Assembly: GCA_035541935.1 (NCBI GenBank)
Contig: DATKMJ010000033.1
Span: 1-64,000 of the forward strand
DNA from: Candidatus Binatia bacterium
Lineage (GTDB): Bacteria > Vulcanimicrobiota > Vulcanimicrobiia > Vulcanimicrobiales > Vulcanimicrobiaceae
Length of the DNA stretch: 64,000 bases
Direction: 5' to 3'
The notes below the pieces were generated by a model. It searched no databases. It was not told the origin of the DNA and saw nothing but the letters and a program-made list of their open reading frames with translations. Below are positions 1 to 64,000 of this stretch, piece after piece. Every line of letters starts with the position of its first letter. The first letter of the stretch is position 1. Both the position numbers and the translations under genes were made by a program.

Positions 1-498
1 CCTATGCGCAGGCAGCGAAAATGACGGCGCTCGATGCAAACGTCACACTATCCGTTGGCGTATAGATGGGGTCACGAGCAGTTGCCCGGTTGGGCGGAAA
101 TCCACAGTTATCCCTGGCTCCCGATTCAGGACCTATCCCAACAGGTCACCTTGTCCTCACTAAAGATAGGCCACTACCAAACGGACTGGACGTCGTGACC
201 CGGCAAATAGGAACAGGGGCCGCCTAAAGCGATCCCCAGTCTAAACCTCTCGGCCCCCGGCAGTCGGGGCTGGTCGGGAGTGCCTTTTCCCCCACTGAAC
301 GCCTTTACTTGCTTGCCAGGTATTCAGCTCCCATCGGCGTCCTGGATGTTTATCTTGAAGATAGCCGTGGAAAGCGCCCCTCGTCGATTTTCGCCTTGCT
401 CGCGACATGATTGTAGTTATAATTGTAATGTCGGCGATTTTGAAACCCGAAGTTCTCGATTGGCATCCTATTGATTATTGCCGTGTCGCCGTCAGCAA
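1..498. other. no gene recognised
   Basis: I see no convincing gene in this stretch. A short open frame at 3-65 could be the 3' end of a gene entering from outside the window, but it is only 20 codons. The remainder has stops in all frames and no clear RNA gene or repeat. The leucine-rich-repeat gene on the minus strand ends at 499. Confidence 0.5.
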
Positions 499-1254
499 TT
501 ATCGTCGATCCGCGAAAAAAACATTTTTCAATCGCTTGCAGGAGGCCAGTTGTGTCAAGGAGTCAATGCGTCCCAAATTATCAAGGCTCAACGACTTCAA
601 CTGTGGGAGGGCCGCCAGTGGCTTAACATTCGTGAACCTCTTGCAGGCGTCAATGCTCAGCCATTCAAGATTTTTCAGTGTGCGGATCGGTTCGAAGTCA
701 TCGAGTTTTGTAAGGTATGCGAGCGACAATTTTGCAAGGCTAGTGCACGCGGCAATCCCATAGAGGCTGTATACGGATCCCATTGTAAGCCAGAGTTCTT
801 GCAACTGCGGTACGAGCTTTAGAAGCGTCAGATCTCGGTCCTTCCAGTACGAAACACGCAGCGTCTTCAGATTCTGAGCGGCCTCCAAGCCCCGAAGACC
901 TCGCCCCCAGGCGACCGAGAGTTCCTCAAGAAGCGGCCAGTTTGTTGCGTCAACCGCAAAGGTAGTCGTAGAATCGACCGACAGAATTCGCAGATTATGC
1001 AACTGTGCGATAGGCGCCAAATCCTGAGACGTTCTATTTATGACGTGCAGGCGCTGCAGCTGGTCTAGATCCTGTAGCAAGTCGAGCGCGCCCGCGCTTC
1101 GATGCCATGCGGCCCACAGCTCGGTGATCGCGGGGCGGACCGCTGTAAGGCTTTTTACTAAATCGTGGCTCAGCGGGTCTCCAAGGAAGGCGGTGCTTCC
1201 GACCTTACCAGGCTTTACCGTGAAGCCGGAGCTCGGGATATTCACGTCCATCAT
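499..1254 (-). CDS. leucine-rich repeat protein
   Basis: The 251-residue product is built from irregular leucine-rich repeats of about 22-24 residues, seen as recurring L..L..L.L patterns from about residue 55 to 245 (for example LQRLHVINRTSQDLAPIAQL, then LRILSVDSTTTF). There is no signal peptide or membrane segment, so it is probably cytoplasmic. LRR solenoids are protein-binding scaffolds. The start is ATGATG at 1254 or 1251, and it overlaps the stop of the upstream small ORF by 4 bases (ATGA), which implies translational coupling. Because that ORF resembles the tail of a polymorphic toxin, this protein could be an immunity partner. The pairing is inference; the LRR assignment comes directly from the sequence. 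Confidence 0.7.
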   Translation of the reverse strand: MMDVNIPSSGFTVKPGKVGSTAFLGDPLSHDLVKSLTAVRPAITELWAAWHRSAGALDLLQDLDQLQRLHVINRTSQDLAPIAQLHNLRILSVDSTTTFAVDATNWPLLEELSVAWGRGLRGLEAAQNLKTLRVSYWKDRDLTLLKLVPQLQELWLTMGSVYSLYGIAACTSLAKLSLAYLTKLDDFEPIRTLKNLEWLSIDACKRFTNVKPLAALPQLKSLSLDNLGRIDSLTQLASCKRLKNVFFADRR

Positions 1255-1490
1255 AGTCTCTGTGGCGTGGGTTTTGGCGGGGCGACGGCGTTTCTTTTAT
1301 TAGCGAGGGGGCCGCCTTTCGGCTTGGGGCCGCCGGCAGCGGTGATGGCCTGCTGTTCCGCGTTTAGCAAGTCCGCACGCGTACCCTGCACGGGTTTGAG
1401 CTGCACCGAATCATAGTTCTCTCTGACAAGGAAGGAGTTCCGGATGTGGCGAGCGAGTCGGGTCGCTGCGCAGCTCAGCGGCTCGACCAT
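1251..1490 (-). CDS. short ORF, possible C-terminal tail of a polymorphic toxin
   Basis: A 79-residue ORF directly upstream of and overlapping the LRR gene (ATGA). Its second half reads GTRADLLNAEQQAITAAGG followed by KPKGGPLANKRNAVAPP. That layout (an acidic/Gln helix, a glycine-proline stretch, then LxNKRNxxxP) recalls the C-terminal end of toxin domains carried by RHS/CDI-type proteins, some with a URI/GIY-YIG fold. The frame stays open upstream to a TGA at 1584-1586, but that extra stretch is low-complexity and covers one arm of an inverted repeat. No delivery or N-terminal toxin part is present, so this would be an orphan cassette. The resemblance is from memory of such tails and is weak; it may simply be a small unknown protein. 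Confidence 0.35.
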   Translation of the reverse strand: MVEPLSCAATRLARHIRNSFLVRENYDSVQLKPVQGTRADLLNAEQQAITAAGGPKPKGGPLANKRNAVAPPKPTPQRL

Positions 1491-1522
1491 CGCGGCGATG
1501 CCGCGTTGCCTGACTACCCGCT

Positions 1523-1686
1523 TTTTGGCGACGGACTCTGCTGCCGCCGCGGGGACTCCGACGCGAGCGCCATTGACAGGAGGTCATAATTTCCTCAGCA
1601 GGTGGCGCGAGCGCGGCGTAGCGGGCGCGCAACACGGATGTGGAGCGCCCAGCGACCCGAGGCGGCAGCAGAGTCCGTCGGCAAAA
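1523..1686. repeat. 26-bp inverted repeat
   Basis: The arm at 1523-1548 and the arm at 1661-1686 are reverse complements with a single mismatch in 26 bases; both contain the motif GGCGGCAGCAGAGTCCGTCG or its complement (one base differs). They are separated by 112 bases. The right arm ends 5 bases before the stop codon of the permease gene. The structure may mark the edge of an inserted segment or form a long hairpin. Confidence 0.7.
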
Positions 1687-1690
1687 CCGG

Positions 1691-2749
1691 CTAGCGGGCG
1701 TAGCGGGCGCGGCGTGCGGCGAGCGCGGCTATCCCGACCGCGGCGACCGCGAGGAGCGCGACGACGTTCGAGACGAGCGTGAAGCGGTCGTTGATCGCCA
1801 TCGAGCCCATCGAGACGCCGCCAAGGGTGTTGCCGATCAGCCACTCCATGATCGCGCCGGCAAGCATCGCGCCGAGCACGAAGAGCGCGAGAAACGTCCA
1901 CGTGATGCGATCGGGAAACGATTTGCGATAGATGCCGATCATCGGGAGAATTAGCAGGTCGCCGTAGATGAAGGTCGTGTTCGCGCCGAGCGGGATGCCG
2001 GCGTTTGCGAGATAACGCGCGATCGGGACGTTGCCCATCGAGCAGACGAACGTTGCGACGGCGATGAGCAGGCCGACGAGAAGGAGCAACACGTACCCGA
2101 TGACCGGAACCGACCCGACGGCGTGGAGCGCACCGGAAAGCCATCCGGGCGGAATCAGCGCCGCAGCGAAACCGGCGATCAGATAGCCGACGATCAACTC
2201 TGTGCGCAGCATCCGCACGTCGCCCCACGCCATGGACGCGACGACGTCCCAGGTGCGGCGCACCGGTTCGTCGTCGTCGCCGCCGGTCTGGCCTTGCACG
2301 TACGCTGCCTGGAGCCGCGTCAAATCGCCGGGACGGAAGAGAACGGAAAAGCCGAGCGTCACGATCGCGATGATGATCGCACCGCCGAAGAACTCGGCGA
2401 AGACGAACTTCCAACCGAGCAGCGACCAGAAGAGAATGAGGATCGCGAGGTTCATGTTCGTCGACGAGATCAGAAACGAGAGGATCGAACGGATATCGCC
2501 GCCGTTGCGATAGAAGCCGCGGGCCGCCGCGGCCGCGCCGTACGAGCATGCCGACGAAATGATGCCGAATCCGGCTCCGTATAGTAGGCCGCGAAGGCCC
2601 GGGCCGAGGTACCGGTGCATCGTCGCCGGCGTCAACATCACTTGGACGATCGCCGAGACCAAGAAGCCGAAGATCAGACCGAAGAGGCTATCCCAGAAAA
2701 ACGCCGCTGCTTGCGAGACGCCGGCGATCAGCGCATTGACGATCGCCAT
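1691..2749 (-). CDS. permease, ArsP_1/DUF318 (YraQ-like) family
   Basis: A 352-residue integral membrane protein with about 8-10 hydrophobic segments. The sequence around residues 55-85 (GAGFGIISSACSYGAAAAAR, followed by a short polar turn) matches the conserved first repeat of the DUF318/ArsP_1 permeases, and a second related repeat (VCSMGNVPIARYLANAGIP) appears near residue 230. That internal duplication is typical of the family. Characterised members export organoarsenicals, but most are unassigned, so no substrate is given here. The start ATG at 2749 lies immediately after the TAG of the VIT1/CCC1-type gene, so the two are almost certainly one operon, suggesting a shared role in metal or metalloid handling (inference). 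Confidence 0.75.
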   Translation of the reverse strand: MAIVNALIAGVSQAAAFFWDSLFGLIFGFLVSAIVQVMLTPATMHRYLGPGLRGLLYGAGFGIISSACSYGAAAAARGFYRNGGDIRSILSFLISSTNMNLAILILFWSLLGWKFVFAEFFGGAIIIAIVTLGFSVLFRPGDLTRLQAAYVQGQTGGDDDEPVRRTWDVVASMAWGDVRMLRTELIVGYLIAGFAAALIPPGWLSGALHAVGSVPVIGYVLLLLVGLLIAVATFVCSMGNVPIARYLANAGIPLGANTTFIYGDLLILPMIGIYRKSFPDRITWTFLALFVLGAMLAGAIMEWLIGNTLGGVSMGSMAINDRFTLVSNVVALLAVAAVGIAALAARRARYAR

Positions 2750-3505
2750 CTAGCCGCCGACCGCGACCGGCGCGTGGCCGAAGAGCGGCGGGATAAAGTG
2801 CCCGGCAAGATAGGAGACCGCGAAGACGCCGCAGCCGTAGAGCACGACCTCGACGCCCTTGCCGATGGGGCTGCGTTCGCTGAGCGTCCCCGCATAGTAG
2901 CCCACGGCGAAGAGCGCGATCAGCGCGAAGAGCAGCGACGCGAGCGTCGCCGAGAACATCGAGAGCGGCAGCATGAAGGCGAGGATCGGCATCAGCGATC
3001 CGAGCGCGAACGAGACGCCCATCGAGACCGGGGCGCGCAGACCGCTATCTTCAGCCTCTCGAGGGTCTATGCCGAACTCGTCGCGCACCATCTCGTAGAG
3101 ATAGATGTCCGGCATCTGCGTCAGCCGCTTAACGATCATCTCGGCCTCGTCCGCGCTGAAGCCTTTCAATTTGTAGTAGGCGACCTGCTCGGCGAATTCG
3201 CCCTGCGGGTCGTCGGCCATCTCGCGTCGCTCGAGGTCGATCGTCGCCTGGACGACCTCGCGCTCGGCCTTGCGCCCCAAGTACTCGCCGACGCTCATCG
3301 AGAGCGCGCCGGCGAGCAGCGCGAGGAAGCCGCTGATGAGGACGGCCGCCCGATCGCCCTCGGCGACGCCGACCCCGGTGATGATGCCGAGCGTCGTGAG
3401 GATGCCGTCCTGCATGCCGAAGACGATCTCCCGAATGCTGCGGCGCTTCTCGAGGGCCTTGCGCTGCTGCGTGTCGGGAATTCGCGGCAAGTGAGAGTCG
3501 GTCAT
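2750..3505 (-). CDS. VIT1/CCC1 family iron/manganese transporter
   Basis: The 251-residue product starts with a hydrophilic tail and then REIVFGMQDGILTTLGIITG, the first-helix signature of VIT1/CCC1 vacuolar-type iron and manganese transporters. A charged cytoplasmic segment (residues about 75-140, rich in E, R and K, with EYLGRKAERE) corresponds to the metal-binding domain between TM2 and TM3. Three more helices follow, giving the expected five. The family moves Fe2+ or Mn2+ out of the cytoplasm. It is the first gene of a two-gene operon with the downstream permease (stop and start are adjacent). The start ATG at 3505 follows a short gap from the divergent propeller gene at 3545. Confidence 0.85.
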   Translation of the reverse strand: MTDSHLPRIPDTQQRKALEKRRSIREIVFGMQDGILTTLGIITGVGVAEGDRAAVLISGFLALLAGALSMSVGEYLGRKAEREVVQATIDLERREMADDPQGEFAEQVAYYKLKGFSADEAEMIVKRLTQMPDIYLYEMVRDEFGIDPREAEDSGLRAPVSMGVSFALGSLMPILAFMLPLSMFSATLASLLFALIALFAVGYYAGTLSERSPIGKGVEVVLYGCGVFAVSYLAGHFIPPLFGHAPVAVGG

Positions 3506-3544
3506 GGGCTAGGCCTTCGGCGGCGGCGCAGCCAATCTCTCGCC

Positions 3545-4987
3545 ATGGCCAAATTGCTTTCGTCCTTGGCCGTCGTCGCCGGCCTCTTCTCTGCGACGCT
3601 CATGCCCGCTCGCGCGGTCGATTGGCCGGTCTTCGGCTTCGATCCGGCGCGCAGCAGCTTCAATTCCGCAGAACACACGCTTACGGTCGGAAACGTCCAC
3701 ATGCTCAAAGAACGGTGGCAGGTCTCGCTCGGCGACGTCTCGCAGACGCCGCCGATTCTTCTGCAGCACGTTCGCGTCGGCAAGCATTACCGGACGATGC
3801 TCTTCGAAACGACCGAGAGCGGCATCACGCTCGGCATCGACGCGAGCTCCGGGCACGTCGTCTGGCGCTATACGAGCCACGGCGTGAACATCACGACCTC
3901 GGCGCCGGCCGCCGATCCTTCCGGAAAGGCGATCTACGTGCCGGGAATCGACGGCAAAGTGCACAAACTCTCGGCCGCGCGAGGGCGCGAGATCAACTCG
4001 CCGGGATTTCCGGCGCGCATCACGCGCATGCCGAGCAGCGAGAAGGTCGCCTCGCCGCTCAACGTCGCCAACGGTTTTCTCTACGCGACGACGTCCGGAT
4101 ATAACGGCGACGCGCCGCCGTACGACGGGCACGTCGTCGCGGTAAACCTTAGCAGCGGGAAGACGACGGTCTTCAACTCGCTCTGCAGCAACAAACGCAG
4201 GCTGCCGGGACCGAACACGTGCCCGCAGCAGCGTTCCGGCATCTGGGCCCGCGGCGGCGCGGTGGTCGATCCCGATCAGTCCATGAGCGGACGGATCTAC
4301 GCGGCGACCGGCAACGGCGACTTCAACGCGAATCAGGGCGGCCACAATTACGGCGACTCCGTGCTCTCGCTCAGCGACGATCTCTCGAATCTCCTCGGGA
4401 GCTACACGCCGACCGATTACCAAGGGCTGCAGGACGGCGACGTCGATCTGGGCAGCACATCGCCCTCGCTCTTGCCCAACGTGCAGTCGAGCCAGACGCC
4501 GCTGATGCTCGTGCAAGGCGGAAAGGACGCGATTCTCAAGCTGCTCGACCGCGCGGCGCTTCCCGGCGTCGGCGGCGAACTGCAACTGATCGACCTTCCC
4601 AACGGACTCTTCTCGACGCCCGCGATCTGGAGCGACGCATCGGGGAACCCATGGGTCTTCATGGGCTTCTCCGACGTCGTCGTGGCGTATCGTCTGCAGA
4701 CCAACGGCAAGGGCGTGAGCCAGCTCGTCGGGGTCTGGCAGGCGAGCCCGGGGTCGACGAACGGCGAGGGCACCTCGCCGGTCGTCGCCAACGGCATTCT
4801 CTTCGTCGCGTTCGACAGACAGATCGTCGCGATGAACGCGCTGAACGGCAACGTGCTATGGAGCAGCAGCCAGAGCAGCGCGGGAGGGACGATCGGCAAC
4901 GTGCACTGGCAGAGCCCGATCGTCGTCAACGGTTCGGTCTACTGCGCCGACCAGAGCGGAAATTTAACGGCCTACTCGCTGCATTAG
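3545..4987 (+). CDS. exported PQQ-type beta-propeller protein
   Basis: A 480-residue protein with a Sec signal peptide (about residues 1-22, ending ATLMPARA). The mature part has repeated blades with W-type motifs such as GIDASSGHVVWRYTS, VVAVNLSSGKTTVF and VAMNALNGNVLWSSS, which is the pattern of PQQ-binding-like/WD40-like propellers. No complete set of quinoprotein dehydrogenase catalytic residues or a haem motif was found, so an enzymatic role is not claimed. I chose the ATG at 3545 because signal-peptide sequence begins there; the frame is open far upstream only as antisense of the metal transporter gene. The 3' end overlaps the convergent DapA-like gene by 24 bases. Confidence 0.75.
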   Translation: MAKLLSSLAVVAGLFSATLMPARAVDWPVFGFDPARSSFNSAEHTLTVGNVHMLKERWQVSLGDVSQTPPILLQHVRVGKHYRTMLFETTESGITLGIDASSGHVVWRYTSHGVNITTSAPAADPSGKAIYVPGIDGKVHKLSAARGREINSPGFPARITRMPSSEKVASPLNVANGFLYATTSGYNGDAPPYDGHVVAVNLSSGKTTVFNSLCSNKRRLPGPNTCPQQRSGIWARGGAVVDPDQSMSGRIYAATGNGDFNANQGGHNYGDSVLSLSDDLSNLLGSYTPTDYQGLQDGDVDLGSTSPSLLPNVQSSQTPLMLVQGGKDAILKLLDRAALPGVGGELQLIDLPNGLFSTPAIWSDASGNPWVFMGFSDVVVAYRLQTNGKGVSQLVGVWQASPGSTNGEGTSPVVANGILFVAFDRQIVAMNALNGNVLWSSSQSSAGGTIGNVHWQSPIVVNGSVYCADQSGNLTAYSLH

Positions 4988-5821
4988 ATCGGCCCGCTGA
5001 TCGGGCGTCAGCGGCGTCTGCGGCGGCACGAGGCGTTCCCACGCGGGATCGTCGCGGCGGGCGGCCGTGAGGTAGCGAACCGCCGGAATAAACGGAAGAC
5101 CGTCGAGCGCGGCGCGCTTGCGCGTCAGCTCGGCGGCCTTTGCTTCGTCGTCGCTTTCGAAGACGTCGCGCGCCAGGTGCGGCCAGAGCGCGACGCTGCC
5201 CGAGATGCAGCCTGCGACGCCGCGGCGCTTCGCGTCGAGCAGATCGCTCTCCGAGCCCGGGAAGACGAGCAGATCGGGGCGGAGCGCGAGAACGTCGCGT
5301 TGCAGATGCGGATCGTTCGAGCTGTCTTTCATGCCGGCGATAACGTCGCCGAACTCGTCGAGCAGCCGCGCGACGAGGCCGCCGTGAAACGCGATGCTCA
5401 TGCGCGGGAAGTTGTAAAGCAGTACGCCGCCGCGCGGCGGATCGGTGCGCGCGAAGAGCGCGGCGAAGAACGCGACGATGCCGTCGTCGGAGACGTCACG
5501 GTAGAAGAACGGCGGCATGACGAGCGAGGCGGCGAAACCGCAGTCGAACGCGCACCGCGTGAGGCGCACGGCGTCGGTGAGCGAGGCTGCGCCGGCGCCG
5601 GCCATCAGCCGCTCGCGCGGGAGGCCGCTACTCGCGATTGCTTCCATGTACGCCATGCGCTGCGCCGCGTCGAACGACATCGCTTCACCGGTCGTTCCGA
5701 GTAGATTCAGTCCGTCGCAGCCGTTATCGAGCAGATCGCGATAGTACGGAATCGCCCGCGCCGCATCGGGCGAGAGATCGTCGTCAACGGGCGTGAGCAC
5801 CGCCGCCCAGACGCCTCTCAT
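4964..5821 (-). CDS. DapA/dihydrodipicolinate synthase-family lyase
   Basis: A 285-residue class I aldolase of the DHDPS/N-acetylneuraminate lyase superfamily. Visible signatures are LLGTTGEA at residues 40-47 (carboxylate-binding), Tyr136 in LLYNFPR, and the Schiff-base lysine Lys165 in AGMKDSS. The length is normal for the family. It overlaps the upstream proline dehydrogenase gene by 4 bases (ATGA), so it is probably translated from the same mRNA. Family members include DHDPS itself, KDG aldolases and the hydroxyproline-pathway deaminase acting on pyrroline-4-hydroxy-2-carboxylate. The proline dehydrogenase partner makes an imino-acid substrate more likely than lysine biosynthesis, but this is inference; substrate specificity cannot be read from these motifs. 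Confidence 0.8.
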   Translation of the reverse strand: MRGVWAAVLTPVDDDLSPDAARAIPYYRDLLDNGCDGLNLLGTTGEAMSFDAAQRMAYMEAIASSGLPRERLMAGAGAASLTDAVRLTRCAFDCGFAASLVMPPFFYRDVSDDGIVAFFAALFARTDPPRGGVLLYNFPRMSIAFHGGLVARLLDEFGDVIAGMKDSSNDPHLQRDVLALRPDLLVFPGSESDLLDAKRRGVAGCISGSVALWPHLARDVFESDDEAKAAELTRKRAALDGLPFIPAVRYLTAARRDDPAWERLVPPQTPLTPDQRADLMQRVGR

Positions 5822-6753
5822 CCTCGCGACAGCGCTCCACGCACGAAAAACCCCAGATTCGCGGGACGCTCGGCGAGCCTGCGCATGAGGTACGGAAACC
5901 AGTTCTCGCCGTACGGAATCGAGAGACGCACGCGGTAGCCGCGTTCGACCAGGCTCCGGGCGAGCGGAGCGGCGATGCCGTAGAGCAACTGGAACTCGAA
6001 ACGGCCGCGCTTGGGCAGGCCGCGCGACGCGGCGAAACCCGCGACGTGCTCGACGATCGCCGGGTCGTGCGTCGCGATTGCGGTGTAGCCGTCGTGCGAA
6101 AGCGCGAGTTCCGCAAGTTTGAGATAGTTCGCGTCGACGTCGCGCTTGCGCGGATAGGCGCGATCGGGAGGCTCCAGGTACGCGCCCTTGACGACGCGCA
6201 CGTTCGGCGCGAGCGGCAGCAGCGCGCGCAGGTCGTTCTCGCTGCGGTAGAGGTAGGACTGCAGCACGAATCCGACGCCGTCGTGGCGTTCGCGCAGGCG
6301 GCGGTAGATCGCCAGCGTCGGATCCACGTAGCGCGACTGCTCCATGTCCATCCGCACCGTGTTTTCGTTCGCTTCGGCTGCGGCGGCGATGCGCGACGCG
6401 TTTTCGAATGCGAGCTCGGGATCGATGTCGAGGCCGACGTGCGTCAGCTTGAAGGCGGCGTTCGCGTCGATCTTCTCGTCGGCGAAGGCGCGCAGCAGGC
6501 GGCAGTATTCGGCGGCGACCGCGAGCGTCTCGTCGCGGTCGGCGACGCTCTCGCCGAGCAGCGTCGCCGCAACCGCGAAGCCGTCGGCAGCGGCGCCCTT
6601 GGCCACCGGCAGGAACTCCGCGGCAGTCTCGCCCGCAACGAAGCGCGCCGCCCCCAAGCGCATGCCGTAGCGCGTGACCGCGCGGCGCACGAACGCGCTG
6701 TCGGCGGCCGCCAAAATCCCGGCCCGCAGCGGACGATCGAGGATGGAGCTCAC
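5818..6753 (-). CDS. proline dehydrogenase (monofunctional PRODH)
   Basis: This 311-residue protein shows the whole PRODH beta/alpha barrel signature: DMEQSRYVDPTLAIYRRL, LQSYLYRSENDL, VRVVKGAYLEP, IATHDP, FEFQLLYGI and the C-terminal VRLSIPYGENWFPYLMRRL with the flavin and substrate-binding arginines. It oxidises L-proline to pyrroline-5-carboxylate with FAD, passing electrons to quinone at the membrane. Length matches the short enzymes of Gram-positives and Thermus rather than bifunctional PutA. I chose the GTG at 6753; the frame is open further only as antisense of the divergent MFS gene. The P5C dehydrogenase partner is absent; a DapA-like lyase follows with a 4-base overlap. Confidence 0.9.
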   Translation of the reverse strand: MSSILDRPLRAGILAAADSAFVRRAVTRYGMRLGAARFVAGETAAEFLPVAKGAAADGFAVAATLLGESVADRDETLAVAAEYCRLLRAFADEKIDANAAFKLTHVGLDIDPELAFENASRIAAAAEANENTVRMDMEQSRYVDPTLAIYRRLRERHDGVGFVLQSYLYRSENDLRALLPLAPNVRVVKGAYLEPPDRAYPRKRDVDANYLKLAELALSHDGYTAIATHDPAIVEHVAGFAASRGLPKRGRFEFQLLYGIAAPLARSLVERGYRVRLSIPYGENWFPYLMRRLAERPANLGFFVRGALSRG

Positions 6754-6777
6754 AGCGGGCAGTAGTTCTGCGCCAGC

Positions 6778-8118
6778 GTGAAACTCCCGTGGGTGCTGAT
6801 CGCAGCGATCCTCGGCTCGGCGATGGCGTTCATCGACAGCACGGCCGTCAACGTCTCGCTTCCCGTGCTGCAGCGCGAGCTGGACGCGACGACCGGCCAG
6901 ACGCAGTGGGTGATCGAGGGATACGCGCTCTTCCTCTCCTCGCTGATCCTCACCGGCGGCGCGATGGGCGATCTCTACGGCCGGCGACTCGTCTTCGCGT
7001 GCGGCATCGTCCTCTTCGCCGCCGCGTCGCTGGCGTGCGCGTTTGCCGGCGATATCGCGTTTCTCATCGGGGCGCGGTGCGTGCAAGGCATCGGTGCGGC
7101 GTTCGCGACGCCCGGCAGCCTCGCCCTGATCAGCGCGGCGTACGACGAGAAGTCGCGCGGGCAGGCGATCGGCTTGTGGTCGGGCTTCTCGGCACTGACG
7201 TCGGCGCTCGGTCCGGTGATCGGCGGCTGGCTGACGCAGGAGTACTCGTGGCGGTACGTCTTCATCATCAATCCGCCGATCGCGATCGTCGTACTGTTGA
7301 TCCTCTTCTTCGGCGTGCGCGAGAGCCGCGACGACTCGGCGGCGCGGCGCATCGACGTGGGCGGCGCCGCGCTCGCGACGATCGGCCTCGGCCTGCTCGT
7401 CTACGGCTTGATCGGGATGAACGCAGGCCGCATCTCGGCGCCGGACGTAGCGTTTGCCGTCGCGGGGCTCGCCGTTCTCTGCGGTTTCGTTCTTCACGAG
7501 CGCCGCACGCCCGACCCGATGGTGCGCTGCGAGCTTTTTGCATCGCGCTACTTCACGATCGCGAACGTCTACACGTTCTTCCTCTACGCGGCGCTCGGCG
7601 GCAGTCTCTATTTCGTGCCGTTCGTGCTGATCAACGTCCACCGCTACCCGCCTGCGGCTGCGGGCGCCGCGATGCTGCCCTTCATCTTCATCATGGTCGT
7701 CTCGTCGCGCTGGTCGGGCGGGCTCGTCGCGCGGATCGGGCCGCGCGCGCCGCTCGTCGCCGGCGCCATCCTCGCCGGGGTAGGCTTCCTAGCGTACGCT
7801 CTCCCGGGGAGTGACGGATCGTATTGGACGACCTTCTTTCCCGCAGCGACGATCCTCGGGCTCGGCGGCGCGCTCTTCGTCGCACCGCTCACGACGACGG
7901 TGATGAACGCCGTTCCGGTCGAGCATGCGGGCATCGCGTCCGGCGTGAACAATGCCGTCGCGCGCACCGCCGGACTGATCGGCATCGCCGCGCTCGGCCT
8001 CATCGTCACCGCGGCGCCGGCATTGCTCAGCGGCTTTCGCGGCGCGATGATCGCGTCGGGATTCCTCTCGTTCGCGGCAGCCGCGATAGCGGCGAGGGGT
8101 TTCTCGCGACCTAATTGA
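6778..8118 (+). CDS. MFS drug-type efflux transporter (DHA2/EmrB-QacA-like)
   Basis: A 446-residue polytopic protein with about 13-14 helices. The first helix AFIDSTAVNVSLPVLQREL with its intramembrane aspartate, the loop GDLYGRRLVF between TM2 and TM3 (MFS motif A) and the GPVIGGWLTQ segment in TM5 (motif C of antiporters) place it in the DHA2 (14-TM) family, which exports cationic or lipophilic compounds by proton antiport. The start is GTG at 6778, only 24 bases from the divergent proline dehydrogenase start; the first helix begins directly after it, so a later start would truncate TM1. No regulator of the TetR or MarR type is adjacent. Confidence 0.88.
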   Translation: MKLPWVLIAAILGSAMAFIDSTAVNVSLPVLQRELDATTGQTQWVIEGYALFLSSLILTGGAMGDLYGRRLVFACGIVLFAAASLACAFAGDIAFLIGARCVQGIGAAFATPGSLALISAAYDEKSRGQAIGLWSGFSALTSALGPVIGGWLTQEYSWRYVFIINPPIAIVVLLILFFGVRESRDDSAARRIDVGGAALATIGLGLLVYGLIGMNAGRISAPDVAFAVAGLAVLCGFVLHERRTPDPMVRCELFASRYFTIANVYTFFLYAALGGSLYFVPFVLINVHRYPPAAAGAAMLPFIFIMVVSSRWSGGLVARIGPRAPLVAGAILAGVGFLAYALPGSDGSYWTTFFPAATILGLGGALFVAPLTTTVMNAVPVEHAGIASGVNNAVARTAGLIGIAALGLIVTAAPALLSGFRGAMIASGFLSFAAAAIAARGFSRPN

Positions 8119-8153
8119 AAGAGCCGCCGGGAGGCTGCTTGATGTGAGGATCC

Positions 8154-9584
8154 ATGCTGCGTAGGCTTTACGCTCCCTTAATAGTTCTCGTCGCCGCGTT
8201 CGGCACCGCATGCTCCGGCAGCGGCGCGCCGAGCGTTCCGCGCATGCTCTCGCAGAACGTCTCGCCCGACCAGGGCAGCTCGAAATACATCAAGCACATC
8301 ATTCTCATCGTCCAGGAGAATCGCACCTTCGACGACTTCTTCTCCTCGTTTCCCGGCGCGAACGGCACGGCGTACGGCTGCATGAAGCCGCCGTCGTCGT
8401 CGCTGCACCCGATGCATCGGCACCGCGGCTCGAGCGGATGCCCGAGCGGCGACCAAGAGGTTCCGCTCCAAGAGGTCAACCTGACGGAGCCGTGCGATTT
8501 CAGCCACGGATACCACGGATTCCTCAAGAATCTCGACGGCGGCCTGATGGACGGCTTCGGCCTTGGCGGCGGCGCCTGTCACGGCGATAGCACGGCGGCC
8601 TATCAGTACGTGAATCCGGCGCAGATCCAGCCGTATTGGGCGATTGCGAATCAATGGGTTCTCGGCGACAACATGTTCCAGACGCAAGGCAGCGGCAGCT
8701 TTACCGCGCATCAGGACCTCATCGCCGGCGGTACGATGCTCAATCCAGAGATGACGATCAGCCTCGTGGACAATCCGACGCACACTCCGTGGGGCTGCGA
8801 CGCGCCGCCTGGAACGAAGACCGACGAGCTCAAGGCAAGTAAGAAGCACCTTCAGTATCGGCATTTCAAAGGGCCGTTCCCCTGCCTGACGTACAGCACG
8901 ATGCGCGATCTGCTCGACGCGCAATCGGTTTCGTGGAAGTACTACACGCCGCCGGTGAAGGGCGGCGAAGGCGTGCTCTGGGATGGATTCGACGCGATCA
9001 ACGCGGTGCGTTACGGGCCGGAATGGGGCACGAACGTCACGTGGCCCGAGACGAACATCTTCAACGATATCAGCGATAACCAGCTTCCCTCGGTTTCGTG
9101 GGTGATACCCGACGCGCCGAACTCGGATCACCCGGCGAAAGGCACCGACACCGGACCGTCGTGGGTCGCGAGCCTCGTTAACGCAATCGGTGAGAGCCCG
9201 TACTGGAGCTCGAGCGCCATCGTCGTCGTCTGGGACGATTGGGGCGGCTTCTACGATCACGTGCCGCCGCCGTTTCAGGATCAGTGGGGCGGTTTGGGAT
9301 TTCGCGTGCCGATGCTCGTGATCTCTCCTTACGCGGTGATGGGAACGAACAGCCAAGGCGGCTATATCTCGCACACCCAGTACGAGTTCGGAAGCATCCT
9401 CCGATTCATGGAGGATACCTTTGCTCTCGGCTCGCTCGGCAAGACCGACGCCCGCGCGACGAGCATCGTCGACTGCTTCGACTTCACGCAGTCGCCGCGG
9501 TCGTTCGTCGAGATTCCGTCGAGCCACTCGCGCGAGTACTTCCTCCGGCAGAAGCCCTCATACTTGCCCGTCGACGACGAATAA
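8154..9584 (+). CDS. PF04185 phosphoesterase (phospholipase C/acid phosphatase-like) lipoprotein
   Basis: A 476-residue exported protein. The N-terminus has a lipoprotein signal with lipobox-like FGTACSG, so it is probably anchored on the outer face of the membrane. The family signature begins with IKHIILIVQENRTFDDFFSS (ENRTFD metal/active-site motif) and continues with FTAHQDL, SDHPAKGT and [14 protein letters not shown] near the C-terminus. PF04185 contains phospholipases C and AcpA-type acid phosphatases, which hydrolyse phosphoesters outside the cytoplasm; the substrate is not predictable. It is one of three paralogues in this window (with 18231-19643 and 19782-21131). It precedes a PhzF-family gene by 19 bases. 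Confidence 0.85.
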   Translation: MLRRLYAPLIVLVAAFGTACSGSGAPSVPRMLSQNVSPDQGSSKYIKHIILIVQENRTFDDFFSSFPGANGTAYGCMKPPSSSLHPMHRHRGSSGCPSGDQEVPLQEVNLTEPCDFSHGYHGFLKNLDGGLMDGFGLGGGACHGDSTAAYQYVNPAQIQPYWAIANQWVLGDNMFQTQGSGSFTAHQDLIAGGTMLNPEMTISLVDNPTHTPWGCDAPPGTKTDELKASKKHLQYRHFKGPFPCLTYSTMRDLLDAQSVSWKYYTPPVKGGEGVLWDGFDAINAVRYGPEWGTNVTWPETNIFNDISDNQLPSVSWVIPDAPNSDHPAKGTDTGPSWVASLVNAIGESPYWSSSAIVVVWDDWGGFYDHVPPPFQDQWGGLGFRVPMLVISPYAVMGTNSQGGYISHTQYEFGSILRFMEDTFALGSLGKTDARATSIVDCFDFTQSPRSFVEIPSSHSREYFLRQKPSYLPVDDE

Positions 9585-9603
9585 CGCGAGCGCGCCGGGC
9601 GCC

Positions 9604-10392
9604 GTGAGAATTCCGTTTTACCATCTCGATGCGTTCGCACGCCGGCCGTTCGCCGGAAATCCGGCCGCGGTCTGCCCGCTCGACGAGTGGCTCGACGAAA
9701 AGCTGCTGCAGGCGATTGCGGCGGAGCTCAACCTTCCCGCAACGGCGTTCTTTGCGCCCGAGGGTGACGGCTTTTCGCTGCGTTGGTTCACGCCGCACGG
9801 CGAGCTGCAGCTCTGCGGGCACGCGACCCTCGCAAGCGGATTTGTGATCCTCAATCGTCTCGAGCCGGGGCGCGCGCACGTCGAGTTCGCGTCGCGCGGC
9901 GGGCCGTTGCGCGTCGAGCGCGACGGCGACCGTATCGCTCTCGACTTCCCCGTGTTGCCGCTGCGCGGCGAGCATCCGCCTTCGATGCTCGCGCAAGCGC
10001 TCGGCGTCGTTCCGAACGAAGTGTGGGAGGCCGACCGCGGAATGGCCGTCCTCGCGGACGCCGAGCAGGTGCGCGATCTGCGCCCCGACATTGCGGCAAT
10101 CGAGGCGCTGCCGTTCGCGAGCTTGATCGTAACGGCGCCCGGGTTCGATGGCGATTGCGACTTCGTTTCGCGCTACTTTCTGCCGAAGTACGGCATCGCC
10201 GAAGACTTCGTCACCGGTTCGGCGCACTGCGTGCTGACGCCGTACTGGGCCGGCGTGCTCGGCAAGCCGAAGCTCTTCGCGCGGCAGCTCTCCTCGCGCG
10301 GCGGAGAGCTCTGGGTCGAGGACCGCGGCGAACGCGTCGGCATCGCCGGCGAGTGCGTGCTCGTCGGCGAGGGGTTCGTGACGCTGCCGTGA
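9604..10392 (+). CDS. PhzF-family isomerase/epimerase homologue lacking the catalytic Glu
   Basis: The 262-residue product has the two-domain PhzF/diaminopimelate-epimerase-like layout: IPFYHLDAFARRPFAGNPAAV at the N-terminus, GELQLCGHATLASG near residues 61-74 and DFVTGSAHCVLTPYW near residue 200. In PhzF the catalytic base is Glu45 in an SET motif; the aligned site here reads LNLPATAFF, placing Ala46 where the glutamate is expected. The GSAH and GHATL segments are intact, so the fold should be normal but the chemistry altered or lost. Start is GTG at 9604, where similarity begins. It follows the phosphoesterase gene closely; no phenazine genes are nearby. Confidence 0.85.
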   Translation: MRIPFYHLDAFARRPFAGNPAAVCPLDEWLDEKLLQAIAAELNLPATAFFAPEGDGFSLRWFTPHGELQLCGHATLASGFVILNRLEPGRAHVEFASRGGPLRVERDGDRIALDFPVLPLRGEHPPSMLAQALGVVPNEVWEADRGMAVLADAEQVRDLRPDIAAIEALPFASLIVTAPGFDGDCDFVSRYFLPKYGIAEDFVTGSAHCVLTPYWAGVLGKPKLFARQLSSRGGELWVEDRGERVGIAGECVLVGEGFVTLP

Positions 10393-10431
10393 CTTCAGTC
10401 TTTCTTTACAAATCGTCCCTAGGATACTGAG

Positions 10432-10710
10432 ATGCGCACGACGTTCGGGCCGCCTACGCGCGGGCGTTTTCTACGCAGCGCGATCTTACTGCCGGCGCTG
10501 GCATCTCTCGCGGGCGCCGCAGCGCTCGCCGACTCCTCGAAGGCGTCGCCGGCATCCATGCGATATCAAACCTCGCCGAACGGAAGCATGCAGTGCTCGG
10601 GCTGCAAGTTCTTCATCCCCGGCCAGGATGCAAAGAGCAGCGGAAGCTGTCAGATCGTCGACGGGTCGATCTCGCCGAGCGGTTACTGCATCGCCTACGT
10701 GGCTAAGTAA
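10432..10710 (+). CDS. high-potential iron-sulfur protein (HiPIP)
   Basis: A 92-residue precursor with an N-terminal export signal (TRGRFLRSAILLPALASLAG; it resembles a Tat signal with the imperfect motif RGRFL). The mature part carries four cysteines at residues 55, 58, 73 and 86 in the spacing CX2CX14CX12C, with aromatic packing CKFFIPG and GYCIAYV near the cluster. This is the [4Fe-4S] ligation pattern of HiPIPs, small periplasmic electron carriers that feed reaction centres or terminal oxidases. The C-terminal GYC replaces the usual GWC. No photosynthesis or oxidase genes are adjacent, so its redox partner is unknown. Confidence 0.85.
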   Translation: MRTTFGPPTRGRFLRSAILLPALASLAGAAALADSSKASPASMRYQTSPNGSMQCSGCKFFIPGQDAKSSGSCQIVDGSISPSGYCIAYVAK

Positions 10711-10849
10711 GCCGCTTCTCGCGCAGCGCGGCCGCAACCCCGACCACCGGACCCAAGTCCATGTTCGCGCGATCGTCGTCCGACGCACCGCACCGTTGAT
10801 CGTCACGCGCACCGGCACGCGAACGCAGGTCGCGTGCGTCACGAAGCTC

Positions 10850-12016
10850 CTATGCGCGCAGGGCTGCGAACGCCCCTTCGAGATCGGCGATCAGATCGGC
10901 GGTCGCTTCGAGACCGACGCTCAATCGCACGAGGCGGTGATCGTAGGCCGGACGGCTCGGCGATGGCGCGATCGCGTACGCGACCGCAAGGCTCGTCGTT
11001 CCCGCCCAGCTGTACCCGATCTCGAAGAGTTGCAGCGCGTCCACGAAGGCGTTGACGCGATCGCGCGTCGGTCCGGGAGCGAGCACGATCGAGAAAAGCC
11101 CCGAGGAGCCCGCGAAGTCGCGCTTCCAAAACTCATGGCCGGGGCACGACGGCAGTGCCGGATGGAGAACGCGTTCGACCTCGGGACGCGTCGAGAGCCA
11201 GCGGGCGATCTCGAGCGCCGACGTCTCGACGGCGCCGAGCCGGACGGCGAGCGTTTGGAGACCTCGCAACGCGAGGCTGCAGTCATCGGGCGAGACCGCA
11301 GCGCCGAGGACCGCGCGCGCCGCGCCGAGGCGCCTGAAGATCTCGGAGTCGCGGACGGTGACGGAGCCTAACAATAGGTCGCTGTGGCCGCCGACGTACT
11401 TCGTGAGCGCTTGCATCGTCACGTCAACGCCGTGGGCAAACGCGTCGAAGAGCACGCCTGCCGACCACGTGTTGTCGAGCACGACGATCGCGCCGCGCTC
11501 GTGCGCGGCGGCAGCGATCGCCGGCACGTCCTGCACCTCCATCGTTACCGAGCCCGGCGACTCGCACCAGACCAGACGCGTGGTCTCGCGAATCAATCCG
11601 GCGATCTCCGCGCCGATCAGCGGATCGTAGAACGTCGCGCTCACGCCGAAGCGCGCGAGCATCCCGGTCGTGAGCCGGCGATTCGGCCGATAGACGCTGT
11701 TCGGAACGAGAATGTGATCCCCGCTGCCGAGCAGCGCGAGATCTATCAACGAGATCGCGGCCTGGCCGCCGGGCGTAACGATCGTGTGCTTCCCGCCTTC
11801 GATCTCGCAGATCCGCGCCGCGAGCTCGAGCGTCGTCGGCGTACCGTAGAGCCCGTACGTGTAGCCGGCGCGTTCCTGATCCCACTCGTCGTTGACGGCC
11901 GCGGCATCCTCGAAGATCGTCGTCGAGCCGCGATAGACCGGCGTCGCCAGCGAACGGTACCCGTGTGGGACCGTTGCATCGGGGTGCATCAACTTCGTTC
12001 GCCAATCTTTGCTCAC
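10850..12016 (-). CDS. metC: cystathionine beta-lyase-like PLP enzyme
   Basis: A 388-residue Cys/Met-metabolism PLP enzyme. Visible family features are the substrate-binding start SLATPVYRGSTTIFEDAAAV, the YTYGLYGTPTTLELAARICE segment, the PLP-contacting VVLDNTWSAGVLFD and the Schiff-base lysine in ALTKYVGGHSD, followed by LRGLQTLAVRL. It most likely cleaves cystathionine to homocysteine, pyruvate and ammonia; cystathionine gamma-synthase or methionine gamma-lyase activity cannot be excluded. I chose the GTG at 12016, preceded by an AAGGAC ribosome-binding sequence. A TTG 18 bases upstream also opens the frame but lies at the edge of a repeated extragenic element. The repeat array sits between this gene and the divergent phosphatase gene. 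Confidence 0.85.
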   Translation of the reverse strand: MSKDWRTKLMHPDATVPHGYRSLATPVYRGSTTIFEDAAAVNDEWDQERAGYTYGLYGTPTTLELAARICEIEGGKHTIVTPGGQAAISLIDLALLGSGDHILVPNSVYRPNRRLTTGMLARFGVSATFYDPLIGAEIAGLIRETTRLVWCESPGSVTMEVQDVPAIAAAAHERGAIVVLDNTWSAGVLFDAFAHGVDVTMQALTKYVGGHSDLLLGSVTVRDSEIFRRLGAARAVLGAAVSPDDCSLALRGLQTLAVRLGAVETSALEIARWLSTRPEVERVLHPALPSCPGHEFWKRDFAGSSGLFSIVLAPGPTRDRVNAFVDALQLFEIGYSWAGTTSLAVAYAIAPSPSRPAYDHRLVRLSVGLEATADLIADLEGAFAALRA

Positions 12017-12022
12017 GCGTCC

Positions 12023-12105
12023 GTCCTTCGACAAGGGCCGCCCTTCGACTCCGCTCAGGGTGACACATATCGGCTCAGGGTGACACAGATTGGCTCAGGG
12101 TGACA
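12023..12105. repeat. short interspersed repeat, CTCAGGGTGACA family
   Basis: This stretch contains the repeat core CCTTCGACTCCGCTCAGGGT once in full at about 12047-12066, with trailing GACA, then two shorter copies of GGCTCAGGGTGACACA at about 12-20 base intervals. The same element occurs at 18205-18226 and in two arrays at 31930-32157 and 32510-32694. It lies between the divergent metC-like and sixA-like genes. Confidence 0.8.
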
Positions 12106-12134
12106 CGGGAAAGGCGGGGAGGTATGCTGAGGGG

Positions 12135-12626
12135 GTGCGCTGTTACTTTCTGCGGCACGGGATCGCCGCCGAGCCGGACGCCTGGACCGGAAGCGACTAC
12201 GACCGGCCGCTGACGCGCGAAGGACGCGAGCGCATGGCGCGCGAGGCGAGAGCGATCGGCGAACTCGGTTTCGACTTCGAATTGATAGTCACGAGCCCGC
12301 TCGTGCGCGCGCGAGAGACCGCGGAGATTCTCGCCGACCGGCTTGCGATGCGCGACCGGGTCGTCCAAGATCCTCGTCTGGGCGGCGGCTTTAACCAGGA
12401 GCGGCTCGCCGCGATGCTTGGAGAGCGTCCCACGGTGCAGTCGATCGTGCTCGTCGGGCACGAGCCGACGATGAGCGCGACGATCGGGCGCGTCATCGGC
12501 AACGCGAGCATCGAACTGAAGAAGGCGGCCCTCGCCGGCATCGAGCTCTTCGATCCGAGCGCCCCGCACGGAACGCTCATCTGCCTGATCCCGCCGAGAG
12601 TGCTGGCGGCGCTCGGAAAGCGCTAA
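12135..12626 (+). CDS. sixA: SixA-type phosphohistidine phosphatase (histidine phosphatase family)
   Basis: A 163-residue histidine phosphatase. The N-terminal RHG motif (CYFLRHGIAAEP) carries the phospho-accepting His, TSPLVRARETAEIL supplies a second phosphate contact and VLVGHEPTMSATIGRVIG contains the second catalytic His. Length and pattern fit SixA, which removes phosphate from histidine phosphotransfer domains; small-molecule phosphatase activity is also possible. The start is GTG at 12135, where conserved sequence begins; the frame extends upstream into the repeat array only through a TTG. The 3' end overlaps the convergent DUF4239 gene by 4 bases. Confidence 0.82.
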   Translation: MRCYFLRHGIAAEPDAWTGSDYDRPLTREGRERMAREARAIGELGFDFELIVTSPLVRARETAEILADRLAMRDRVVQDPRLGGGFNQERLAAMLGERPTVQSIVLVGHEPTMSATIGRVIGNASIELKKAALAGIELFDPSAPHGTLICLIPPRVLAALGKR

Positions 12627-13405
12627 GGCGCCTTCTTCATCGCCTCGAGTTGGATTCTGATCGGGTTGAGGTTGACCGTCACGAACCCGGTCTGCGGGCG
12701 ATCGTAGTCGATCATCATGCTGATGACGACGACGCACGCAACGACGTAGATCGCGCTCAGCATCCCAGGCCGAGATCCGTCGAAGGCAAACCGCAGTCCG
12801 AGCGAGAGCGACCCCAGCGCGACGAGGACGAGCGTCAGCACGACGACCGCCGTCGGGACGTGAATCGTCAACGCTTGGAGCTGTTCGGCGGAGACGTCGA
12901 TCGTGTCGTTGAGCGTTTGCATCAAGAGCGATAACCCGAGATCGGTCGGATGCGCCCGTAGCGCCGACGAAGCGATCTCCCACATTTGGGCCTGATCGTC
13001 GTCGCTCTCCCGGATCGTTCGCGCGTAGAGCGCGGGGGCGCTGGGCGTGCTATAGGCCGTCAACCGCTCTTGGGTGTACTCGGTCAGGATCCGTCGAAAG
13101 GTCGCGGTCCGCGCGCCGAGTTGATCGGCGCGCAGCCACGTCGTTCCAATTGCATTTGCCTCCTTGACGACGAGGTCTCTGCGAATATCGAACCGCGCCG
13201 ACGCCTGGGCGAAGGAGAGGCCCAGCACGAACGACGCGAGCGTGAGCAACCCGGCTTGCACCGCGTTGAACGCATCGACGTGCTTTGCCGCGCCCGCGAC
13301 CCACGAACGCCCCCAGCGATACGGCACTTCGATCGCGAGCGCGAGCACGACGAGCATCACGATCGGAAGCAGCCATGGATTGGCTTGGAAGATAAGGTAG
13401 GTCAC
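12623..13405 (-). CDS. bestrophin-like (DUF4239) membrane protein
   Basis: A 260-residue protein with two N-terminal hydrophobic segments (residues about 10-27 and 48-65) and two C-terminal ones (about 180-225). The central stretch VVKEANAIGTTWLRADQL is the signature of DUF4239, described as bestrophin-like; many members are hypothetical. An anion-channel role is suggested by the name of the family but is not established. The start is GTG at 13405. It is convergent with the SixA-like gene and follows the exported protein gene at 13421 on the same strand with a 15-base gap. Confidence 0.75.
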   Translation of the reverse strand: MTYLIFQANPWLLPIVMLVVLALAIEVPYRWGRSWVAGAAKHVDAFNAVQAGLLTLASFVLGLSFAQASARFDIRRDLVVKEANAIGTTWLRADQLGARTATFRRILTEYTQERLTAYSTPSAPALYARTIRESDDDQAQMWEIASSALRAHPTDLGLSLLMQTLNDTIDVSAEQLQALTIHVPTAVVVLTLVLVALGSLSLGLRFAFDGSRPGMLSAIYVVACVVVISMMIDYDRPQTGFVTVNLNPIRIQLEAMKKAP

Positions 13406-13420
13406 GGGCGAGGCAACCGC

Positions 13421-13969
13421 TTAGGGCGAGACTGAGACCGGGATCATGATATGCGCGTACGGCGTCTGCGACCACATAACGTACGGCGTGGTGGCGTCGG
13501 CGTCGGCGTTCGCCGGATATCCCATGGACTTCGCCTCGGTTCCGACGATCATGACGTGCGGGCCTGTCTTCAGCCAGTGGTTGTCCGCCGTCGGCCCCTT
13601 CGCATACGGATCGGTGTTGCTGGCACCGTCGTCGCCGGCCAGCATGTAGACGAAGCCGACGCCCTCGGGTGGCGTGCCGTGCGTGAGGAGCGCCTGCATC
13701 CACGACATCGCGTACTTGTCCGCGCACATCGGCGTCGTGGGATCGATCATCATGCAGGTGAATCCGTTCGTGCCGCTCTGGATCGTACGCATCGAGCCGT
13801 CGTTCTGCATCTGGACGATCGTCGCGCTCTTCACGACGGCGGCCGGAGCGGCGGTCGATACCTTTGCGATATACGCGGCATCGGCGCCGCTCGTCTGCGC
13901 CGTAGCGACGGCGGGATAGGCGGCGAGGACCAGAGCGATTGTTCCCAGCGTGAGTTTATTAGAGAGCAT
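13421..13969 (-). CDS. conserved exported protein of unknown function
   Basis: A 182-residue protein with a clear Sec signal peptide (residues 1-24, ending AVATA). The mature part has two nearby cysteines (GFTCMMIDPTTPMCADKYAM) and then VYMLAGDDGASNTDPYA and WLKTGPHVMIVGTE. Similar conserved hypothetical proteins occur in Proteobacteria, recalled from memory, but I know of no function. The ATG at 13969 is preceded by a strong GGAGGT site at 13973-13978, which decides this start over a further-upstream in-frame ATG at 13999. It is probably periplasmic. Confidence 0.75.
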   Translation of the reverse strand: MLSNKLTLGTIALVLAAYPAVATAQTSGADAAYIAKVSTAAPAAVVKSATIVQMQNDGSMRTIQSGTNGFTCMMIDPTTPMCADKYAMSWMQALLTHGTPPEGVGFVYMLAGDDGASNTDPYAKGPTADNHWLKTGPHVMIVGTEAKSMGYPANADADATTPYVMWSQTPYAHIMIPVSVSP

Positions 13970-13983
13970 TGTTACCTCCGAAA

Positions 13984-14880
13984 TTAGGGATAGGTGCAAA
14001 AGAAGCCGTGGGAGGTGCCGGCAGCGTCGATATAGTGGCCGACGATTTCGTCGTCGGCATCGATGCCGCCGATGACGGTTGTGCCTGAGGCGTCCGGCTC
14101 GTCAAAGGATTGCCACAGCGGATTCTTCGCTGGGTCGCTCAACAGAAATCCGTGCGTCGCACCCGCTGCGTCGACGTAGGAACCGACGATCTCCTCGCGG
14201 TCGCTGATGCCCCATGCCTCCGTCTCAGTAGAGCCGGGGTACGCGAACTCCAGGTACGTCCCTCCTTTTCTAAGGAAGGTCTTCGTTAAGCCCTTCGAGG
14301 TCGTCAGTGACCCGACGACGTCACCTCGGTGGTTGATCCCCGACGCGACCGCGCCGACCGCGCCCGGCGGCCGGATGCGCTTGCCCTTTCCGAGTTCGAA
14401 CGGATGATCCACGTCGTGCCGGTCTCCGTAGAAACCGACGATCGCTCCCGTATCGCTGATATCGAGAAACTCCGTGATCTTCCATTTGCCCTTGTAGCTG
14501 GTCCATTGACCGTCTTCATCGAGAAATGCGAAAACCTCATCTCGATGGCCGATGTAGTAGCCGACGACCTCTCGGCGATCGTTGACAGCCGAGAGGCCGG
14601 TGAAACGGGCCCCCGGATAACTGAGATAGCGAAAATCGCGCTTTCGATACGGAGGCTCGATGACATAGCCGTGCAGCATGCTGTTGCCGGCGATCTCGCC
14701 GCCGTTGCTGATTCCGTTAAGCGTGTTCGATGAAGGGTCTTTCGGGTCGTCGATCGTGCGGCAGGCGGAACGCGCCGAAACGCGCGCCGCCTGCGCAGCC
14801 GGAGGAGAGAGCGCGACGCTGGGCCCGCACGCGGAGAGTGCGAGACCGAGGCCGAGCGTTAGTGGAAGGCGAGGTAGCAT
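13984..14880 (-). CDS. HAF-repeat exported lipoprotein
   Basis: A 298-residue protein with a lipoprotein signal (LGLALSACGPS). The mature protein is made of about six repeats of roughly 45 residues with the theme 'GIN..GEIVGSY.D..G..HGFL', for example SGINHRGDVVGSLTTSKG and GISDREEIVGSYVDAAGA. These are HAF repeats, found in secreted proteins of Acidobacteriota and Proteobacteria with unknown ligands and probably a propeller fold. It overlaps the upstream propeller lipoprotein gene by 22 bases on the same strand, so both are likely co-transcribed. Confidence 0.8.
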   Translation of the reverse strand: MLPRLPLTLGLGLALSACGPSVALSPPAAQAARVSARSACRTIDDPKDPSSNTLNGISNGGEIAGNSMLHGYVIEPPYRKRDFRYLSYPGARFTGLSAVNDRREVVGYYIGHRDEVFAFLDEDGQWTSYKGKWKITEFLDISDTGAIVGFYGDRHDVDHPFELGKGKRIRPPGAVGAVASGINHRGDVVGSLTTSKGLTKTFLRKGGTYLEFAYPGSTETEAWGISDREEIVGSYVDAAGATHGFLLSDPAKNPLWQSFDEPDASGTTVIGGIDADDEIVGHYIDAAGTSHGFFCTYP

Positions 14881-15827
14881 GCTCCGGAGAGCGTCGTCTT
14901 CGAGCCGGAGATCACGTTCAGCGGCGTCGCATTGCCGTTGGCGTTGCTCGCGTATTCGTCGATCGAGTTGCCGCTGAAATCGGCGGCCCAGATGTGATCC
15001 TGCTTGTCGGCGGCGACGCCGGTGGGATATTCGAGGCCGGTGATCACCTGCACCGGCGCAACGTTGCCGTTCGCACCGGATGCAAAGACGAGGATCCCCG
15101 CGCTTTCGTCGGCGACCAAGAGGCGCCCCGTGTGATCGAACGCGAGCGCAAACGGCCTGCTCAGACCCGTGTTGCCGCCCGAGATCGTCACGACCGGCGA
15201 CGCGTTGCCTTTCGCGCCTTTGGCGAAGGCGACGATCGACTCTCCTCCGGCGTTGGCGACGAAGAGCTCCCCGCTGGAGTTCATCGCCATCCCGACCGGT
15301 GTCGCGAGTCCGGTGTGACTGCCTTGGATCGTGACCTTCGGCTTGACGTTCCCGCTCGCGCCCTTCTTATACTCGGTTACCAGGTTGTCGGAGAAATCGC
15401 TCGCCCACAAGTTGTCGGAGGGGTCGACGAATAGGCCTTCGGTCGGGCCGAGATGCGACTTCGAACCGCCGACCGTATGTGCTGGGGCGGCGTTTCCGTT
15501 CGCGCTCGCCGCGAATACCGCGACCTCGGTCGCGCCGTCGTTCGCGACGTAGATATTGCCCTTCGAGTCGAGCGCCATCGAATCGGGATCCGAGAGCGAC
15601 GTCTTCGAACCGGAGATGTTGACGACCGGCGCGGTGTTACCCGACGCCGTCGTTTTGAACGCAACGACGTTAGCGCTTCCGCGGTTCGCGGTGTAGATGC
15701 GCACCGCTTGATCGGGATGCGCCAGTGGCGACTGCTGTGGCAGGCCGACGGCGGCGGGGTTCATCGCGCCCCCGCAGGCCGTTAATGCAAAGCAAACGCC
15801 CAGACTCATTAACGATGTCGTTTTCAT
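14859..15827 (-). CDS. NHL/SMP-30-like beta-propeller lipoprotein
   Basis: A 322-residue exported lipoprotein (lipobox FALTACGG) whose mature part is a beta-propeller of about six to seven blades. Blade motifs are GNIYVANDGATEVAVFAASA, GELFVANAGGESIVAFAKG and DHIWAADFSGNSIDEYAS, with a Gly-Asn-x-x-Pro linker (NGNAAPAHTV, KGNASPVVTI, NGNVAPVQVI). Such NHL-type proteins are usually cell-surface binding modules or lactonase relatives; no enzymatic residue set could be assigned. It is followed by the HAF-repeat gene with a 22-base overlap, and a divergent Vgb-like propeller gene starts at 15881. Confidence 0.8.
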   Translation of the reverse strand: MKTTSLMSLGVCFALTACGGAMNPAAVGLPQQSPLAHPDQAVRIYTANRGSANVVAFKTTASGNTAPVVNISGSKTSLSDPDSMALDSKGNIYVANDGATEVAVFAASANGNAAPAHTVGGSKSHLGPTEGLFVDPSDNLWASDFSDNLVTEYKKGASGNVKPKVTIQGSHTGLATPVGMAMNSSGELFVANAGGESIVAFAKGAKGNASPVVTISGGNTGLSRPFALAFDHTGRLLVADESAGILVFASGANGNVAPVQVITGLEYPTGVAADKQDHIWAADFSGNSIDEYASNANGNATPLNVISGSKTTLSGACYLAFH

Positions 15828-15880
15828 GCATGCCCTATTGGCAGACGGTGCGCGGTTCGCCTGCGGCGAAACTCCGGCCC

Positions 15881-16900
15881 ATGCGCATTCGATGGGCTCC
15901 GGCCGCCTCGCTCGCGTTGCTTTGGGGATGCTCCTCTGCGGCAGGCACCGCCGTGCCGCGCGCGCCGCTCGCCGTCGACGCGCCCGCCGCCGCGCCGGAC
16001 CGGCGCGGAATCGTTCGACTCTTCGACGATACGTACGGCGATGCGGTGCCGGCGGGCATTACCGCCGGTCCCGACGGCGACGTGTGGTTCACCGACCCGG
16101 GAAACGACGTCATCGGGCGCATCACCGTACGCGGGAAATATAAACTGCAGGCGCGCGCCGGCGCCGAAGTCTCGGACGGGATCACGACCGGGCCGGACGG
16201 CGCGCTCTGGTTCACGACGCAGGAGAGCCAACCGCAGATCGGACGCATCACGACGAAGGGGGCTGTGACGCTATTCGCCGATAGCGGCGGAGAGTTTCCG
16301 CACGGTATTACGACCGGACCCGACGGCGCGCTGTGGTTTGCCGAGTCGAATGGTCGCGTCGGCCGCATGACGACCGATGGGCAGGTCGTTCACTACGACG
16401 TCGCGCCGAGCGACGCGACGCTCGAGGGGATTGTGACGGGGCCCGACGGCGCCCTATGGGTAACGCAGAACGTCGTCGGTGGGAGCCGCTTCTCCAATCG
16501 CGTGATCCGCGTGACGACGAAGGGACGCAAGAAATCGTTTACCGTCGGCTCGGGTCCGGATTTTATCTGTGTCGGACCCGATGGCGCGCTCTGGTTCACC
16601 GAGGAGGCCTCAGCGGCAATCGGCCGGCTGACGACGACGGGCGCCTTTACCGAGTTCAAACTCTCCGATCCAAACGCGCAGCCGTCCGGCATCGCCGTCG
16701 GTCCCGACGGCGCCTTCTGGTTCACCGATTTCAGCGGCGTAGCGGGCATCGGGCGCATGACGATCGCGGGCAAGAGCCGCTTCTACAAGGTTCCCGGGGC
16801 CGGCCCGGAACTCGATCAAATAACGGCGGGGCCCGACGGAGCGATGTGGTTTACGAGCGCACTCGGCCCGTCGGCGATCGGCCGGATAACGACCCGCTAG
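15881..16900 (+). CDS. virginiamycin B lyase-like propeller lipoprotein
   Basis: A 339-residue protein with a lipoprotein signal (ALLWGCSSA) and seven blades each carrying the motif GPDGALWFTE or a close variant (VGPDGAFWFTDFSG, TGPDGALWVTQNVV), followed by IGRITT. This repeat is the hallmark of Vgb-type seven-bladed propellers. True Vgb linearises streptogramin B antibiotics through a Mg2+-assisted elimination; whether the catalytic His/Glu set is present cannot be established from the repeats alone, and many such proteins in environmental genomes are simply annotated by similarity. I started it at the ATG at 15881 because the signal sequence begins there. Confidence 0.8.
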   Translation: MRIRWAPAASLALLWGCSSAAGTAVPRAPLAVDAPAAAPDRRGIVRLFDDTYGDAVPAGITAGPDGDVWFTDPGNDVIGRITVRGKYKLQARAGAEVSDGITTGPDGALWFTTQESQPQIGRITTKGAVTLFADSGGEFPHGITTGPDGALWFAESNGRVGRMTTDGQVVHYDVAPSDATLEGIVTGPDGALWVTQNVVGGSRFSNRVIRVTTKGRKKSFTVGSGPDFICVGPDGALWFTEEASAAIGRLTTTGAFTEFKLSDPNAQPSGIAVGPDGAFWFTDFSGVAGIGRMTIAGKSRFYKVPGAGPELDQITAGPDGAMWFTSALGPSAIGRITTR

Positions 16901-16950
16901 AGGAGCGCGCCCTACCGAAAGACGTCGCCGATGCTATTGGCCCGCTCGCG

Positions 16951-17649
16951 CTACGCCTTGTCATCCCCAAAGAGCGCCGGGTAGATGAGCCCCGCTAGGC
17001 CGCCGCCGATGAGCGGCGCCACCCAGAATAGCCAGAGTTGCGATAGTTCCGCGGCTCCCGCGAAGATCGCGGGCCCGGTGCTGCGCGCCGGGTTCACCGA
17101 CGTGTTGTCGATCGGAATGCTGATGAGATGGATGAGCGTGAGGACCAATCCGATCGCGATACCCGCGAAGCCGGCGGGCGCGCGTTTATCCGTGGCGCCC
17201 AAGATCACCATGAGGAAGACGAACGTGCAGACGATCTCCGTGACGAGCGCCGCGCCCATCGAGTAGCCGCCGGGCGAGAGCGAATCGTAGCCATTGCTCG
17301 CGAACTGACCGGGCGTAAAGCCGGCCTTGCCGCTCGCGATCCAGTAGAGGACGGCCGCCGCGGCGATCGCCCCGATCACTTGCGCGACGATGTACGGCAG
17401 GACGTCCTTGGCCGGGAATCGCTTGCCGAGCCAAAGGCCGACGGTTACCGCGGGGTTGATGTGACATCCCGAGATCGGTCCGATCGTATAGACCATCGTC
17501 AAGAGCGTCAATCCGAAGGCGAGCGCGACGCCGGCGAATCCGATGCCGAGCGTCGGGAAGGCGGCCGAGATCACCGCGCTGCCGCAGCCGCCGAAAACGA
17601 GCCAAAACGTGCCGAGAAGCTCGGCTGAAAATCGCTTTGAAAGTGCCAT
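16951..17649 (-). CDS. aqpZ: aquaporin Z
   Basis: A 232-residue MIP-family channel, the same size as E. coli AqpZ. Both NPA boxes are present: [18 protein letters not shown] in the first half and [15 protein letters not shown] in the second, with six flanking helices. The selectivity-filter region TSVNPARS, with the arginine after the second NPA, indicates a water-selective channel rather than a glycerol facilitator. I chose the ATG at 17649 (MALSKRF) because the first helix starts there, although the frame stays open upstream. The gene is convergent with the Vgb-like gene and divergent from the OsmC-like gene. Confidence 0.93.
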
Positions 17650-17735
17650 GGGCCCTAGTTGACTGGCTCGCGGCGGCGGTCCTGCGCTCGCTTCTCTTGC
17701 TCCCGATACGAGGGCGAATGATATGATGACGGTTC

Positions 17736-18215
17736 TTGGAGGGCAGAGCGCTGAAGAGGCACGCATACGCTACGCGGGTCCGTTGGACGGCGGCCGGCGG
17801 CGAGGGGACGAAGACCTATCGCAGCTACTCGCGCGACCACGCCATCGCCGCCGAGGGCAAGCCGGAGATCCCGGCGTCGAGCGACCCGGCTTTTCGCGGC
17901 AGCGCCTCTCGGTATAACCCCGAAGAGTTGCTCGTCGCGAGTCTCTCCTCGTGCCACCTGCTCTGGTATCTGCATCTCTGTTCCGTCAACGGGGTCAGCG
18001 TTCTCGAGTATTGCGACGATGCGACCGGCGAGATGGAGGAGCGAGAAGACGGAACGGCCGAGTTCGCGCGCGTCGAATTGCGGCCGATCGTGACGATCGC
18101 CCCGGGCTGCGATCGCGAACGCGCGCTAGCGCTCCATCACGACGCGCACGATCTCTGCTTTATCGCGCGTTCGGTAAAGTTTCCGGTCGTCGTCGAACCT
18201 TTCGTGTCATCCTGA
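17736..18215 (+). CDS. OsmC/Ohr-family protein
   Basis: A protein of up to 159 residues with the OsmC fold signature: [20 protein letters not shown] (redox cysteine in SSC) and the second cysteine in [15 protein letters not shown]. OsmC/Ohr proteins reduce organic hydroperoxides; this one is closest in layout to the YhfA-like subgroup, so the substrate is uncertain. The TTG at 17736 is the only standard start, but it overlaps the GGAGGG ribosome-binding site (17738-17743). Homologues begin at KRHAY, which here is preceded by CTG at 17751 with ideal spacing, so a CTG start is plausible. The stop codon TGA lies inside a dispersed repeat (18205-18226). Confidence 0.8.
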
Positions 18216-18226
18216 GCCTGTCGAAG
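18205..18226. repeat. single copy of the dispersed CCTGAGC...TCGAAG repeat
   Basis: The sequence TGTCATCCTGAGCCTGTCGA and the following AG is a variant of the element arrayed at 31930-32157 and 32510-32694. Here it supplies the last two serine codons and TGA stop of the OsmC-like gene, and lies 4 bases short of the stop codon of the convergent phosphoesterase gene at 18231. Confidence 0.75.
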
Positions 18227-18230
18227 TACA

Positions 18231-19643
18231 CTACTCGTTGTCGACGGGTTCGTCCGACGGCGGTTCGTGAATGTAGCGCGACATCGGATATTTCGAGCCG
18301 ATCGGGGTGAACGGGCGCGGGGACTGCGTGAAATCGAAGGCGTCGTCGAGGCTCGCCGCGCGGCCGTCCGTATAACCCTTTGACGTCGGCCCGATGCTGC
18401 CGGCTGGAATGCCGTAGACCTCTTCGATGAACCGCAAGATGCTGCCGTACTCGTACTGGACGTGCGAAACGTAGCCCTGTTTTGCATAGGGCGAGATGAT
18501 GAGGCACGGAACGCGAATGCCGAGGCCGCGATAATCCGGTTGCGGCGGCGCGGCGTTATCGTAAAATCCGCCCCAGTCGTCCCAGACGACGATGATCGCG
18601 CTCGTAGGCCAGTACGAGCTCTCGCCGACCGCGTTGACGACCGAAGCGACCCATGACGGGCCGGCGTCGCCGTGGTACGCGGGGTGATCCGAGTCCGCGT
18701 GGCTCGGCGTCACCCAGTCGACCGAGGCCAACTGACCGTTCTGCGCGTCTGTTAGAACCGTCGTCTGAGGCGCGACGACGTTCCCCGTCCAGTCGGAGCC
18801 GTAGCGAACGTACTTGATCGCCTCAAACGGCTCCCACATCCCGCCGTCGAGCACCTTCGTTGCATAGATCTTCCACGAGACGCCGGCGCCGTCGAGCACT
18901 TGGGCGATCGTATTGAACTGATCGAAGCACGGGAACGGTCCGGTGTAGTGAACGTGCCGATTCGGCGTGAGATAATCGCTCTTCGTTCCCGGAGGCGCGT
19001 CGCAATCGTCGGGCGCCTTCGACGGGAAGTTCACCTCGGCTTGGTTGGGGAGTTTGATATCGTCCGTGCCCGCGATCAGCGTGAGATGACCGGTGAAGCT
19101 GCCGCCGAACTCGGTCGGAAACATCTCGTCGGCGAGCACGTACTGCTGCGCCATCGTCCAATACGGTTGAATGTCGGCCCGATCGATGTAGTCGTAGGCC
19201 TCGTACTGACCGTTCTTAGTACCGTACTTGGTGAAGCCGTCCATCTGGCCTTTGTTCCAATCAACCATGGACGACGTCCAGTTATGCTGCAGGTCGGGAT
19301 TGTTCTTAAACGTGTCTTGATGGAGCGCGACGAGCTGATCGCCTGGAGGGCAAGCCGACGTCGTAAGCCGGCGTATCGCCCGCGCTTTGCCCGGCGGCGG
19401 CGAGGCGCATCCCGTCAGCGGCGCATTCGCTCCGGGATAGCCGGCGAAGAAATTTTCAAAGCTCCGATTCTCTTGAATGATGACGATGACGTGCGAGAGG
19501 TATTGGCTCGCCGACGATCGGTGAAATCCGGCCGGCGGCATCGCGCCGGGCGCGCCGCTTGGCTGCTGCCAGCTGCACGCAGCGAGCGTGAAAGCGGCCG
19601 CCGCGCAGACGCCGAACCCACAGCGACCGAAGCCCTGACTCAT
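18231..19643 (-). CDS. PF04185 phosphoesterase lipoprotein (second paralogue)
   Basis: A 470-residue exported protein with a lipoprotein signal (TLAACSWQ). It carries the family motifs LSHVIVIIQENRSFENFFAG, GSFTGHLTLIAGTDD, SHADSDHPAYHGDAGPSWVA and [16 protein letters not shown]. The internal aspartates and histidines are the metal and nucleophile contacts of PF04185 phosphatases and phospholipases. It is similar in length and motif order to the gene at 8154 (both have the 'CDAPPGTK' and 'GPFPC' segments), which suggests a lineage-specific duplication. It is divergent from the third paralogue at 19782 across about 140 bases, so both may share a control region. Confidence 0.85.
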   Translation of the reverse strand: MSQGFGRCGFGVCAAAAFTLAACSWQQPSGAPGAMPPAGFHRSSASQYLSHVIVIIQENRSFENFFAGYPGANAPLTGCASPPPGKARAIRRLTTSACPPGDQLVALHQDTFKNNPDLQHNWTSSMVDWNKGQMDGFTKYGTKNGQYEAYDYIDRADIQPYWTMAQQYVLADEMFPTEFGGSFTGHLTLIAGTDDIKLPNQAEVNFPSKAPDDCDAPPGTKSDYLTPNRHVHYTGPFPCFDQFNTIAQVLDGAGVSWKIYATKVLDGGMWEPFEAIKYVRYGSDWTGNVVAPQTTVLTDAQNGQLASVDWVTPSHADSDHPAYHGDAGPSWVASVVNAVGESSYWPTSAIIVVWDDWGGFYDNAAPPQPDYRGLGIRVPCLIISPYAKQGYVSHVQYEYGSILRFIEEVYGIPAGSIGPTSKGYTDGRAASLDDAFDFTQSPRPFTPIGSKYPMSRYIHEPPSDEPVDNE

Positions 19644-19781
19644 AAATCTGCCCTGCCTCCTAGAAGCGCGAGGTTGATGGGCGCGTAGCTTCGTCGCCCT
19701 GTGCGAGGTCTCTTACCGTCGAAAGCGCGGCCTCCGATTTATGAGGGAGGCGGGCTCGGCGGGGCCGCGGAAACGGTCGCC

Positions 19782-21131
19782 ATGATTCCGCGGTTCGCTG
19801 CAGCACTCGCGCTGCTTGCGGTCGCCGGTTGCGCCGGCGCATCGCAATCGTTGCCGTACATGCGGAGCGACGCCGCGTTTCGCGCCGTCAACGCGACGGG
19901 AGCCGGAAAGATCGAGCACGTGATCTACATCGTGCAAGAGAACCGCAGCTTCGACAATCTCTTCCAAGGCTACAAGGGGGCCGACACCGTCTCGAGCGGC
20001 AAGAACTCGAACGGCCAGACGATCGCGCTCCAGCCGGTCTCGCTCTCGACCGTCTACATCATCGACCACTCGGCGTATGCAATGTTCTCCGCGTGCAACG
20101 GAACGGGAAGCCTGCCGGGCACCGATTGTCAGATGAACGGGTTCAACAACGAAGGGGCGTACGGAGGGCCCGCAAACCCCGAGTACGTTTACGTGCCGCA
20201 CAGCGAGTCCAAGCCGTACTTCGACATGGCGCGCGAATGGGTCGTCGGCGACCGGATGTTTCAGTCGCAACTCGACGAGAGCTTCGTCGCGCACCAGTAC
20301 GTGATCGCGGCACAAGCGCAGGGCAGCGACGACCTTCCCTACGGCCCGCTCTGGGGCTGTGCCGGCGGACCGGGCGACACCGTCGCGACGATCACGCAGA
20401 ATCGCAATCCAGACGGACCGCGGCAGCAGGCTTGCTTCGACTACCAGACGCTCGGCGACGAGCTCGACAACGCCGGCCTATCGTGGCGCTTCTACGCGCC
20501 GCACTACGGAGACGACGCCGGCGGAAACGGCGGCACGTGGTCGGCCTATCAGGCCGTGAGACATATCTTCTACGGGCACGATTGGAAGAAAGACGTCGTT
20601 TCGCCGAACTGGAAGTTCATCACCGACGTGCGCAAAGGGTACCTCGCGAACTTCACGTGGATCACGCCCGAGTGCGCGGAGTCGGATCACCTCGAGTGCG
20701 GCGGCGGCTACGGCCCGTCGTGGGTCTCGGCAATCGTCGATACCGTCGGCGCGAGCAAGTTTTGGGACTCGACCGCGATCTTCGTGCAGTGGGACGATTG
20801 GGGCGGTTTCTACGATCACGTCGCGCCGCCGTACGAGGATTACGACAGCGTCGGCTTCCGCGTACCTTTACTCGTCATCTCGCCGTACGCGAAGAAGCAT
20901 CACGTCTCGAAGGTACAGTACGAGACGGCCAGCGTGTTGCGATTCGCCGAGGATCTCTTCGGCCTATCGCAACTCTCTGCGGCGGACGCTCGCGCAACCT
21001 CGCCCGCCGCCGATTGCTTCGACTTCTCGAAGAAGCCGCGCCCGTTCGTGAAGATCGCCGCCCCGTATCCGCCGAAGTTTTTCATCGGCCACCGCTTCGA
21101 TAACAGCTACTTCGCGCCCGACTACGAATGA
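19782..21131 (+). CDS. PF04185 phosphoesterase lipoprotein (third paralogue)
   Basis: A 449-residue exported protein with lipobox VAGCAGA. Family motifs are [54 protein letters not shown] and [16 protein letters not shown]. Compared with the other two copies it lacks the Cys-rich insert after the first motif and has its own Cys pairs ([14 protein letters not shown]), so it is the most divergent of the three. Extracytoplasmic phosphoester hydrolysis is the expected role. I set the start at the ATG at 19782 where the signal peptide begins rather than the earlier in-frame ATG at 19701. It ends 12 bases before the convergent YceI-like gene. Confidence 0.85.
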
Positions 21132-21142
21132 CGCAGGCGGTG

Positions 21143-21688
21143 CTACTTCTGCAGCACCGCCTGGACCTCGAGCTCGATGCGGATGTCGTCGCCGACCACC
21201 ACGCCGCCGGTTTCGAGCGCGGCGTTCCACGTGAGGCCGAAGTCCTTTCGGTTGATCGTCGTCGAGGCGCTGTAGCCGATGCGCTGACCGCCCCACGGAT
21301 CGGGCGACCGGCCTTCGAACGCGGCCTCGAGTGCGACTTCGCGCGTTACGCCGTGAATCGTAAGGTTGCCGTGAACGGTAAAATCGCCGGGATCGCCCTC
21401 GATGCGCGTGCTGACGAACTCGATCTCCGGATACTTCTCAACCTCGAAGAAGTCGGCCGACTTTAAGTGCGCGTCGCGCTGGGGTTCCCTGGTATCGATC
21501 GTCGTGGCGTCAATGCGCGCCGCAACGGCGCTCGGAACGTCGCTGCCGGCCGGAATCTCGATCGAGCCGGCTACGCCGCCGAACCTGCCGCGTACCTTCG
21601 TGATCATCAGGTGGCGGACGACGAACTCGACCGTCGTGTGGGCCGGGTCTATGGCGTAGGTGGTCTTCTCGGCGATCTGGGTGCCCAT
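21143..21688 (-). CDS. YceI-family lipid-binding protein
   Basis: A 181-residue lipocalin-like protein of the YceI family. The signature DPAHTTVEFVVRHLMITKVR, then KSADFFEVEKYPEIEFVST and GNLTIHGVTREVALEA, and the C-terminal INRKDFGLTWN are all present. YceI proteins bind polyisoprenoids in an extended hydrophobic barrel. No signal peptide is visible, so this member is likely cytoplasmic. The gene is divergent from the HxlR-type regulator across 116 bases containing inverted-repeat operators, so the regulator probably controls it. Confidence 0.88.
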   Translation of the reverse strand: MGTQIAEKTTYAIDPAHTTVEFVVRHLMITKVRGRFGGVAGSIEIPAGSDVPSAVAARIDATTIDTREPQRDAHLKSADFFEVEKYPEIEFVSTRIEGDPGDFTVHGNLTIHGVTREVALEAAFEGRSPDPWGGQRIGYSASTTINRKDFGLTWNAALETGGVVVGDDIRIELEVQAVLQK

Positions 21689-21730
21689 TCGTATCTCCTT
21701 GCCGCCTTGTCCGCGGCGGCGTTGTGTGGT

Positions 21731-21802
21731 AAAGTTGCAATAGTAACTTTTTCATACCAACATGCCTAACGCAAGTAGGCACCCGAAAGTGGTATAGTAA
21801 CC
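21731..21802. promoter_or_regulatory. candidate HxlR operator region
   Basis: Within the divergent intergenic region there is the inverted repeat AAAGTT/AACTTT (21731-21736 and 21745-21750, 8-base spacer). The octamer ATAGTAAC occurs twice, at 21740-21747 and 21794-21801; the second lies in GGTATAGTAACC just before the regulator start. AT-rich dyads with a GTAAC half are typical of HxlR-type operators, which suggests autoregulation plus control of the YceI-like gene. This is read by eye. Confidence 0.45.
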
Positions 21803-21804
21803 TA

Positions 21805-22182
21805 ATGGTAACTGCTGAACTAGAACCGAAGGCTCCGGCCTTCGAGCGCCACTGCCCGATTCGGCTCGTGCTCGATCGCATTGCCGACAAGTGGACGGTC
21901 ATGATGATGAGCCTGCTCGCCGACGGCAAGCCGCGACGCTTCAACGATCTCCGCCGCAACGTCGAGGGCATCTCGCAGAAGATGCTGACGCAGACGTTGC
22001 GCGACTTGGAGCGCGACGGTCTCGTTGTGCGGACGGTCTACGCCCAGGTTCCCCCGAGAGTGGAGTATGCACTGACGCCGCTCGGCATAACGCTCTGCGG
22101 CCCAATCGGTGAACTCGGCGAATGGGCGGTCGCGCACGTCGACGAAATCAAACGAGCGCAAGCGAAATTCGACGCCCGTTAG
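21805..22182 (+). CDS. HxlR-family winged-helix transcriptional regulator
   Basis: A 125-residue MarR-like winged-helix protein of the HxlR family. The conserved start 'CPI..VLD.I..KWT..ML..L' is visible as HCPIRLVLDRIADKWTVMMM, followed by RRFNDLRRNVEGISQKMLTQTLRDLERDGLVVRTVY, the recognition helix and wing. The family cysteine (Cys15 in HCPI), which serves as a redox or aldehyde sensor in several members (HypR, YodB), is present. HxlR proteins usually control a divergent neighbour, here the YceI-family gene. Confidence 0.9.
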   Translation: MVTAELEPKAPAFERHCPIRLVLDRIADKWTVMMMSLLADGKPRRFNDLRRNVEGISQKMLTQTLRDLERDGLVVRTVYAQVPPRVEYALTPLGITLCGPIGELGEWAVAHVDEIKRAQAKFDAR

Positions 22183-22263
22183 CGTTGCGGGAACGGCCCA
22201 CGGCCAACGCCAGAGCGAGCGCGATTTCTTTGCGCATAGCGGTCCAGGTTGGGTGAGGGAAGT

Positions 22264-22617
22264 TGGTGGAGCTGTCGGGGTACTGCCCCCCGAGTCCAAG
22301 AAACCTGACCGGCGCGTTCTCCAGGCTCAGCTTCGAATTTGTCTTGATCGAACGTACGCCTCGAAGCGTGGCTTACCGTCCGCTGCAGATCCTTGTTCTC
22401 GCACGAGCGTCGAATCACGCACCCGTGCCAGCCCGAGTTGATGACCGGAGGGCAGAGTGGTTCGGGCCGACTCTCTGCGTCCGGTGACTAGCCTAGATTA
22501 GGCAGCCAGTGCGTATTCGTTGTTGGCAGATATTGCCGTTGCGATCGTTTTAGGAGGGCTCGCAACTCCGCCTGCTGACGCCGACCACGGTCCTCTTGTC
22601 GAACCTATTTCAGCCCC
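22264..22617 (-). ncRNA. ssrA: tmRNA (ssrA)
   Basis: Read on the minus strand, the RNA begins GGGGCTGAAATAGGTTCGAC and ends CAGCTCCACCA. The 5' GGGGCUG and 3' CAGCUCC pair as a 7-bp acceptor stem with encoded CCA, as expected for a one-piece tmRNA of about 354 nt. An internal frame ends in the degradation tag ATAISANNEYALAA followed by TAA at 22500-22498; the ALAA ending is the proteolysis signal recognised by ClpXP. tmRNA with SmpB rescues stalled ribosomes. The T-arm loop reads GGCAGTA between TCGGGG and CCCCGA, unlike the usual TTCRANY loop. An extended -10 promoter precedes it. Confidence 0.9.
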
Positions 22618-22633
22618 AAGACCAATTATAACA
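22618..22633 (-). promoter_or_regulatory. extended -10 promoter of ssrA
   Basis: On the minus strand TGTTATAAT ends 8 bases before the first G of the tmRNA: TATAAT occupies 22630-22625 and is preceded by TGT, an extended -10. No good -35 hexamer is seen 16-18 bases upstream, which an extended -10 can offset. Confidence 0.65.
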
Positions 22634-22689
22634 CAAGCGCCGGCCCCCGGGATTCACGGCGGCCGGCGCTCGTACTCTCCGGGCCGGCC

Positions 22690-23067
22690 CTACGCGGAGG
22701 CCGCCTTCGGTTCCATCATCATCGCGACCAGCGTGCCGATCACCATGATGACCACGGCTCCGATCAGGTCCGCCAGCCAACTCCCGTCGACGTTCGGGGC
22801 CCAATGGACCGCGATAGCCAGTAAGACCCAGTTGATGACCACTTGAAAGAGCCCGTGCGTGAGCCACGTGATCGGAAACGAGATCAACCGGAGAATCGGT
22901 CCGATCAGCATGTTCACGATGCCGAAGATAACCGCAAGCCAAAAGATCGTCCAGAACCCGTATGCGCCGAATCCCGTGGCCCCAGCGTGATTGTGGAAGC
23001 CCGGTACGAGTGAGATTACGAGCCATAAAACGACGGCATTGACGATGAAGCGGAGTAGCAGATGCAT
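22690..23067 (-). CDS. phage holin family 4 / YvlD-like membrane protein
   Basis: A 125-residue protein with four hydrophobic helices and the family motif FGIVNMLIGPILRLISFPIT, then WLTHGLFQVVINWVLLAIAV. This is the Mycobacterial-type 4-TM 'holin' family (PF04020), which is chromosomal and widespread; a true phage lysis role is not supported and the function is unknown. The ATG at 23067 comes one base after the TAG of uvrC, with an AGGAGAAT site inside the uvrC stop region, so it is translated as the last gene of the ClpN-DedA-uvrC run. Confidence 0.8.
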   Translation of the reverse strand: MHLLLRFIVNAVVLWLVISLVPGFHNHAGATGFGAYGFWTIFWLAVIFGIVNMLIGPILRLISFPITWLTHGLFQVVINWVLLAIAVHWAPNVDGSWLADLIGAVVIMVIGTLVAMMMEPKAASA

Positions 23068-23068
23068 T

Positions 23069-25027
23069 CTATTCTCCTAGTGCAGCCTTGACGCGCGACG
23101 CCAGTTCCGGCGTCATCCCCTTTACTGCAACGATCTCATCGAGACTAGCCCTCTTGACCGCTGCCACTGACCCGAAGGCCGCTAGTATTCGCTTCTTGCG
23201 AACCGGCCCTATACCTTCGAGCGAGTCGAGCGCGGACTGCATCATGGATTTCGAGCGCCTCTGTCGATGGTAGGTCACGGCGAAACGATGCGCCTCATCG
23301 CGAACGCGCTGTATGAGGTGCAAGCCGGGGGAGTTCGGCGGCAGGACGATCGGCTCGGACTGATGCGGCAGGTAGAGCCACTCGTGCTCTTTCGCCAATC
23401 CGGCAACGGCGAGGCCGGTCATGTCGAGATCCTCGAGCACCTCGACGACCGCGCTGAGCTGCCCCTTGCCCCCGTCGATCAATAGCAAATCGGGCTTCTT
23501 GTTAAATTTCTCTCTCTTCGCGAGCTCTCGCTCCATCGGCGTCTCGGTGCGATCGGTCTCGCGACGCAGATAGCGCAGGCGGCGCCGCAGCGTCTCCTGC
23601 ATCATCGCGAAGTCGTTCGGCCCGCGGTCGTATTGGATTTTGAACTTGCGGTACTCGCTCTTCTTCGCCCGGCCTTCGACGAAGACGACCATCGAGGCGA
23701 CCGGGTTCGTCCCCTGGATGTTCGAAACGTCGTAGCACTCGATGCGATGCGGCGGCTCGGGCAGCTCGAGCGCGTCGGCGAGATCGGTGAGCGAACGCGC
23801 CTGCGCCGTCTCTTGCACCTCTTGGTGCGCCAAGTAGGCCTTGAGGTTCTGTTCCGCGTTCCTCGCGACGAGACGCATGTACTCGGCGCGCGCGCCGCGC
23901 TGCGGCTGGAGAATTCGTACGCGCTGACCCTTGACGCTCGAAAGCCAAGATTCGATCGTCTCTCGTTCTTCGGGAAGCGCCGCGACGAGGATCTCCTTCG
24001 GAACCGCGGCGGCCGCCGCGCGAGCCGTCGAACGGCGCGTTTCGGGGACGGGAGCCTGGTTGTCGCGCGCGACGCGCGCGGGCGAGAGCGCTTTTTCCTC
24101 CGGCGCCGCGGCCGTGCGCGCCGTGTAGAACTGCTTGAGAAACTCTCCCGTGAGCACCGCGTCGGATTGTTCGTAGACGCCGTCGAGAACGAAGTACTCC
24201 TGCCCGATGAGCTTGCCCCCGCGCACGAGGAAGACTTGCATGCACGCCTGTCCCTGCGCGCGCGCGATCGCGACGAGGTCCATGTCGAGGCGCGACTTCC
24301 AAACGACTTTCTGGCCTTCGGTGACGCGCCGTACGCGGACGATCCGGTCGCGCAGACGCGCGGCCGCCTCGAAGTTGAAATGCTCGGCAGCTTCGGTCAT
24401 CTCGTGCTGGAGGCGCGCGAGCAGCGATTCCTGCTTGCCCTCGAGGAAGAGCGTCACCTCATCGATGGTGCGGTCGTATTCTTCTTCCGTCTGATACGCG
24501 ACGCACGGCGCCAGGCACCGCTTGATGTGATACTGCAGGCAGGGCCGCTTGCGCCGCCCGTCGATCGGCTCGCGGCAGGTGCGCAAGGGAAAGACGAGCC
24601 GCACGAGGTCGATCAGCTCTCGAAGGCCGTGCGCGTTCGTATAAGGACCGAAGTAGCGGGCGCCGTCGTTTCGCACGAAACGGGTGAAGACGACGCGCGG
24701 AAACGGTTCGTTCGTTACCTTTAAATATGGGTAGCGCTTGTCGTCGCGCAGCCTCACGTTGAAGGGCGGCTGATGGCGCTTGATGAGGTTCGCTTCGAGA
24801 ATCAGGGCCTCGATCTCGTTCGTGACGACGATCGTTCGCACGTCGGCGACCCGCTCGACCATCGCGGCGGTCCGCGTGTGGTGCGCCGCGCCCTCTTGGA
24901 AGTACGACCGTACGCGCGAGCGCAGGGAGATCGCCTTTCCGATATAGAGAATCTCGTCGTCGCGCCCAACCATCATATAGACGCCCGGCGCGTCCGGGAT
25001 CTGTGCGAGCCGTGCGGCGAGCGTCAC
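23069..25027 (-). CDS. uvrC: excinuclease ABC subunit C
   Basis: A 652-residue UvrC with all domains in order. The GIY-YIG nuclease (residues about 8-95: PDAPGVYMMVGRDDEILYIG and KAISLRSRVRSYF) makes the 3' incision. It is followed by the Cys-rich linker PCLQYHIKRCLAPCVAY, a UVR UvrB-binding motif near residue 200 (MTEAAEHFNFEAAARLRDRI), the RNase H-like endonuclease with IECYDVSNIQGTNPVASMVV and LLIDGGKGQLSAV for the 5' incision, and C-terminal helix-hairpin-helix motifs (LEGIGPVRKKRIL). It acts in nucleotide excision repair with UvrAB. The start GTG at 25027 overlaps the DedA stop by 4 bases (GTGA). Confidence 0.95.
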   Translation of the reverse strand: MTLAARLAQIPDAPGVYMMVGRDDEILYIGKAISLRSRVRSYFQEGAAHHTRTAAMVERVADVRTIVVTNEIEALILEANLIKRHQPPFNVRLRDDKRYPYLKVTNEPFPRVVFTRFVRNDGARYFGPYTNAHGLRELIDLVRLVFPLRTCREPIDGRRKRPCLQYHIKRCLAPCVAYQTEEEYDRTIDEVTLFLEGKQESLLARLQHEMTEAAEHFNFEAAARLRDRIVRVRRVTEGQKVVWKSRLDMDLVAIARAQGQACMQVFLVRGGKLIGQEYFVLDGVYEQSDAVLTGEFLKQFYTARTAAAPEEKALSPARVARDNQAPVPETRRSTARAAAAAVPKEILVAALPEERETIESWLSSVKGQRVRILQPQRGARAEYMRLVARNAEQNLKAYLAHQEVQETAQARSLTDLADALELPEPPHRIECYDVSNIQGTNPVASMVVFVEGRAKKSEYRKFKIQYDRGPNDFAMMQETLRRRLRYLRRETDRTETPMERELAKREKFNKKPDLLLIDGGKGQLSAVVEVLEDLDMTGLAVAGLAKEHEWLYLPHQSEPIVLPPNSPGLHLIQRVRDEAHRFAVTYHRQRRSKSMMQSALDSLEGIGPVRKKRILAAFGSVAAVKRASLDEIVAVKGMTPELASRVKAALGE

Positions 25028-25641
25028 CCCGCGCCTGCGGGACGCGCCCGCTTCCGCATGACGACGACCGTCGCGACAACCGCGACGACCGCGACGCCCA
25101 AGACGACGAATCCGCCGCGGCGCAGCAGCGGGAGCACTGCGTCTATGTGCGCGCCGAGCGCGCCGCCGAGCAGCACCAAGAACGTGCAGAATATCAGCGA
25201 GCCGAGGAACGTCCAGAGATAGAAGAGCGCGAGGTTCATCTCGGCGATGCCGGCCGGGATCGCCACGACGCCGCGCAGCACCGGGAGAAAGCGGCAGACG
25301 AAGATCGTAAAGGTCCCCCACCGCTCGAAGAAGCCGTGCATTCGCATCAGGCGATCGTGCGTCAGGTGAACGTACTTTCCGTATCGCTCGATCAATGGAA
25401 AACCGCCGAATCTCCCGATCGCGTAGCCGATCGAGCCGCCGGCAAGCTCGCCGGCCAAGGAGACGAGGATCGTCAGCCACAGGCTGCTCAAATGGCCCGT
25501 CGTCGTGAGCGCGCCCGCCAGCGGCAGGATGATCTCGGTTCCGACCGGGAGCCCCAGATTCCCCAACGCCAGGCCTGCAAAGAGTCCCGCATAGCCGTAG
25601 TGATCGATGAGCGCGACGATGGCTTGCTGCAGGTGCTCCAC
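25024..25641 (-). CDS. DedA-family membrane protein
   Basis: A 205-residue DedA/SNARE-associated protein with about five hydrophobic segments. The conserved motifs are NLGLPVGTEIILPLAGAL (re-entrant region with the acidic residue), GYAIGRFGG and the arginine-rich FVCRFLPVLRGVVAIPAG. DedA proteins act in envelope homeostasis; several are undecaprenyl-phosphate or phospholipid translocases. The start is GTG at 25641, 8 bases after the ClpN-domain gene, and the stop overlaps the uvrC start (GTGA). Location in one operon with uvrC has no known functional reason. Confidence 0.9.
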   Translation of the reverse strand: MEHLQQAIVALIDHYGYAGLFAGLALGNLGLPVGTEIILPLAGALTTTGHLSSLWLTILVSLAGELAGGSIGYAIGRFGGFPLIERYGKYVHLTHDRLMRMHGFFERWGTFTIFVCRFLPVLRGVVAIPAGIAEMNLALFYLWTFLGSLIFCTFLVLLGGALGAHIDAVLPLLRRGGFVVLGVAVVAVVATVVVMRKRARPAGAG

Positions 25642-25649
25642 CAGGGTCG

Positions 25650-26054
25650 TTACTCGACGGGTGAAGCGGTGTTTCGCGTCGAGGCGCGGCGCAGGATCTC
25701 GGCAGCCGAGCTTCCGCCCTCTAATCGAAGCGCCTCAAAAAGGTCGAACGGACCGATCTCGCGCGTCCCGGCGCGCTCCTCCGCGAGCGCCACGATCCTT
25801 CGAAGCCGCGGCGTGATGAGAATGCCCTCCCAGAGCCGGTCGTCCCCGGTGCCGAGCCGCCGCCGCACTTCGGCGTGCACCTCCGGCACGTCTATGCCGT
25901 CGGCGTCGAGCGCGCGCAGCATCGCCGGATCGCGCTCTTCGAGCAGAGCAACCAGCAAGTGTTCCGCACCGACGTAGTAGTGGCTATGATTCCGGCACTC
26001 TTGCTCCGCTATGCGGAGCACGCGTCGCGCCGCGGGGTTGAAGTTCGAGAACAA
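25650..26054 (-). CDS. Clp N-terminal (ClpN) domain protein
   Basis: A 134-residue protein that consists only of a double Clp repeat. The first repeat, FSNFNPAARRVLRIAEQEC followed by HYYVGAEHLLVALLEE, lines up with the start of ClpC ('MFGRFTEKAQKVL...NYIGTEHILLGL'); the second is LWEGILITPRLRRIVALAEE then IGPFDLFEALRLEG. No AAA+ module follows, so it may act as a free adaptor or competitor for Clp substrates. The start is a TTG at 26054, the exact position of Met1 in ClpC; the earlier in-frame GTG at 26096 is inside the tRNA-Pro gene and is unlikely. Confidence 0.78.
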   Translation of the reverse strand: MFSNFNPAARRVLRIAEQECRNHSHYYVGAEHLLVALLEERDPAMLRALDADGIDVPEVHAEVRRRLGTGDDRLWEGILITPRLRRIVALAEERAGTREIGPFDLFEALRLEGGSSAAEILRRASTRNTASPVE

Positions 26055-26084
26055 TATCTTTCGGTCAGGACGGAAGGGAGAATA

Positions 26085-26158
<74 letters not shown>

Positions 26159-26220
26159 AGGAACTCCTGGGCTTTCGCAGGGCTCGGCCGCCCTCCTTCC
26201 TAAGGATTCGTTCGCCATTC

Positions 26221-26895
26221 ATGAGATATCTAATCGTAGGGTGCGGACGAGTCGGGTCGGCACTCGCGAAGCTCCTGGACTCCGACGGACATGAGGTCAT
26301 CGTCGTCGACGAAAACGCCGGCGCGTTCAAGCGTCTCGGCTCGCAATTCAAAGGGCACGAAGTCGTCGGCACCGGGATAGACTACGACGTTCTCAAGCGA
26401 GCGGGCGCGGCGAACGCCGACGGCTTCGTCGCCGTCACCAACGGCGACAACCGCAACATCATGGCCGCGCTGATCGCGCAGCGCATGTTCAAGATCAAAC
26501 GGATCGTCGCGCGCATCTACGATCCGCCGCGCGGACAGATGTATCGCGAGCTGGGCGTGCAGACGGTCTGCCCGACGACGGTCGGCGCGAAGATGATCCG
26601 CGACGTTCTCATCGGTGCGCCCTGGGAGTCGCAGACCTTCGACCTCGGCAAACTCACCTCGCTCAACGCGGTCGTCGGACCGGCCGACGCCGGCAAGCGC
26701 ATCGCGGACGTCGAAGAGGCCGGCCGGATCCGAATCGCCGCACTGCGGCGGAAGGACCGCGGCGTCGTCGTCGCGTCGAGCGATCTCGTGCTCGAAGAAG
26801 GCGACGAACTCAACGCCGTCGTCGCACCGGAAGCGATCAGCGACTTCGCGCGCCGCTTTCCCGACGTCTCGCCCCGTCCGAAGGTCTCGGCGTAG
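26221..26895 (+). CDS. trkA: TrkA/KtrA-type RCK potassium-gating protein (first copy)
   Basis: A 224-residue cytoplasmic protein: an RCK_N Rossmann domain (YLIVGCGRVGSALAKLLDSD with GxGxxG, then a DENAGAFKRL acidic end of beta-2, residues 1-130) followed by a small RCK_C domain (residues about 140-215). RCK subunits form rings that gate Trk/Ktr K+ channels in response to NAD(H), ATP or c-di-AMP. It is followed 2 bases later by a second copy, so the two are translated together and may form a hetero-ring. No TrkH/KtrB membrane subunit is in the window. Confidence 0.88.
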   Translation: MRYLIVGCGRVGSALAKLLDSDGHEVIVVDENAGAFKRLGSQFKGHEVVGTGIDYDVLKRAGAANADGFVAVTNGDNRNIMAALIAQRMFKIKRIVARIYDPPRGQMYRELGVQTVCPTTVGAKMIRDVLIGAPWESQTFDLGKLTSLNAVVGPADAGKRIADVEEAGRIRIAALRRKDRGVVVASSDLVLEEGDELNAVVAPEAISDFARRFPDVSPRPKVSA

Positions 26896-26897
26896 CG

Positions 26898-27578
26898 ATG
26901 TTCGTTCTCGTCGTCGGCGGCGGTAAGGTCGGCACCTATCTCACGCGCGCGCTGCTCGCGCAGGGCCACGAGGTCGTCGTCATCGAGAAGGACGAGCGCA
27001 AGGCGAAGATGCTCGAACGCTCGATCGATCGGAAGGCGACCGTGGTCGGCGACGGGTGCGACCCGCTCGTGCTCGAGGCCGCGGGGGTCAGTCGCGCCGA
27101 CGTCGTCGTCGCGGATACCGGCGACGACGAAGATAACCTCGTCGTCGTCCTGCTCTCGAAACGTAAGTCGAAGGCGCGCTGCATCGCCCGCGTCAACAAT
27201 CCCGCAAACAAGGCGATCTTCAACTCGCTCGACGTGGACGATCCCGTGATCGTCATCTCCTCGACGGAACTGATTCTCGACGTGCTCAACGAGCACGTCA
27301 ACGCCTCGAAGTATCGCTCGATGCTCGAAACGATGCACCTCTTCGGCAAGGGCGACATGCAGTTGGTCAAAGTGGCGGTGCCGGAGCGGTCGCCGGTCGA
27401 GGGCAAGCGGCTCGCCGAGATTGATTTCCCGCACAACTCCGTCGTCGTCGCCGTGGACCGCCCCGATCGCGATCTCGAGATCCCGACCGGCGACACGACG
27501 CTCCACGCCGGCGACGCGATGATCGTGATCGTAAAGAACGGCGCGGCGGAGCGAATCCGCGCGATCCTCGGCGCGTAG
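26898..27578 (+). CDS. trkA: TrkA/KtrA-type RCK potassium-gating protein (second copy)
   Basis: A 226-residue RCK protein: VLVVGGGKVGTYLTRALLAQ (GxGxxG), then VIEKDERKAKML, and VVGDGCDPLVLEAAGVSRAD, a standard TrkA_N domain, with an RCK_C domain from about residue 145 to the end. It differs clearly in sequence from the upstream copy, so this is an old duplication rather than a recent one, and the nucleotide-binding loop GGGKVG differs from the first copy's GCGRVG. It ends 6 bases before the convergent response-regulator stop codon. Its position beside kdp-type genes points to combined control of K+ uptake. Confidence 0.88.
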   Translation: MFVLVVGGGKVGTYLTRALLAQGHEVVVIEKDERKAKMLERSIDRKATVVGDGCDPLVLEAAGVSRADVVVADTGDDEDNLVVVLLSKRKSKARCIARVNNPANKAIFNSLDVDDPVIVISSTELILDVLNEHVNASKYRSMLETMHLFGKGDMQLVKVAVPERSPVEGKRLAEIDFPHNSVVVAVDRPDRDLEIPTGDTTLHAGDAMIVIVKNGAAERIRAILGA

Positions 27579-27584
27579 GTTTCT

Positions 27585-28214
27585 CTAGATATAGCCCCTG
27601 CGCAGCGCGACGACCGCGGCTTGCGTTCGATCGGCAGCCGATAATTTCTCCAGTATGTCGCGGATGTGCCCCTTCACCGTGCCGAGGCCGATGTGCAGCA
27701 TCTCTGCGATCTCCGCGTTCGCTCGCCCGTCGGAGATCAAGCGAAGGATCTCGGTCTCGCGCGGCGTGAGCGGCGATATCGCGGCATCGGCCGGCTTGGA
27801 ACCCGAGAACTTCGCTAGCACGACGTGCGCGATGCGCGGATCGAAGTACGCGCCGCCCTCGCTCGCAATGCGGACCGCCTCGACGATTCGCTCGGGCTCC
27901 GAGCTCTTCAGGCAGTACGCATCGGCGCCCGCCGCGAGCGCGGCGAGCACCTCGTCTTCGAAGTCGATCATCGTAACGATGACCACGCGGGTCGCCGGAA
28001 GCTCCGCGCGTACGCGCTTCGTCAGCGCCACGCCGTCGAGGACGGGAATGCCGATATCTATCACGGCCACGTCGGGGCGCTCGCGAGCGATCGTCTCCCA
28101 CCCGGCTCGGCCGTCCGCCGCCTCGGCGACGACGTCGAAGGCACCTTGCAAGGCGGTGCGCAGCCCCGCACGCGTCAGCGCGTGATCCTCGACGATCGCG
28201 ACGCGCTTCTTCAC
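27585..28214 (-). CDS. NarL/FixJ-type response regulator
   Basis: A 209-residue response regulator. The receiver domain has the acidic pair in VAIVEDHALTRAGLRTAL, the phospho-acceptor Asp in VAVIDIGIPVLDG, the Thr/Ser switch in VIVTMID and the Lys in AYCLKSS. A LuxR-type HTH follows (LTPRETEILRLISDGRANAE, then IAEMLHIGLGTVKGHI). The start is GTG at 28214, 4 bases after the kinase stop, so it forms a two-component pair with it. Kdp systems normally use an OmpR-type KdpE; a NarL-type partner is therefore unusual if it does control the nearby kdpFABC. Confidence 0.92.
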   Translation of the reverse strand: MKKRVAIVEDHALTRAGLRTALQGAFDVVAEAADGRAGWETIARERPDVAVIDIGIPVLDGVALTKRVRAELPATRVVIVTMIDFEDEVLAALAAGADAYCLKSSEPERIVEAVRIASEGGAYFDPRIAHVVLAKFSGSKPADAAISPLTPRETEILRLISDGRANAEIAEMLHIGLGTVKGHIRDILEKLSAADRTQAAVVALRRGYI

Positions 28215-28218
28215 GCCG

Positions 28219-29772
28219 TCACTCCGGCGCAGCCGGCAACGTCATCGTGAAGACGCTGCCCTGGGGTTCGCGCGGTCCATACGCGACGCTTCCGCCGTCT
28301 TTCTCCGCAATCCGCTTGACGATGTAGAGGCCCAGACCCGCGCCCGACCCGGAATGGCCGCCGCGAAAGCGTTGGAAGAGTCCGCTGCGGCGCTCCGATG
28401 CGACGCCGTACCCGTCGTCCTCGACGGCGACCGTCACCGCCGTACCGCGAGAATCGCCTCGAACGACGACGTGGCCGTCTCGCGGCGTCGCATCGAGCGC
28501 GTTCGCCACGAGGTTTGCGATGGCGCGGCGGAGTTCGTGCGGATCGCCGAGCGCCGGCAGTTGCCGGGCCGGCACGTCGGAGGTGAGTTCGATCCCCTTC
28601 ACGTCGGCGATCGGACGCAGTTCGGAGACGATGCGCCGAACCAGCTCGGCGCAATCCACGCGCTCGCGCAACGTCGATGCCTCGCCGGCCTCATAGCGGG
28701 CGACGAGCAGCAGCGTCTCGACGAGGCGGCGCTCGTCGTCGTTCGCCGCAAGCGCGGTCTCCAATATTTCGCGGTAACCGTCGGGCAGTTCGCCGTACGC
28801 GCCTGCCAAGGCTTGATTCATCGTAACGTGCGACGCGGCCAACGGCGTGCGCAGATCGTGCGCCAGCGCGTAGACGATGTCGCGGATGACGGAGTTGCGC
28901 CCGGCTAGCTCGTCCTTCTGTCGCGCGATTTCTTCGTTGCGCTCTCCCAGTTGCGTGAAGAGCTGCGCCTGTTCCAACGCCATTGCCGCCTGCTGGGCGA
29001 AGGCTCGCATCGTCGCGATGGCGTCGGAGACGAACGTCTCGCCGGCGTCCACCGACGCGATGAGCACGTGCTCCGCAGCGCCGGTTCCGGCAATCGGCGT
29101 GACGATCGCCGCGCTCGCGCCGAGCACGTCGAGGGTCGCGCGGCCGAGCATATCGTCGGCCGTCACCTCGAACACGTCGTCTGCCTGGCCCGCGCGGGCG
29201 ACGAGCGACGCGATTTCGACCGAGAGTGCGCGGCGTTCGACGGTAATGTCGGCGTCGCCGCGCGCGTACGAGAGCACGAGCGACGGGCCGAAGAGCGACT
29301 CGCGGACGACGAGCGCGGCACGGGAGGCGCGCAACAGTTCGACCGACTCACGCGTGACCGCCCGCCGCACGAGCTCGACGTTGAGCGTCTCGCGCACGCG
29401 CCCGGTCGCCTCGCGCAGCGCCTTCTCGATCTCGATCTGTCGCATTCGCCCGGCCGAGACGCCGGCTTCCCGGGCGTACTCTTGCGCCCGCATGCTCAAA
29501 TAGCCGACGAGAACGAAAGATGCTGCCAAAAGCAGCCGGTCGCCGACGGCGATGCCGTTCCACTGATGCCCGGCTTGGATTCCGTTCACGTATCCGGCGA
29601 CGGCGTTCGCGATTTCGGCAACGATGACGAGGTTGGTCGTCAGCCTCCCTCGCAGCGTCAGGCTGCTGAGCGCGATCGGCCCGTTAAAGAGGATCGCCAC
29701 GATGAAGAGTTGCGGCGTCAGCAGATCGACGATACACGCGATGACGAGCAAGCCGTAACAGAGCCAGGCCAT
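28219..29772 (-). CDS. membrane histidine kinase with GAF-like domain, KdpD-like transmitter
   Basis: A 517-residue sensor kinase. The N-terminus has about four hydrophobic helices (residues 3-110), as in the DUF4118 membrane part of KdpD, then a coiled-coil linker and a GAF-like domain (about residues 140-270). The dimerisation and phospho-acceptor motif is IVYALAHDLRTPLAAS; the ATPase has the N box NLVANALDATP, DDGYGVA and the G box GAGLGLYIVKRI. It lacks any KdpD nucleotide-binding sensor domain; that domain occurs in duplicate in the divergent gene starting 60 bases away. The two genes together thus contain the parts of a KdpD, on separate polypeptides. I chose the ATG at 29772. Confidence 0.85.
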   Translation of the reverse strand: MAWLCYGLLVIACIVDLLTPQLFIVAILFNGPIALSSLTLRGRLTTNLVIVAEIANAVAGYVNGIQAGHQWNGIAVGDRLLLAASFVLVGYLSMRAQEYAREAGVSAGRMRQIEIEKALREATGRVRETLNVELVRRAVTRESVELLRASRAALVVRESLFGPSLVLSYARGDADITVERRALSVEIASLVARAGQADDVFEVTADDMLGRATLDVLGASAAIVTPIAGTGAAEHVLIASVDAGETFVSDAIATMRAFAQQAAMALEQAQLFTQLGERNEEIARQKDELAGRNSVIRDIVYALAHDLRTPLAASHVTMNQALAGAYGELPDGYREILETALAANDDERRLVETLLLVARYEAGEASTLRERVDCAELVRRIVSELRPIADVKGIELTSDVPARQLPALGDPHELRRAIANLVANALDATPRDGHVVVRGDSRGTAVTVAVEDDGYGVASERRSGLFQRFRGGHSGSGAGLGLYIVKRIAEKDGGSVAYGPREPQGSVFTMTLPAAPE

Positions 29773-29832
29773 CGCGCCGGACTTCGGGCCGAGCCGCGGG
29801 GGCGCCTTGCCTGCCGCGGAGAACGCTGCGGA

Positions 29833-31938
29833 GTGGATCGCACCGCAAAGGCGGAGGAACTGCTGCGCGAACTCGGGGGACGCGCTCGTCTCGTCGTTTA
29901 TGTTGCGAGCGCTCCGGGATCGGGCAAGACGCGCCGCCTGCTCGAGGACGCGCGACGGCTCGCCGCCGACGGTAAACGCATCGCGATCGGCTGGGTCGAG
30001 ACGAAAGGCCGCCCCGACCTCGAGCGTATGGCCGCCGGACTGCCCCGAATTCCGCCGCGCACCGTGAGCATCGGCGAGCGCACCTTCGAAGATTTCGACT
30101 ACGAGGCCGCGCTGCGCGAGAAGCCCGACGTCGTCGTTCTCGACGAACTCGCGCACGATAACCTCGGCGACGCCACGCACGCCAAGCGCTGGCAGGACGC
30201 GCTCGCCTTGAAAGAACACGGCATCGGCGTCATCGGCGCTTTCAACATTCAACACCTCGAGAACGTAGCGCCGACCGCCGAGGCGCTCATCGGTTACCCC
30301 GTGCGCGAGATCATCCCGCTCTCGTTTCTGCAGGCGGCCGACGAGGTCGTCGCGCTTGACGTATCGCCGCAGCTCCTGCAGAATCGCGTTCGCGCCGGCA
30401 AGATCGTCAACGAGCAGGACGTCGAGCGCGCGCTCAACGGCGTCTTCAAGGAACAGACGCTCTACATGCTGCGCGAGTTGCTGCTGCGAACCGTCGACAG
30501 CCTCGCGCTTCCAGCCGTAAAGGCGGCGCGCACGTCGATCGCGGCGGCGTTCGTCTACCCGAACATGGACGACGTGCACTATCTCAAGCGCGTCGCCGCG
30601 ATCGCCGGCGCCCTCGATCTCGGCCTCGAGGTCGTGCCGGTGCGCGGCGTCGATCGCGTCTCCTTGGAACGCGTCACGCGTGAGATCGGTGCGGAGATGC
30701 TGCACGAGTCGCCCGATCCCGCGAGCATGCCCGGCGACGCGCTGCGAGCCTCGCTCGTCGCTCTGCCGAACGGCCGCATCGCCGCCAAGCTCGCGAACGC
30801 GCCGCTTCCCTACGATCTCTTCATCGCAGGGGCGGGCCAGACGTACCTCGGCGAAAACCCCGCGCGCTCCCCGTACTCGCACACCGCGGGCGACCGGCTG
30901 CGCGTCGGCTACGGCAAGTTAACGGTCTACGTCGGCGCAGCGGCGGGAGCGGGGAAGACCTACGCGATGCTCGACCGCGCCCACCAACTCAAGGCGGAGG
31001 GCGTCGACGTCGTCGTCGGCTTCGTCGAGACGCACGGGCGCAAGGAGACGGCCGCGCTGCTCGACGGCCTCGAGATCGTGCCCGAGAAACGAGCGAGCGA
31101 AAACGGGATCGTCTATCGGGAGTTCGACCGCGACGCACTCATCGCGCGGCGGCCGCAGGTCGCCCTCATCGACGAGCTGGCGCACACGAACGCTCCGGGC
31201 TCGATCGCCCCGAAGCGTTTTTACGACGTTCTCGCGGTCCTTCGCGCCGGAATCGACGTCATCACGACGCTGAACGTTCAGCATCTGGAGGGATTGGGCG
31301 ATACGATTCTGCGCCTCACCGGGACGGTCGTGCGCGAGACGCTGCCCGACGGAATTCTCGCCCTCGCGGACGAGGTGATCCTGATCGACGTGACGCCGGA
31401 GACGCTACGGCAGCGCTTGCGCGAGGGAAAGATCTATCCCCCGGATCGCTGCGAGGCGGCGCTGGCCAACTTCTTCCGGACCGAGAATCTCTTCGCGCTC
31501 CGCGAGCTCGCCCTGCGCGAGGCGGTTCGCGCGCGCCGCCGCGAGCGCGTAGCGTCGCCGTTCGAGCGCCTCCTGCTCTCGGTCGGATCCCGCGAGATCG
31601 ACGTGCCGATGATCGCGCGCGCCAGCCGCGTCGCGGCCCGGCTCGCGATCGATTTCGCGATCGCCCACGTCGCTGCGCCCGGCTCGAAGAAGAATCCGGC
31701 GGTCGTCGAAGCGATGCGTGCGGAGGCGCGCAAGAGCAACGCCGAATGGATCGACGAGGTCGCCGACGACGTGCCCAAGCGTCTGATCGAGATCGCAAGA
31801 GCGCGCCCAGAGACGACCATCGCGCTTGCGGGAACGCAACGCGCTCCTCGTTTCCTGCAGCGCCCTTCGTTTTCGCGCCGCCTGCTCGACGCCGGCGCAC
31901 GCGAACTACTCGTTCTGCTTCGCGCAGTCTCACCCTAA
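29833..31938 (+). CDS. tandem KdpD sensor-domain protein without kinase
   Basis: A 701-residue soluble protein made of two complete KdpD N-terminal units. Unit 1: Walker A ASAPGSGKT at residues 25-33, then ETKGRPDLERM, VVLDELAHDN, FNIQHLENV and a USP-like domain to about residue 350. Unit 2: Walker A GAAAGAGKT at about 368-376, ETHGRKET, LIDELAHTNAPGS, LNVQHLEGL, and a second USP-like domain to the C-terminus. No membrane segment, histidine box or ATPase follows. In classical KdpD this cytoplasmic part senses K+, ATP and c-di-AMP and is fused to a kinase; here the likely kinase is encoded divergently. The start is GTG at 29833. The TAA stop falls in a degenerate copy of the repeat arrayed downstream. 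Confidence 0.88.
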   Translation: MDRTAKAEELLRELGGRARLVVYVASAPGSGKTRRLLEDARRLAADGKRIAIGWVETKGRPDLERMAAGLPRIPPRTVSIGERTFEDFDYEAALREKPDVVVLDELAHDNLGDATHAKRWQDALALKEHGIGVIGAFNIQHLENVAPTAEALIGYPVREIIPLSFLQAADEVVALDVSPQLLQNRVRAGKIVNEQDVERALNGVFKEQTLYMLRELLLRTVDSLALPAVKAARTSIAAAFVYPNMDDVHYLKRVAAIAGALDLGLEVVPVRGVDRVSLERVTREIGAEMLHESPDPASMPGDALRASLVALPNGRIAAKLANAPLPYDLFIAGAGQTYLGENPARSPYSHTAGDRLRVGYGKLTVYVGAAAGAGKTYAMLDRAHQLKAEGVDVVVGFVETHGRKETAALLDGLEIVPEKRASENGIVYREFDRDALIARRPQVALIDELAHTNAPGSIAPKRFYDVLAVLRAGIDVITTLNVQHLEGLGDTILRLTGTVVRETLPDGILALADEVILIDVTPETLRQRLREGKIYPPDRCEAALANFFRTENLFALRELALREAVRARRRERVASPFERLLLSVGSREIDVPMIARASRVAARLAIDFAIAHVAAPGSKKNPAVVEAMRAEARKSNAEWIDEVADDVPKRLIEIARARPETTIALAGTQRAPRFLQRPSFSRRLLDAGARELLVLLRAVSP

Positions 31939-32157
31939 GCCGTCCGTGTCACCCCGCCTTGTCACCCCGGCCTGTCACCCTGAGCGGAGTCGAAGGGCGA
32001 AGGGCGATATCACCCCGACTTGTCACCCTGAGCGAAGTCGAAGGGCGAAGTGCGATATCACCCCGACTTGTCACCCTGAGCGAAGTCGAAGGGCTGAGCC
32101 AAGTCGAAGGGCGACGTCACCCCGACTTGTCACCCTGAGCGAAGTCGAAGGGCGAAG
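31930..32157. repeat. direct array of dispersed repeat, left of the GIY-YIG gene
   Basis: Four good copies of CCTGAGCGAAGTCGAAGGGC preceded by TGTCAC begin at 31973, 32021, 32069 and 32128 (spacing 48, 48 and 59). The spacer GCGATATCACCCCGACT recurs between copies. Degenerate copies (TCACCCTAAGC, TGTCACCCCGC, TGTCACCCCGG) lie at 31930-31972; the first contains the stop codon of the KdpD-like gene. The core is an imperfect dyad (CCCT...AGGG). The whole array is in inverse orientation to that at 32510-32694. Confidence 0.9.
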
Positions 32158-32194
32158 GCTAGTTGTTCGAGCGGCTACGCGCAGACGCACGAAT

Positions 32195-32497
32195 ATGAAG
32201 ACGTACTATGTCTACATGCTCCGCTGCGCGGATGGTTCGTTTTACGTGGGCGTTACTAACAATCTCGAGCTCCGATTCGGCCAGCACCAGCTCGGATTGG
32301 ATCCAAAGTGTTACACGTTTCGGCGGCGCCCGGTGCAGTTAGCCCATTCGTCGGATTTTCGCAACATCGACGACGCGATCGCGTGGGAAAAGCAGCTTAA
32401 AGGTTGGTCGCGCGCGAAGAAGGCCGCCCTTGCGGAAAACGATTGGCCGAAGATTCACGAACTCGCCGCTTGCTTAAACGAGACTGCCGCGAAGTGA
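32195..32497 (+). CDS. small GIY-YIG nuclease
   Basis: A 100-residue single-domain GIY-YIG endonuclease: YYVYMLRCADGSFYVGVTNN gives the Y-V-Y...Y-V-G core with catalytic tyrosines, followed by RFGQHQ (catalytic Arg and His), and AIAWEKQLKGWSRAKKAAL with the metal-binding Glu. Stand-alone proteins of this size (UPF0213/YhbQ-like) have unclear roles, from DNA repair to mobility. It sits between two inverted arrays of a dispersed repeat, in the gap between the KdpD-like gene and kdpC, so it may be part of a mobile or repeat-spreading element (inference). The ATG at 32195 is followed immediately by conserved sequence. Confidence 0.88.
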   Translation: MKTYYVYMLRCADGSFYVGVTNNLELRFGQHQLGLDPKCYTFRRRPVQLAHSSDFRNIDDAIAWEKQLKGWSRAKKAALAENDWPKIHELAACLNETAAK

Positions 32498-32509
32498 GAC
32501 GCCCTTTTG

Positions 32510-32694
32510 CCCTTCGCCCTTCGCCCTTCGACTTCGCTCAGGGTGACAACTGAAAGTGACAACTGAGAGTGACTACGCCGATGCCCTTTGCCCTTCGCCC
32601 TTCGACTTCGCTCAGGGTGACAAGTCGGGGTGATATCGCCCCTTCGCCCTTCGACTTCGCTCAGGGTGACAGCTGAAAGTAAGCTCAGGGTGAC
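32510..32694. repeat. inverted array of the dispersed repeat, right of the GIY-YIG gene
   Basis: Three copies of GCCCTTCGACTTCGCTCAGG, each followed by GTGACA, start at 32523, 32597 and 32646, plus a partial copy GCTCAGGGTGAC at 32683-32694. These are reverse complements of the left array, including the spacer GTCGGGGTGATATCGCC. The partial last copy contains the TGA stop codon of kdpC (read on the minus strand as TCACCCTGAGC). Confidence 0.9.
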
Positions 32695-33263
32695 GCTGTG
32701 GGGGAGTCGAGGGCGAGGTTGAGCTCCAGCACGTTGACGCGCGGCTCGCCGAAGAGGCCGAACGTTCGTCCCTGCACGTGGCGCGCGACGAGCGCGTCGA
32801 CGTCGGCAAGCGCGATGCGTCGAGCCTTCGCGACGCGAGGCGCCTCCCAGTAGGCCGCCTCCGGAGTAATGTCCGGATCAATTCCGCTGGCGCTCGAGGT
32901 CACGAGGTCGATCGGCGGCGGCCCGTTCGCATCGGGATTCTCGCGCTCGAGTTGCGCGATCGTAGCCTTCGTCGCGTCGATGAGTTTCTTCGAGGTCGGG
33001 CCGAGGTTCGTTGCACCCGTTGACGTCGGATCGTATCCCTTGCCGGCGGCCGACGGCCGCCCGTGGAAGTACTGCGGCTTCGTCCACAACTGGCCGACGA
33101 TCCACGATCCGACCACCCTGCCGTCTGCGGTCGCGAGCGAACCGTTGGCCTGCCGCGGGAAGATCACTTGCGCGAGGCCCGTCATCGCGAGCGGATAGAT
33201 CAGTCCCAGCAGGACGATCGAGACGACGGTAACTCGCAGGGCCGTGCCCATATTCTTGATCAT
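32685..33263 (-). CDS. kdpC: K+-transporting ATPase subunit C
   Basis: A 192-residue KdpC with one N-terminal membrane helix (VTVVSIVLLGLIYPLAMTGL) and the conserved periplasmic part: GSWIVGQLWTKPQYFHGRPS, DLVTSSASGIDPDITPEAAY and VDALVARHVQGRTFGLFGEP. KdpC is a chaperone-like subunit that increases the affinity of KdpB for ATP. It follows kdpB by 10 bases. Its last codons and stop are made by a dispersed repeat (ending ...SP then TGA), so the natural C-terminus may have been replaced or extended slightly by repeat insertion. Confidence 0.95.
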   Translation of the reverse strand: MIKNMGTALRVTVVSIVLLGLIYPLAMTGLAQVIFPRQANGSLATADGRVVGSWIVGQLWTKPQYFHGRPSAAGKGYDPTSTGATNLGPTSKKLIDATKATIAQLERENPDANGPPPIDLVTSSASGIDPDITPEAAYWEAPRVAKARRIALADVDALVARHVQGRTFGLFGEPRVNVLELNLALDSPTASP

Positions 33264-33273
33264 CGTCCGATCC

Positions 33274-35331
33274 TTACGTCAAGTGCAGCGCCGCGAGAAT
33301 CACGTCGATCAATTTAATGCCGACGAAGGGAATGATGATGCCGCCGACGCCGTAGACGAGGACGTTCTCAAAGAGCACTCGGTTGGCGCCCTTCGGTTGA
33401 TATCGGACTCCGCGCAGCGCGAGCGGAATGAGTGCGACGATGATGAGCGCGTTGAAGATAACCGCCGATAGAATCGCGCTCTGCGGCGTCGAGAGACGCA
33501 TGACGTTCAGCACGGCCATCGCCGGATACGAGACCGCGAACATCGCGGGCAGAATCGCAAAATACTTCGCGACGTCGTTTGCAATCGAGAACGTCGTCAG
33601 CGCGCCGCGCGTCATCAGGAGCTGCTTGCCGATCTCGACGACCTCGATCAGCTTCGTCGGGTCCGAGTCGAGGTCCACCATATTCGCGGCTTCCTTCGCG
33701 GCCTGCGTGCCGGAGTTCATCGCAACGCCGACGTCCGATTGCGCGAGCGCCGGGGCGTCGTTCGTTCCGTCGCCGGTCATCGCGACGAGCCTGCCCGAGG
33801 CTTGCTCCCGCTTGATCAACTCCATCTTCGTCTCGGGGGTCGCCTCGGCGAGAAAGTCGTCGACGCCCGCCTCCTTCGCGATGGTTCCCGCGGTCAGCGG
33901 GTTGTCACCGGTGATCATCACCGTGCGGATTCCCATCGCGCGCAGGCGATCGAAGCGCTCTCGCATGTTCGGCTTGAGGATATCTTTGAGGTAGATAACG
34001 GCGATGACGAGCGTGTTGTGCGCGAGCAACAGCGGGGTGCCGCCGGCACGCGCGACGCGCTCGATTACGGGAGCGAGGTCGGTCGCGCCGTTCCCGCCCT
34101 CTTGCGCCACCCACGCGAGCACAGAGTCTGGAGCACCCTTGCGAATCTTCGTTCCGTCGACGAGATCGAGGCCGCTCATGCGCGTGTACGCGCTGAACGG
34201 CACGAATACGGAGCCCTCGGGCGCTCCGCCGTTGCGCGAGCCGAGCTGCTGCGCGAGGGTGACGATCGAACGTCCTTCCGGGGTCTCGTCGGCGAGCGAC
34301 GAGAGGTAGGCGATGCGCGCCGCATCCTTTGGATCGATGCCGGCCGCGGTGACGATCTCGACCGCCTGACGATTGCCGAGCGTGATCGTCCCGGTCTTGT
34401 CGAGCAAGAGGGTGTCGACGTCGCCGGCGGCTTCGACTGCGCGGCCGCTCATCGCCAGCACGTTGCGCTGCATGACGCGGTCCATGCCCGCGATGCCGAT
34501 CGCGGAGAGAAGTCCGCCGATCGTCGTCGGTATCAGGCAGACGAGCAGCGCGATTAAGACGGTCACGCTCTGGTGCGTCCCGGCGTAGACGGAGTACGGC
34601 GCGAGCGTCGCGACCGCGATGAGAAAGATGATCGTCAGACCGGCGAGCAGGATGGATAAGGCGATCTCGTTCGGTGTCTTCTGCCGCTGCGCGCCTTCGA
34701 CCAAGCGGATCATGCGATCCAAGAAGCTCTCGCCCGGATCGGCGGTAACGCGCACGACGATGCGGTCCGAGAGGACGCGCGTGCCGCCGGTGACTGCGCT
34801 TCGATCGCCGCCGGATTCGCGAATTACCGGCGCAGACTCGCCGGTGATCGCCGACTCGTCGACGGTTGCGGCGCCCTCGAGCACCTCGCCGTCGGCCGGA
34901 ATGATCTCGTTCGCCTCGACGACGAACCGGTTGCCCTTGCGCAGCGAGGCGCCCGCGACTCGCTCCTCCGTTCCGTCATCGCGCAGCAGTCGCGCGTAGG
35001 TGTCGGATTTCGTGCGCCGCAGCGCGTCGGCTTGCGCCTTACCGCGCCCCTCGGCGACCGCCTCGGCGAAGTTCGCGAAGAGCACCGTAAACCAGAGCCA
35101 CGCGGCGATGGCGAAGTCGAAGCCCGCCGTTCCGCCGTGCCGGAGAACGTCGCGCGTGAAGAAGATCGTCGTCGCCGCCGCTCCGACCTCGACGACGAAC
35201 ATCACCGGATTGCGCGCCTGCCAGCGCGGATCCAGCTTCTTGAACGCATCGCCGAGCGCGCGCGAGACGATCGCGCGATCGAAAAGAGAGCGCGCTCTCG
35301 GTCGGCGTTCCAAACGTCGCCGGCTCAGCAT
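33274..35331 (-). CDS. kdpB: K+-transporting P-type ATPase subunit B
   Basis: A 685-residue P-type ATPase. The phosphorylation motif [10 protein letters not shown], the actuator sequence [16 protein letters not shown] (TGES), the nucleotide-binding segment [16 protein letters not shown] and the hinge motif [18 protein letters not shown] are all present, with seven membrane helices. KdpB hydrolyses ATP to drive high-affinity K+ uptake through KdpA. Serine in the TGES loop (Ser162 in E. coli, a site of inhibitory phosphorylation) appears conserved in ITGESAP. Its ATG overlaps the kdpA stop by one base (TAATG). Confidence 0.97.
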
Positions 35332-37031
35332 TAAAACGTCTTTCCTTGGCCGAGCAGCAAGTGCTCGACGATCGGCCCGAGCGAGTCGGCCGGCAAGAAC
35401 GTCAGCGCGCCGACGATGACGATCACGCCGATCAACAGGGCAACGAATATCCCCGAGTGCGTCGTGAACGTGCCGACGCTCTCGGGAACCGACTTCTTGC
35501 CGGCGAACGCACCGGCCAACGCGAGCGCCGGAACGGCCACGGCGAAGCGGCCGAACATCATGTTGACGCCCGTAAGTAGGTTATAGAAGAGGCTCGGGCC
35601 CAAGCCCGCAAACGCGGAACCGTTGTTCGCGTTCGTCGAGGTGAACGCGTAGAGAATTTCCGAAAACCCATGCGGACCGGCGTTACTGAGCGTCGCCGTG
35701 CCCGCCGGAACGACCGCGGCCACGGCGGTCGGAACGAGCGAGAGGATCGGGGTCACGAGCGCGGCGAGAATCGCAAACTGCACCTCTCGGCGCTCGACCT
35801 TCTTCCCCAACAATTCGGGCGTCCGGCCGACCATCAAGCCGGCGATGAAAACCGTCAGCACGACGAAGACGATCATGCCGTAGAGGCCGCTGCCGACGCC
35901 GCCGAAGACGATCTCGCCGAGTTGCATGTCCACGAGCGGAATCAATCCGCCCAGCGGCATGAACGAGTCGTGCATCGAGTTCACCGCACCGCACGACGTG
36001 TCGGTCGTCACCGTCGCGAAGAGAGCCGAGGCCGAGATGCCGAAGCGGCACTCCTTCCCCTCCATGTTGCCGCCGGCCACGCCGAGTTGATGCACGAGCG
36101 GATTTCCCGCCGCCTCCGCCCAGTACGCCACCGAGAATCCCGCAAAGAAGAGAATCGCCATCGCTGCAAAGATCGCCCAACCTTGCCGCGTGTCGCGCAC
36201 CATCTTGCCGTACATGTACGTCAGCCCGCCGCCGAGCGAGAAGATCAGCAGCATTTCGACGAGATTGGTCAGCGGATTCGGGTTCTCGTTCGGCGACGAG
36301 GAGTTCGCGTTGACGAATCCGCCGCCGTTGGTGCCGAGCTCCTTGATGACCTCTTGCGAGGCCATCGGGCCGCCGGTGATCGTCTGCGCGAAGCCCTCGA
36401 GCGACTTCACGCTGTCGTATGCGTGGAAGTTCTGTGGGACGCCCTGCGAGACGAGAAAGAGCCCGACGAAGATCGAGAGCGGGAGCAGCACGTAGAGCGA
36501 GCAGCGCGTGAGGTCTACCCAGAAGTTTCCGAGCGTCTTCGTCGTCGTTCTGACGAGGCCGCGTACGACCGCGACCGCGATCGCGATGCCGGCTGCAGCC
36601 GAGACGAAGTTATGCCAGGCCAGGCCGGCCATCTGCGAGAGATAACTCATCGCCGTCTCGCCCGAGTAGAACTGCCAGTTCGTGTTCGTCGTGAAGCTGA
36701 CGGCGGTGTTCCACGCGAGATCGGGGGTCATGTTGTCGACGTGCGCCGGATTGAAAGGGAGCCATTTTTGCGTGCGCAGCAGCACGTAGAGATAGACGAG
36801 CCCGATCAGCGAGAACGCGAGCATCGAGAGCGCGTAGCCATACCACGTCATCTCCTCGTCCTCGCGCACTCCGCAGAGGCGATAGACGAGCCGCTCGAGC
36901 GGCCGGAGCACCGGCGTGAGCAACGTACGCTCGCCCTCGAAGACGCGCGCCATGTACGAGCCCAGCGGTTTGGTGAGCGCGAGGACGATCACAAAGAAGA
37001 CGCCGGCCTGAATCCAGCCGATCGCCGTCAT
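35331..37031 (-). CDS. kdpA: K+-transporting ATPase subunit A
   Basis: A 566-residue channel-like K+-binding subunit with about ten helices. Selectivity-filter regions of the four repeats are visible as [50 protein letters not shown] and [16 protein letters not shown], which are the KdpA filter motifs. It receives K+ from outside and passes it to KdpB through an intramembrane tunnel. It starts one base after the kdpF stop codon, consistent with a single polycistronic mRNA. Confidence 0.97.
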
Positions 37032-37032
37032 C

Positions 37033-37122
37033 TCAAAACCGCTCCGGGCGGAGCATCGCGGCGACGAGGTAGCCGAGCGCGGCGATCGTCAGAATGAGGC
37101 CGACCGTATCGTCGAATCCCAC
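37033..37122 (-). CDS. kdpF: K+-transporting ATPase subunit F
   Basis: A 29-residue single-helix peptide: after a GTG start at 37122, a hydrophobic segment (VGLILTIAALGYLVAAMLRP) ends in the PERF C-terminus typical of KdpF. KdpF is a small stabilising subunit of the KdpABC complex in the membrane. It lies one base upstream of kdpA and one base downstream of the stop of another small membrane ORF. Confidence 0.92.
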   Translation of the reverse strand: MGFDDTVGLILTIAALGYLVAAMLRPERF

Positions 37123-37123
37123 G

Positions 37124-37246
37124 CTAAACCCTCTCGCAGCCCGCAACGTAGAGCTCGAGGAGCACGAACGAAACGATCGTCAGGGCGACGACGGCGATCT
37201 CGATCAGCACGACTTTAGGATACCGGGGGCCGCTGCGGCGCGCCAT
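37124..37246 (-). CDS. small single-helix protein upstream of kdpF
   Basis: A 40-residue ORF from an ATG at 37246: a basic N-terminus (MARRSGPRYPK) then a transmembrane helix (VVLIEIAVVALTIVSFVLLE) and the C-terminus LYVAGCERV. The stop is 1 base from the kdpF start, so it heads the kdp operon. From memory, other kdp operons have similar small ORFs with a C-terminal GCERL-like motif, of unknown function; I cannot confirm this here. It could be a further Kdp subunit or a leader peptide. The near-perfect 31-bp palindrome overlaps its start codon. Confidence 0.6.
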   Translation of the reverse strand: MARRSGPRYPKVVLIEIAVVALTIVSFVLLELYVAGCERV

Positions 37247-37275
37247 CCGCCGATCGGATGATCCGAACGGCGGAT
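37245..37275. promoter_or_regulatory. 31-bp palindrome at the head of the kdp operon
   Basis: The arm ATCCGCCGATCGGAT (37245-37259), a central G, and the arm ATCCGAACGGCGGAT (37261-37275) are reverse complements with one mismatch in 15. It sits between the divergent kdp operon and the gene at 37313 and overlaps the first codon of the small ORF. Its size and symmetry suggest a dimeric regulator's operator; the K+-responsive two-component regulator at 27585 is a candidate, by location only. Confidence 0.6.
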
Positions 37276-37312
37276 ACGAGGCAGAGGCACGCCGCTCTAT
37301 AATGAGGGCCAT

Positions 37313-38167
37313 ATGATGCATCGTCTCATCGCGACGGCAGGCCTCGTGTCGAGCCTCGCCGCGACGTGCGCCAACGCGGCCGCACAAGCCTCGCCGGCTC
37401 CGGCGCCGAGTCCAACCCCAAGCGCTCCCGCCGATCCCTGCGGCTCGCTGCTCTCGATCGTCAATCGGCCGACGGTCACCACCGGCGTCTGCACCGTTCG
37501 GCCCGGCCACGTCCTGCTGGAGAACGGTTACACGAACACGACGACGACGGGAACCGGCGGCGGCAGCAGCGCGCTCTATCCTCAGTCGGTGTTGCGCGTC
37601 GGAACGTTCGACCCTCACCTCGACTTCGAATTCGGCTTTCCCAGCGCCGAGACGTCGTCGGTCGGGCAGCCCCGGATCACCGGCGCGACCGACATTAGCC
37701 TCGCGTCGCGGTACGAACTCGGATATAGCGCGAGCGGATGGTGGGGCATCTACGGCGCCGTCACGATGCCGACGGGCAGCAAGGCGTTCACCGCGGGCAA
37801 CGCGCAGTTCACCGGCGATCTCGACGGCGCGTACGCAATCAACTCGGAGTTCAGCCTCGCGGGCACGCTGAGCTTCAACGCGTTCAGCGCCGCGAACGCC
37901 GCCGGCCTCGCGCAGTCGTACTTCGCGTTCGTTCCCAGTCTCGAACTGAGCGCTGCGCTCCCGGGCGGTCCGTCGCAGATCTCGGCGGAGTACGCCTACT
38001 TTTCGGCAAGCGGACCGGGCCTGCCGTCGAAGAGTCTCCTGGATTTCATCTATCAGAGGGATTTCGGCAACCACGTGCAGTTCGACGTCGAGTACGGCTT
38101 CTCGCCGACGACGATCGACGGCCAGCGCCAGCACTACATAGGCGGCGGCCTCTCGTTCATGAACTAG
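37313..38167 (+). CDS. exported outer-membrane beta-barrel-type protein
   Basis: A 284-residue protein with a signal peptide (ending ATCANAAAQA) and a Pro/Ala-rich linker. The remainder is a series of alternating amphipathic strands (for example YELGYSASGWWGIYGAVTMP, FDVEYGFSPTTIDGQRQHYI) closing with GGGLSFMN, whose terminal aromatic is typical of outer-membrane barrels. The layout is like the MetA/phenol-degradation barrel family (PF13557). Function is unknown; a passive porin role is possible. A TATAAT at 37298-37303 only 10 bases before the ATG would give an almost leaderless transcript. Confidence 0.65.
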   Translation: MMHRLIATAGLVSSLAATCANAAAQASPAPAPSPTPSAPADPCGSLLSIVNRPTVTTGVCTVRPGHVLLENGYTNTTTTGTGGGSSALYPQSVLRVGTFDPHLDFEFGFPSAETSSVGQPRITGATDISLASRYELGYSASGWWGIYGAVTMPTGSKAFTAGNAQFTGDLDGAYAINSEFSLAGTLSFNAFSAANAAGLAQSYFAFVPSLELSAALPGGPSQISAEYAYFSASGPGLPSKSLLDFIYQRDFGNHVQFDVEYGFSPTTIDGQRQHYIGGGLSFMN

Positions 38168-38217
38168 CGCCGTCGGCGCGAGGCGGGAAAAACGCCGAAC
38201 GCGGCTAACGCCGCATC

Positions 38218-39462
38218 ATGAATACAGCATCGCCTCCCGTGGATATCGGCAACACCGGCTTCATGCTTCTCTGCGCGAGCCTCGTCATGCTCATGACGCC
38301 CGGGCTCGCGTTCTTCTATGGCGGCTTGGTCCAGCGGAAGAACGTCCTGACGATCATGATGCAGAGCTTCATGTCGCTCGGATGGACGACCGTCTTGTGG
38401 TTCGCCTTCGGCTACTCCGAAAGCTTCGGACCGGATTGGCACGGCGTCATCGGCAACCCGGGGACCTACGCGCTCCTACGCGGAGTGACGCTCCATACGA
38501 TGTTCACCGGCAACAACGCCGGCATCCCGCTCGTCGTGCACATCGCGTACCAAATGATGTTTGCGATCATCACACCCGCATTGATCACCGGAGCCTTCGC
38601 CAACCGCGTGACGTTTAAGGCGTACTTCTGGTTCCTCACCGGATGGCTGATCTTCGTCTACTTTCCGTTCGTCCACATGTTGTGGAGCCCCGACGGAATC
38701 TTAGCAAAGTGGGGCGTTCTCGACTTTGCCGGCGGCATCGTCGTCCACGCGTCGGCCGGCTTCGCGGCGCTCGCCTCGGTTCTCTATGTGGGACGGCGCC
38801 ACGTCGTCGACAACAGACCGCACAACGTTCCGCTCATCGCGCTCGGGACGGGTTTGCTCTGGTTCGGATGGTACGGATTCAACGCCGGCTCGGAGTTGCG
38901 CGTCGACGCCGTCACGGCGTCGGCGTTCCTCAACACCGACATCGCCGCGTCGTTTGCGGCGGTCGCGTGGCTTCTCGTCGAGTGGACTCGCGGACGACAG
39001 CCGAAGTTCGTCGGACTTCTCACCGGCGCGGTCGCCGGCCTCGCGACGATCACGCCGGCCGCCGGATACGTCTCGCCGACGACGGCGGTCATCATCGGCA
39101 TCGCGGCCGGCGTGGTCTGCTACTTCGCGGTCGCGCTGAAGAACCAACTCGGCTGGGACGACGCGCTCGATGTCTGGGGCGTCCACGGTGTCGGCGGATG
39201 CTTGGGCATCATCCTGCTCGGCGTCTTCGCTTCCACGCTATGGAATCCGAACGGTGCCGACGGCCTGCTCCGCGGAAACCCGTCGTTTCTGCTCAAGCAG
39301 TTCGTCGCGGCCGCGGCGTGCAGCGCGTGGGCCTTTACGTTCACGTACGGCATGCTCTGGGCTATCAACCTCGTAACGCGCGTCAAGGTCGACGAGGTCG
39401 CAGAGGAGCACGGGCTCGACGTCGCCCTTCACGGCGAAGAAGCCTACCCGCTCGGCGTCTGA
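38218..39462 (+). CDS. amtB: ammonium transporter
   Basis: A 414-residue Amt/MEP/Rh protein with eleven helices. Visible family features are GLAFFYGGLVQRKNVL at the end of TM1, FVYFPFVHMLW (periplasmic Trp/Phe gate), GGIVVHASAGFAALASVLYV with the first pore His in TM5, and DDALDVWGVHGVGGCLGIIL with the second pore His in TM10. It conducts NH4+/NH3 into the cell. No glnK PII gene is adjacent, which is unusual because amtB and glnK are normally paired. Its 3' end overlaps the convergent antiporter gene by 19 bases. Confidence 0.95.
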   Translation: MNTASPPVDIGNTGFMLLCASLVMLMTPGLAFFYGGLVQRKNVLTIMMQSFMSLGWTTVLWFAFGYSESFGPDWHGVIGNPGTYALLRGVTLHTMFTGNNAGIPLVVHIAYQMMFAIITPALITGAFANRVTFKAYFWFLTGWLIFVYFPFVHMLWSPDGILAKWGVLDFAGGIVVHASAGFAALASVLYVGRRHVVDNRPHNVPLIALGTGLLWFGWYGFNAGSELRVDAVTASAFLNTDIAASFAAVAWLLVEWTRGRQPKFVGLLTGAVAGLATITPAAGYVSPTTAVIIGIAAGVVCYFAVALKNQLGWDDALDVWGVHGVGGCLGIILLGVFASTLWNPNGADGLLRGNPSFLLKQFVAAAACSAWAFTFTYGMLWAINLVTRVKVDEVAEEHGLDVALHGEEAYPLGV

Positions 39463-40544
39463 CGGAGGGTGCGGCGCGCGGCTCGCTCCATCGTGAGCCC
39501 GCCCGCCGCGAGCGTCGCGAGCGCCACCGCGAAGGTCGCGTCGACGATCGCTTCGCGATAGGGAAACGACGCCGGAATAGCGAGTGCGAGCGCGAGCGAA
39601 AGCCCGCCTCGCACTCCGGCCGTGCGCACGACGGCCATCCACGAACGCGGATAGGGGCCGGGTAAGAGAAACGCGGCGACGGCGAATCTCGCCACGGCGA
39701 CCGCCGCGATGCACGCTACGGTAAAGACCGGTTCCTCCGCGATCCTGCCGATCTGCAGCGCCGCGCCGACCATGAAAAAGACGAGAACGTTTGCGACGAG
39801 CGCCGCGAGGTCCCAGAACGCGTTGACGTCTTCGGCGATGCGCAACGTCAGCCACGAACGCTCGAAGTACCGCAACGCGATGCCGCACGCGATCGTCGCG
39901 AAGATGCCGGACAGGTGGAGATACTCGGCCGCGAAGTACGCGCCGTAGGCGCAGAGAACCGTCGCCGCTATCTGCAGCCGCACGTCGCGCGTCCGCCGTA
40001 ATGCGCGCGCGGCGACGAAGGCGATCGCGATCCCCAGCGCCGTGCCGGCGACCGCGCCCGCAAGCGTGTCGAGGGCGACGAGCGCGATCCCTCCGGCACC
40101 GGCGGCGCCGAGCGTCAGCGCGACGAGCGTACCGCGGTAGATCGCGACCGCGACCGCGTCGTTAAAGAGCGCCTCGCACTCGACGATCGTCACGAGCGTC
40201 TTGGGAACGCGCAGCCGCCGGAAGATCGCCACGACCGCGATCGGATCGGTAGCGCTGAGAATCGCGCCCGCAAGCAGCGCGGGCCCGAACGGAACGCGCA
40301 CGATCGCGAGGGCCGCGGCGACGATCAGAGCCGTCAGCACGACGCCGGGTCCGGCAAGCGCAGCGATCGGAATCCACTGCCGCAGGATCGCGCGATAGTT
40401 AAGGTTCCAGGCCGCCTCGAAGAGGAGGGCGGGGAGAAAGACGTAGAGCGTCGCGTGGCCGAACGCGTAGGCCAGACGCCCCGGCTCGATGAGACCGTAA
40501 CCGACCCCCAGCGCGACGACGAGCAGGATCTGCCAGAGTTTCAC
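39444..40544 (-). CDS. CPA1-family Na+(K+)/H+ antiporter, short form
   Basis: A 366-residue membrane protein with about 11-12 helices. The ion-site motifs are AGAILSATDPIAVVAIFRRL in TM4-5 and ALFNDAVAVAIYRGTLVA with the conserved ND pair, as in NhaP-type antiporters. It exchanges Na+ or K+ for H+. It lacks the long hydrophilic C-terminal regulatory tail of many NhaP proteins. I began it at the GTG at 40544, 8 bases past the radical SAM stop. It completes a set of monovalent-cation genes (Trk, Kdp) in this window. Confidence 0.85.
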   Translation of the reverse strand: MKLWQILLVVALGVGYGLIEPGRLAYAFGHATLYVFLPALLFEAAWNLNYRAILRQWIPIAALAGPGVVLTALIVAAALAIVRVPFGPALLAGAILSATDPIAVVAIFRRLRVPKTLVTIVECEALFNDAVAVAIYRGTLVALTLGAAGAGGIALVALDTLAGAVAGTALGIAIAFVAARALRRTRDVRLQIAATVLCAYGAYFAAEYLHLSGIFATIACGIALRYFERSWLTLRIAEDVNAFWDLAALVANVLVFFMVGAALQIGRIAEEPVFTVACIAAVAVARFAVAAFLLPGPYPRSWMAVVRTAGVRGGLSLALALAIPASFPYREAIVDATFAVALATLAAGGLTMERAARRTLRQTPSG

Positions 40545-40552
40545 GTCGCGCG

Positions 40553-41788
40553 TTAATGCGTGTGGGTGAAGTTGCCGACGCGCGAGAGGGCGGCGATCCG
40601 TTCGATCGCGTGGCGCATTCCGATGGCGCGACGGGGACGGCCGACCGCTGCGAAATAGATCGCAGGGTCGATGTTGAGCGTCCGCGTCTGCACCATCGCG
40701 ACCGGCGCGTCGCGTAAGAACGCCTCCATCGCGGCGAGCTCCTCTTCGTCGTCGGTGACGCCCGGATGCGTCAAGAGGTTCAGGCTGACTCGCAGTCCGC
40801 GCGCGATTGCATACCGGACCGACGCGAAGACCTCCTCGAGCCCGTAGCCCTGCGGGCGATAGTACGCGGCGTAGACGCGCGGGCGAAACGAGTTGAGGCT
40901 GATGCGGACGGCATCGAGTCCGGCCTCGATGCAACGCTCGAGTTCGGCGGGGCGGCTGCCGTTCGTATTCAGATTGATCGTTCCGTTCGAACGCTTGCGG
41001 CGGATCGCTTCGATCGCGCGCGCGATCGCGATCGAGCGCAACAGCGGCTCTCCCTCACACCCCTGTCCGAACGAGACGACCCCGTCCTCCACGCGCTCGA
41101 GATGGTCGACGGCAACCTCGGCGAGCTCTTGCGCGTCCGCCTCGGCGGCGATGCGCGCCTGCGGCGACGGAACGCCCGCGTCGGGCTCCTGCTCGGAGAT
41201 GCAGCCGATGCAGCGCGCGTTGCACCTCGGCGATACCGGAAGCGCCGCTTCGCCGCGCCCCAAAAAGACGTTCTGCGCCGTGAAACAGCCGTACTCGCGC
41301 GAGCAGAGCGCGACTTGCCGCAGCACGCGGTTATTCGGGCGCCGCTCGATCCCGCGCGCGACGATGCCTTCCAGTTCTCCCGCCGCGAAACGGCGAGGCT
41401 CCCAATCCTCGCTCTCGTCGGTTCGCATCGCGGCGACGTGCAACCGATCGTCCACGACGCAGGCGAAGGAGTATCCGAAGAGCGGCAACGCGGGCGCGTC
41501 GCGGGCTTGCGCGAACGCCGGCAGCAGAAGCCGCGTGTACCCGGCGGGGAGCGCGACGGCCATTGCGTTGCGCCCCGCGATCGGCCCGATCGTCGTCAGC
41601 GGGCTGCGCCCCGGCAAGACCATCTCGAACGTGCCGGGCGGTGCGGGAATCAATTCCTCGCGCGTCGCCTCGCGAACGACGCCGCCGTCCGCCAGGGGAA
41701 CCAGGCTCTCGTCGAACGAGATCGCGCCGCGGGCATCGCAAGAAGCGAGCCCGGCGAACGCCGGCTTACCGCGCGCCTGCGCCGGCAT
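40553..41788 (-). CDS. radical SAM protein of unknown function
   Basis: A 411-residue protein. The [4Fe-4S] motif is SPRCNARCIGCISEQEPD (CX3CX2C), placed near residue 180, unusually far from the N-terminus; then SFGQGCEGEPLL, INLNTNGS and AVRISLNSFRPRVYAAYYRP follow as in radical SAM barrels. The N-terminal 170 residues are a separate domain with GTFEMVLPGRSPLTTIGPIAGR. It overlaps dapF by 23 bases, so it is translationally coupled. Similar unassigned proteins occur in bacteria beside dapF/miaA-type genes in my recollection, but the reaction is unknown. Confidence 0.75.
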   Translation of the reverse strand: MPAQARGKPAFAGLASCDARGAISFDESLVPLADGGVVREATREELIPAPPGTFEMVLPGRSPLTTIGPIAGRNAMAVALPAGYTRLLLPAFAQARDAPALPLFGYSFACVVDDRLHVAAMRTDESEDWEPRRFAAGELEGIVARGIERRPNNRVLRQVALCSREYGCFTAQNVFLGRGEAALPVSPRCNARCIGCISEQEPDAGVPSPQARIAAEADAQELAEVAVDHLERVEDGVVSFGQGCEGEPLLRSIAIARAIEAIRRKRSNGTINLNTNGSRPAELERCIEAGLDAVRISLNSFRPRVYAAYYRPQGYGLEEVFASVRYAIARGLRVSLNLLTHPGVTDDEEELAAMEAFLRDAPVAMVQTRTLNIDPAIYFAAVGRPRRAIGMRHAIERIAALSRVGNFTHTH

Positions 41789-42560
41789 CCAGCTCGGTGT
41801 CGAAGACGCGCACCGCCGGACCGATGAGATACGCCTCGCCGGACGGGTCGAACTCGACGACGAGGCGCCCGCCGGGAACGAGGAGCGCGACCGGCGAGGT
41901 TGCCATCTCGTGTTGCACGGCGGCAGCGGCGCAGGCGACCGCACCGGTTCCGCACGCCATCGTCAATCCGACGCCGCGTTCCCAGTGACGAACGCGCAGC
42001 GAGCGTCCATCGCGCGCTGCGACGTGCACGTTGGTGCCGTGCGGGAAGCATCGCTCGCGCTGCAGCGCTTGGCCGATCCGCTCGAGATCGACGGCCTCGA
42101 CGCGATCGCGAAAGAAGACGACGTGGGGGTTGCCCGCGTCGACGAGCGTGACGTCGCCGATCCCCGCCAGCGAGGCCGACGCCACGATCGGCTTTCCCAT
42201 CGCGACGCGGACGAGATACTCGGGCGTGCGTGCGACGACTTCGGTGCGAACGATTCCCGCGTCGGTCTCGAAGGCGATGCGCTCGCCTTCTCCCGCCTCG
42301 TCGAGCCAGCGAGCGGCGCAGCGCGCGCCGTTGCCGCACATCTCCGCCTCGCTCCCGTCGGCGTTGATCGTGCGCATGCGCACGTCCGCGACGCGGGACC
42401 GCTCGAGAAGAATCACGCCGTCGGCGCCGACGCCGGCGCGCCGATCGCAAACCCAGGCCGCAAACGCGGCAAACGTGTCGTCCGGCGCGAGTTCGAAGGG
42501 CGTGCGGCGATCTATCACGACGAAATCGTTGCGAGCGCCGTGCATCTTCGTGACGTGCAT
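41766..42560 (-). CDS. dapF: diaminopimelate epimerase
   Basis: A 264-residue epimerase. Catalytic cysteines are in MCGNGARCAARWLDEAG (first half) and LTMACGTGAVACAAA (second half), with MHGARNDFVVID at the start and DAGNPHVVFF in between. It converts LL- to meso-diaminopimelate for lysine and peptidoglycan synthesis. The ATG at 42560 overlaps the miaA stop by one base (TGATG), so it is co-translated with miaA. The enzyme is structurally related to PhzF, another member of which is at 9604. Confidence 0.96.
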   Translation of the reverse strand: MHVTKMHGARNDFVVIDRRTPFELAPDDTFAAFAAWVCDRRAGVGADGVILLERSRVADVRMRTINADGSEAEMCGNGARCAARWLDEAGEGERIAFETDAGIVRTEVVARTPEYLVRVAMGKPIVASASLAGIGDVTLVDAGNPHVVFFRDRVEAVDLERIGQALQRERCFPHGTNVHVAARDGRSLRVRHWERGVGLTMACGTGAVACAAAAVQHEMATSPVALLVPGGRLVVEFDPSGEAYLIGPAVRVFDTELDAGAGAR

Positions 42561-43462
42561 CAATCGCGCTTCGCAGACCAACGGAGCTTTTCCCGTACCA
42601 CACTCCGCACGGACTCCGGCGCGAGCCAGAGCGTCGAGGGTTCGCCGCGGAACCAGGCGCGCTGCCGGCGCGCGTAGCGCCGCGTTGCCCGGTCGAGCGA
42701 TTCGCGCAGCTCGTCTCTCGTGCTCCAACCGCGGAGATAGCCGAGCGCTTGCGGATATCCGACCGCGCTCGCCGCAACCGCTTCCTCACCGATTCGCTCG
42801 GCCTCCTCGATCAAACCCGTCTCGAGCATCCGTCGGGTGCGCAGCGCGATGCGCCGGTCGATCTCGCTCCACGGCACGTCGAGAAAGACGAGGGCATAGC
42901 CGATGCCGTCGCCGGCGATCGACCGAGGCCGTTCCGGCGACGCCCCCGGCGAGGCCAACGCGATCTCGAGCGCGCGCAGGACGCGGTAGGTGTCGGTCGC
43001 GGCGACCGCGCGCGCTCGCACCGGATCGCGCCGCTCGAGCCAGGCGTGGAGAAACTCAGACGGATGAAGCGATGCCTCGAGCGCGAGGCGATTGCGGAGC
43101 GCTTCGTCGTACTGCGGCGCCAGCGCCACGCCGCCGGTGAGCGCGCGGATATAGAAACCGGTGCCCCCCGCAACGACGACGCGCTTGCCGCGCGCGCGGA
43201 TCCCGCGAATCGTCTCCAGCGCGTCGTTCGCAAAACGGGCCGCCGAGTATCGCTCGCGCGGATCGAGAAAGCCGACCAAGTGATGCGGCGCTTCGGCCAG
43301 CTGCGCCGGCGAAGGCGCGGCCGTGCCGACCGGCATGCCTCGGTAGATCTGGCGGGAGTCGGCTCCGACGATCTCGGCATCGAACTCGCGCGCCAGCTCG
43401 ATCGCGAGTTCGGTCTTCCCGCTCGCCGTCGCGCCGGCGATGATGAGGACGTCGTCAGACAC
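42560..43462 (-). CDS. miaA: tRNA dimethylallyltransferase
   Basis: A 300-residue MiaA: IIAGATASGKTELAIELARE (P-loop), IVGADSRQIYRGMPVGTA with the catalytic Asp-Ser, APHHLVGFLDP, VVVAGGTGFYIRALT and RYARRQRAWFRGEPSTLWL near the C-terminus. It adds a dimethylallyl group to A37 of tRNAs reading UNN codons, the first step before MiaB thiomethylation. The start is GTG at 43462 and overlaps the mutL stop by 3 bases of its coding sequence (8 bases in total). MiaB is encoded 7 kb away on the same strand. Confidence 0.96.
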   Translation of the reverse strand: MSDDVLIIAGATASGKTELAIELAREFDAEIVGADSRQIYRGMPVGTAAPSPAQLAEAPHHLVGFLDPRERYSAARFANDALETIRGIRARGKRVVVAGGTGFYIRALTGGVALAPQYDEALRNRLALEASLHPSEFLHAWLERRDPVRARAVAATDTYRVLRALEIALASPGASPERPRSIAGDGIGYALVFLDVPWSEIDRRIALRTRRMLETGLIEEAERIGEEAVAASAVGYPQALGYLRGWSTRDELRESLDRATRRYARRQRAWFRGEPSTLWLAPESVRSVVREKLRWSAKRD

Positions 43463-45134
43463 GCTTGAACATGCGCGCGATCTCGGTCGAGCCGAGGCGA
43501 ACCATCGTCGGGCGGCCGTGCGGGCAGTGCATCGGGTTCTCGCAGTGCTGCAGTCGCTCGACGAGCGCCGTCATCTCCGCAAGATCGAGGCGTTCGCCCG
43601 CGACCGCGACGCTGTGGCAGGCCAACGATGCCCAGACCCGCTCGCGGACGTCGCGTTGCTTCGGCTCGTCGCTGAGGTCGTCGAGAAAGCCCGCGAGATC
43701 GAACGCCCGCGCGCCGTAGCCGGCCGGCGTCGCCACGACGCGATACGTGCGTTCTCCGAACGGCTCGATCTCCAACCCGGCTTCGCGCAACAGCTCGAGG
43801 GCGCGGTCTAAGGCGGCGCTCTGCACGGGGTCGAGCTCGATGAGCTGCGGAACCAAGAGCGGCTCGTTCGGGGCTCGGTTTCGCGCCGCTGCGCGGATCG
43901 CTTCGTAGGCGATGCGCTCGTGCGCGGCATGCTGATCCACCAGCAAGAGCGCCTCGCCGTCGGCGGCCAAAACAAACGTGCGGTCGAGTTGCGCCAGCAC
44001 GCGCATTCCGCCGGCGGGGCGCACCGCCGCTTCGACGCCCGCCTCGAAGAGCGCGGCCGGCGTCGCCGCTGGATCGGGCGGCGCGAACGAGAACTCTACG
44101 CCGGCGCCGCCGGTCTGTTCGCGAAATCTCGCACCCGCGTGCGCGTTCAGCGTCGCGGCAATCGCGCGCCGCACGACATCGAAGACCTGACCACCGTAGC
44201 GCAGACGAACCTCGCTCTTCGTCGGGTGGACGTTCGGGTCCACGTGATCGGGCGGAAGATCGATGAAGACGACCCCGTACGGATGGCGGCCGGTCATCGC
44301 AAACGTCGCATAGCCGCTCGTCCACGCTCCCGCCAAGAGCGCGTTTCGGACGAGTCTGCCGTTCACGAAGAGCAGCTGCATGCGCCGGTCCGGCCTGTCG
44401 GACCCCGGCGCGCTGATATATCCGCGCAACCCTCCTTCGAGCATGCGAGCGGCCGATGCATCGAGCGGTAAGAGCGTCTGCGCGGCACGTCGCCCGAAGA
44501 CCATCGCGAGCCGCTCGCGCTCGTCGTCGCTCGCGGGCATCACCCAGACGTCCTTTCCATCGTGCCGCAACGTGAAGGTGCACCGCGGATATGCGAGCGC
44601 GAAGCTCGCAAGCCACGACGAGATCCGATTGAACTCGGCATTGGGCGAGCGAAGGTACTCGCGGCGCACCGGAAGGTTCTCGAAGAGCGCCGCGGCGCGA
44701 ACCGAGGTACCGACCGGAGCCGGCGAGGGTTCGACGGCCTCGACCTCTTCAGCGTGAGCGCGAAGCCGCGCTCCCACGGCACACTCGGCCTGTCTCGATA
44801 AGATCTCGGTCTGCGAGACGGCGGCGATCGACGCGAGGCCCTCTCCGCGGAAGCCCAGCGTCGCGATGTGCTCGAGCTCGTCTGCGGAGCGCAGCTTGCT
44901 CGTCGCGTGCCGCCGCACCGCAAGCGGGAGGTCGCCGGCCGCGATGCCCTTTCCGTCGTCGACGACTTCGATTGCATCGAGACCGCCGCGCTCGACGCTA
45001 ACCGTGATGCGTGAGGCCCCTGCGTCGACGGCGTTCTCGACGAGCTCCTTCACGATCGAGGCCGGCCTGTCGATGATCTCGCCCGCGGCGATCTGACCGA
45101 TCGTTACCGCGTCGAGTTCCGCAATCGCTGCCAC
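43455..45134 (-). CDS. mutL: DNA mismatch repair protein MutL (endonuclease type)
   Basis: A 559-residue MutL. The GHKL ATPase has IVKELVENAVDAGASRI, IEVVDDGKGIAAGDL, ATLGFRGEGLASIAA and VDPNVHPTKSEVRL. The C-terminal half has DQHAAHERIAYEA, the DQHA(X)2E(X)4E endonuclease motif, plus ACHSVAVAGE and MHCPHGRPT, the zinc-site motifs. It therefore nicks DNA itself, in keeping with the absence of MutH and Dam. The start is the GTG at 45134, where the conserved VAAIAELDAVTIGQIAAGEI begins; sequence upstream runs into the divergent riboswitch promoter. Confidence 0.95.
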   Translation of the reverse strand: MAAIAELDAVTIGQIAAGEIIDRPASIVKELVENAVDAGASRITVSVERGGLDAIEVVDDGKGIAAGDLPLAVRRHATSKLRSADELEHIATLGFRGEGLASIAAVSQTEILSRQAECAVGARLRAHAEEVEAVEPSPAPVGTSVRAAALFENLPVRREYLRSPNAEFNRISSWLASFALAYPRCTFTLRHDGKDVWVMPASDDERERLAMVFGRRAAQTLLPLDASAARMLEGGLRGYISAPGSDRPDRRMQLLFVNGRLVRNALLAGAWTSGYATFAMTGRHPYGVVFIDLPPDHVDPNVHPTKSEVRLRYGGQVFDVVRRAIAATLNAHAGARFREQTGGAGVEFSFAPPDPAATPAALFEAGVEAAVRPAGGMRVLAQLDRTFVLAADGEALLLVDQHAAHERIAYEAIRAAARNRAPNEPLLVPQLIELDPVQSAALDRALELLREAGLEIEPFGERTYRVVATPAGYGARAFDLAGFLDDLSDEPKQRDVRERVWASLACHSVAVAGERLDLAEMTALVERLQHCENPMHCPHGRPTMVRLGSTEIARMFKRV

Positions 45135-45191
45135 GCCAGCCCGTTCGCGTTTCGCGCGTTCGCGTCCCCGCAGAGCGAGCGGCACTCGGGG

Positions 45192-45219
45192 TTGACAAGC
45201 GCCGATGCGGGTGTATCCT
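45192..45219 (+). promoter_or_regulatory. sigma70-type promoter of the M-box/NRAMP unit
   Basis: TTGACA at 45192-45197, 16-base spacer, TATCCT at 45214-45219. The -35 is a perfect consensus and the -10 matches four of six. Transcription should begin near 45226, just before the riboswitch. Confidence 0.7.
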
Positions 45220-45225
45220 ATTCGA

Positions 45226-45390
45226 GGATTCCTCGTTAGGTGAGGCGTCTGCACGAAGAGATGCCGCTGCCCGGAAAGGTCGAGAGACCCCAACGGGTGA
45301 CCAGATCCCGCCGAATCAAGGCGGAATCTAATGCGGCTGGTCCTGAGCAAGGCCGAAGGGCTTACGGCGTGCAGTGCTAAAGCTCGACAG
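45226..45390 (+). ncRNA. M-box (ykoK leader) magnesium riboswitch
   Basis: The sequence has the conserved M-box blocks in order: CTCGTTAGGTGAGGCGTCTG, GCCGCTGCCCGGAAAGGTCG with AGAGACCCCAACGGGTGACC, then AATCTAATGCGGCTGG and GTGCAGTGCTAAAGCTC. These are the core elements of the ykoK/M-box aptamer, which folds compactly on Mg2+ binding and turns off downstream transport genes. It lies between a consensus promoter and an intrinsic terminator, followed by two small ORFs and an NRAMP-type gene, matching the known link of M-boxes with Mg2+ transporters. Confidence 0.9.
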
Positions 45391-45427
45391 TGAGGAGCCA
45401 GCGCGGTCCGCCGCGCCGGAGTTTCTC

Positions 45428-45470
45428 AAACCGTCGAACTGCGAGGAGCCGCGACGGTTTTTCTTTTTTT
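45428..45470 (+). terminator. intrinsic terminator of the M-box switch
   Basis: Stem arms AAACCGTCG (45428-45436) and CGACGGTTT (45452-45460) are perfect complements, followed by a run of T interrupted by one C (to 45470). A strong separate hairpin GCGCGG-TCCG-CCGCGC at 45401-45416 lies between aptamer and terminator. The terminator is the likely expression platform that stops transcription when Mg2+ is abundant. Confidence 0.85.
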
Positions 45471-45491
45471 GAAAGGGGGTGATGCCAAGCC

Positions 45492-45590
45492 ATGGACGAC
45501 GTTCCCAATAGCATCAAACGACGGCTCGAAAAAGAGCCGCTATTTTCGGCTGCGTTCGTTCGGTGGGCGCGGCCAACCGTAAACCAATAG
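45492..45590 (+). CDS. 32-residue leader ORF after the M-box terminator
   Basis: A short ORF from an ATG at 45492 with an AAAGGGGG ribosome-binding site at 45472-45479, coding 32 residues (start MDDVPNSIKRRLEKE, end RPTVNQ). The coding region contains a hairpin, GGCTC-GAAAAA-GAGCC. It lies between the terminator and the second small ORF; its TAG lies inside the latter's ribosome-binding region. No homologue is known to me. Translation could couple to, or sense conditions for, the downstream transporter genes. Confidence 0.4.
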   Translation: MDDVPNSIKRRLEKEPLFSAAFVRWARPTVNQ

Positions 45591-45601
45591 GAGTAACCAC
45601 C

Positions 45602-45742
45602 ATGAAAAGAGTCTTCAAGCTTCTGCTCGAGTACTTCCGCGACCGGCTCGGGCAAGACGATACCTTCCACGACGATACGCTTCGAGCGAATCAGTCCGAT
45701 CGCGGCCCAACTTTCAGCTTCTGGCGAGCTCTCGTAAGCTAG
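45602..45742 (+). CDS. 46-residue small ORF preceding the NRAMP gene
   Basis: An ATG at 45602 follows AGGAG at 45589-45593, giving a 46-residue product that begins MKRVFKLLLEYFRDRLGQDD and ends SFWRALVS. The N-terminus is amphipathic and basic-hydrophobic; the centre is acidic (DDTFHDD). Its TAG is only 1 base before the GTG of the NRAMP gene, so the two are almost certainly translationally coupled. It could be a small partner of the transporter or a leader peptide. No family is recognised. Confidence 0.6.
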   Translation: MKRVFKLLLEYFRDRLGQDDTFHDDTLRANQSDRGPTFSFWRALVS

Positions 45743-45743
45743 C

Positions 45744-47051
45744 GTGACGGCGACGCACGTGGCACGCCCCAGCATCTGGCGATCGATCGTGATGTTTCTC
45801 TCGATCGTCGGGCCGGGCATCATCACGGCCAACGCCGACAACGACGTCGGCGGCATCCTCACGTACTCGCAGGCGGGCGCGCAGTTCGGCTATTCCATCC
45901 TCTGCCTGCTGATTCCGATCGCCGTCGTGCTGATCGTAGTGCAGGAGATGTGCGCCCGAATGGGAGCGATCACCGGCAAGGGTCTAGCCGATTTGATACG
46001 CGAGAACTTTAACATTCGCGTGACTTTTTGGGTGCTCTTCTTGTTCGTGCTCGGCGATATCGGAAACACGACCACCGAGTTCGCCGGCGTCGCTTCCTCG
46101 GCGCCCATCTTCGCGACCTATCTCCCTTCGATCAATGCCGAGGCGTTCAAGATCGCCCTCGTGCTCGGCGCCGCGGTCTTCGTCTTTTCGATCGTGACGC
46201 GCGGCACCTATAAGGTCCTCGAGCGTATCTTCTTTGCGTTTTGTTTCGTCTACGTGGCCTACGCGGTCAGCGCCTTCGTCGTCCACCCCGATTGGCACCA
46301 GGTCCTTCGCAGCACGTTCGTTCCGCATTTCACGCCCTCGCGCGCGTTGACGCTGATGATCATCGCGGTCATCGGCACGACGATCTCTCCGTGGATGCAG
46401 TTCTACGTCCAGGCGGCCGTCGTGGATAAAGGCGTTCGCGAAAAGGATTATAAGTTCTCTCGAATCGACGTTGCCGTCGGCGCCGTCTGGGCCGACGTCA
46501 TTGCGTACTTCATCATCGTCGCTTGCGCGGCAACCATCTACGTCAGCAACTTGCACGCGACGAACCCGATCGTCGTACGCGACGCCGGCGACGTCGCGGT
46601 GGCGCTGACGCCGATCGCGGGGAAGTTCGCCTCGCTGCTCTTTGCGCTCGGCCTGCTCAATGCCGCCGTCTTCACGGCGACGATTCTCCCGCTCTCGACG
46701 GCCTACTACGTCTGCGAGGCGTTCGGATTCGAACGCGGCGTGGACCACAGCTTCGGTGAGGCGAAGATCTTCTACGGCTTCTACCTGGCCTTGATCGTGA
46801 TCGGCGCCGGGATCGTCATCATTCCGCACGCGCCGCTCTTGGCGATCATCTTCTACTCGCAGGTCGCAAACGGCGTCCTGCTTCCGATCGTCTTGGTGCT
46901 CATGCTCTTGCTCGTCAATAACCGCAAGCTCATGGGCCGCTACGTTAACGGGCCCGTAACGAACGTCATCGCATGGGCGACGATCGTTGTCGTCGCCGTG
47001 CTCACGGTCGTCTCGACCGCGCAGATCGTCTTCCCCTCGCTCGGGAGTTAG
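45744..47051 (+). CDS. NRAMP-related transporter, probable Mg2+ importer (NMT-like)
   Basis: A 435-residue NRAMP/SLC11-fold protein with about 11 helices. TM1 reads VGPGIITANADNDVGGILTY: the usual DPGN is DVGG, keeping only the Asp (residue 34). TM6 reads GTTISPWMQFYVQ where metal transporters have MPH(N), so the metal-binding Met is replaced by Ser. Loss of the Met and Asn is the mark of NRAMP-related Mg2+ transporters rather than Mn2+/Fe2+ importers, and the M-box upstream fits this. The start is GTG at 45744, 1 base after the small ORF. It is convergent with mutS (4-base overlap). Confidence 0.85.
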   Translation: MTATHVARPSIWRSIVMFLSIVGPGIITANADNDVGGILTYSQAGAQFGYSILCLLIPIAVVLIVVQEMCARMGAITGKGLADLIRENFNIRVTFWVLFLFVLGDIGNTTTEFAGVASSAPIFATYLPSINAEAFKIALVLGAAVFVFSIVTRGTYKVLERIFFAFCFVYVAYAVSAFVVHPDWHQVLRSTFVPHFTPSRALTLMIIAVIGTTISPWMQFYVQAAVVDKGVREKDYKFSRIDVAVGAVWADVIAYFIIVACAATIYVSNLHATNPIVVRDAGDVAVALTPIAGKFASLLFALGLLNAAVFTATILPLSTAYYVCEAFGFERGVDHSFGEAKIFYGFYLALIVIGAGIVIIPHAPLLAIIFYSQVANGVLLPIVLVLMLLLVNNRKLMGRYVNGPVTNVIAWATIVVVAVLTVVSTAQIVFPSLGS

Positions 47052-49525
47052 CCAAGAAACGAGAGTTGGCGCTCGGACGAGCGCTTGGGCAACTTCTTTC
47101 GCAGCGGGATTCTCGCTTCGATGTCCGCGTGGCCGGAGAGCTCGTCGGCAATATCCTTCGCGCGCTCGACGACCGCTTCCGGCAGTCCGGCCATGCGCGC
47201 GACCTCGATGCCGAACGAGCGCGACGAGCTTCCGGGCTGCACCCGATGCGAGAAGACCGGCGAGCCGTCGCGAGCGGTGTTCTCCACTGCGGTGATGTGA
47301 AAGTTTGCGACGAGCTTCCAATGTTCTTTTAGCGCGCAGAGCTCGTGAAAGTGCGTCGCAAAGAGCACGAGCGGCGCTTGCTCTTCGAGACCGAGCAAGA
47401 ACTCGCATATTGCCTGCGCGATCGCCAGCCCGTCGAGCGTGCCGGTGCCGCGTCCGACTTCGTCTATCAGCAAGAGCGAACGCTGCGTGCTGCGGCGCAG
47501 GATATTCGCCGCCTCGGCCATCTCCATATAGAAGGTGGATTCTCCCGATGCAAGATCGTCGCCGGCGCCGATGCGCGTGAAGATGCGGTCAATCACGCCG
47601 AGTTCCATCCGCTTCGCGGGAACGTACGAGCCGATCTGCGCCATGATCGCCAGGAGCCCGGCCTGCCGGAGGTAGGTGGACTTTCCGCCCATGTTCGGCC
47701 CCGTCAACAGCACGAACCGCTGCTCGCCGGCGTGGAGTTCGAGGTCGTTCGGCACGAACTTCGCGTGGAGAATCGCTTCCATGACCGGATGTCGGCCGTC
47801 TTCGATCGAGACGATGCTCTCCTCGACGAAGGACGGGCGAACGTAGCCGCGCTCCGCCGCGCACTGCGCGAGCGCCGCGAGCGCGTCGAGCTCGGCGATC
47901 GCAGTGGCCGCCTGCGATAGGTCGTCGGCCTTCGCCGCGATTCGCTCGAGGAGCGCGTCGAAGAGATCGCGCTCGAGCCGCTCCTGCCGCGTCTGCGCGG
48001 TCGCGATCGCGATCTCGAGCTCTTTTAACTCGGGGGTAACGTATCGCTCGCCGGTGCTCAACGTTTGCTTGCGAAGATACTCCGGGGGCACCGCGCCGGT
48101 GTAGCTCTTGCCGATCTCGATCGCATACCCCAACGGGCTTGCATACTTTACTTTGAGATTTTTGATGCCGGTCCGGTCGCGCTCGCGCCGCTCCAACTCG
48201 GAGATCTGCGACCGCGCGTCGGTCCGCAGGAGAATGCACTCGGCGAGATCCGGATCGGCCTCGGGCCGGATCGCTCCGCCGTCGACGATCTGCGCGGGCG
48301 GGTCGTCGACGAGCGTCGCTTGCAGATCGGCGAGCATCTCGTCGAAATCGCCGATGCGCTCGACGATTGCCCGGAGCGACGCGGGCGCGGCCTGCCGCAG
48401 CGGCCGCAAGATCTCGAGCGTCCGCCGAAGCGAAGCCAGGTCGCGCGGCGTCGCGCGGCGATAGCGAGCCTTCTGCGCGATCCGCTCGAGATCGAACGCG
48501 CCTTTGAGGATCTCGCGAATCGTTTCGCGGCGGGCGTGCTCGGCGATGAGCGCGGCGACGGCCTCCTGGCGGGCCGCGATCGCGTCGCGATCGACGAGCG
48601 GTGCGACGATCCAGCGCGCCAGCATGCGGGATCCCATCGATGTGACGCAGAGGTCGAGCGTTGCAAGCAGCGTCGCGCGGGGATTCGCCCCCTGCGCGCG
48701 CGTCAACTCGAGGTTCTTCCGCGTGGCGGGATCGAGATCGACGAACTGCCGGCGGCGATAGAATTGCGGCTCGGCCGCGTCGCTCGCGCCGTTGGTGACG
48801 CCGGTTCGGCGCACGAACGCGCCGAGAGCCTCGAGCGCACGGTGCATCGCAAGCGATTCGTCGAGCGAGAAGCCGTCGATGCCCGCGCGGCTGCGCGCGT
48901 CGACGACGCCGAGGCCGGGCGTTGCGAGACGCGCACCGAGGCCTTCAACCGCCGTCGCCAGCGTCGCGCGCACCTCGGCGGGAACGTCGGCGACGATCTC
49001 CGAGGGCCCGATCCGCGCCAGCTCCGCAAGCAGCTCGTCGTAGGCATCGTCGCCGCCGATCGCCGTCGCGGCGGCGTAACTCGTCGAGACGTCCGCGTAC
49101 GCCAGCGCGATCGTATCGTCCACCATCGCGACCGCGGCGAGATAGTTGTTCTGTTTGCTTTCGAGCAGCTGGTCTTCGATCAACGTCCCGGGCGTGACGA
49201 GCCGGACGACCTCGCGCCGAACGAGGCGATTCGGCTGCGGGATCTCCAACTGCTCGGCGAGGGCCACGATGAACCGTTGCTGCACGAGCTTCGCGAGGTA
49301 TCCGGAGAGCGCGTGGTGCGGAACGCCCGCCATCGCAACGCGCTTGCCCGCGCCGGCCTCCTTGCTCGTCAGCGCGATCTGCAAGGCGCGGGCCACAATC
49401 TCCGCGTCCTCGCCGTAGGCTTCGTAGAAATCGCCGACCCGCGAGAGCAGAACCGCTTCGGGGTGCTTCGCCTTCATCCCGAAGTACTGCTCGAGCATCG
49501 GCGAGAACTTGGCGCCGGCCGCCAT
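47048..49525 (-). CDS. mutS: DNA mismatch repair protein MutS
   Basis: An 825-residue MutS. The mismatch-binding motif FYE is in RVGDFYEAYGEDAEIV; the ATPase domain has LLTGPNMGGKSTYLRQAGLL (Walker A), STFYMEMAEAANIL (Q/signature region), LLIDEVGRGTGTLDGLAIAQ (Walker B and D loop) and LFATHFHEL. The D loop reads GTGTLDG rather than the usual GTSTYDG. It recognises mismatches and recruits MutL. mutS, mutL and miaA are on the same strand, with the M-box/NRAMP unit inserted between mutS and mutL on the other strand. Confidence 0.97.
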   Translation of the reverse strand: MAAGAKFSPMLEQYFGMKAKHPEAVLLSRVGDFYEAYGEDAEIVARALQIALTSKEAGAGKRVAMAGVPHHALSGYLAKLVQQRFIVALAEQLEIPQPNRLVRREVVRLVTPGTLIEDQLLESKQNNYLAAVAMVDDTIALAYADVSTSYAAATAIGGDDAYDELLAELARIGPSEIVADVPAEVRATLATAVEGLGARLATPGLGVVDARSRAGIDGFSLDESLAMHRALEALGAFVRRTGVTNGASDAAEPQFYRRRQFVDLDPATRKNLELTRAQGANPRATLLATLDLCVTSMGSRMLARWIVAPLVDRDAIAARQEAVAALIAEHARRETIREILKGAFDLERIAQKARYRRATPRDLASLRRTLEILRPLRQAAPASLRAIVERIGDFDEMLADLQATLVDDPPAQIVDGGAIRPEADPDLAECILLRTDARSQISELERRERDRTGIKNLKVKYASPLGYAIEIGKSYTGAVPPEYLRKQTLSTGERYVTPELKELEIAIATAQTRQERLERDLFDALLERIAAKADDLSQAATAIAELDALAALAQCAAERGYVRPSFVEESIVSIEDGRHPVMEAILHAKFVPNDLELHAGEQRFVLLTGPNMGGKSTYLRQAGLLAIMAQIGSYVPAKRMELGVIDRIFTRIGAGDDLASGESTFYMEMAEAANILRRSTQRSLLLIDEVGRGTGTLDGLAIAQAICEFLLGLEEQAPLVLFATHFHELCALKEHWKLVANFHITAVENTARDGSPVFSHRVQPGSSSRSFGIEVARMAGLPEAVVERAKDIADELSGHADIEARIPLRKKLPKRSSERQLSFLG

Positions 49526-49537
49526 CTAGGCCGCCAC

Positions 49538-50968
49538 CTAGATGAGGCTGAGCACCGGGCGCGGCACCGGCGTGCCGGCCGCATCGAACCGCTGCGCGCG
49601 AGCGACAACCCTTCCGGCGCACCCCCAGACGTGCGCCGTCTCGACCGCGACGTCGAGCCACGGCGAGTCCGCATACGGATGCGCCTCGTCAGCCCGCGCT
49701 TGCGGATAGTCCGGCGGCTTCGGCGCGACGATCGTCACGTTGTCGAGCGCCTTGGCGGTCAATCGCGCCGGGTCTTTCTTCGAATCGCCGGAGATCAGCG
49801 CGCGAACGGTCTGCCCCAGCTTCCGATCGTGATAGGCTCGGGTCGCCGCGTTGAGCGCGTTGACGAGCCGCGTGAAGCGGTCGTGGGCGACCTCGCGGCT
49901 TACCTGCTCCCAACGCGCCGCCGGGGTGCCGCGCCGTATCGAGTAGATAAAGGTAAAGGCGTTCGCGAAGACGCCGCTGCCCGCATAGGCGAGCGTCTGC
50001 TCGAAATCGGCCTCGCTCTCGCCGGGGAAGCCGACGATGAGGTCGGTCGTAATCGCCGCCTGCGGTATGCGCGCGCGAATCGCCCGAACGACCTCGTCGA
50101 ACTTCGCGAGGGTATATTTGCGGTTCATCCGCCGCAGGACGGCGTCGCTTCCGGATTGGAGCGGAAGGTGGATGCGCGGATTGAGCTGCGGTATCGCCGC
50201 GAGATCGTCGAGGATCTTCTCGGTAAAATCCTTTGGGTGCGGCGAGATGAACGTCAAGCGTTCGAAATTCGGCAGCCGCGCAACGGTCGCGCAGAGGTCG
50301 CCGAAGTCCGCGCCCGTCGCGGGATCGCGCCATGCGTTGACGGTCTGTCCGACGAGGGTGATGTCGCGCGCGCCCGCCGCGATTCGCGACGACGCCTCGG
50401 CAACGATCGCGGTGGCCGGACGGTGATCGAAGCGGCCGCGCACCTGTGGAACGATGCAGAAGGTGCAGTAGTACGAGCATCCCCGCTGGACGTTGACGAA
50501 GGCGCGCAGGTGCGAGAAGGGCCCGGCGATGCCGCCGGCCGTTCCGCCGAGCGCGAAGCGCAGCATGTCGTCGGTCGCAGCGTCGGACGTCGCCGCAACG
50601 TCGTTTCGGAACGTCGGCTTCCACGCCGCGAGCTGATCGCCGAGCCTCGCGAGCTCGCGCGTGCCGAAGATCGCGTCGACATGAGGGGCGAGGCGCCGCA
50701 TGCGATCGCGGTCCTGCTCGGCGAGGCAGCCGGTCACGACGAGGCGCCGGCGGCGGTCTCCGCCGGTGAGAGCCTTGAAGTGGTTCATCCGGCCGTAAGC
50801 GCGCCGTTCCGCGCTATCGCGAACGGTGCAGGTGTTGAGAACGAGGACGCTCGCTTCTTCCGCCGCCGAGGCGATCGTGTAGCCAGCCTCGGCCGCTCGC
50901 TCGACGATGTAACGAGAATCGGCCTCATTCATCTGACAGCCGAAGGTTTCGATGTAGACGCTGGGCAT
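49538..50968 (-). CDS. miaB: tRNA-2-methylthio-N6-dimethylallyladenosine synthase
   Basis: A 476-residue MTTase. The N-terminal UPF0004 domain has the three auxiliary-cluster cysteines (TFGCQMNEADS, LNTCTVRDSA, VTGCLAEQD). The radical SAM motif is VQRGCSYYCTFCIVPQVRGR (CX3CX2C), and a TRAM domain follows at the C-terminus, ending in VPRPVLSLI. It adds the methylthio group at position 2 of i6A37 made by MiaA. The ATG at 50968 is divergent from der (32-base gap). It ends 12 bases before mutS. Confidence 0.95.
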   Translation of the reverse strand: MPSVYIETFGCQMNEADSRYIVERAAEAGYTIASAAEEASVLVLNTCTVRDSAERRAYGRMNHFKALTGGDRRRRLVVTGCLAEQDRDRMRRLAPHVDAIFGTRELARLGDQLAAWKPTFRNDVAATSDAATDDMLRFALGGTAGGIAGPFSHLRAFVNVQRGCSYYCTFCIVPQVRGRFDHRPATAIVAEASSRIAAGARDITLVGQTVNAWRDPATGADFGDLCATVARLPNFERLTFISPHPKDFTEKILDDLAAIPQLNPRIHLPLQSGSDAVLRRMNRKYTLAKFDEVVRAIRARIPQAAITTDLIVGFPGESEADFEQTLAYAGSGVFANAFTFIYSIRRGTPAARWEQVSREVAHDRFTRLVNALNAATRAYHDRKLGQTVRALISGDSKKDPARLTAKALDNVTIVAPKPPDYPQARADEAHPYADSPWLDVAVETAHVWGCAGRVVARAQRFDAAGTPVPRPVLSLI

Positions 50969-51000
50969 GCTCGGAGAACGCAGTTCGCGAAGGGGCCGAG

Positions 51001-52359
51001 ATGCTCCACCCGGCGACGGTCGCAATCGTGGGTCGGCCGAACGTCGGCAAGAGTGCGCTCTTCAACCGTCTGATCGGCCGCCGGCTGGCGATCGTCGAGG
51101 ACAGCCCCGGCGTCACGCGCGATCGGCTCTACGCCCTGTGCGAGTGGCGCGCCCGCGAATTTAGCCTCGTGGACACCGCCGGCATCGATCCCGGGGCCGA
51201 CGTCGCGCACGGCGCGGAGCTCGCCGAGGCAACGCGCCGCCAGGCGGAAGCGGCCGCCGACGAAGCCGACCTCATCATGATGGTCGTGGACGCGCAAACG
51301 GGACTGCATCCCCTCGACGACGACGTCGCGCGCATCCTCCGCCGCAAGCAGAAACCGATCGTGCTCGTCGCCAACAAGGCCGAGGCTGCCGATGCCGCCG
51401 CCGCGGTTCACGCCGAGTTCGGGCGACTGGGTTTCGGCGAGCCGATCGCCGTTTCGGCGATCCACGGCGAAGGCACCGGCGACTTACTCGACCGCATCGT
51501 GGAGCGATTGCCGCCGCAGCCCGCCGAAGCGTTCGACGCGGCAGAGCTCGCGCTCGCCGTAATCGGACGCCCGAACGTCGGCAAGAGCTCGCTGGTCAAC
51601 TCGCTGCTCGGCGAAGAACGGTCGCTCGTTTCGCAGATTCCGGGAACGACTCGCGACGCGGTCGACGGCATCTTCGACTGGCACGACCGCGCGTACCGTC
51701 TCGTCGATACGGCCGGCTTTCGAAAGAAGCCCGAGGCGCACGGCGCGATCGAGTACTACGCCGCGCTCCGCTCGCTCGCAGCGATCGCGCGCTGCGACAT
51801 CGCGCTGCTCGTCTTCGATGCGATGAGCGGCATCATGGCGCAGGATCGCCGTCTCGCGGGGATCGCGATCGAAGAACGCAAGGGGCTCATCGTCGTCGGA
51901 AACAAGTGGGATCTCGTGCGCGAGCAGGGCGGCGACTTCAGCCAAGGCGAGCTTTCCAACGTCATACGCGAGCAGTTGCCGTTTGCAACGTTCGCGCCGA
52001 TCACGTTTCTCTCGGCGAAGACGCAGCGCCGGCTCGGCAGCCTGATGCCGCTCGTCGCACGCGTAGCCGAGAATCTCGATCGCCGCATTCCGACGCCGGA
52101 GCTCAACACGCTGATCCGCCGCGCGGTCCTCGCGCATCCGCCGCAAGTGACCGGCGGGAGGGTCTTCCGGATCTACTACGCATCGCAACCGGCAACGCAC
52201 CCGCCGCTCTTCCTCTTCCACTGCAACGACCCCGAGCTTGTGCAGTCGCACTACAAGCGCTTTCTAGAGAACACGATCCGCCGTCACGCCGATTTCGAAG
52301 GCGTCCCGCTCTCCCTCGAGTTTCGCGCGCGGCGCGAACGCGACGAGGAGCCGGCATGA
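51001..52359 (+). CDS. der: ribosome biogenesis GTPase Der (EngA)
   Basis: A 452-residue tandem-GTPase protein. Domain 1: G1 VAIVGRPNVGKSALFNRLIG, G3 DTAGIDP and G4 NKAE. Domain 2: G1 LAVIGRPNVGKSSLVNSLLG, G3 DTAGFRKK and G4 NKWD. A KH-like C-terminal domain follows (PTPELNTLIRRAVLAHPPQV). Der is essential for 50S subunit assembly. The stop overlaps the plsY start (ATGA), so the two genes are co-translated. Confidence 0.97.
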   Translation: MLHPATVAIVGRPNVGKSALFNRLIGRRLAIVEDSPGVTRDRLYALCEWRAREFSLVDTAGIDPGADVAHGAELAEATRRQAEAAADEADLIMMVVDAQTGLHPLDDDVARILRRKQKPIVLVANKAEAADAAAAVHAEFGRLGFGEPIAVSAIHGEGTGDLLDRIVERLPPQPAEAFDAAELALAVIGRPNVGKSSLVNSLLGEERSLVSQIPGTTRDAVDGIFDWHDRAYRLVDTAGFRKKPEAHGAIEYYAALRSLAAIARCDIALLVFDAMSGIMAQDRRLAGIAIEERKGLIVVGNKWDLVREQGGDFSQGELSNVIREQLPFATFAPITFLSAKTQRRLGSLMPLVARVAENLDRRIPTPELNTLIRRAVLAHPPQVTGGRVFRIYYASQPATHPPLFLFHCNDPELVQSHYKRFLENTIRRHADFEGVPLSLEFRARRERDEEPA

Positions 52360-52964
52360 GCGATACCGGTCTCTCGATCGCCGCCTTCCTTTGCGCGCTC
52401 CTGATCGGCTCGATTCCGTTCGGATATATCGTCGGCCGGCTCTTCTATGGCGTGGACATCCGCCGTGCGGGCTCCGGGAACATCGGCGCGATGAACGCGC
52501 TACGCACGCTCGGACGCGCCGGTGCGGCGCTCGTGTTGCTGCTCGACGCGCTCAAAGGCTTCGTGCCGACGATGTTCGCGCTCGTCTTATTCAATGGTAC
52601 GCTCGCGTCGCTGACGGCGGCGGGCGCGGTGCTCGGCCACTGCTTCTCTCCGTGGCTCCGCTTTCGCGGCGGCAAAGGCGTCGCAACATCGTTCGGAGCA
52701 ATCTTCGCGCTCTGCTGGCCGGCGGGACTCGTTGCCGTCGGCGGATGGTGTCTCGGCGCGGCGCTGACCGGATACTCCTCGGTCGGCTCGATCCTCGGCA
52801 GCGTCCTCGCGCCAATCGCGATTTGGTCGTTCGGCGCCGGGGTGCCCGAGACGGCGTACGGCGTCTTTGCCGCGCTGCTGATCCTTTTCACGCATCGCGA
52901 GAACGTTCGTCGCCTGCGCGAGGGAACCGAAAGCTCGATCCGAGCCGCCAAGCCACTCCCTTGA
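52356..52964 (+). CDS. plsY: glycerol-3-phosphate acyltransferase PlsY
   Basis: A 202-residue membrane enzyme with about five helices. The three PlsY motifs are seen: SIPFGYIVGRLFYGVDIRRAGSGNIGAMN, HCFSPWLRFRGGKGVATSFG and LILFTHRENVRRLREGTE. It transfers acyl groups from acyl-phosphate (made by PlsX) to glycerol-3-phosphate, the first step of phospholipid synthesis. It begins at the ATG at 52356 overlapping the der stop. The long reading frame upstream belongs only to the der region out of frame. Confidence 0.95.
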   Translation: MSDTGLSIAAFLCALLIGSIPFGYIVGRLFYGVDIRRAGSGNIGAMNALRTLGRAGAALVLLLDALKGFVPTMFALVLFNGTLASLTAAGAVLGHCFSPWLRFRGGKGVATSFGAIFALCWPAGLVAVGGWCLGAALTGYSSVGSILGSVLAPIAIWSFGAGVPETAYGVFAALLILFTHRENVRRLREGTESSIRAAKPLP

Positions 52965-53019
52965 CTTCGGGACGGCCGACCAGGGCTTGCTCCATCGCGG
53001 CCCGTACTGTCTGGGACGC

Positions 53020-53580
53020 ATGATATCGTCAAACGATCTCCGTAACGGCGTGACCATCGTCGTGGATGGCCAGCTCTGGACGGTCATCGAGTTCCTCCAC
53101 GTGAAGCCCGGGAAGGGTTCGGCCTTCGTCCGCACGCGCTTGAAGAACGTCAAGAGCGGCACGACGCTCGAGCGCACGTTCCGCGCGGGTGAGAAGCTCG
53201 AGCGCGCAGTCGTCGACAACCGCCAGATGCAGATGCTCTACAACGATGCCGACGGCTACCACTTCATGGACCAGCAGACGTTCGAGAACGTCACGCTGCA
53301 GCGCGACATCATCGGAGATCCGGCGGATTTCCTGAAGGACGGGATGGTCGTAGACGTCCAGTTCCACGATGGAACGGCGATCGGCGTGGACCTGCCCGCA
53401 CACGTGGAACTGCTGATCGTCGAGACCGATCCCGGGTTCCGCGGCGACACCGCGACGAACACGACGAAGCCGGCGAAGCTCGAGACCGGCGCGACCGTCA
53501 ACGTGCCGCTCTTCGTCGAGACCGGCAACGTCATTCGCATAGACACGCGCGACCGCCGCTACATCGGCCGCGCCAACTAA
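53020..53580 (+). CDS. efp: elongation factor P
   Basis: A 186-residue EF-P with three beta-barrel domains. The loop that reaches the peptidyl-transferase centre reads HVKPGKGSAFVRTRLKNVKS, with lysine at the tip (Lys, as in the EpmA-modified type), and the C-terminal domain has VETDPGFRGDTATNTTKPAKL and VNVPLFVETGNVIRIDTRDR. EF-P relieves ribosome stalling at polyproline. I chose the ATG at 53020 (MISSNDLRNG), the canonical start, rather than an upstream TTG. No epmA/earP or ymfI gene is in the window, so the modification is undefined. Confidence 0.96.
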   Translation: MISSNDLRNGVTIVVDGQLWTVIEFLHVKPGKGSAFVRTRLKNVKSGTTLERTFRAGEKLERAVVDNRQMQMLYNDADGYHFMDQQTFENVTLQRDIIGDPADFLKDGMVVDVQFHDGTAIGVDLPAHVELLIVETDPGFRGDTATNTTKPAKLETGATVNVPLFVETGNVIRIDTRDRRYIGRAN

Positions 53581-53595
53581 AGCGCGCGGCGCCGA

Positions 53596-54366
53596 GTGCG
53601 CTTAGCACTGGAGCTTTTCTCGGCCGCCTTCTTCGCGAGCGTCTTCGGCTCGATGGTAGGCCTCGGCGGCGGGTTCGTCCTCGTTCCGATCCTCCGGCTC
53701 TTCTTAGGCTTCTCGCCGGCGTACGCCGCGGGAACCTCGCTCGTCCTCATCGTCGCCAACAGCGCGAGCGGCGCGGTCACGTATCTGCTGCAGAAGCGCG
53801 TCCATCTCAAGATCGGTCTGCTCATTGCGGCGGGCGGTCTGCCGGGCAGCATACTCGGCGCGATCGCCTCCGTTCACATTTCGGCGCGGCTCTTCGATAC
53901 GGTCCTCGCCGCGATACTCGTCGTCGTCGCGATCGACATGGCGTGGAACGCCGAACGGCGGCTGGCGGGGCGCGTCGAGCACGAGCGCATCGAGTCGCTC
54001 AAGGGCATGTCGTATCGCGCCGCGTTCGCGCTCGGGTTCGTCGTCGGGATCTTCTCGAGTCTCTTTGGGCTCGGCGGCGGCATCGTGCTCGTCCCGACGT
54101 TCCTTTACTTCTCCGAGTTGCCGGCGCACGCGATCAGCGCGACGTCGCACTTCGCCATCCTGCTCACCTCGCCGGTAGGGCTCGCCGTCCACATCTTCCA
54201 GCGCGATATCGTCGGGCGCGACGTCGTGCCACTCGTCGCGGGCGGCCTGCTCGGCGGGCCGGTTGGAGCGCGGCTCTCGCTGCGCCTAAAATCCCCGCAG
54301 CTCCTCATCATCGTCGCCATCGCGCTCGTCACCGCGGCGGTGACGCTCGTCTGGCGCCAGCTCTAG
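53596..54366 (+). CDS. TSUP (TauE/SafE) family anion permease
   Basis: A 256-residue membrane protein with two repeats of the family motif: ASVFGSMVGLGGGFVLVPIL near the start and GIFSSLFGLGGGIVLVPTFL in the middle, then GGLLGGPVGARLSLRLKSPQ at the end of the second half. TSUP proteins export sulfite, sulfonates or related organic anions. The substrate is not predictable. The GTG at 53596 is 15 bases from the efp stop, so it probably belongs to the same transcript. It is convergent with a VOC gene. Confidence 0.88.
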   Translation: MRLALELFSAAFFASVFGSMVGLGGGFVLVPILRLFLGFSPAYAAGTSLVLIVANSASGAVTYLLQKRVHLKIGLLIAAGGLPGSILGAIASVHISARLFDTVLAAILVVVAIDMAWNAERRLAGRVEHERIESLKGMSYRAAFALGFVVGIFSSLFGLGGGIVLVPTFLYFSELPAHAISATSHFAILLTSPVGLAVHIFQRDIVGRDVVPLVAGGLLGGPVGARLSLRLKSPQLLIIVAIALVTAAVTLVWRQL

Positions 54367-54382
54367 ATTTCGAAAACGCTCT

Positions 54383-54730
54383 CTACGTCGCCGGGAGCTG
54401 GCGCAGACCGACGGGCGTTCCCTCGGGATTCTTGACGATCGCGATCAACAAGCCGTAACCGACGTCGGTGACGTCCTGAACGAGTTCCGCGCCGGCTGCG
54501 GTAAGACTCGCCAGCGAGGCTTTGATGTCGGGGATGTCCACGTAAGCAAGCGCGGCCGGCGGACCGCCGTCGCCTCGCTTCGGAACGAGGCCGATCTCGA
54601 AATCCCCGGCTTTGAAGCCGACGTACGGTTTGCCCTCGACGTACGGCTCGGTACCGAGCAACGTCGTGAAGAACGCTTTCGCCTTCGGCACGTCCGCGAC
54701 GGAGTAGACGATGAGACGAACTGTATTCAT
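54383..54730 (-). CDS. VOC (glyoxalase/bleomycin-resistance) family protein
   Basis: A 115-residue single VOC module: VRLIVYSVADVPKAKAFFTT then LLGTEPYVEGKPYVGFKAGD, ALAYVDIPDIKASLASLTAA and GLLIAIVKNPEGTPVGLRQL. A metal-binding His at the start of strand 1 is absent (VRLIVYS), so it may bind ligands without metal catalysis, like bleomycin-resistance proteins. The ATG at 54730 has no close same-strand neighbour; it is convergent with the TSUP gene. Confidence 0.82.
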   Translation of the reverse strand: MNTVRLIVYSVADVPKAKAFFTTLLGTEPYVEGKPYVGFKAGDFEIGLVPKRGDGGPPAALAYVDIPDIKASLASLTAAGAELVQDVTDVGYGLLIAIVKNPEGTPVGLRQLPAT

Positions 54731-54960
54731 TGCGTGCTCCTGCTCCCAGATGGTTGCCGCTTCCTGTCCGCCGCAGCCGCAGCGCGTGCCGCCTTGACCG
54801 GAACAAACCGGCCCGGCGAAACTACCCCAGACGTTCGGTGTGGCGCAAGTGGTCGGCGCCGGTATGCCGCCTGCAGCGCAACCCTTTTTAGTCCTGCGGG
54901 GTAGAGGGGCTTGTAAGCGCCATTTTTCGAGTGGTCGATGAGTAGCGCACCCACCGAAAG
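54731..54960. other. intergenic region with no recognised gene
   Basis: A 230-base stretch between the VOC and helicase starts. On the minus strand an open frame runs through here and into the antisense of the helicase, but it has no recognisable domain. The only clear element is the last few codons of the extended helicase frame, which is open back to a TAG at 54943. Confidence 0.4.
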
Positions 54961-56163
54961 ATAGGTATCGCCATCCCCATATTTCCAGAGCTTCCCCTGG
55001 ATGCCGCCATACGTCGCGGCATCGAAGACCTCCACTATGTAGAGCCCACGCCCATCCAGCGCAACGCTATTCCCGTTGCCCTTGCCGGCCGCGACGTCTT
55101 TGCGAGCGCTCCAACCGGCAGCGGCAAAACCGCGGCCTTTGGCATTCCGCTGCTCCAGAACTTGCTCGAGCGGCGCGCCCACCGCCGTGCCGCGCTGGTC
55201 TTGACCCCGACTCGCGAGCTCGCGCAGCAAATTGCCGAGCATCTTCGGCAGTTGGCAAAACACACCAACCTACGCGTCACGCCGATTTACGGAGGCGTGG
55301 CAATGAGACCGCAGATCAATGCCATGCGCCGCGGCACCGACGTCGTCGTCGCAACGCCCGGACGGCTCATCGATTTAATGCAGCAGGGCGAAGCTTCTCT
55401 CGGCAACGTCGAGATCTTCGTGCTCGACGAAGCGGACCGTATGCTCGATATGGGGTTCTTACCGGCCGTAAAACGCATCGTCGCTAAACTCCCGGCCGAC
55501 CGCCAAACGCTTTGTTTCTCGGCAACGCTCGCCGGCGCGGTGCTCGCGCTTGCGCGCGAGTTTCTCCGCGATCCCGTGCGCATCAACTTAGCGCCCCCGA
55601 CGCCGGTAGAAACCGTAACCCAGTGGGTGTACGAAGTGGAGCCGCACAAGAAAACCGATCTCCTCGTGGACCTGCTCAAAGATGGACGCGTCTTCAATGC
55701 GCTCGTCTTTACGCGGACCAAGTCGCGGGCCGAGCGCGTTACCAGTGCCTTGGTGCGAAATCGCGTCGATGTCGAACGCATCCACGGCGATCGTTCGCAG
55801 GCGCAGCGCTCGCGCGCTCTCGAGGCATTTAAGAAAGGACGCTATCGGGTCTTAGTCGCCACCGACGTCGCCGCGCGGGGCATCGACATCAACGATCTCG
55901 GGCACGTCATAAATTACGACGTTCCGGCGGAACCCGCCGATTACATACACCGTATCGGGCGCACGGCGCGCGCGCAAAAAGCCGGCGACGCAATTACGTT
56001 CGTTTCGCGCGACGAGGCCGGCTCGTTCGCACGCATCGAAGGCGCGATCGGCGCGCCCCTCAAGCGCAGCGAGCACGCCTTCATGGAACAGGGATCTGGT
56101 CGCGCGTCTACGGTCGAGCCGCAGGTGCGCCGCCGATCGTTTCAGCGCCGCCGCCGCCGCTGA
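54961..56163 (+). CDS. DEAD-box RNA helicase with no ordinary start codon
   Basis: A helicase of about 400 residues if read from 54961. All motifs are present: Q motif with FPELPLDAAIRRGIEDLHYV and EPTPIQRNAIP (from about 54982), motif I ASAPTGSGKTAA, TPTRELA, TPGRLID, DEAD, SAT, HGDRSQAQRSRAL, VATDVAARGIDI and HRIGRTARA, with a basic C-terminus (RRRSFQRRRRR). The frame is open from a TAG at 54943, but no ATG, GTG or TTG occurs in it until a TTG at 55162, which would delete the Q motif and Walker A. Candidate starts are ATA 54961 or ATC 54967/54973. A rare start, sequencing error or mutated gene must be considered. Confidence 0.8.
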   Translation: MGIAIPIFPELPLDAAIRRGIEDLHYVEPTPIQRNAIPVALAGRDVFASAPTGSGKTAAFGIPLLQNLLERRAHRRAALVLTPTRELAQQIAEHLRQLAKHTNLRVTPIYGGVAMRPQINAMRRGTDVVVATPGRLIDLMQQGEASLGNVEIFVLDEADRMLDMGFLPAVKRIVAKLPADRQTLCFSATLAGAVLALAREFLRDPVRINLAPPTPVETVTQWVYEVEPHKKTDLLVDLLKDGRVFNALVFTRTKSRAERVTSALVRNRVDVERIHGDRSQAQRSRALEAFKKGRYRVLVATDVAARGIDINDLGHVINYDVPAEPADYIHRIGRTARAQKAGDAITFVSRDEAGSFARIEGAIGAPLKRSEHAFMEQGSGRASTVEPQVRRRSFQRRRRR

Positions 56164-56241
56164 AACTCGATCCGACAAACCCCGAGAATGCGCACCGGCA
56201 GGTACGTCGCGGAGGAGCGGTCGACGACATCGAGCGTCAGG

Positions 56242-57210
56242 CTATCGCTGACCTTTGCTGACCGCCGAGCCGAACGGATCGTTGAATCCGCCGATCGCTT
56301 TCGTCGGCGTACCACCGGCGGGGTATTTCCAGAACATGACGTTTTCGTTGCCGAGATTGGGCCCGATGAAGGTGTTGCCTTGGATGAAGAACTGAAAGAT
56401 GCCGGTCGTGCCGGTGAGCGGAGTCTCGCCGACCACCGTGCCGACGGAGTGCGTGATTTTGACATGATAAATCACGGGGGTGCCCGTCCCGACGATGCCG
56501 CCTCCGTCTCCAACGGCTAGGTACTTACGGTCCCACTGTATGTTGGTGGCTTGGACGATCGTCTGATCGAACGCGATTGGGACGAGCGTTCCGCCGTTTT
56601 TGCGAAGCTCTGCCAGCCGGTACGCAAGCGACGAGTCGACTCCATTGGCGTAGAGGTTGCCTCTGTCGTCGTACGTCACAAACAGAACGAACTGCATCTG
56701 GCTGTCGGTGTAGAGGGTCGGCGCGCCTTGAGCGTGAGCGTATACGGCGACACTTCCGGCGCCGGCACTCAAGGTCTGGGCGTTGGCAACGGCGAGGTTT
56801 CCCGTCGTCGGATCTACCGAGCAGCCTTCCGGAGCGTTGTTGGGATCGGTCAAGGTAGCGATCGGGATCGTGCCGCCGTGCGCGTATTCGACGATGTCGT
56901 TGGTTCCCTCTTCCACGATCCAGACGTCGCCGGTGCCGTCAACGCATTCACCCGCCGGGAAGCTCAAGCCGGTCAGCGTGCCCTGGAGCTTTGCATCCGG
57001 AAACGAGTACACGTACACGTTGCCGCTGCCGTCGTCTGAAAGGTAGAGAAGATCGCGCTTCGCCAAGCCCGAAGCCATCCACGATACGCCGCGTTTAAAT
57101 AAATGCGCGCTCGCCGTCGGCAGCGCTTGCGATCCGCCGCTGCACCCGGCAACGGCGAGCGCGGCTGCCAATACGCCGGCAATCCAAGCGATAGTAAGAG
57201 GCGCTCTCAT
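56242..57210 (-). CDS. beta-propeller lipoprotein (NHL-like)
   Basis: A 322-residue exported lipoprotein (lipobox AVAGCSGG). The mature part has propeller blades such as DDGSGNVYVYSFPDAKLQGT, CVDGTGDVWIVEEGTNDIVE, VDPTTGNLAVANAQTLSAGA and DDRGNLYANGVDSS. Related in build to the propeller lipoprotein at 14859 but with less regular repeats. Binding or lactonase-like roles are possible; none is assigned. I chose the ATG at 57210 since the signal peptide starts there. Confidence 0.75.
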   Translation of the reverse strand: MRAPLTIAWIAGVLAAALAVAGCSGGSQALPTASAHLFKRGVSWMASGLAKRDLLYLSDDGSGNVYVYSFPDAKLQGTLTGLSFPAGECVDGTGDVWIVEEGTNDIVEYAHGGTIPIATLTDPNNAPEGCSVDPTTGNLAVANAQTLSAGAGSVAVYAHAQGAPTLYTDSQMQFVLFVTYDDRGNLYANGVDSSLAYRLAELRKNGGTLVPIAFDQTIVQATNIQWDRKYLAVGDGGGIVGTGTPVIYHVKITHSVGTVVGETPLTGTTGIFQFFIQGNTFIGPNLGNENVMFWKYPAGGTPTKAIGGFNDPFGSAVSKGQR

Positions 57211-57339
57211 CGGGCACTGGTTATTTAACGCCCGGCCGAAGCCTGCCCGGTTGGCCAACCAGCTCGGCGCCGCTGTAAAACGCTGCAGCGGTGCGGGTGA
57301 CAGGAAACTCTGCTTGTTTTTCGAGATGATACGTGCACG

Positions 57340-58350
57340 ATGGCGCTCGCGCTGGCAGTACTGGCTTTATTTCTCTCTATTTGGATCGTGGTCCCGGGCC
57401 CGATCGTTCCGCTATTCGTTCTGACGGTCGGTGGTACCGAGCTGTGGCCGATCTTGACGGTTGTTAGCGCCGTCGTCCTGTTCGTCGCGTTGCGTTCGCG
57501 CAGCTCCACGCGACCCGCGGCCGTCATTATCGCGCTCGTCGCCCTGTTTTGCACGCTGGTCCCGCCGATTGCGTACGCGATACAAGGCCCCCGTCTCCCG
57601 TTGACGGCTTGGCTCATGCCGCTTTCCGGACGTGCGCGCTCGACCGCCGTTCGCCCGGACGCTCCTTTCGTGCTCGCGATTTATGGTGGCGCGTGGGAGC
57701 ATGGTTCGCCAAGCAGCGACGCGCGATTCAACGCGATCGTCGCCTCTTGGGGCTATCGCGTCGTCCCGCTAAACTATCCGCACGCGCCTCGCGCGCGCTG
57801 GCCCGCGCAACGCGACGCGATCCTTCGCCAGATCGATTCACTGCCGGCCGGCCGCATCGCCGTGCTTGGGCATTCGTCCGGCGCTCAGTTGGCGATTATC
57901 GCGGCAGCTCTGCGGCCGCACCGCATCAGCGCCGTGATAACCTACGAGAGTCCGCTGGACCTTCGACTCGCCTATGAGTATCCACCCAAGCCCGACTTGA
58001 TCGACGTGCGCCAGGTGATGCTCGATCTTTGCGGCGGCACGCCGGAGCAGCAACCCGCATGCTATCGAAGCGCATCGCCCCGGTACGTCATTCATGCGGG
58101 CATGCCGCCGGTCCTCATGATCGCGGCAGGTCGCGACCACGTCGTCCAACCTGACGTGGAACGCTTCTTGCGCGACGAACTGCGAAGTTACGGCGTGAGC
58201 GTTGCGTACGTCGAGCTGCCTTGGGCCGATCACGCCTTCGAGGATGTTGCCACCGGCTTTCACGACCGCGTCGCGCTGTGGTACGTCCGCCGGTTCCTGG
58301 AACTTCATTTCGGTACGGACCGCTCGCGGAGCGAGGGGCGTGGAATATGA
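57340..58350 (+). CDS. membrane-anchored alpha/beta hydrolase
   Basis: A 336-residue protein. Residues 1-80 hold three hydrophobic helices, then an alpha/beta hydrolase fold: oxyanion region FVLAIYGGAWEHGSPSSD (a variant HGG motif with YGG), nucleophile elbow VLGHSSGAQLAI with the catalytic Ser, the acid in MIAAGRDHVVQPD and the His in WADHAFEDVATG. It resembles BD-FAE/esterase-lipase relatives and is likely an esterase facing the outside. Its stop overlaps the start of the exonuclease gene (ATGA), so they are co-translated, an odd partnership. Confidence 0.75.
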   Translation: MALALAVLALFLSIWIVVPGPIVPLFVLTVGGTELWPILTVVSAVVLFVALRSRSSTRPAAVIIALVALFCTLVPPIAYAIQGPRLPLTAWLMPLSGRARSTAVRPDAPFVLAIYGGAWEHGSPSSDARFNAIVASWGYRVVPLNYPHAPRARWPAQRDAILRQIDSLPAGRIAVLGHSSGAQLAIIAAALRPHRISAVITYESPLDLRLAYEYPPKPDLIDVRQVMLDLCGGTPEQQPACYRSASPRYVIHAGMPPVLMIAAGRDHVVQPDVERFLRDELRSYGVSVAYVELPWADHAFEDVATGFHDRVALWYVRRFLELHFGTDRSRSEGRGI

Positions 58351-59213
58351 AGACCATCGTTCATCTCGTCGACGGAACCTACGAACTTTTCCGCCATTTC
58401 TATGGACTGCGCCGCGTCACCGATGGGAGGCCGCGACGCTACGGGGCTGCTGCCGGAGTGCTCAATACCGTGCTGCAAATGATCGGCGAGGGTGCCACGC
58501 ATGTCGGCGTCGCCACCGATCACGTTATCGAGTCCTTCCGCAACGCGCTTTGGAGCGGCTACAAAACAGGAGCAGGAATCGATCCCGCGCTTCGCGCGCA
58601 GTTCGAGCCGCTCGAGGACGCGTTGCGGGCGATGGGCATTCCGGTTTGGGCGATGATCGAGCTCGAGGCAGATGATGCGTTGGCGTCGGCGGCCACAATC
58701 GCATCGCAGCAATCTCGCGTAGAGAAAGTCTGCATTTGGACGCCGGATAAGGATCTCGCACAATGCGTGCGCGAGGATCGCGTCGTGCAAATCGACCGAA
58801 GGAGCAAGATCGTCCGCGACGCTGCCGGCGTCCGAGCTAAGTTTGGGGTAGACCCCGACCTCATACCCGACTATCTTGCGCTCGTTGGCGATGCCGCCGA
58901 CGGCTATCCCGGCATTCCGGGCATCGGGCCGAAGAGCGCAGCCGCTCTCCTCACGCGTTATGGCGCGATCGAACGGTTCCCGTCCGAGGTGCTCGGTGAG
59001 CGATACCGTCTCGCGCTGTTATTCAAAGAACTCGCAACGCTTCGAACCGATGCAAAACTCTTTGCAGACGTCGACGAGCTTGAGTGGCACGGGCCCACCG
59101 CCGGGTTTCCCGCGGCGTGCGAGCGGCTCGACGCCCCGGATCTTCTCGTGCGTGCTACCAGAGCCGCGCGAGCTCGTTACGCAGAGGCGCGAGAAGATCC
59201 AGCGAACTTCTAA
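58347..59213 (+). CDS. 5'-3' exonuclease (FEN-like, Pol I N-terminal type)
   Basis: A 288-residue stand-alone flap nuclease. The 5'-3' exonuclease N domain starts VHLVDGTYELFRHFYGLRRV (acidic D9), contains MIELEADDALASAATIASQQ (EADD) and CIWTPDKDLAQCV (TPDKDL), and ends with the helix-hairpin-helix YPGIPGIGPKSAAALLTRYG. It removes RNA primers or flaps, like the 5' domain of DNA polymerase I but without a polymerase. The ATG at 58347 overlaps the hydrolase stop by 4 bases. Confidence 0.9.
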   Translation: MKTIVHLVDGTYELFRHFYGLRRVTDGRPRRYGAAAGVLNTVLQMIGEGATHVGVATDHVIESFRNALWSGYKTGAGIDPALRAQFEPLEDALRAMGIPVWAMIELEADDALASAATIASQQSRVEKVCIWTPDKDLAQCVREDRVVQIDRRSKIVRDAAGVRAKFGVDPDLIPDYLALVGDAADGYPGIPGIGPKSAAALLTRYGAIERFPSEVLGERYRLALLFKELATLRTDAKLFADVDELEWHGPTAGFPAACERLDAPDLLVRATRAARARYAEAREDPANF

Positions 59214-59323
59214 AGGGAAGTTCGTCCGTTCTCTTCTCGCGCCGTTTTCAGTCTTCTACTGGGGCTGGATCTACGAGGGGCGATACCGTAAGTTCCCGCG
59301 CATTCCAGCCTCTTCGGGTTGAC

Positions 59324-59485
59324 TTAGATCGACGAAGCTGTGGTACTGAACAGGCTGCTCAGATTCTTTCCGAGAGTCTGAACGGCGACCAGGGCAATCA
59401 TCGCGATCAAGGCGACCAGCAGGCCGTACTCGACCATTGTAGCGCCTTCTTCGTCGCGAATCATTGAGGTGATTGTGGTCAGCAT
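59324..59485 (-). CDS. Flp/Fap-type pilin (second of two)
   Basis: A 53-residue prepilin: basic leader MLTTITSMIR, cleavage region DEEGATMVEYGLL (the peptidase cuts after G; the E at position 5 is present) and a hydrophobic helix (GLLVALIAMIALVAVQTLGK). The TadV-type prepilin peptidase would process it for export as a Flp pilus subunit. The ATG at 59485 is preceded by AAAGGAC. It lies 10 bases after the first Flp gene on the same strand; the two are about 75% alike by eye. No tad assembly genes are in the window. Confidence 0.88.
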   Translation of the reverse strand: MLTTITSMIRDEEGATMVEYGLLVALIAMIALVAVQTLGKNLSSLFSTTASSI

Positions 59486-59495
59486 AACACGTCCT

Positions 59496-59657
59496 TTAGA
59501 CTGAACCCGCTACGGTGCTGAACATGGAGCTTAAGTTGATTCCGAGAGTCTGCACCGCAATGAGCGCAATCATGGCAATCAAGGCGACTAGGAGGCCGTA
59601 CTCAACCATCGTGGCCCCGTCTTCGTCGCGGATGATGGGCTCGAAAATAGCAAACAT
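59496..59657 (-). CDS. Flp/Fap-type pilin (first of two)
   Basis: A 53-residue prepilin with leader MFAIFEPIIR, processing region DEDGATMVEYGLLV and helix GLLVALIAMIALIAVQTLGI. It is preceded by the same AAAGGAC ribosome-binding sequence as the other copy and is the first gene of the pair. Flp pilins are bundled into adhesive pili by the Tad system. Two tandem copies suggest gene duplication; the two differ mainly in the leader and the C-terminal tail. Confidence 0.9.
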   Translation of the reverse strand: MFAIFEPIIRDEDGATMVEYGLLVALIAMIALIAVQTLGINLSSMFSTVAGSV

Positions 59658-59892
59658 TAGATGTCCTTTAAGCCTCCGTGTGAGGCCCAATCGCAGAATC
59701 ATAGGCCGCCAGCTGCTTAAGCGCAACCGGCTAACCTTGCCGTAACTATAGCACAACGCCCGGCGTGATGTCGAACCTTTTTCGGCCACGAGAGCGCTTC
59801 GTCTATTGGCACCCGCAGTTCGTTCGGCTCGATGACGCCATGGACCGGAATGGATTTGCCGTTCTAGCCGATTTGCCGACAAAATCCATGGC

Positions 59893-60129
59893 GTGCCACG
59901 ACCTGCGGCAGCGGTCGTCGAGTTCGACGAACAATACCATGAAATCGGCCGTTCGTACTTTTTGCCGCATCCCAACAGAGCGACTGCGCCGTACGACCTG
60001 GCCCTCGATCCTGCGGACAACGAGATCTGGTTTAGCGGATTAAACGCCGAGCTGGGGCGCTTCAAGCCGCAAGAGAAGGCGCGGTTGAAGTTTCGGGTGC
60101 GGAACAGTCTTCTCGTTGACAAACGTTAG
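59893..60129 (+). pseudogene. fragment of a Vgb-like propeller protein
   Basis: An isolated 78-codon frame contains AVVEFDEQYHEIGRSYFLPH followed by YDLALDPADNEIWFSGLNAE and LGRFKPQEK, a single propeller blade like those of virginiamycin B lyase-type proteins. There is no signal peptide and no other blades, and the preceding frame at 59765 runs across it out of register. I judge it a gene remnant, possibly a broken copy of the kind at 15881. Confidence 0.4.
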
Positions 60130-60387
60130 CGAGGTCGCGCCAGGCGCTCCTCCGCGCGGCGCAAGGTCGGGCGACCGAGCCCGCCGTATTTTCGGCATTG
60201 AGGGGCAGGCTGTTGCGGGCAACTTCGGGTGCCGCGCATCAGCATGGTTGGCAGCGCCAACGCCCGTCCGGCAGCCTAGTCATCGTAGCTGTGGCCACGA
60301 CTTTGCCGCTTCACTACCTACGGAGATGCATGCTTGGCGCATCATCCATTTCCAGCCTGAAGGGGCTCGGAAGACTCAGGAGTTCAA

Positions 60388-61644
60388 GTGCACATTTCAA
60401 CTTCGGCGCGCTACAGCCTCAGCGTTTGCGCGGCAATCGTCCTCGCTGCATGTAGCTCCAGCAACATCCCCGCATCGGCGCCTCTCTCCGGCGCATCGAT
60501 CCCATCCTCGCTAGCAGCCGGCGCGGCATCGCCCCAGTCTCTCGTCCCGCAGCTGGCGTTTGGGCGATCCGCATCACACCCGGCAATAAAAAACCTGAAG
60601 GAAACCGTCCTCTACAGCTTCGCCGGCGGTTCCGATGGAGCGAACCCCCAGGCCGGCCTCGTCAAGGTCGGCGGCATGCTATACGGCACGACGTACGAAG
60701 GTGGTACCGGCTCTTACGGCACGATCTTCGCGATCACCACCTCCGGCACGGAAAGCGTGCTCTACAGCTTCCAAGGTGGTTCCGATGGCATGAACCCACA
60801 GGTTCCCCTGATCAACGTCGGCGGCATGCTGTACGGCACGACCGAACTTTGCGGCGCGGACAACTACGGCACGGTCTTTTCAGTCACGCCGTCCGGCACC
60901 GAGACGGCGCTCTACGGCTTCGCCGGCGGGAGCGACGGCGCGGAGCCTGTTGCCGGCCTGATCAATCTCAAGGGTACGTTGTACGGCACGACCACTGTGG
61001 GAGGTACGAACAATGACGGCACGGTCTATTCGGTCACGCCGTCGGGCACCGAGAAGGTAGTCTACACTTTTGTCGGCGGGAGCGACGGCGCCCAGCCGGT
61101 TGCCGGTCTAATCAATCTCAAGGGCACGTTGTACGGCACGACCGCCGCGGGCGGTACGAATAACCAAGGCACGGTCTTTTCGATCACGCCGTCCGGCACC
61201 GAGACAGTACTCCATACCTTCGGCAGCGGGAGCGACGGCGCAGGCCCACAGGCTGGCCTGATCAACGTCAAGGGCACCCTCTACGGCACGACCCAAGCCG
61301 GCGGCACAAACGGCGACGGTACGATCTTCTCGATCACGCCGTCCGGCACCGAGACGGTGCTCTACAACTTCGCCGGCGGGAACGACGGCCAGAAACCCTT
61401 AGCCGGTTTGATAGACGTCAAGGGGACGCTGTACGGCACGACCCAAGCCGGCGGCGCAAACGGCGACGGTACGGTCTTTTCGGTCACGCGTTCCGGCACC
61501 GAGACGGTGCTCCATAGCTTCGGCGCCGGGAGCGACGGCCAAAACCCGCAGGCCGGGCTGTTCAACATCAAGCGCACCTTGTACGGCACGACCAGAGCCG
61601 GCGGCGCAAACGGCGACGGCACGGTATTTTCTGTGGCGTTGTAA
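60388..61644 (+). CDS. GloVer-repeat exported lipoprotein
   Basis: A 418-residue protein with a lipoprotein signal (IVLAACSSS). After residue 65 come seven tandem repeats of 50 residues, each with the theme 'ETVLYSFAGGSDGANPQAGLV', then KVGGMLYGTTYEGG, then GTIFAITTSGT. These are the GloVer repeats (TIGR03803), common in secreted proteins of Acidobacteriota and allied groups, possibly forming a propeller. The start is GTG at 60388 with AGGAG at 60377-60381. A strong terminator follows at 61662. A second paralogue is at 61966. Confidence 0.85.
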   Translation: MHISTSARYSLSVCAAIVLAACSSSNIPASAPLSGASIPSSLAAGAASPQSLVPQLAFGRSASHPAIKNLKETVLYSFAGGSDGANPQAGLVKVGGMLYGTTYEGGTGSYGTIFAITTSGTESVLYSFQGGSDGMNPQVPLINVGGMLYGTTELCGADNYGTVFSVTPSGTETALYGFAGGSDGAEPVAGLINLKGTLYGTTTVGGTNNDGTVYSVTPSGTEKVVYTFVGGSDGAQPVAGLINLKGTLYGTTAAGGTNNQGTVFSITPSGTETVLHTFGSGSDGAGPQAGLINVKGTLYGTTQAGGTNGDGTIFSITPSGTETVLYNFAGGNDGQKPLAGLIDVKGTLYGTTQAGGANGDGTVFSVTRSGTETVLHSFGAGSDGQNPQAGLFNIKRTLYGTTRAGGANGDGTVFSVAL

Positions 61645-61965
61645 GACGCTACGCTCGACGCGAAACGAGCCCGCCCCCGGCGGGCTCGTTTCATTTCCGT
61701 TTGCGTACATGTGAGGGCGGTTTCCGCGCTAAACACATTTAGCAAGTTCGAGAAATCCACGGCCTACACAAGCGGGTGAACTACCTGCGTAGAGCAGACG
61801 GGGCCGCCGATCGGCGCCGTGGCCGCGTAGCCATGAGCCGAGGCGACCTTGGCAATCGGAGCTTGGCTGCACGGAACTGAGCGCAAAACGCCGAATATCT
61901 TTAGAACGGCCCCTGGCGAATCTTCTTAACCGCTGAATCCGTTCAGCTTCGGGGAGGGACGGCCC
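61645..61965. other. intergenic region with terminator; no gene recognised
   Basis: A 321-base gap between the two GloVer-repeat genes. It has a strong hairpin terminator at 61662-61692 and a GGGGAGGG ribosome-binding site at 61951-61958 for the second gene. No other ORF or RNA was recognised. Confidence 0.5.
61662..61692 (+). terminator. hairpin terminator of the first GloVer gene
   Basis: GAAACGAGCCCGCC and GGCGGGCTCGTTTC are perfect 14-base arms with a CCC loop, 17 bases after the stop codon. The following sequence ATTTCCGTTTG has only a weak T run, so efficiency is uncertain. Confidence 0.85.
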
Positions 61966-63264
61966 GTGAAAATGCAAGCAATCAACCGTTTTGCTCTAAG
62001 CGTCGGCGTCGCTGCGTTTCTCGCAAGCTGCGGCGGATCGCAGCCGCCAATCGCCGCGCCCGGCGCGATACCGCAAACTTCAGCATTCGCGGCGCACGCC
62101 AATGGCAGCAACTACAAGATCCTGTATAGCTTTGGCGCGGCCCCTGATGGGGAAAATCCTGTCGCGAGCTTGATCGACGTGGGCGGTACGCTCTACGGCA
62201 CAACGGAATATGGCGGCTTGTATTCCCAGGGCTCGTACTACTACGGCTGCGGTGGGACCATCTTTAGCGTTACGACGGCCGGCACCGAAAAGGTGTTGCA
62301 GAGCTTTTGCCACGGGTACGACGGGGCACAGCCCCTAGCTGGCCTCGTTAACGTAAAGGGCGTGCTGTACGGCACAACGAGTTCCGGCGGCACGCACGAT
62401 CGGGGCACGATCTTTGGTGCCACGCCGAGTGGTACGGAGAACGTGTTGAAGAGCTTCAGCGGCAAACGCGATGGAGGAAACCCCACCGGCGCTCTGATCG
62501 ACGTTGGCGGCAAGCTTTACGGCACGACGCGTGCCGGCGGCTCTCATAAAGCCAGGGGTGGTAAAGGCACCGTCTTTGTTATTACGACGGGCGGTGCAGA
62601 GAAGGTGCTACACAGGTTTAGTGGTGCGCCGGATGGCGAAAAACCCTACGCCGACCTCGTCGACGTCGGCGGCAAACTCTACGGTACGACGACGTTCGGA
62701 GGCGCATACGGAGGTGGCACCGTTTTTACGATCACGACGCGGGGCGCGGAGAAGGTTATATACAGCTTCAGAGGTTCGCCGGATGGCGAGCTGCCCGTGG
62801 CCGGACTCGTCGACGTAGGCGGCATGCTTTACGGCTCGACGACTGCGGGCGGCGCTTATACAAGTTGCGCTCGTGGCGGCTGCCGCAGGGTAGTATGCAC
62901 GGGCGGCTGCGGCACCGTTTACAGCATCACTCCGAGTGGGAATGAAAAAGTGCTGCATAGTTTCGGTAATGGAGCCGACGGCATCGATCCAACCGGATCT
63001 CTGGTCGCGGTAAAGGGCACGCTGTATGGCACGACGAGTGAGGGCGGCGCGGATACGTGCCCCTTCGGTTGCGGAACGGTATTCAGCATCACGATGAGCG
63101 GCGCGGAGAGCGTGGTGTATAGTTTTGGCACCTACCCCGACGGTAACACTCCCAGCGCGGGCCTCCTCGCCGTCGGCGGCACGCTCTACGGGACGACGAC
63201 GTTCGGCGGTATGACCGGGAACGGAACGGTGTTCGCGTTGACCCCATCAAGCCGGCCAAAGTAA
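61966..63264 (+). CDS. GloVer-repeat exported lipoprotein (second copy)
   Basis: A 432-residue protein with a lipoprotein signal (AFLASCGGS) and seven GloVer repeats. The repeats have longer insertions than in the first copy, with cysteine pairs (YYYGCGGTIFSV, SCARGGCRRVVCTGGCGTVY, DTCPFGCGTVFSI), which suggests disulphide-stabilised loops. The start is GTG at 61966 (an ATG 6 bases later is also possible). Function is unknown. Its copy differs enough from the first to be an old duplication. Confidence 0.82.
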   Translation: MKMQAINRFALSVGVAAFLASCGGSQPPIAAPGAIPQTSAFAAHANGSNYKILYSFGAAPDGENPVASLIDVGGTLYGTTEYGGLYSQGSYYYGCGGTIFSVTTAGTEKVLQSFCHGYDGAQPLAGLVNVKGVLYGTTSSGGTHDRGTIFGATPSGTENVLKSFSGKRDGGNPTGALIDVGGKLYGTTRAGGSHKARGGKGTVFVITTGGAEKVLHRFSGAPDGEKPYADLVDVGGKLYGTTTFGGAYGGGTVFTITTRGAEKVIYSFRGSPDGELPVAGLVDVGGMLYGSTTAGGAYTSCARGGCRRVVCTGGCGTVYSITPSGNEKVLHSFGNGADGIDPTGSLVAVKGTLYGTTSEGGADTCPFGCGTVFSITMSGAESVVYSFGTYPDGNTPSAGLLAVGGTLYGTTTFGGMTGNGTVFALTPSSRPK

Positions 63265-63391
63265 CGCGATACATTTTGCGCGCATGGAATGAAAAACACA
63301 TGCGATACATAGCGTCTGGAGCTGACCCGGTTTCGTGGAGTCTTCCGCCTTGCGGAGAAGGACCAAGAATTCGTTATTCAACCAAGGGGAC

Positions 63392-63925
63392 ATGTCAAAG
63401 TTCGTAAACGTATTCCTTTTCATAATACTACTCGCTTCAAGTGCAGAGTGCCTGGCGGATACGCCGCTGGACAATCGACAACTTTACATCGGCGTTTCGG
63501 GAAACAGCGCGGCCGGAGCGTCAGTAGATGGCGTTGCTCTGTCTCTAACATTACGGAACAGTACGGTTCAGGTTGGCCAGCCGATCTGGGCAACAGTAGA
63601 AGTTCGAAACGTTTCGGGTAAGACCCAGGGTGCTTGGTTCGGCCCTCGCAACTCAACTTACAGCTTTACGATCGTGAATGTGCGGACGGGGAGCGTAGCC
63701 CCGGCAATACCGAACAACTTCGGCCTGGATCCAATCTCTGGCCCCTTAGATGGCCCCCCCGTGTCCGCAGGCGCATCTATGTATGGTACGTTTCGTCTCG
63801 ATCTAATGTATAAGATCAATGAAGCTGGCACTTATTCAGTGCGGGTTGCAGACGGCGTACCAATTGTGAGCGGAAAGCCGGTTCACCTACAGTCGAACAC
63901 GATGACGCTTGTTGTTGCCCCTTGA
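63392..63925 (+). CDS. exported protein with an Ig-like domain
   Basis: A 177-residue protein with a signal peptide (MSKFVNVFLFIILLASSAEC, cleavage near ALADT). The mature part LSLTLRNSTVQVGQPIWATV, EVRNVSGKTQGAWFG, then GTFRLDLMYKINEAGTYSVR is an all-beta Ig-like fold typical of 'FN3/BsuPI-like' protease inhibitor or adhesion modules. There are no cysteines in the mature part apart from the leader. It has a GGGGA ribosome-binding site and lies at the end of the window with no further gene seen. Confidence 0.65.
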   Translation: MSKFVNVFLFIILLASSAECLADTPLDNRQLYIGVSGNSAAGASVDGVALSLTLRNSTVQVGQPIWATVEVRNVSGKTQGAWFGPRNSTYSFTIVNVRTGSVAPAIPNNFGLDPISGPLDGPPVSAGASMYGTFRLDLMYKINEAGTYSVRVADGVPIVSGKPVHLQSNTMTLVVAP

Positions 63926-64000
63926 AATGAGCGGCGCCGGATGGGACCGCACGTTTGCGCGCTCTGGCCCGTATCCCCTCATCGCCGTCGCCTCGTCGAT

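Follow-up and report, generated by a model that had tools for sequence, protein, structure and literature searches.

Most NRAMP-related Mg2+ transporter genes (nrmT) found under the control of an M-box riboswitch are from Clostridia and Deltaproteobacteria; an Acidobacterium NrmT gene that was tested has no M-box (Shin et al., 2014, PMC4072509). EleNRMT has been experimentally proven to carry Mg2+, and carries Mn2+ too; the ion-site signature of this transporter group is DxxG-TxxA/T (PMC8806188). Small ORFs are also part of known Mg2+-responsive leaders. The uORF2 peptide of Mycobacterium tuberculosis (Rv1805A) is stated to be specific to mycobacteria (PMC12810186). In enterobacteria, ribosomes translating the EPDP motif of MgtL drop off at low Mg2+, which induces mgtA (PMC11282234), and Asp2 and Glu5 of MgtQ are needed for translation of mgtB (PMC8092293).

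Here, we analyzed a stretch of 64,000 nucleotides (the window; contig DATKMJ010000033.1, positions 1 to 64,000, assembly GCA_035541935.1) from a soil bacterium belonging to Eremiobacterota/Vulcanimicrobiota. The window contains a promoter, an M-box, a terminator, two small ORFs (uORF1 and uORF2), and an NRAMP-type gene, in this order and with the overlaps that can be read directly from Table 1. The parts of the switch, the leader ORFs, the NRAMP gene, and its ion-site motifs are all far above chance. Our main reading, to which we assign a probability of about three in four, is that these parts make up a Mg2+-repressed import unit, in which the M-box and terminator precede a coupled chain of uORF1, uORF2, and an NRMT importer. 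At high Mg2+, the M-box would fold, its P1 helix holding a sequence that otherwise pairs with a terminator arm, and transcription would stop at the terminator. At low Mg2+, polymerase would read through to yield an mRNA in which uORF1, uORF2, and the NRMT-type importer are tightly coupled. Ribosomes would load at the uORF1 site, which is very strong, terminate uORF1 on the uORF2 Shine-Dalgarno sequence itself, and terminate uORF2 a single nucleotide ahead of the importer start; importer synthesis would thereby follow leader translation. We infer that the unit senses and transports Mg2+, that translation along the chain is coupled, and that the peptides are functional.

Table 1. Features of the M-box/importer unit (coordinates are those of the window)
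Feature	Position	Strand	Evidence
Sigma-70-type promoter, TTGACA (-35, at 45192), 16-nt spacer, TATCCT (-10)	45192..45219	+	10/12 matches
M-box (ykoK leader) Mg2+ riboswitch aptamer	45225..45401	+	RF00380 covariance model
Intrinsic terminator, 9-bp stem 45428-45436/45452-45460 with arms AAACCGTCG/CGACGGTTT (45428-45460), followed by TTCTTTTTTT; T tract 45461-45470	45428..45470	+	Stem and compensatory change in relatives
uORF1 Shine-Dalgarno sequence, near-perfect, AAAGGGGGTGAT	45472..45483	+	Complementarity to 16S 3' tail
uORF1, 32 codons, MDDVPNSIKRRLEKEPLFSAAFVRWARPTVNQ	45492..45590	+	Open frame, conserved in relatives
Hairpin 1 within uORF1, CGGCTC/GAGCCG	45522..45539	+	
Hairpin 2 within uORF1, 11 bp	45548..45574	+	Retained in many relatives
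uORF2, 46-aa small protein	45602..45742	+	Profile matches, dN/dS
nrmT-like gene, NRAMP-related putative Mg2+ transporter, 435 aa, GTG start	45744..47051	+	Pfam, PDB match, motifs, tree

The riboswitch is a genuine M-box, with putative Mg2+-dependent folding. The RF00380 covariance model matched at full length (model 1-169, all 169 positions) with 125.9 bits against a curated cut-off of 44 (E 7.7e-28), and this is the single M-box of the 2.4-Mb genome. The promoter ends 5 bases upstream of it, and transcription is expected to start near the M-box 5' end. The -35 element is perfect, and four of six positions match in the -10 element; the promoter pattern occurs once, compared with a mean of 0.4 in shuffled sequences. 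In most relatives, the terminator stem reads AAACTGTCG/CGACAGTTT, a compensatory U-A versus C-G difference from the window, and two genomes (G037 and G052) have a U-G intermediate. In the predicted folding of the truncated transcript, the 5' strand of P1 (45229-45241) pairs with the terminator loop (45438-45448), and positions 45384-45388 pair with the 5' arm of the terminator (45433-45437). Such competing pairings, as predicted, are the arrangement expected of a Mg2+-off switch. The preliminary description of this locus, made from the sequence alone, had listed a consensus promoter, a clear M-box, a 9-bp-stem terminator, and leader ORFs. The M-box and terminator were recovered as described, and both leader ORFs proved to be open and, which that description had not recognized, conserved in relatives; the promoter stood with its perfect -35 element and 10 of 12 matches, but “consensus” is slightly generous because of the -10 element.

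The Shine-Dalgarno sequence of uORF1 lies directly 3' of the terminator and complements the 16S 3' end with one G-U pair, the usual 16S 3' tail (GATCACCTCCTT) being present in this genome. When 149 genomes were searched with a pattern of the uORF1 site and start, 33 matches were obtained, compared with 0 in a reversed control. Twenty-nine of them are placed 67-111 nt downstream of an M-box; of the remainder, one is the leader with the broken M-box in genome G038 (see below), one overlaps a weak M-box match, and two appear to be chance hits. Only ATG or GTG starts occur in the 33 leaders, and the N terminus, M/V-D-D-G-P-S, is conserved with synonymous third-base variation: codon 4 is GGN in 29/33 and codon 5 is CCN (Pro) in 21/33, with all four third bases seen. 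The N-terminal codons of uORF1 are thus constrained. Asp occupies codon 2 in 33/33 and codon 3 in 27/33, counts that the search pattern itself partly dictates. Beyond codon 7, conservation is poor, although this variable remainder forms two hairpins in many leaders. Some leaders have only a D-G-G-S or D-G-S start. No match to uORF1 was found in an NCBIfam search. The uORF1 TAG sits inside the uORF2 Shine-Dalgarno sequence, and in many leaders the stop lies inside or near it. Hairpin 2 has 97% of cells paired in 13 hand-picked leaders, among which covariation is modest (11/500 shuffles reach the score); in some leaders, it is lost or shortened. We therefore rejected RNA structure alone as the explanation of the uORF1 block, since it leaves the codon pattern unexplained.

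Most likely, uORF1 is a leader ORF with a regulatory role, in which the acidic codons near the start would set the number of ribosomes that continue. It could also act as a Mg2+ sensor in its own right, besides the M-box and in the manner of MgtL and MgtQ: Asp2-Asp3-(Gly)-Pro would destabilise ribosomes at low Mg2+, and the resulting change of leader hairpins or ribosome traffic would raise the synthesis of uORF2 and importer. The prevalence of early Asp and of Pro at codon 5 and the two hairpins inside uORF1 are consistent with such a role, and both MgtL (Glu2, Asp4; PMC11282234) and MgtQ (Asp2, Glu5; PMC8092293) act by early acidic codons; however, a di-acidic motif alone is insufficient in E. 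coli (PMC11282234), and the leaders with only D-G-G-S or D-G-S also speak against it. We regard a second sensor in uORF1 as possible, if on the unlikely side. The more general proposition, that Eremiobacterota sense Mg2+ at two points of a single mRNA, the M-box deciding on transcription and the acidic-start uORF1 sensing Mg2+ via the ribosome and gating translation of uORF2 and importer, is doubtful. If uORF1 did sense Mg2+ in this way, one mRNA would combine two different RNA-level ways of sensing the same ion.

The second small ORF carries the motif MKr.LaFl...HDDtLRANQ...FSFWRALVS. A profile of 14 peptides run against the 149 genomes matched 28 places at E below 1e-8 (E 3e-22 for the copy in the window's own genome), and 24 of the 28 copies have an M-box 93-386 nt upstream on the same strand. 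Three copies have no upstream M-box (G033:C21, G054:C9:121821, and the first copy in G034); one of these precedes a protein of the 616-aa family described below. The fourth exception is G038, where the M-box is interrupted by a repeat-like insertion and the promoter, terminator, uORF1, uORF2, and importer remain (locus L158), a natural loss of the sensor. Met1 and L-R-A are invariant, and Lys2, His23, Asp25, Asn30, Ser39, and Trp41 are nearly so; the C-terminal end, FSFWRALVS in the genus, is among the most conserved parts. In a sample of the genus, dN/dS was 0.28, and in-frame pN/pS was about 0.5 versus 0.95-1.26 in the two other frames: uORF2 is under purifying selection. Conservation, codon statistics, and off-frame controls rule out that uORF1 and uORF2 are chance ORFs, and both are well supported as coding sequence. 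No Pfam or NCBIfam match to uORF2 was found. A broad distribution of uORF2 was considered and dropped, as 38 NRMT-bearing genomes reached via other loci gave no match in a search run without a positive control; so was a membrane-spanning uORF2, since no segment is hydrophobic enough and the N terminus is at most amphipathic.

We think that uORF2 most likely encodes a 46-aa small protein that functions in the response to Mg2+ starvation. It is unlikely that both ORFs merely load ribosomes after the terminator, shielding the mRNA and supplying the importer with reinitiating ribosomes, the peptides being inert. Such a role would suit the near-perfect Shine-Dalgarno sequence, stops that overlap the next initiation site, and the poor conservation of uORF1 past codon 7, but it sits badly with the amino acid constraint on uORF2 (its dN/dS, invariant L-R-A, and near-invariant His, Asp, Asn, Ser, and Trp) and with the synonymous variation of uORF1 codons 4-5. 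Another role for the conserved C-terminal end would be that of a nascent-chain arrest peptide, in which the residues before the stop would stall the ribosome under certain conditions and expose the next start. Indeed, the uORF2 stop abuts or overlaps the next start in the window and in some distant genera. In several distant genera, the small ORF after uORF1 is another one, with W-I-L-x-x-R or a similar string at its end (pre-stop strings in other genera are YWILHVR, FWILFAR, CWIRYAR, and LYLWVPHLR), and its stop is overlapped by the following start in G121 and G060. Arrest appears improbable to us nevertheless, given that the HDDxLRANQ block and the MK N terminus of uORF2 are conserved as well, that a gap of 20-60 nt is found where a gene for an outer-membrane-type protein comes next, and that copies of uORF2 exist away from M-boxes.

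The product of the importer gene matches Pfam Nramp with 296 bits. Its best match among solved structures is EleNRMT (PDB: 7QIA; 312.6 bits), with DraNramp, a Mn2+ NRAMP, at 79 bits. The aligned ion site consists of D33-V-G-G36 in helix 1 and T212-I-S215-P-W in helix 6, compared with DPGN and V-M-PH in Mn2+/Fe2+ NRAMPs. The DxxG and TxxA/T signature is present with Ser in place of Ala/Thr at the third position, as in most Eremiobacterota members of the importer's group; this Ser counts against our main reading. In a maximum-likelihood tree, the importer falls on the non-classical side together with M-box-linked NRMTs of Eremiobacterota, and a 100/100 branch splits off the classical pair, DraNramp and a second NRAMP of the same genome. 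The structure match, the ion-site signature, and the position in the tree support assignment of the importer to the NRMT/NrmT group of Mg2+ transporters. It is very improbable that the importer is a NRAMP for Mn2+ or another transition metal that sits under the M-box by accident: EleNRMT does carry Mn2+ too (PMC8806188), but the importer has neither the Met and Asn ligands nor the two proton-path histidines found in Mn2+ NRAMPs, a separate classical NRAMP (DPGN/MPH) is encoded on another contig (C65) of this genome, and all aligned M-box-linked NRAMP-like genes carry the non-classical site.

The preliminary description had noted an NRAMP gene without Met and Asn (DVGG and SPW) and had read it as a Mg2+ transporter of the NMT kind, to be placed in a tree with known NMTs, in a lineage where it may not have been described. 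The motifs were borne out by alignment, and every computational test, whether structure match, signature, or side of the tree, agrees with the NMT reading. The tree itself gave a mixed answer: the split from classical NRAMPs is fully supported, but the fork that holds EleNRMT is an open polytomy. As for the lineage, the pairing of M-box and NRMT is of a known kind, because it was published in 2014 for Clostridia and Deltaproteobacteria (PMC4072509), and it is new to this phylum; in open-licence full texts, we found no report of it in Eremiobacterota. Nor did we find, in open-licence full texts, a paper on the two-ORF leader, which is apparently undescribed.

Across the phylum, 96 of the 149 genomes searched have an M-box, and 129 have a protein match at E below 1e-20, a number that includes several NRAMP groups. 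Where M-box and NRMT share a contig, they are separated by mostly 80-110 nt with nothing between, by about 1.4 kb containing a gene for a PRC/MgtE_N/CBS protein, or by 200-500 nt or 0.9-2.3 kb. The last layout is that of the window's genus and some others, and it is here that uORF1 and uORF2 sit; in the longer gaps, uORF2 is followed by the 616-aa protein or, in G048, by an OprB porin (PF04966, 5e-28; L162). Two genomes (G047 and G049) have lost uORF1 and kept uORF2, and in the other genera with 80-110 nt there is no room for either ORF; uORF1 and uORF2 are therefore dispensable for M-box control as such. Because in several relatives the gene after uORF2 encodes an outer-membrane-type protein, coupling would not always be to the importer. 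In our sample from outside the phylum, M-boxes precede the NRMT gene by 1.4-2.1 kb in Peptococcaceae, other Bacillota, and Geobacter relatives, and none was found in the Acidobacteriota sampled, which agrees with the published distribution (PMC4072509).

The 616-aa protein belongs to a family of 585-690 aa with an N-terminal signal-like segment and an aromatic/hydrophobic C-terminal strand as in outer-membrane beta-barrels. It had no match in Pfam, in NCBIfam, or, by sequence search, in PDB. The family recurs in Eremiobacterota M-box units (L008:3145-4986, L150, L151, L155, L159, L160, and others), located either in the gap that separates leader ORFs from importer or downstream of an NRAMP-like gene, and is a candidate outer-membrane Mg2+ channel; the 616-aa protein is absent from the window's genome. 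In G033 (L316/L249), the unit consists of M-box, uORF1, uORF2, an NRAMP-like gene of a second kind, and genes named OprB-like porin and MgtC-like by sequence resemblance (the OprB of G048 was named by its Pfam match). Porin and MgtC-like genes in M-box units suggest a Mg2+-starvation operon serving both membranes. The second NRAMP-like group, of ~550 aa, has DNDAGA and TTVAPW ion-site motifs and is found in M-box units of other genera (L249, L243, L245, L248, L307, L311, and L315); it is possibly another type of Mg2+ transporter. At L307 (G087:C67), a second uORF1-like ORF (MDDGPSR..., positions 195-293 of the locus), with its own strong Shine-Dalgarno sequence and no M-box of its own, lies inside the operon, after the NRMT and before the 550-aa NRAMP-like gene.

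In the window, the unit is flanked by mutL-like (43455-45170) and mutS-like (47048-49525) genes, both on the minus strand, the end of the latter overlapping the importer stop. In G053, G042, and G045, the unit likewise adjoins a mutL-like gene. An MgtE N-domain gene, which is a common but not obligatory neighbor, is absent from the window's unit; one MgtE_N gene of this genome is on another contig.

Two concrete small ORFs are gained here for the study of Mg2+ homeostasis, and the outer-membrane-type proteins tied to the Mg2+ switch in relatives bear on how Mg2+ may pass the outer membrane. Among known systems, the M-box NrmT genes of Clostridium acetobutylicum (Ca_c0685 and Ca_c3329; PMC4072509) share with the window the M-box, a transcription-termination platform, and an NRAMP-related Mg2+ transporter, in a different phylum from that of the window (Eremiobacterota/Vulcanimicrobiota). 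Most NrmT genes described so far have an MgtE N-domain gene next to them (PMC4072509), whereas the unit in the window has two conserved small ORFs instead. With EleNRMT of Eggerthella lenta (PDB: 7QIA; PMC8806188), the importer has 41% identity and shares a site of the DxxG-TxxA/T type, the helix 3 Glu, and Trp replacing the first helix-6 His; it differs in having Ser for Ala at the third ion-site position and Val for the EleNRMT Asn at the position of the second helix-6 His.

MgtL and MgtQ of enterobacteria (PMC11282234, PMC8092293) are, like uORF1, short ORFs with very early acidic codons before a Mg2+ transporter gene. Their peptides are unrelated to uORF1, mgtL has a Rho-dependent terminator and mgtQ works by RBS occlusion, and neither lies downstream of an M-box; the Asp-Asp start of uORF1 is reminiscent of them, a resemblance only. 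In architecture, the M. tuberculosis pe20 leader (PMC12810186) comes closest: here, too, an M-box, a poorly conserved uORF1, and a conserved small uORF2 (Rv1805A) precede Mg2+ uptake genes, a likeness of layout. The mycobacterial leader uses a translational platform and Rho, whereas the window has an intrinsic terminator. Conserved small ORFs behind an M-box are thus no mycobacterial oddity: an unrelated phylum has them too, there combined with an intrinsic terminator in place of the translational platform.
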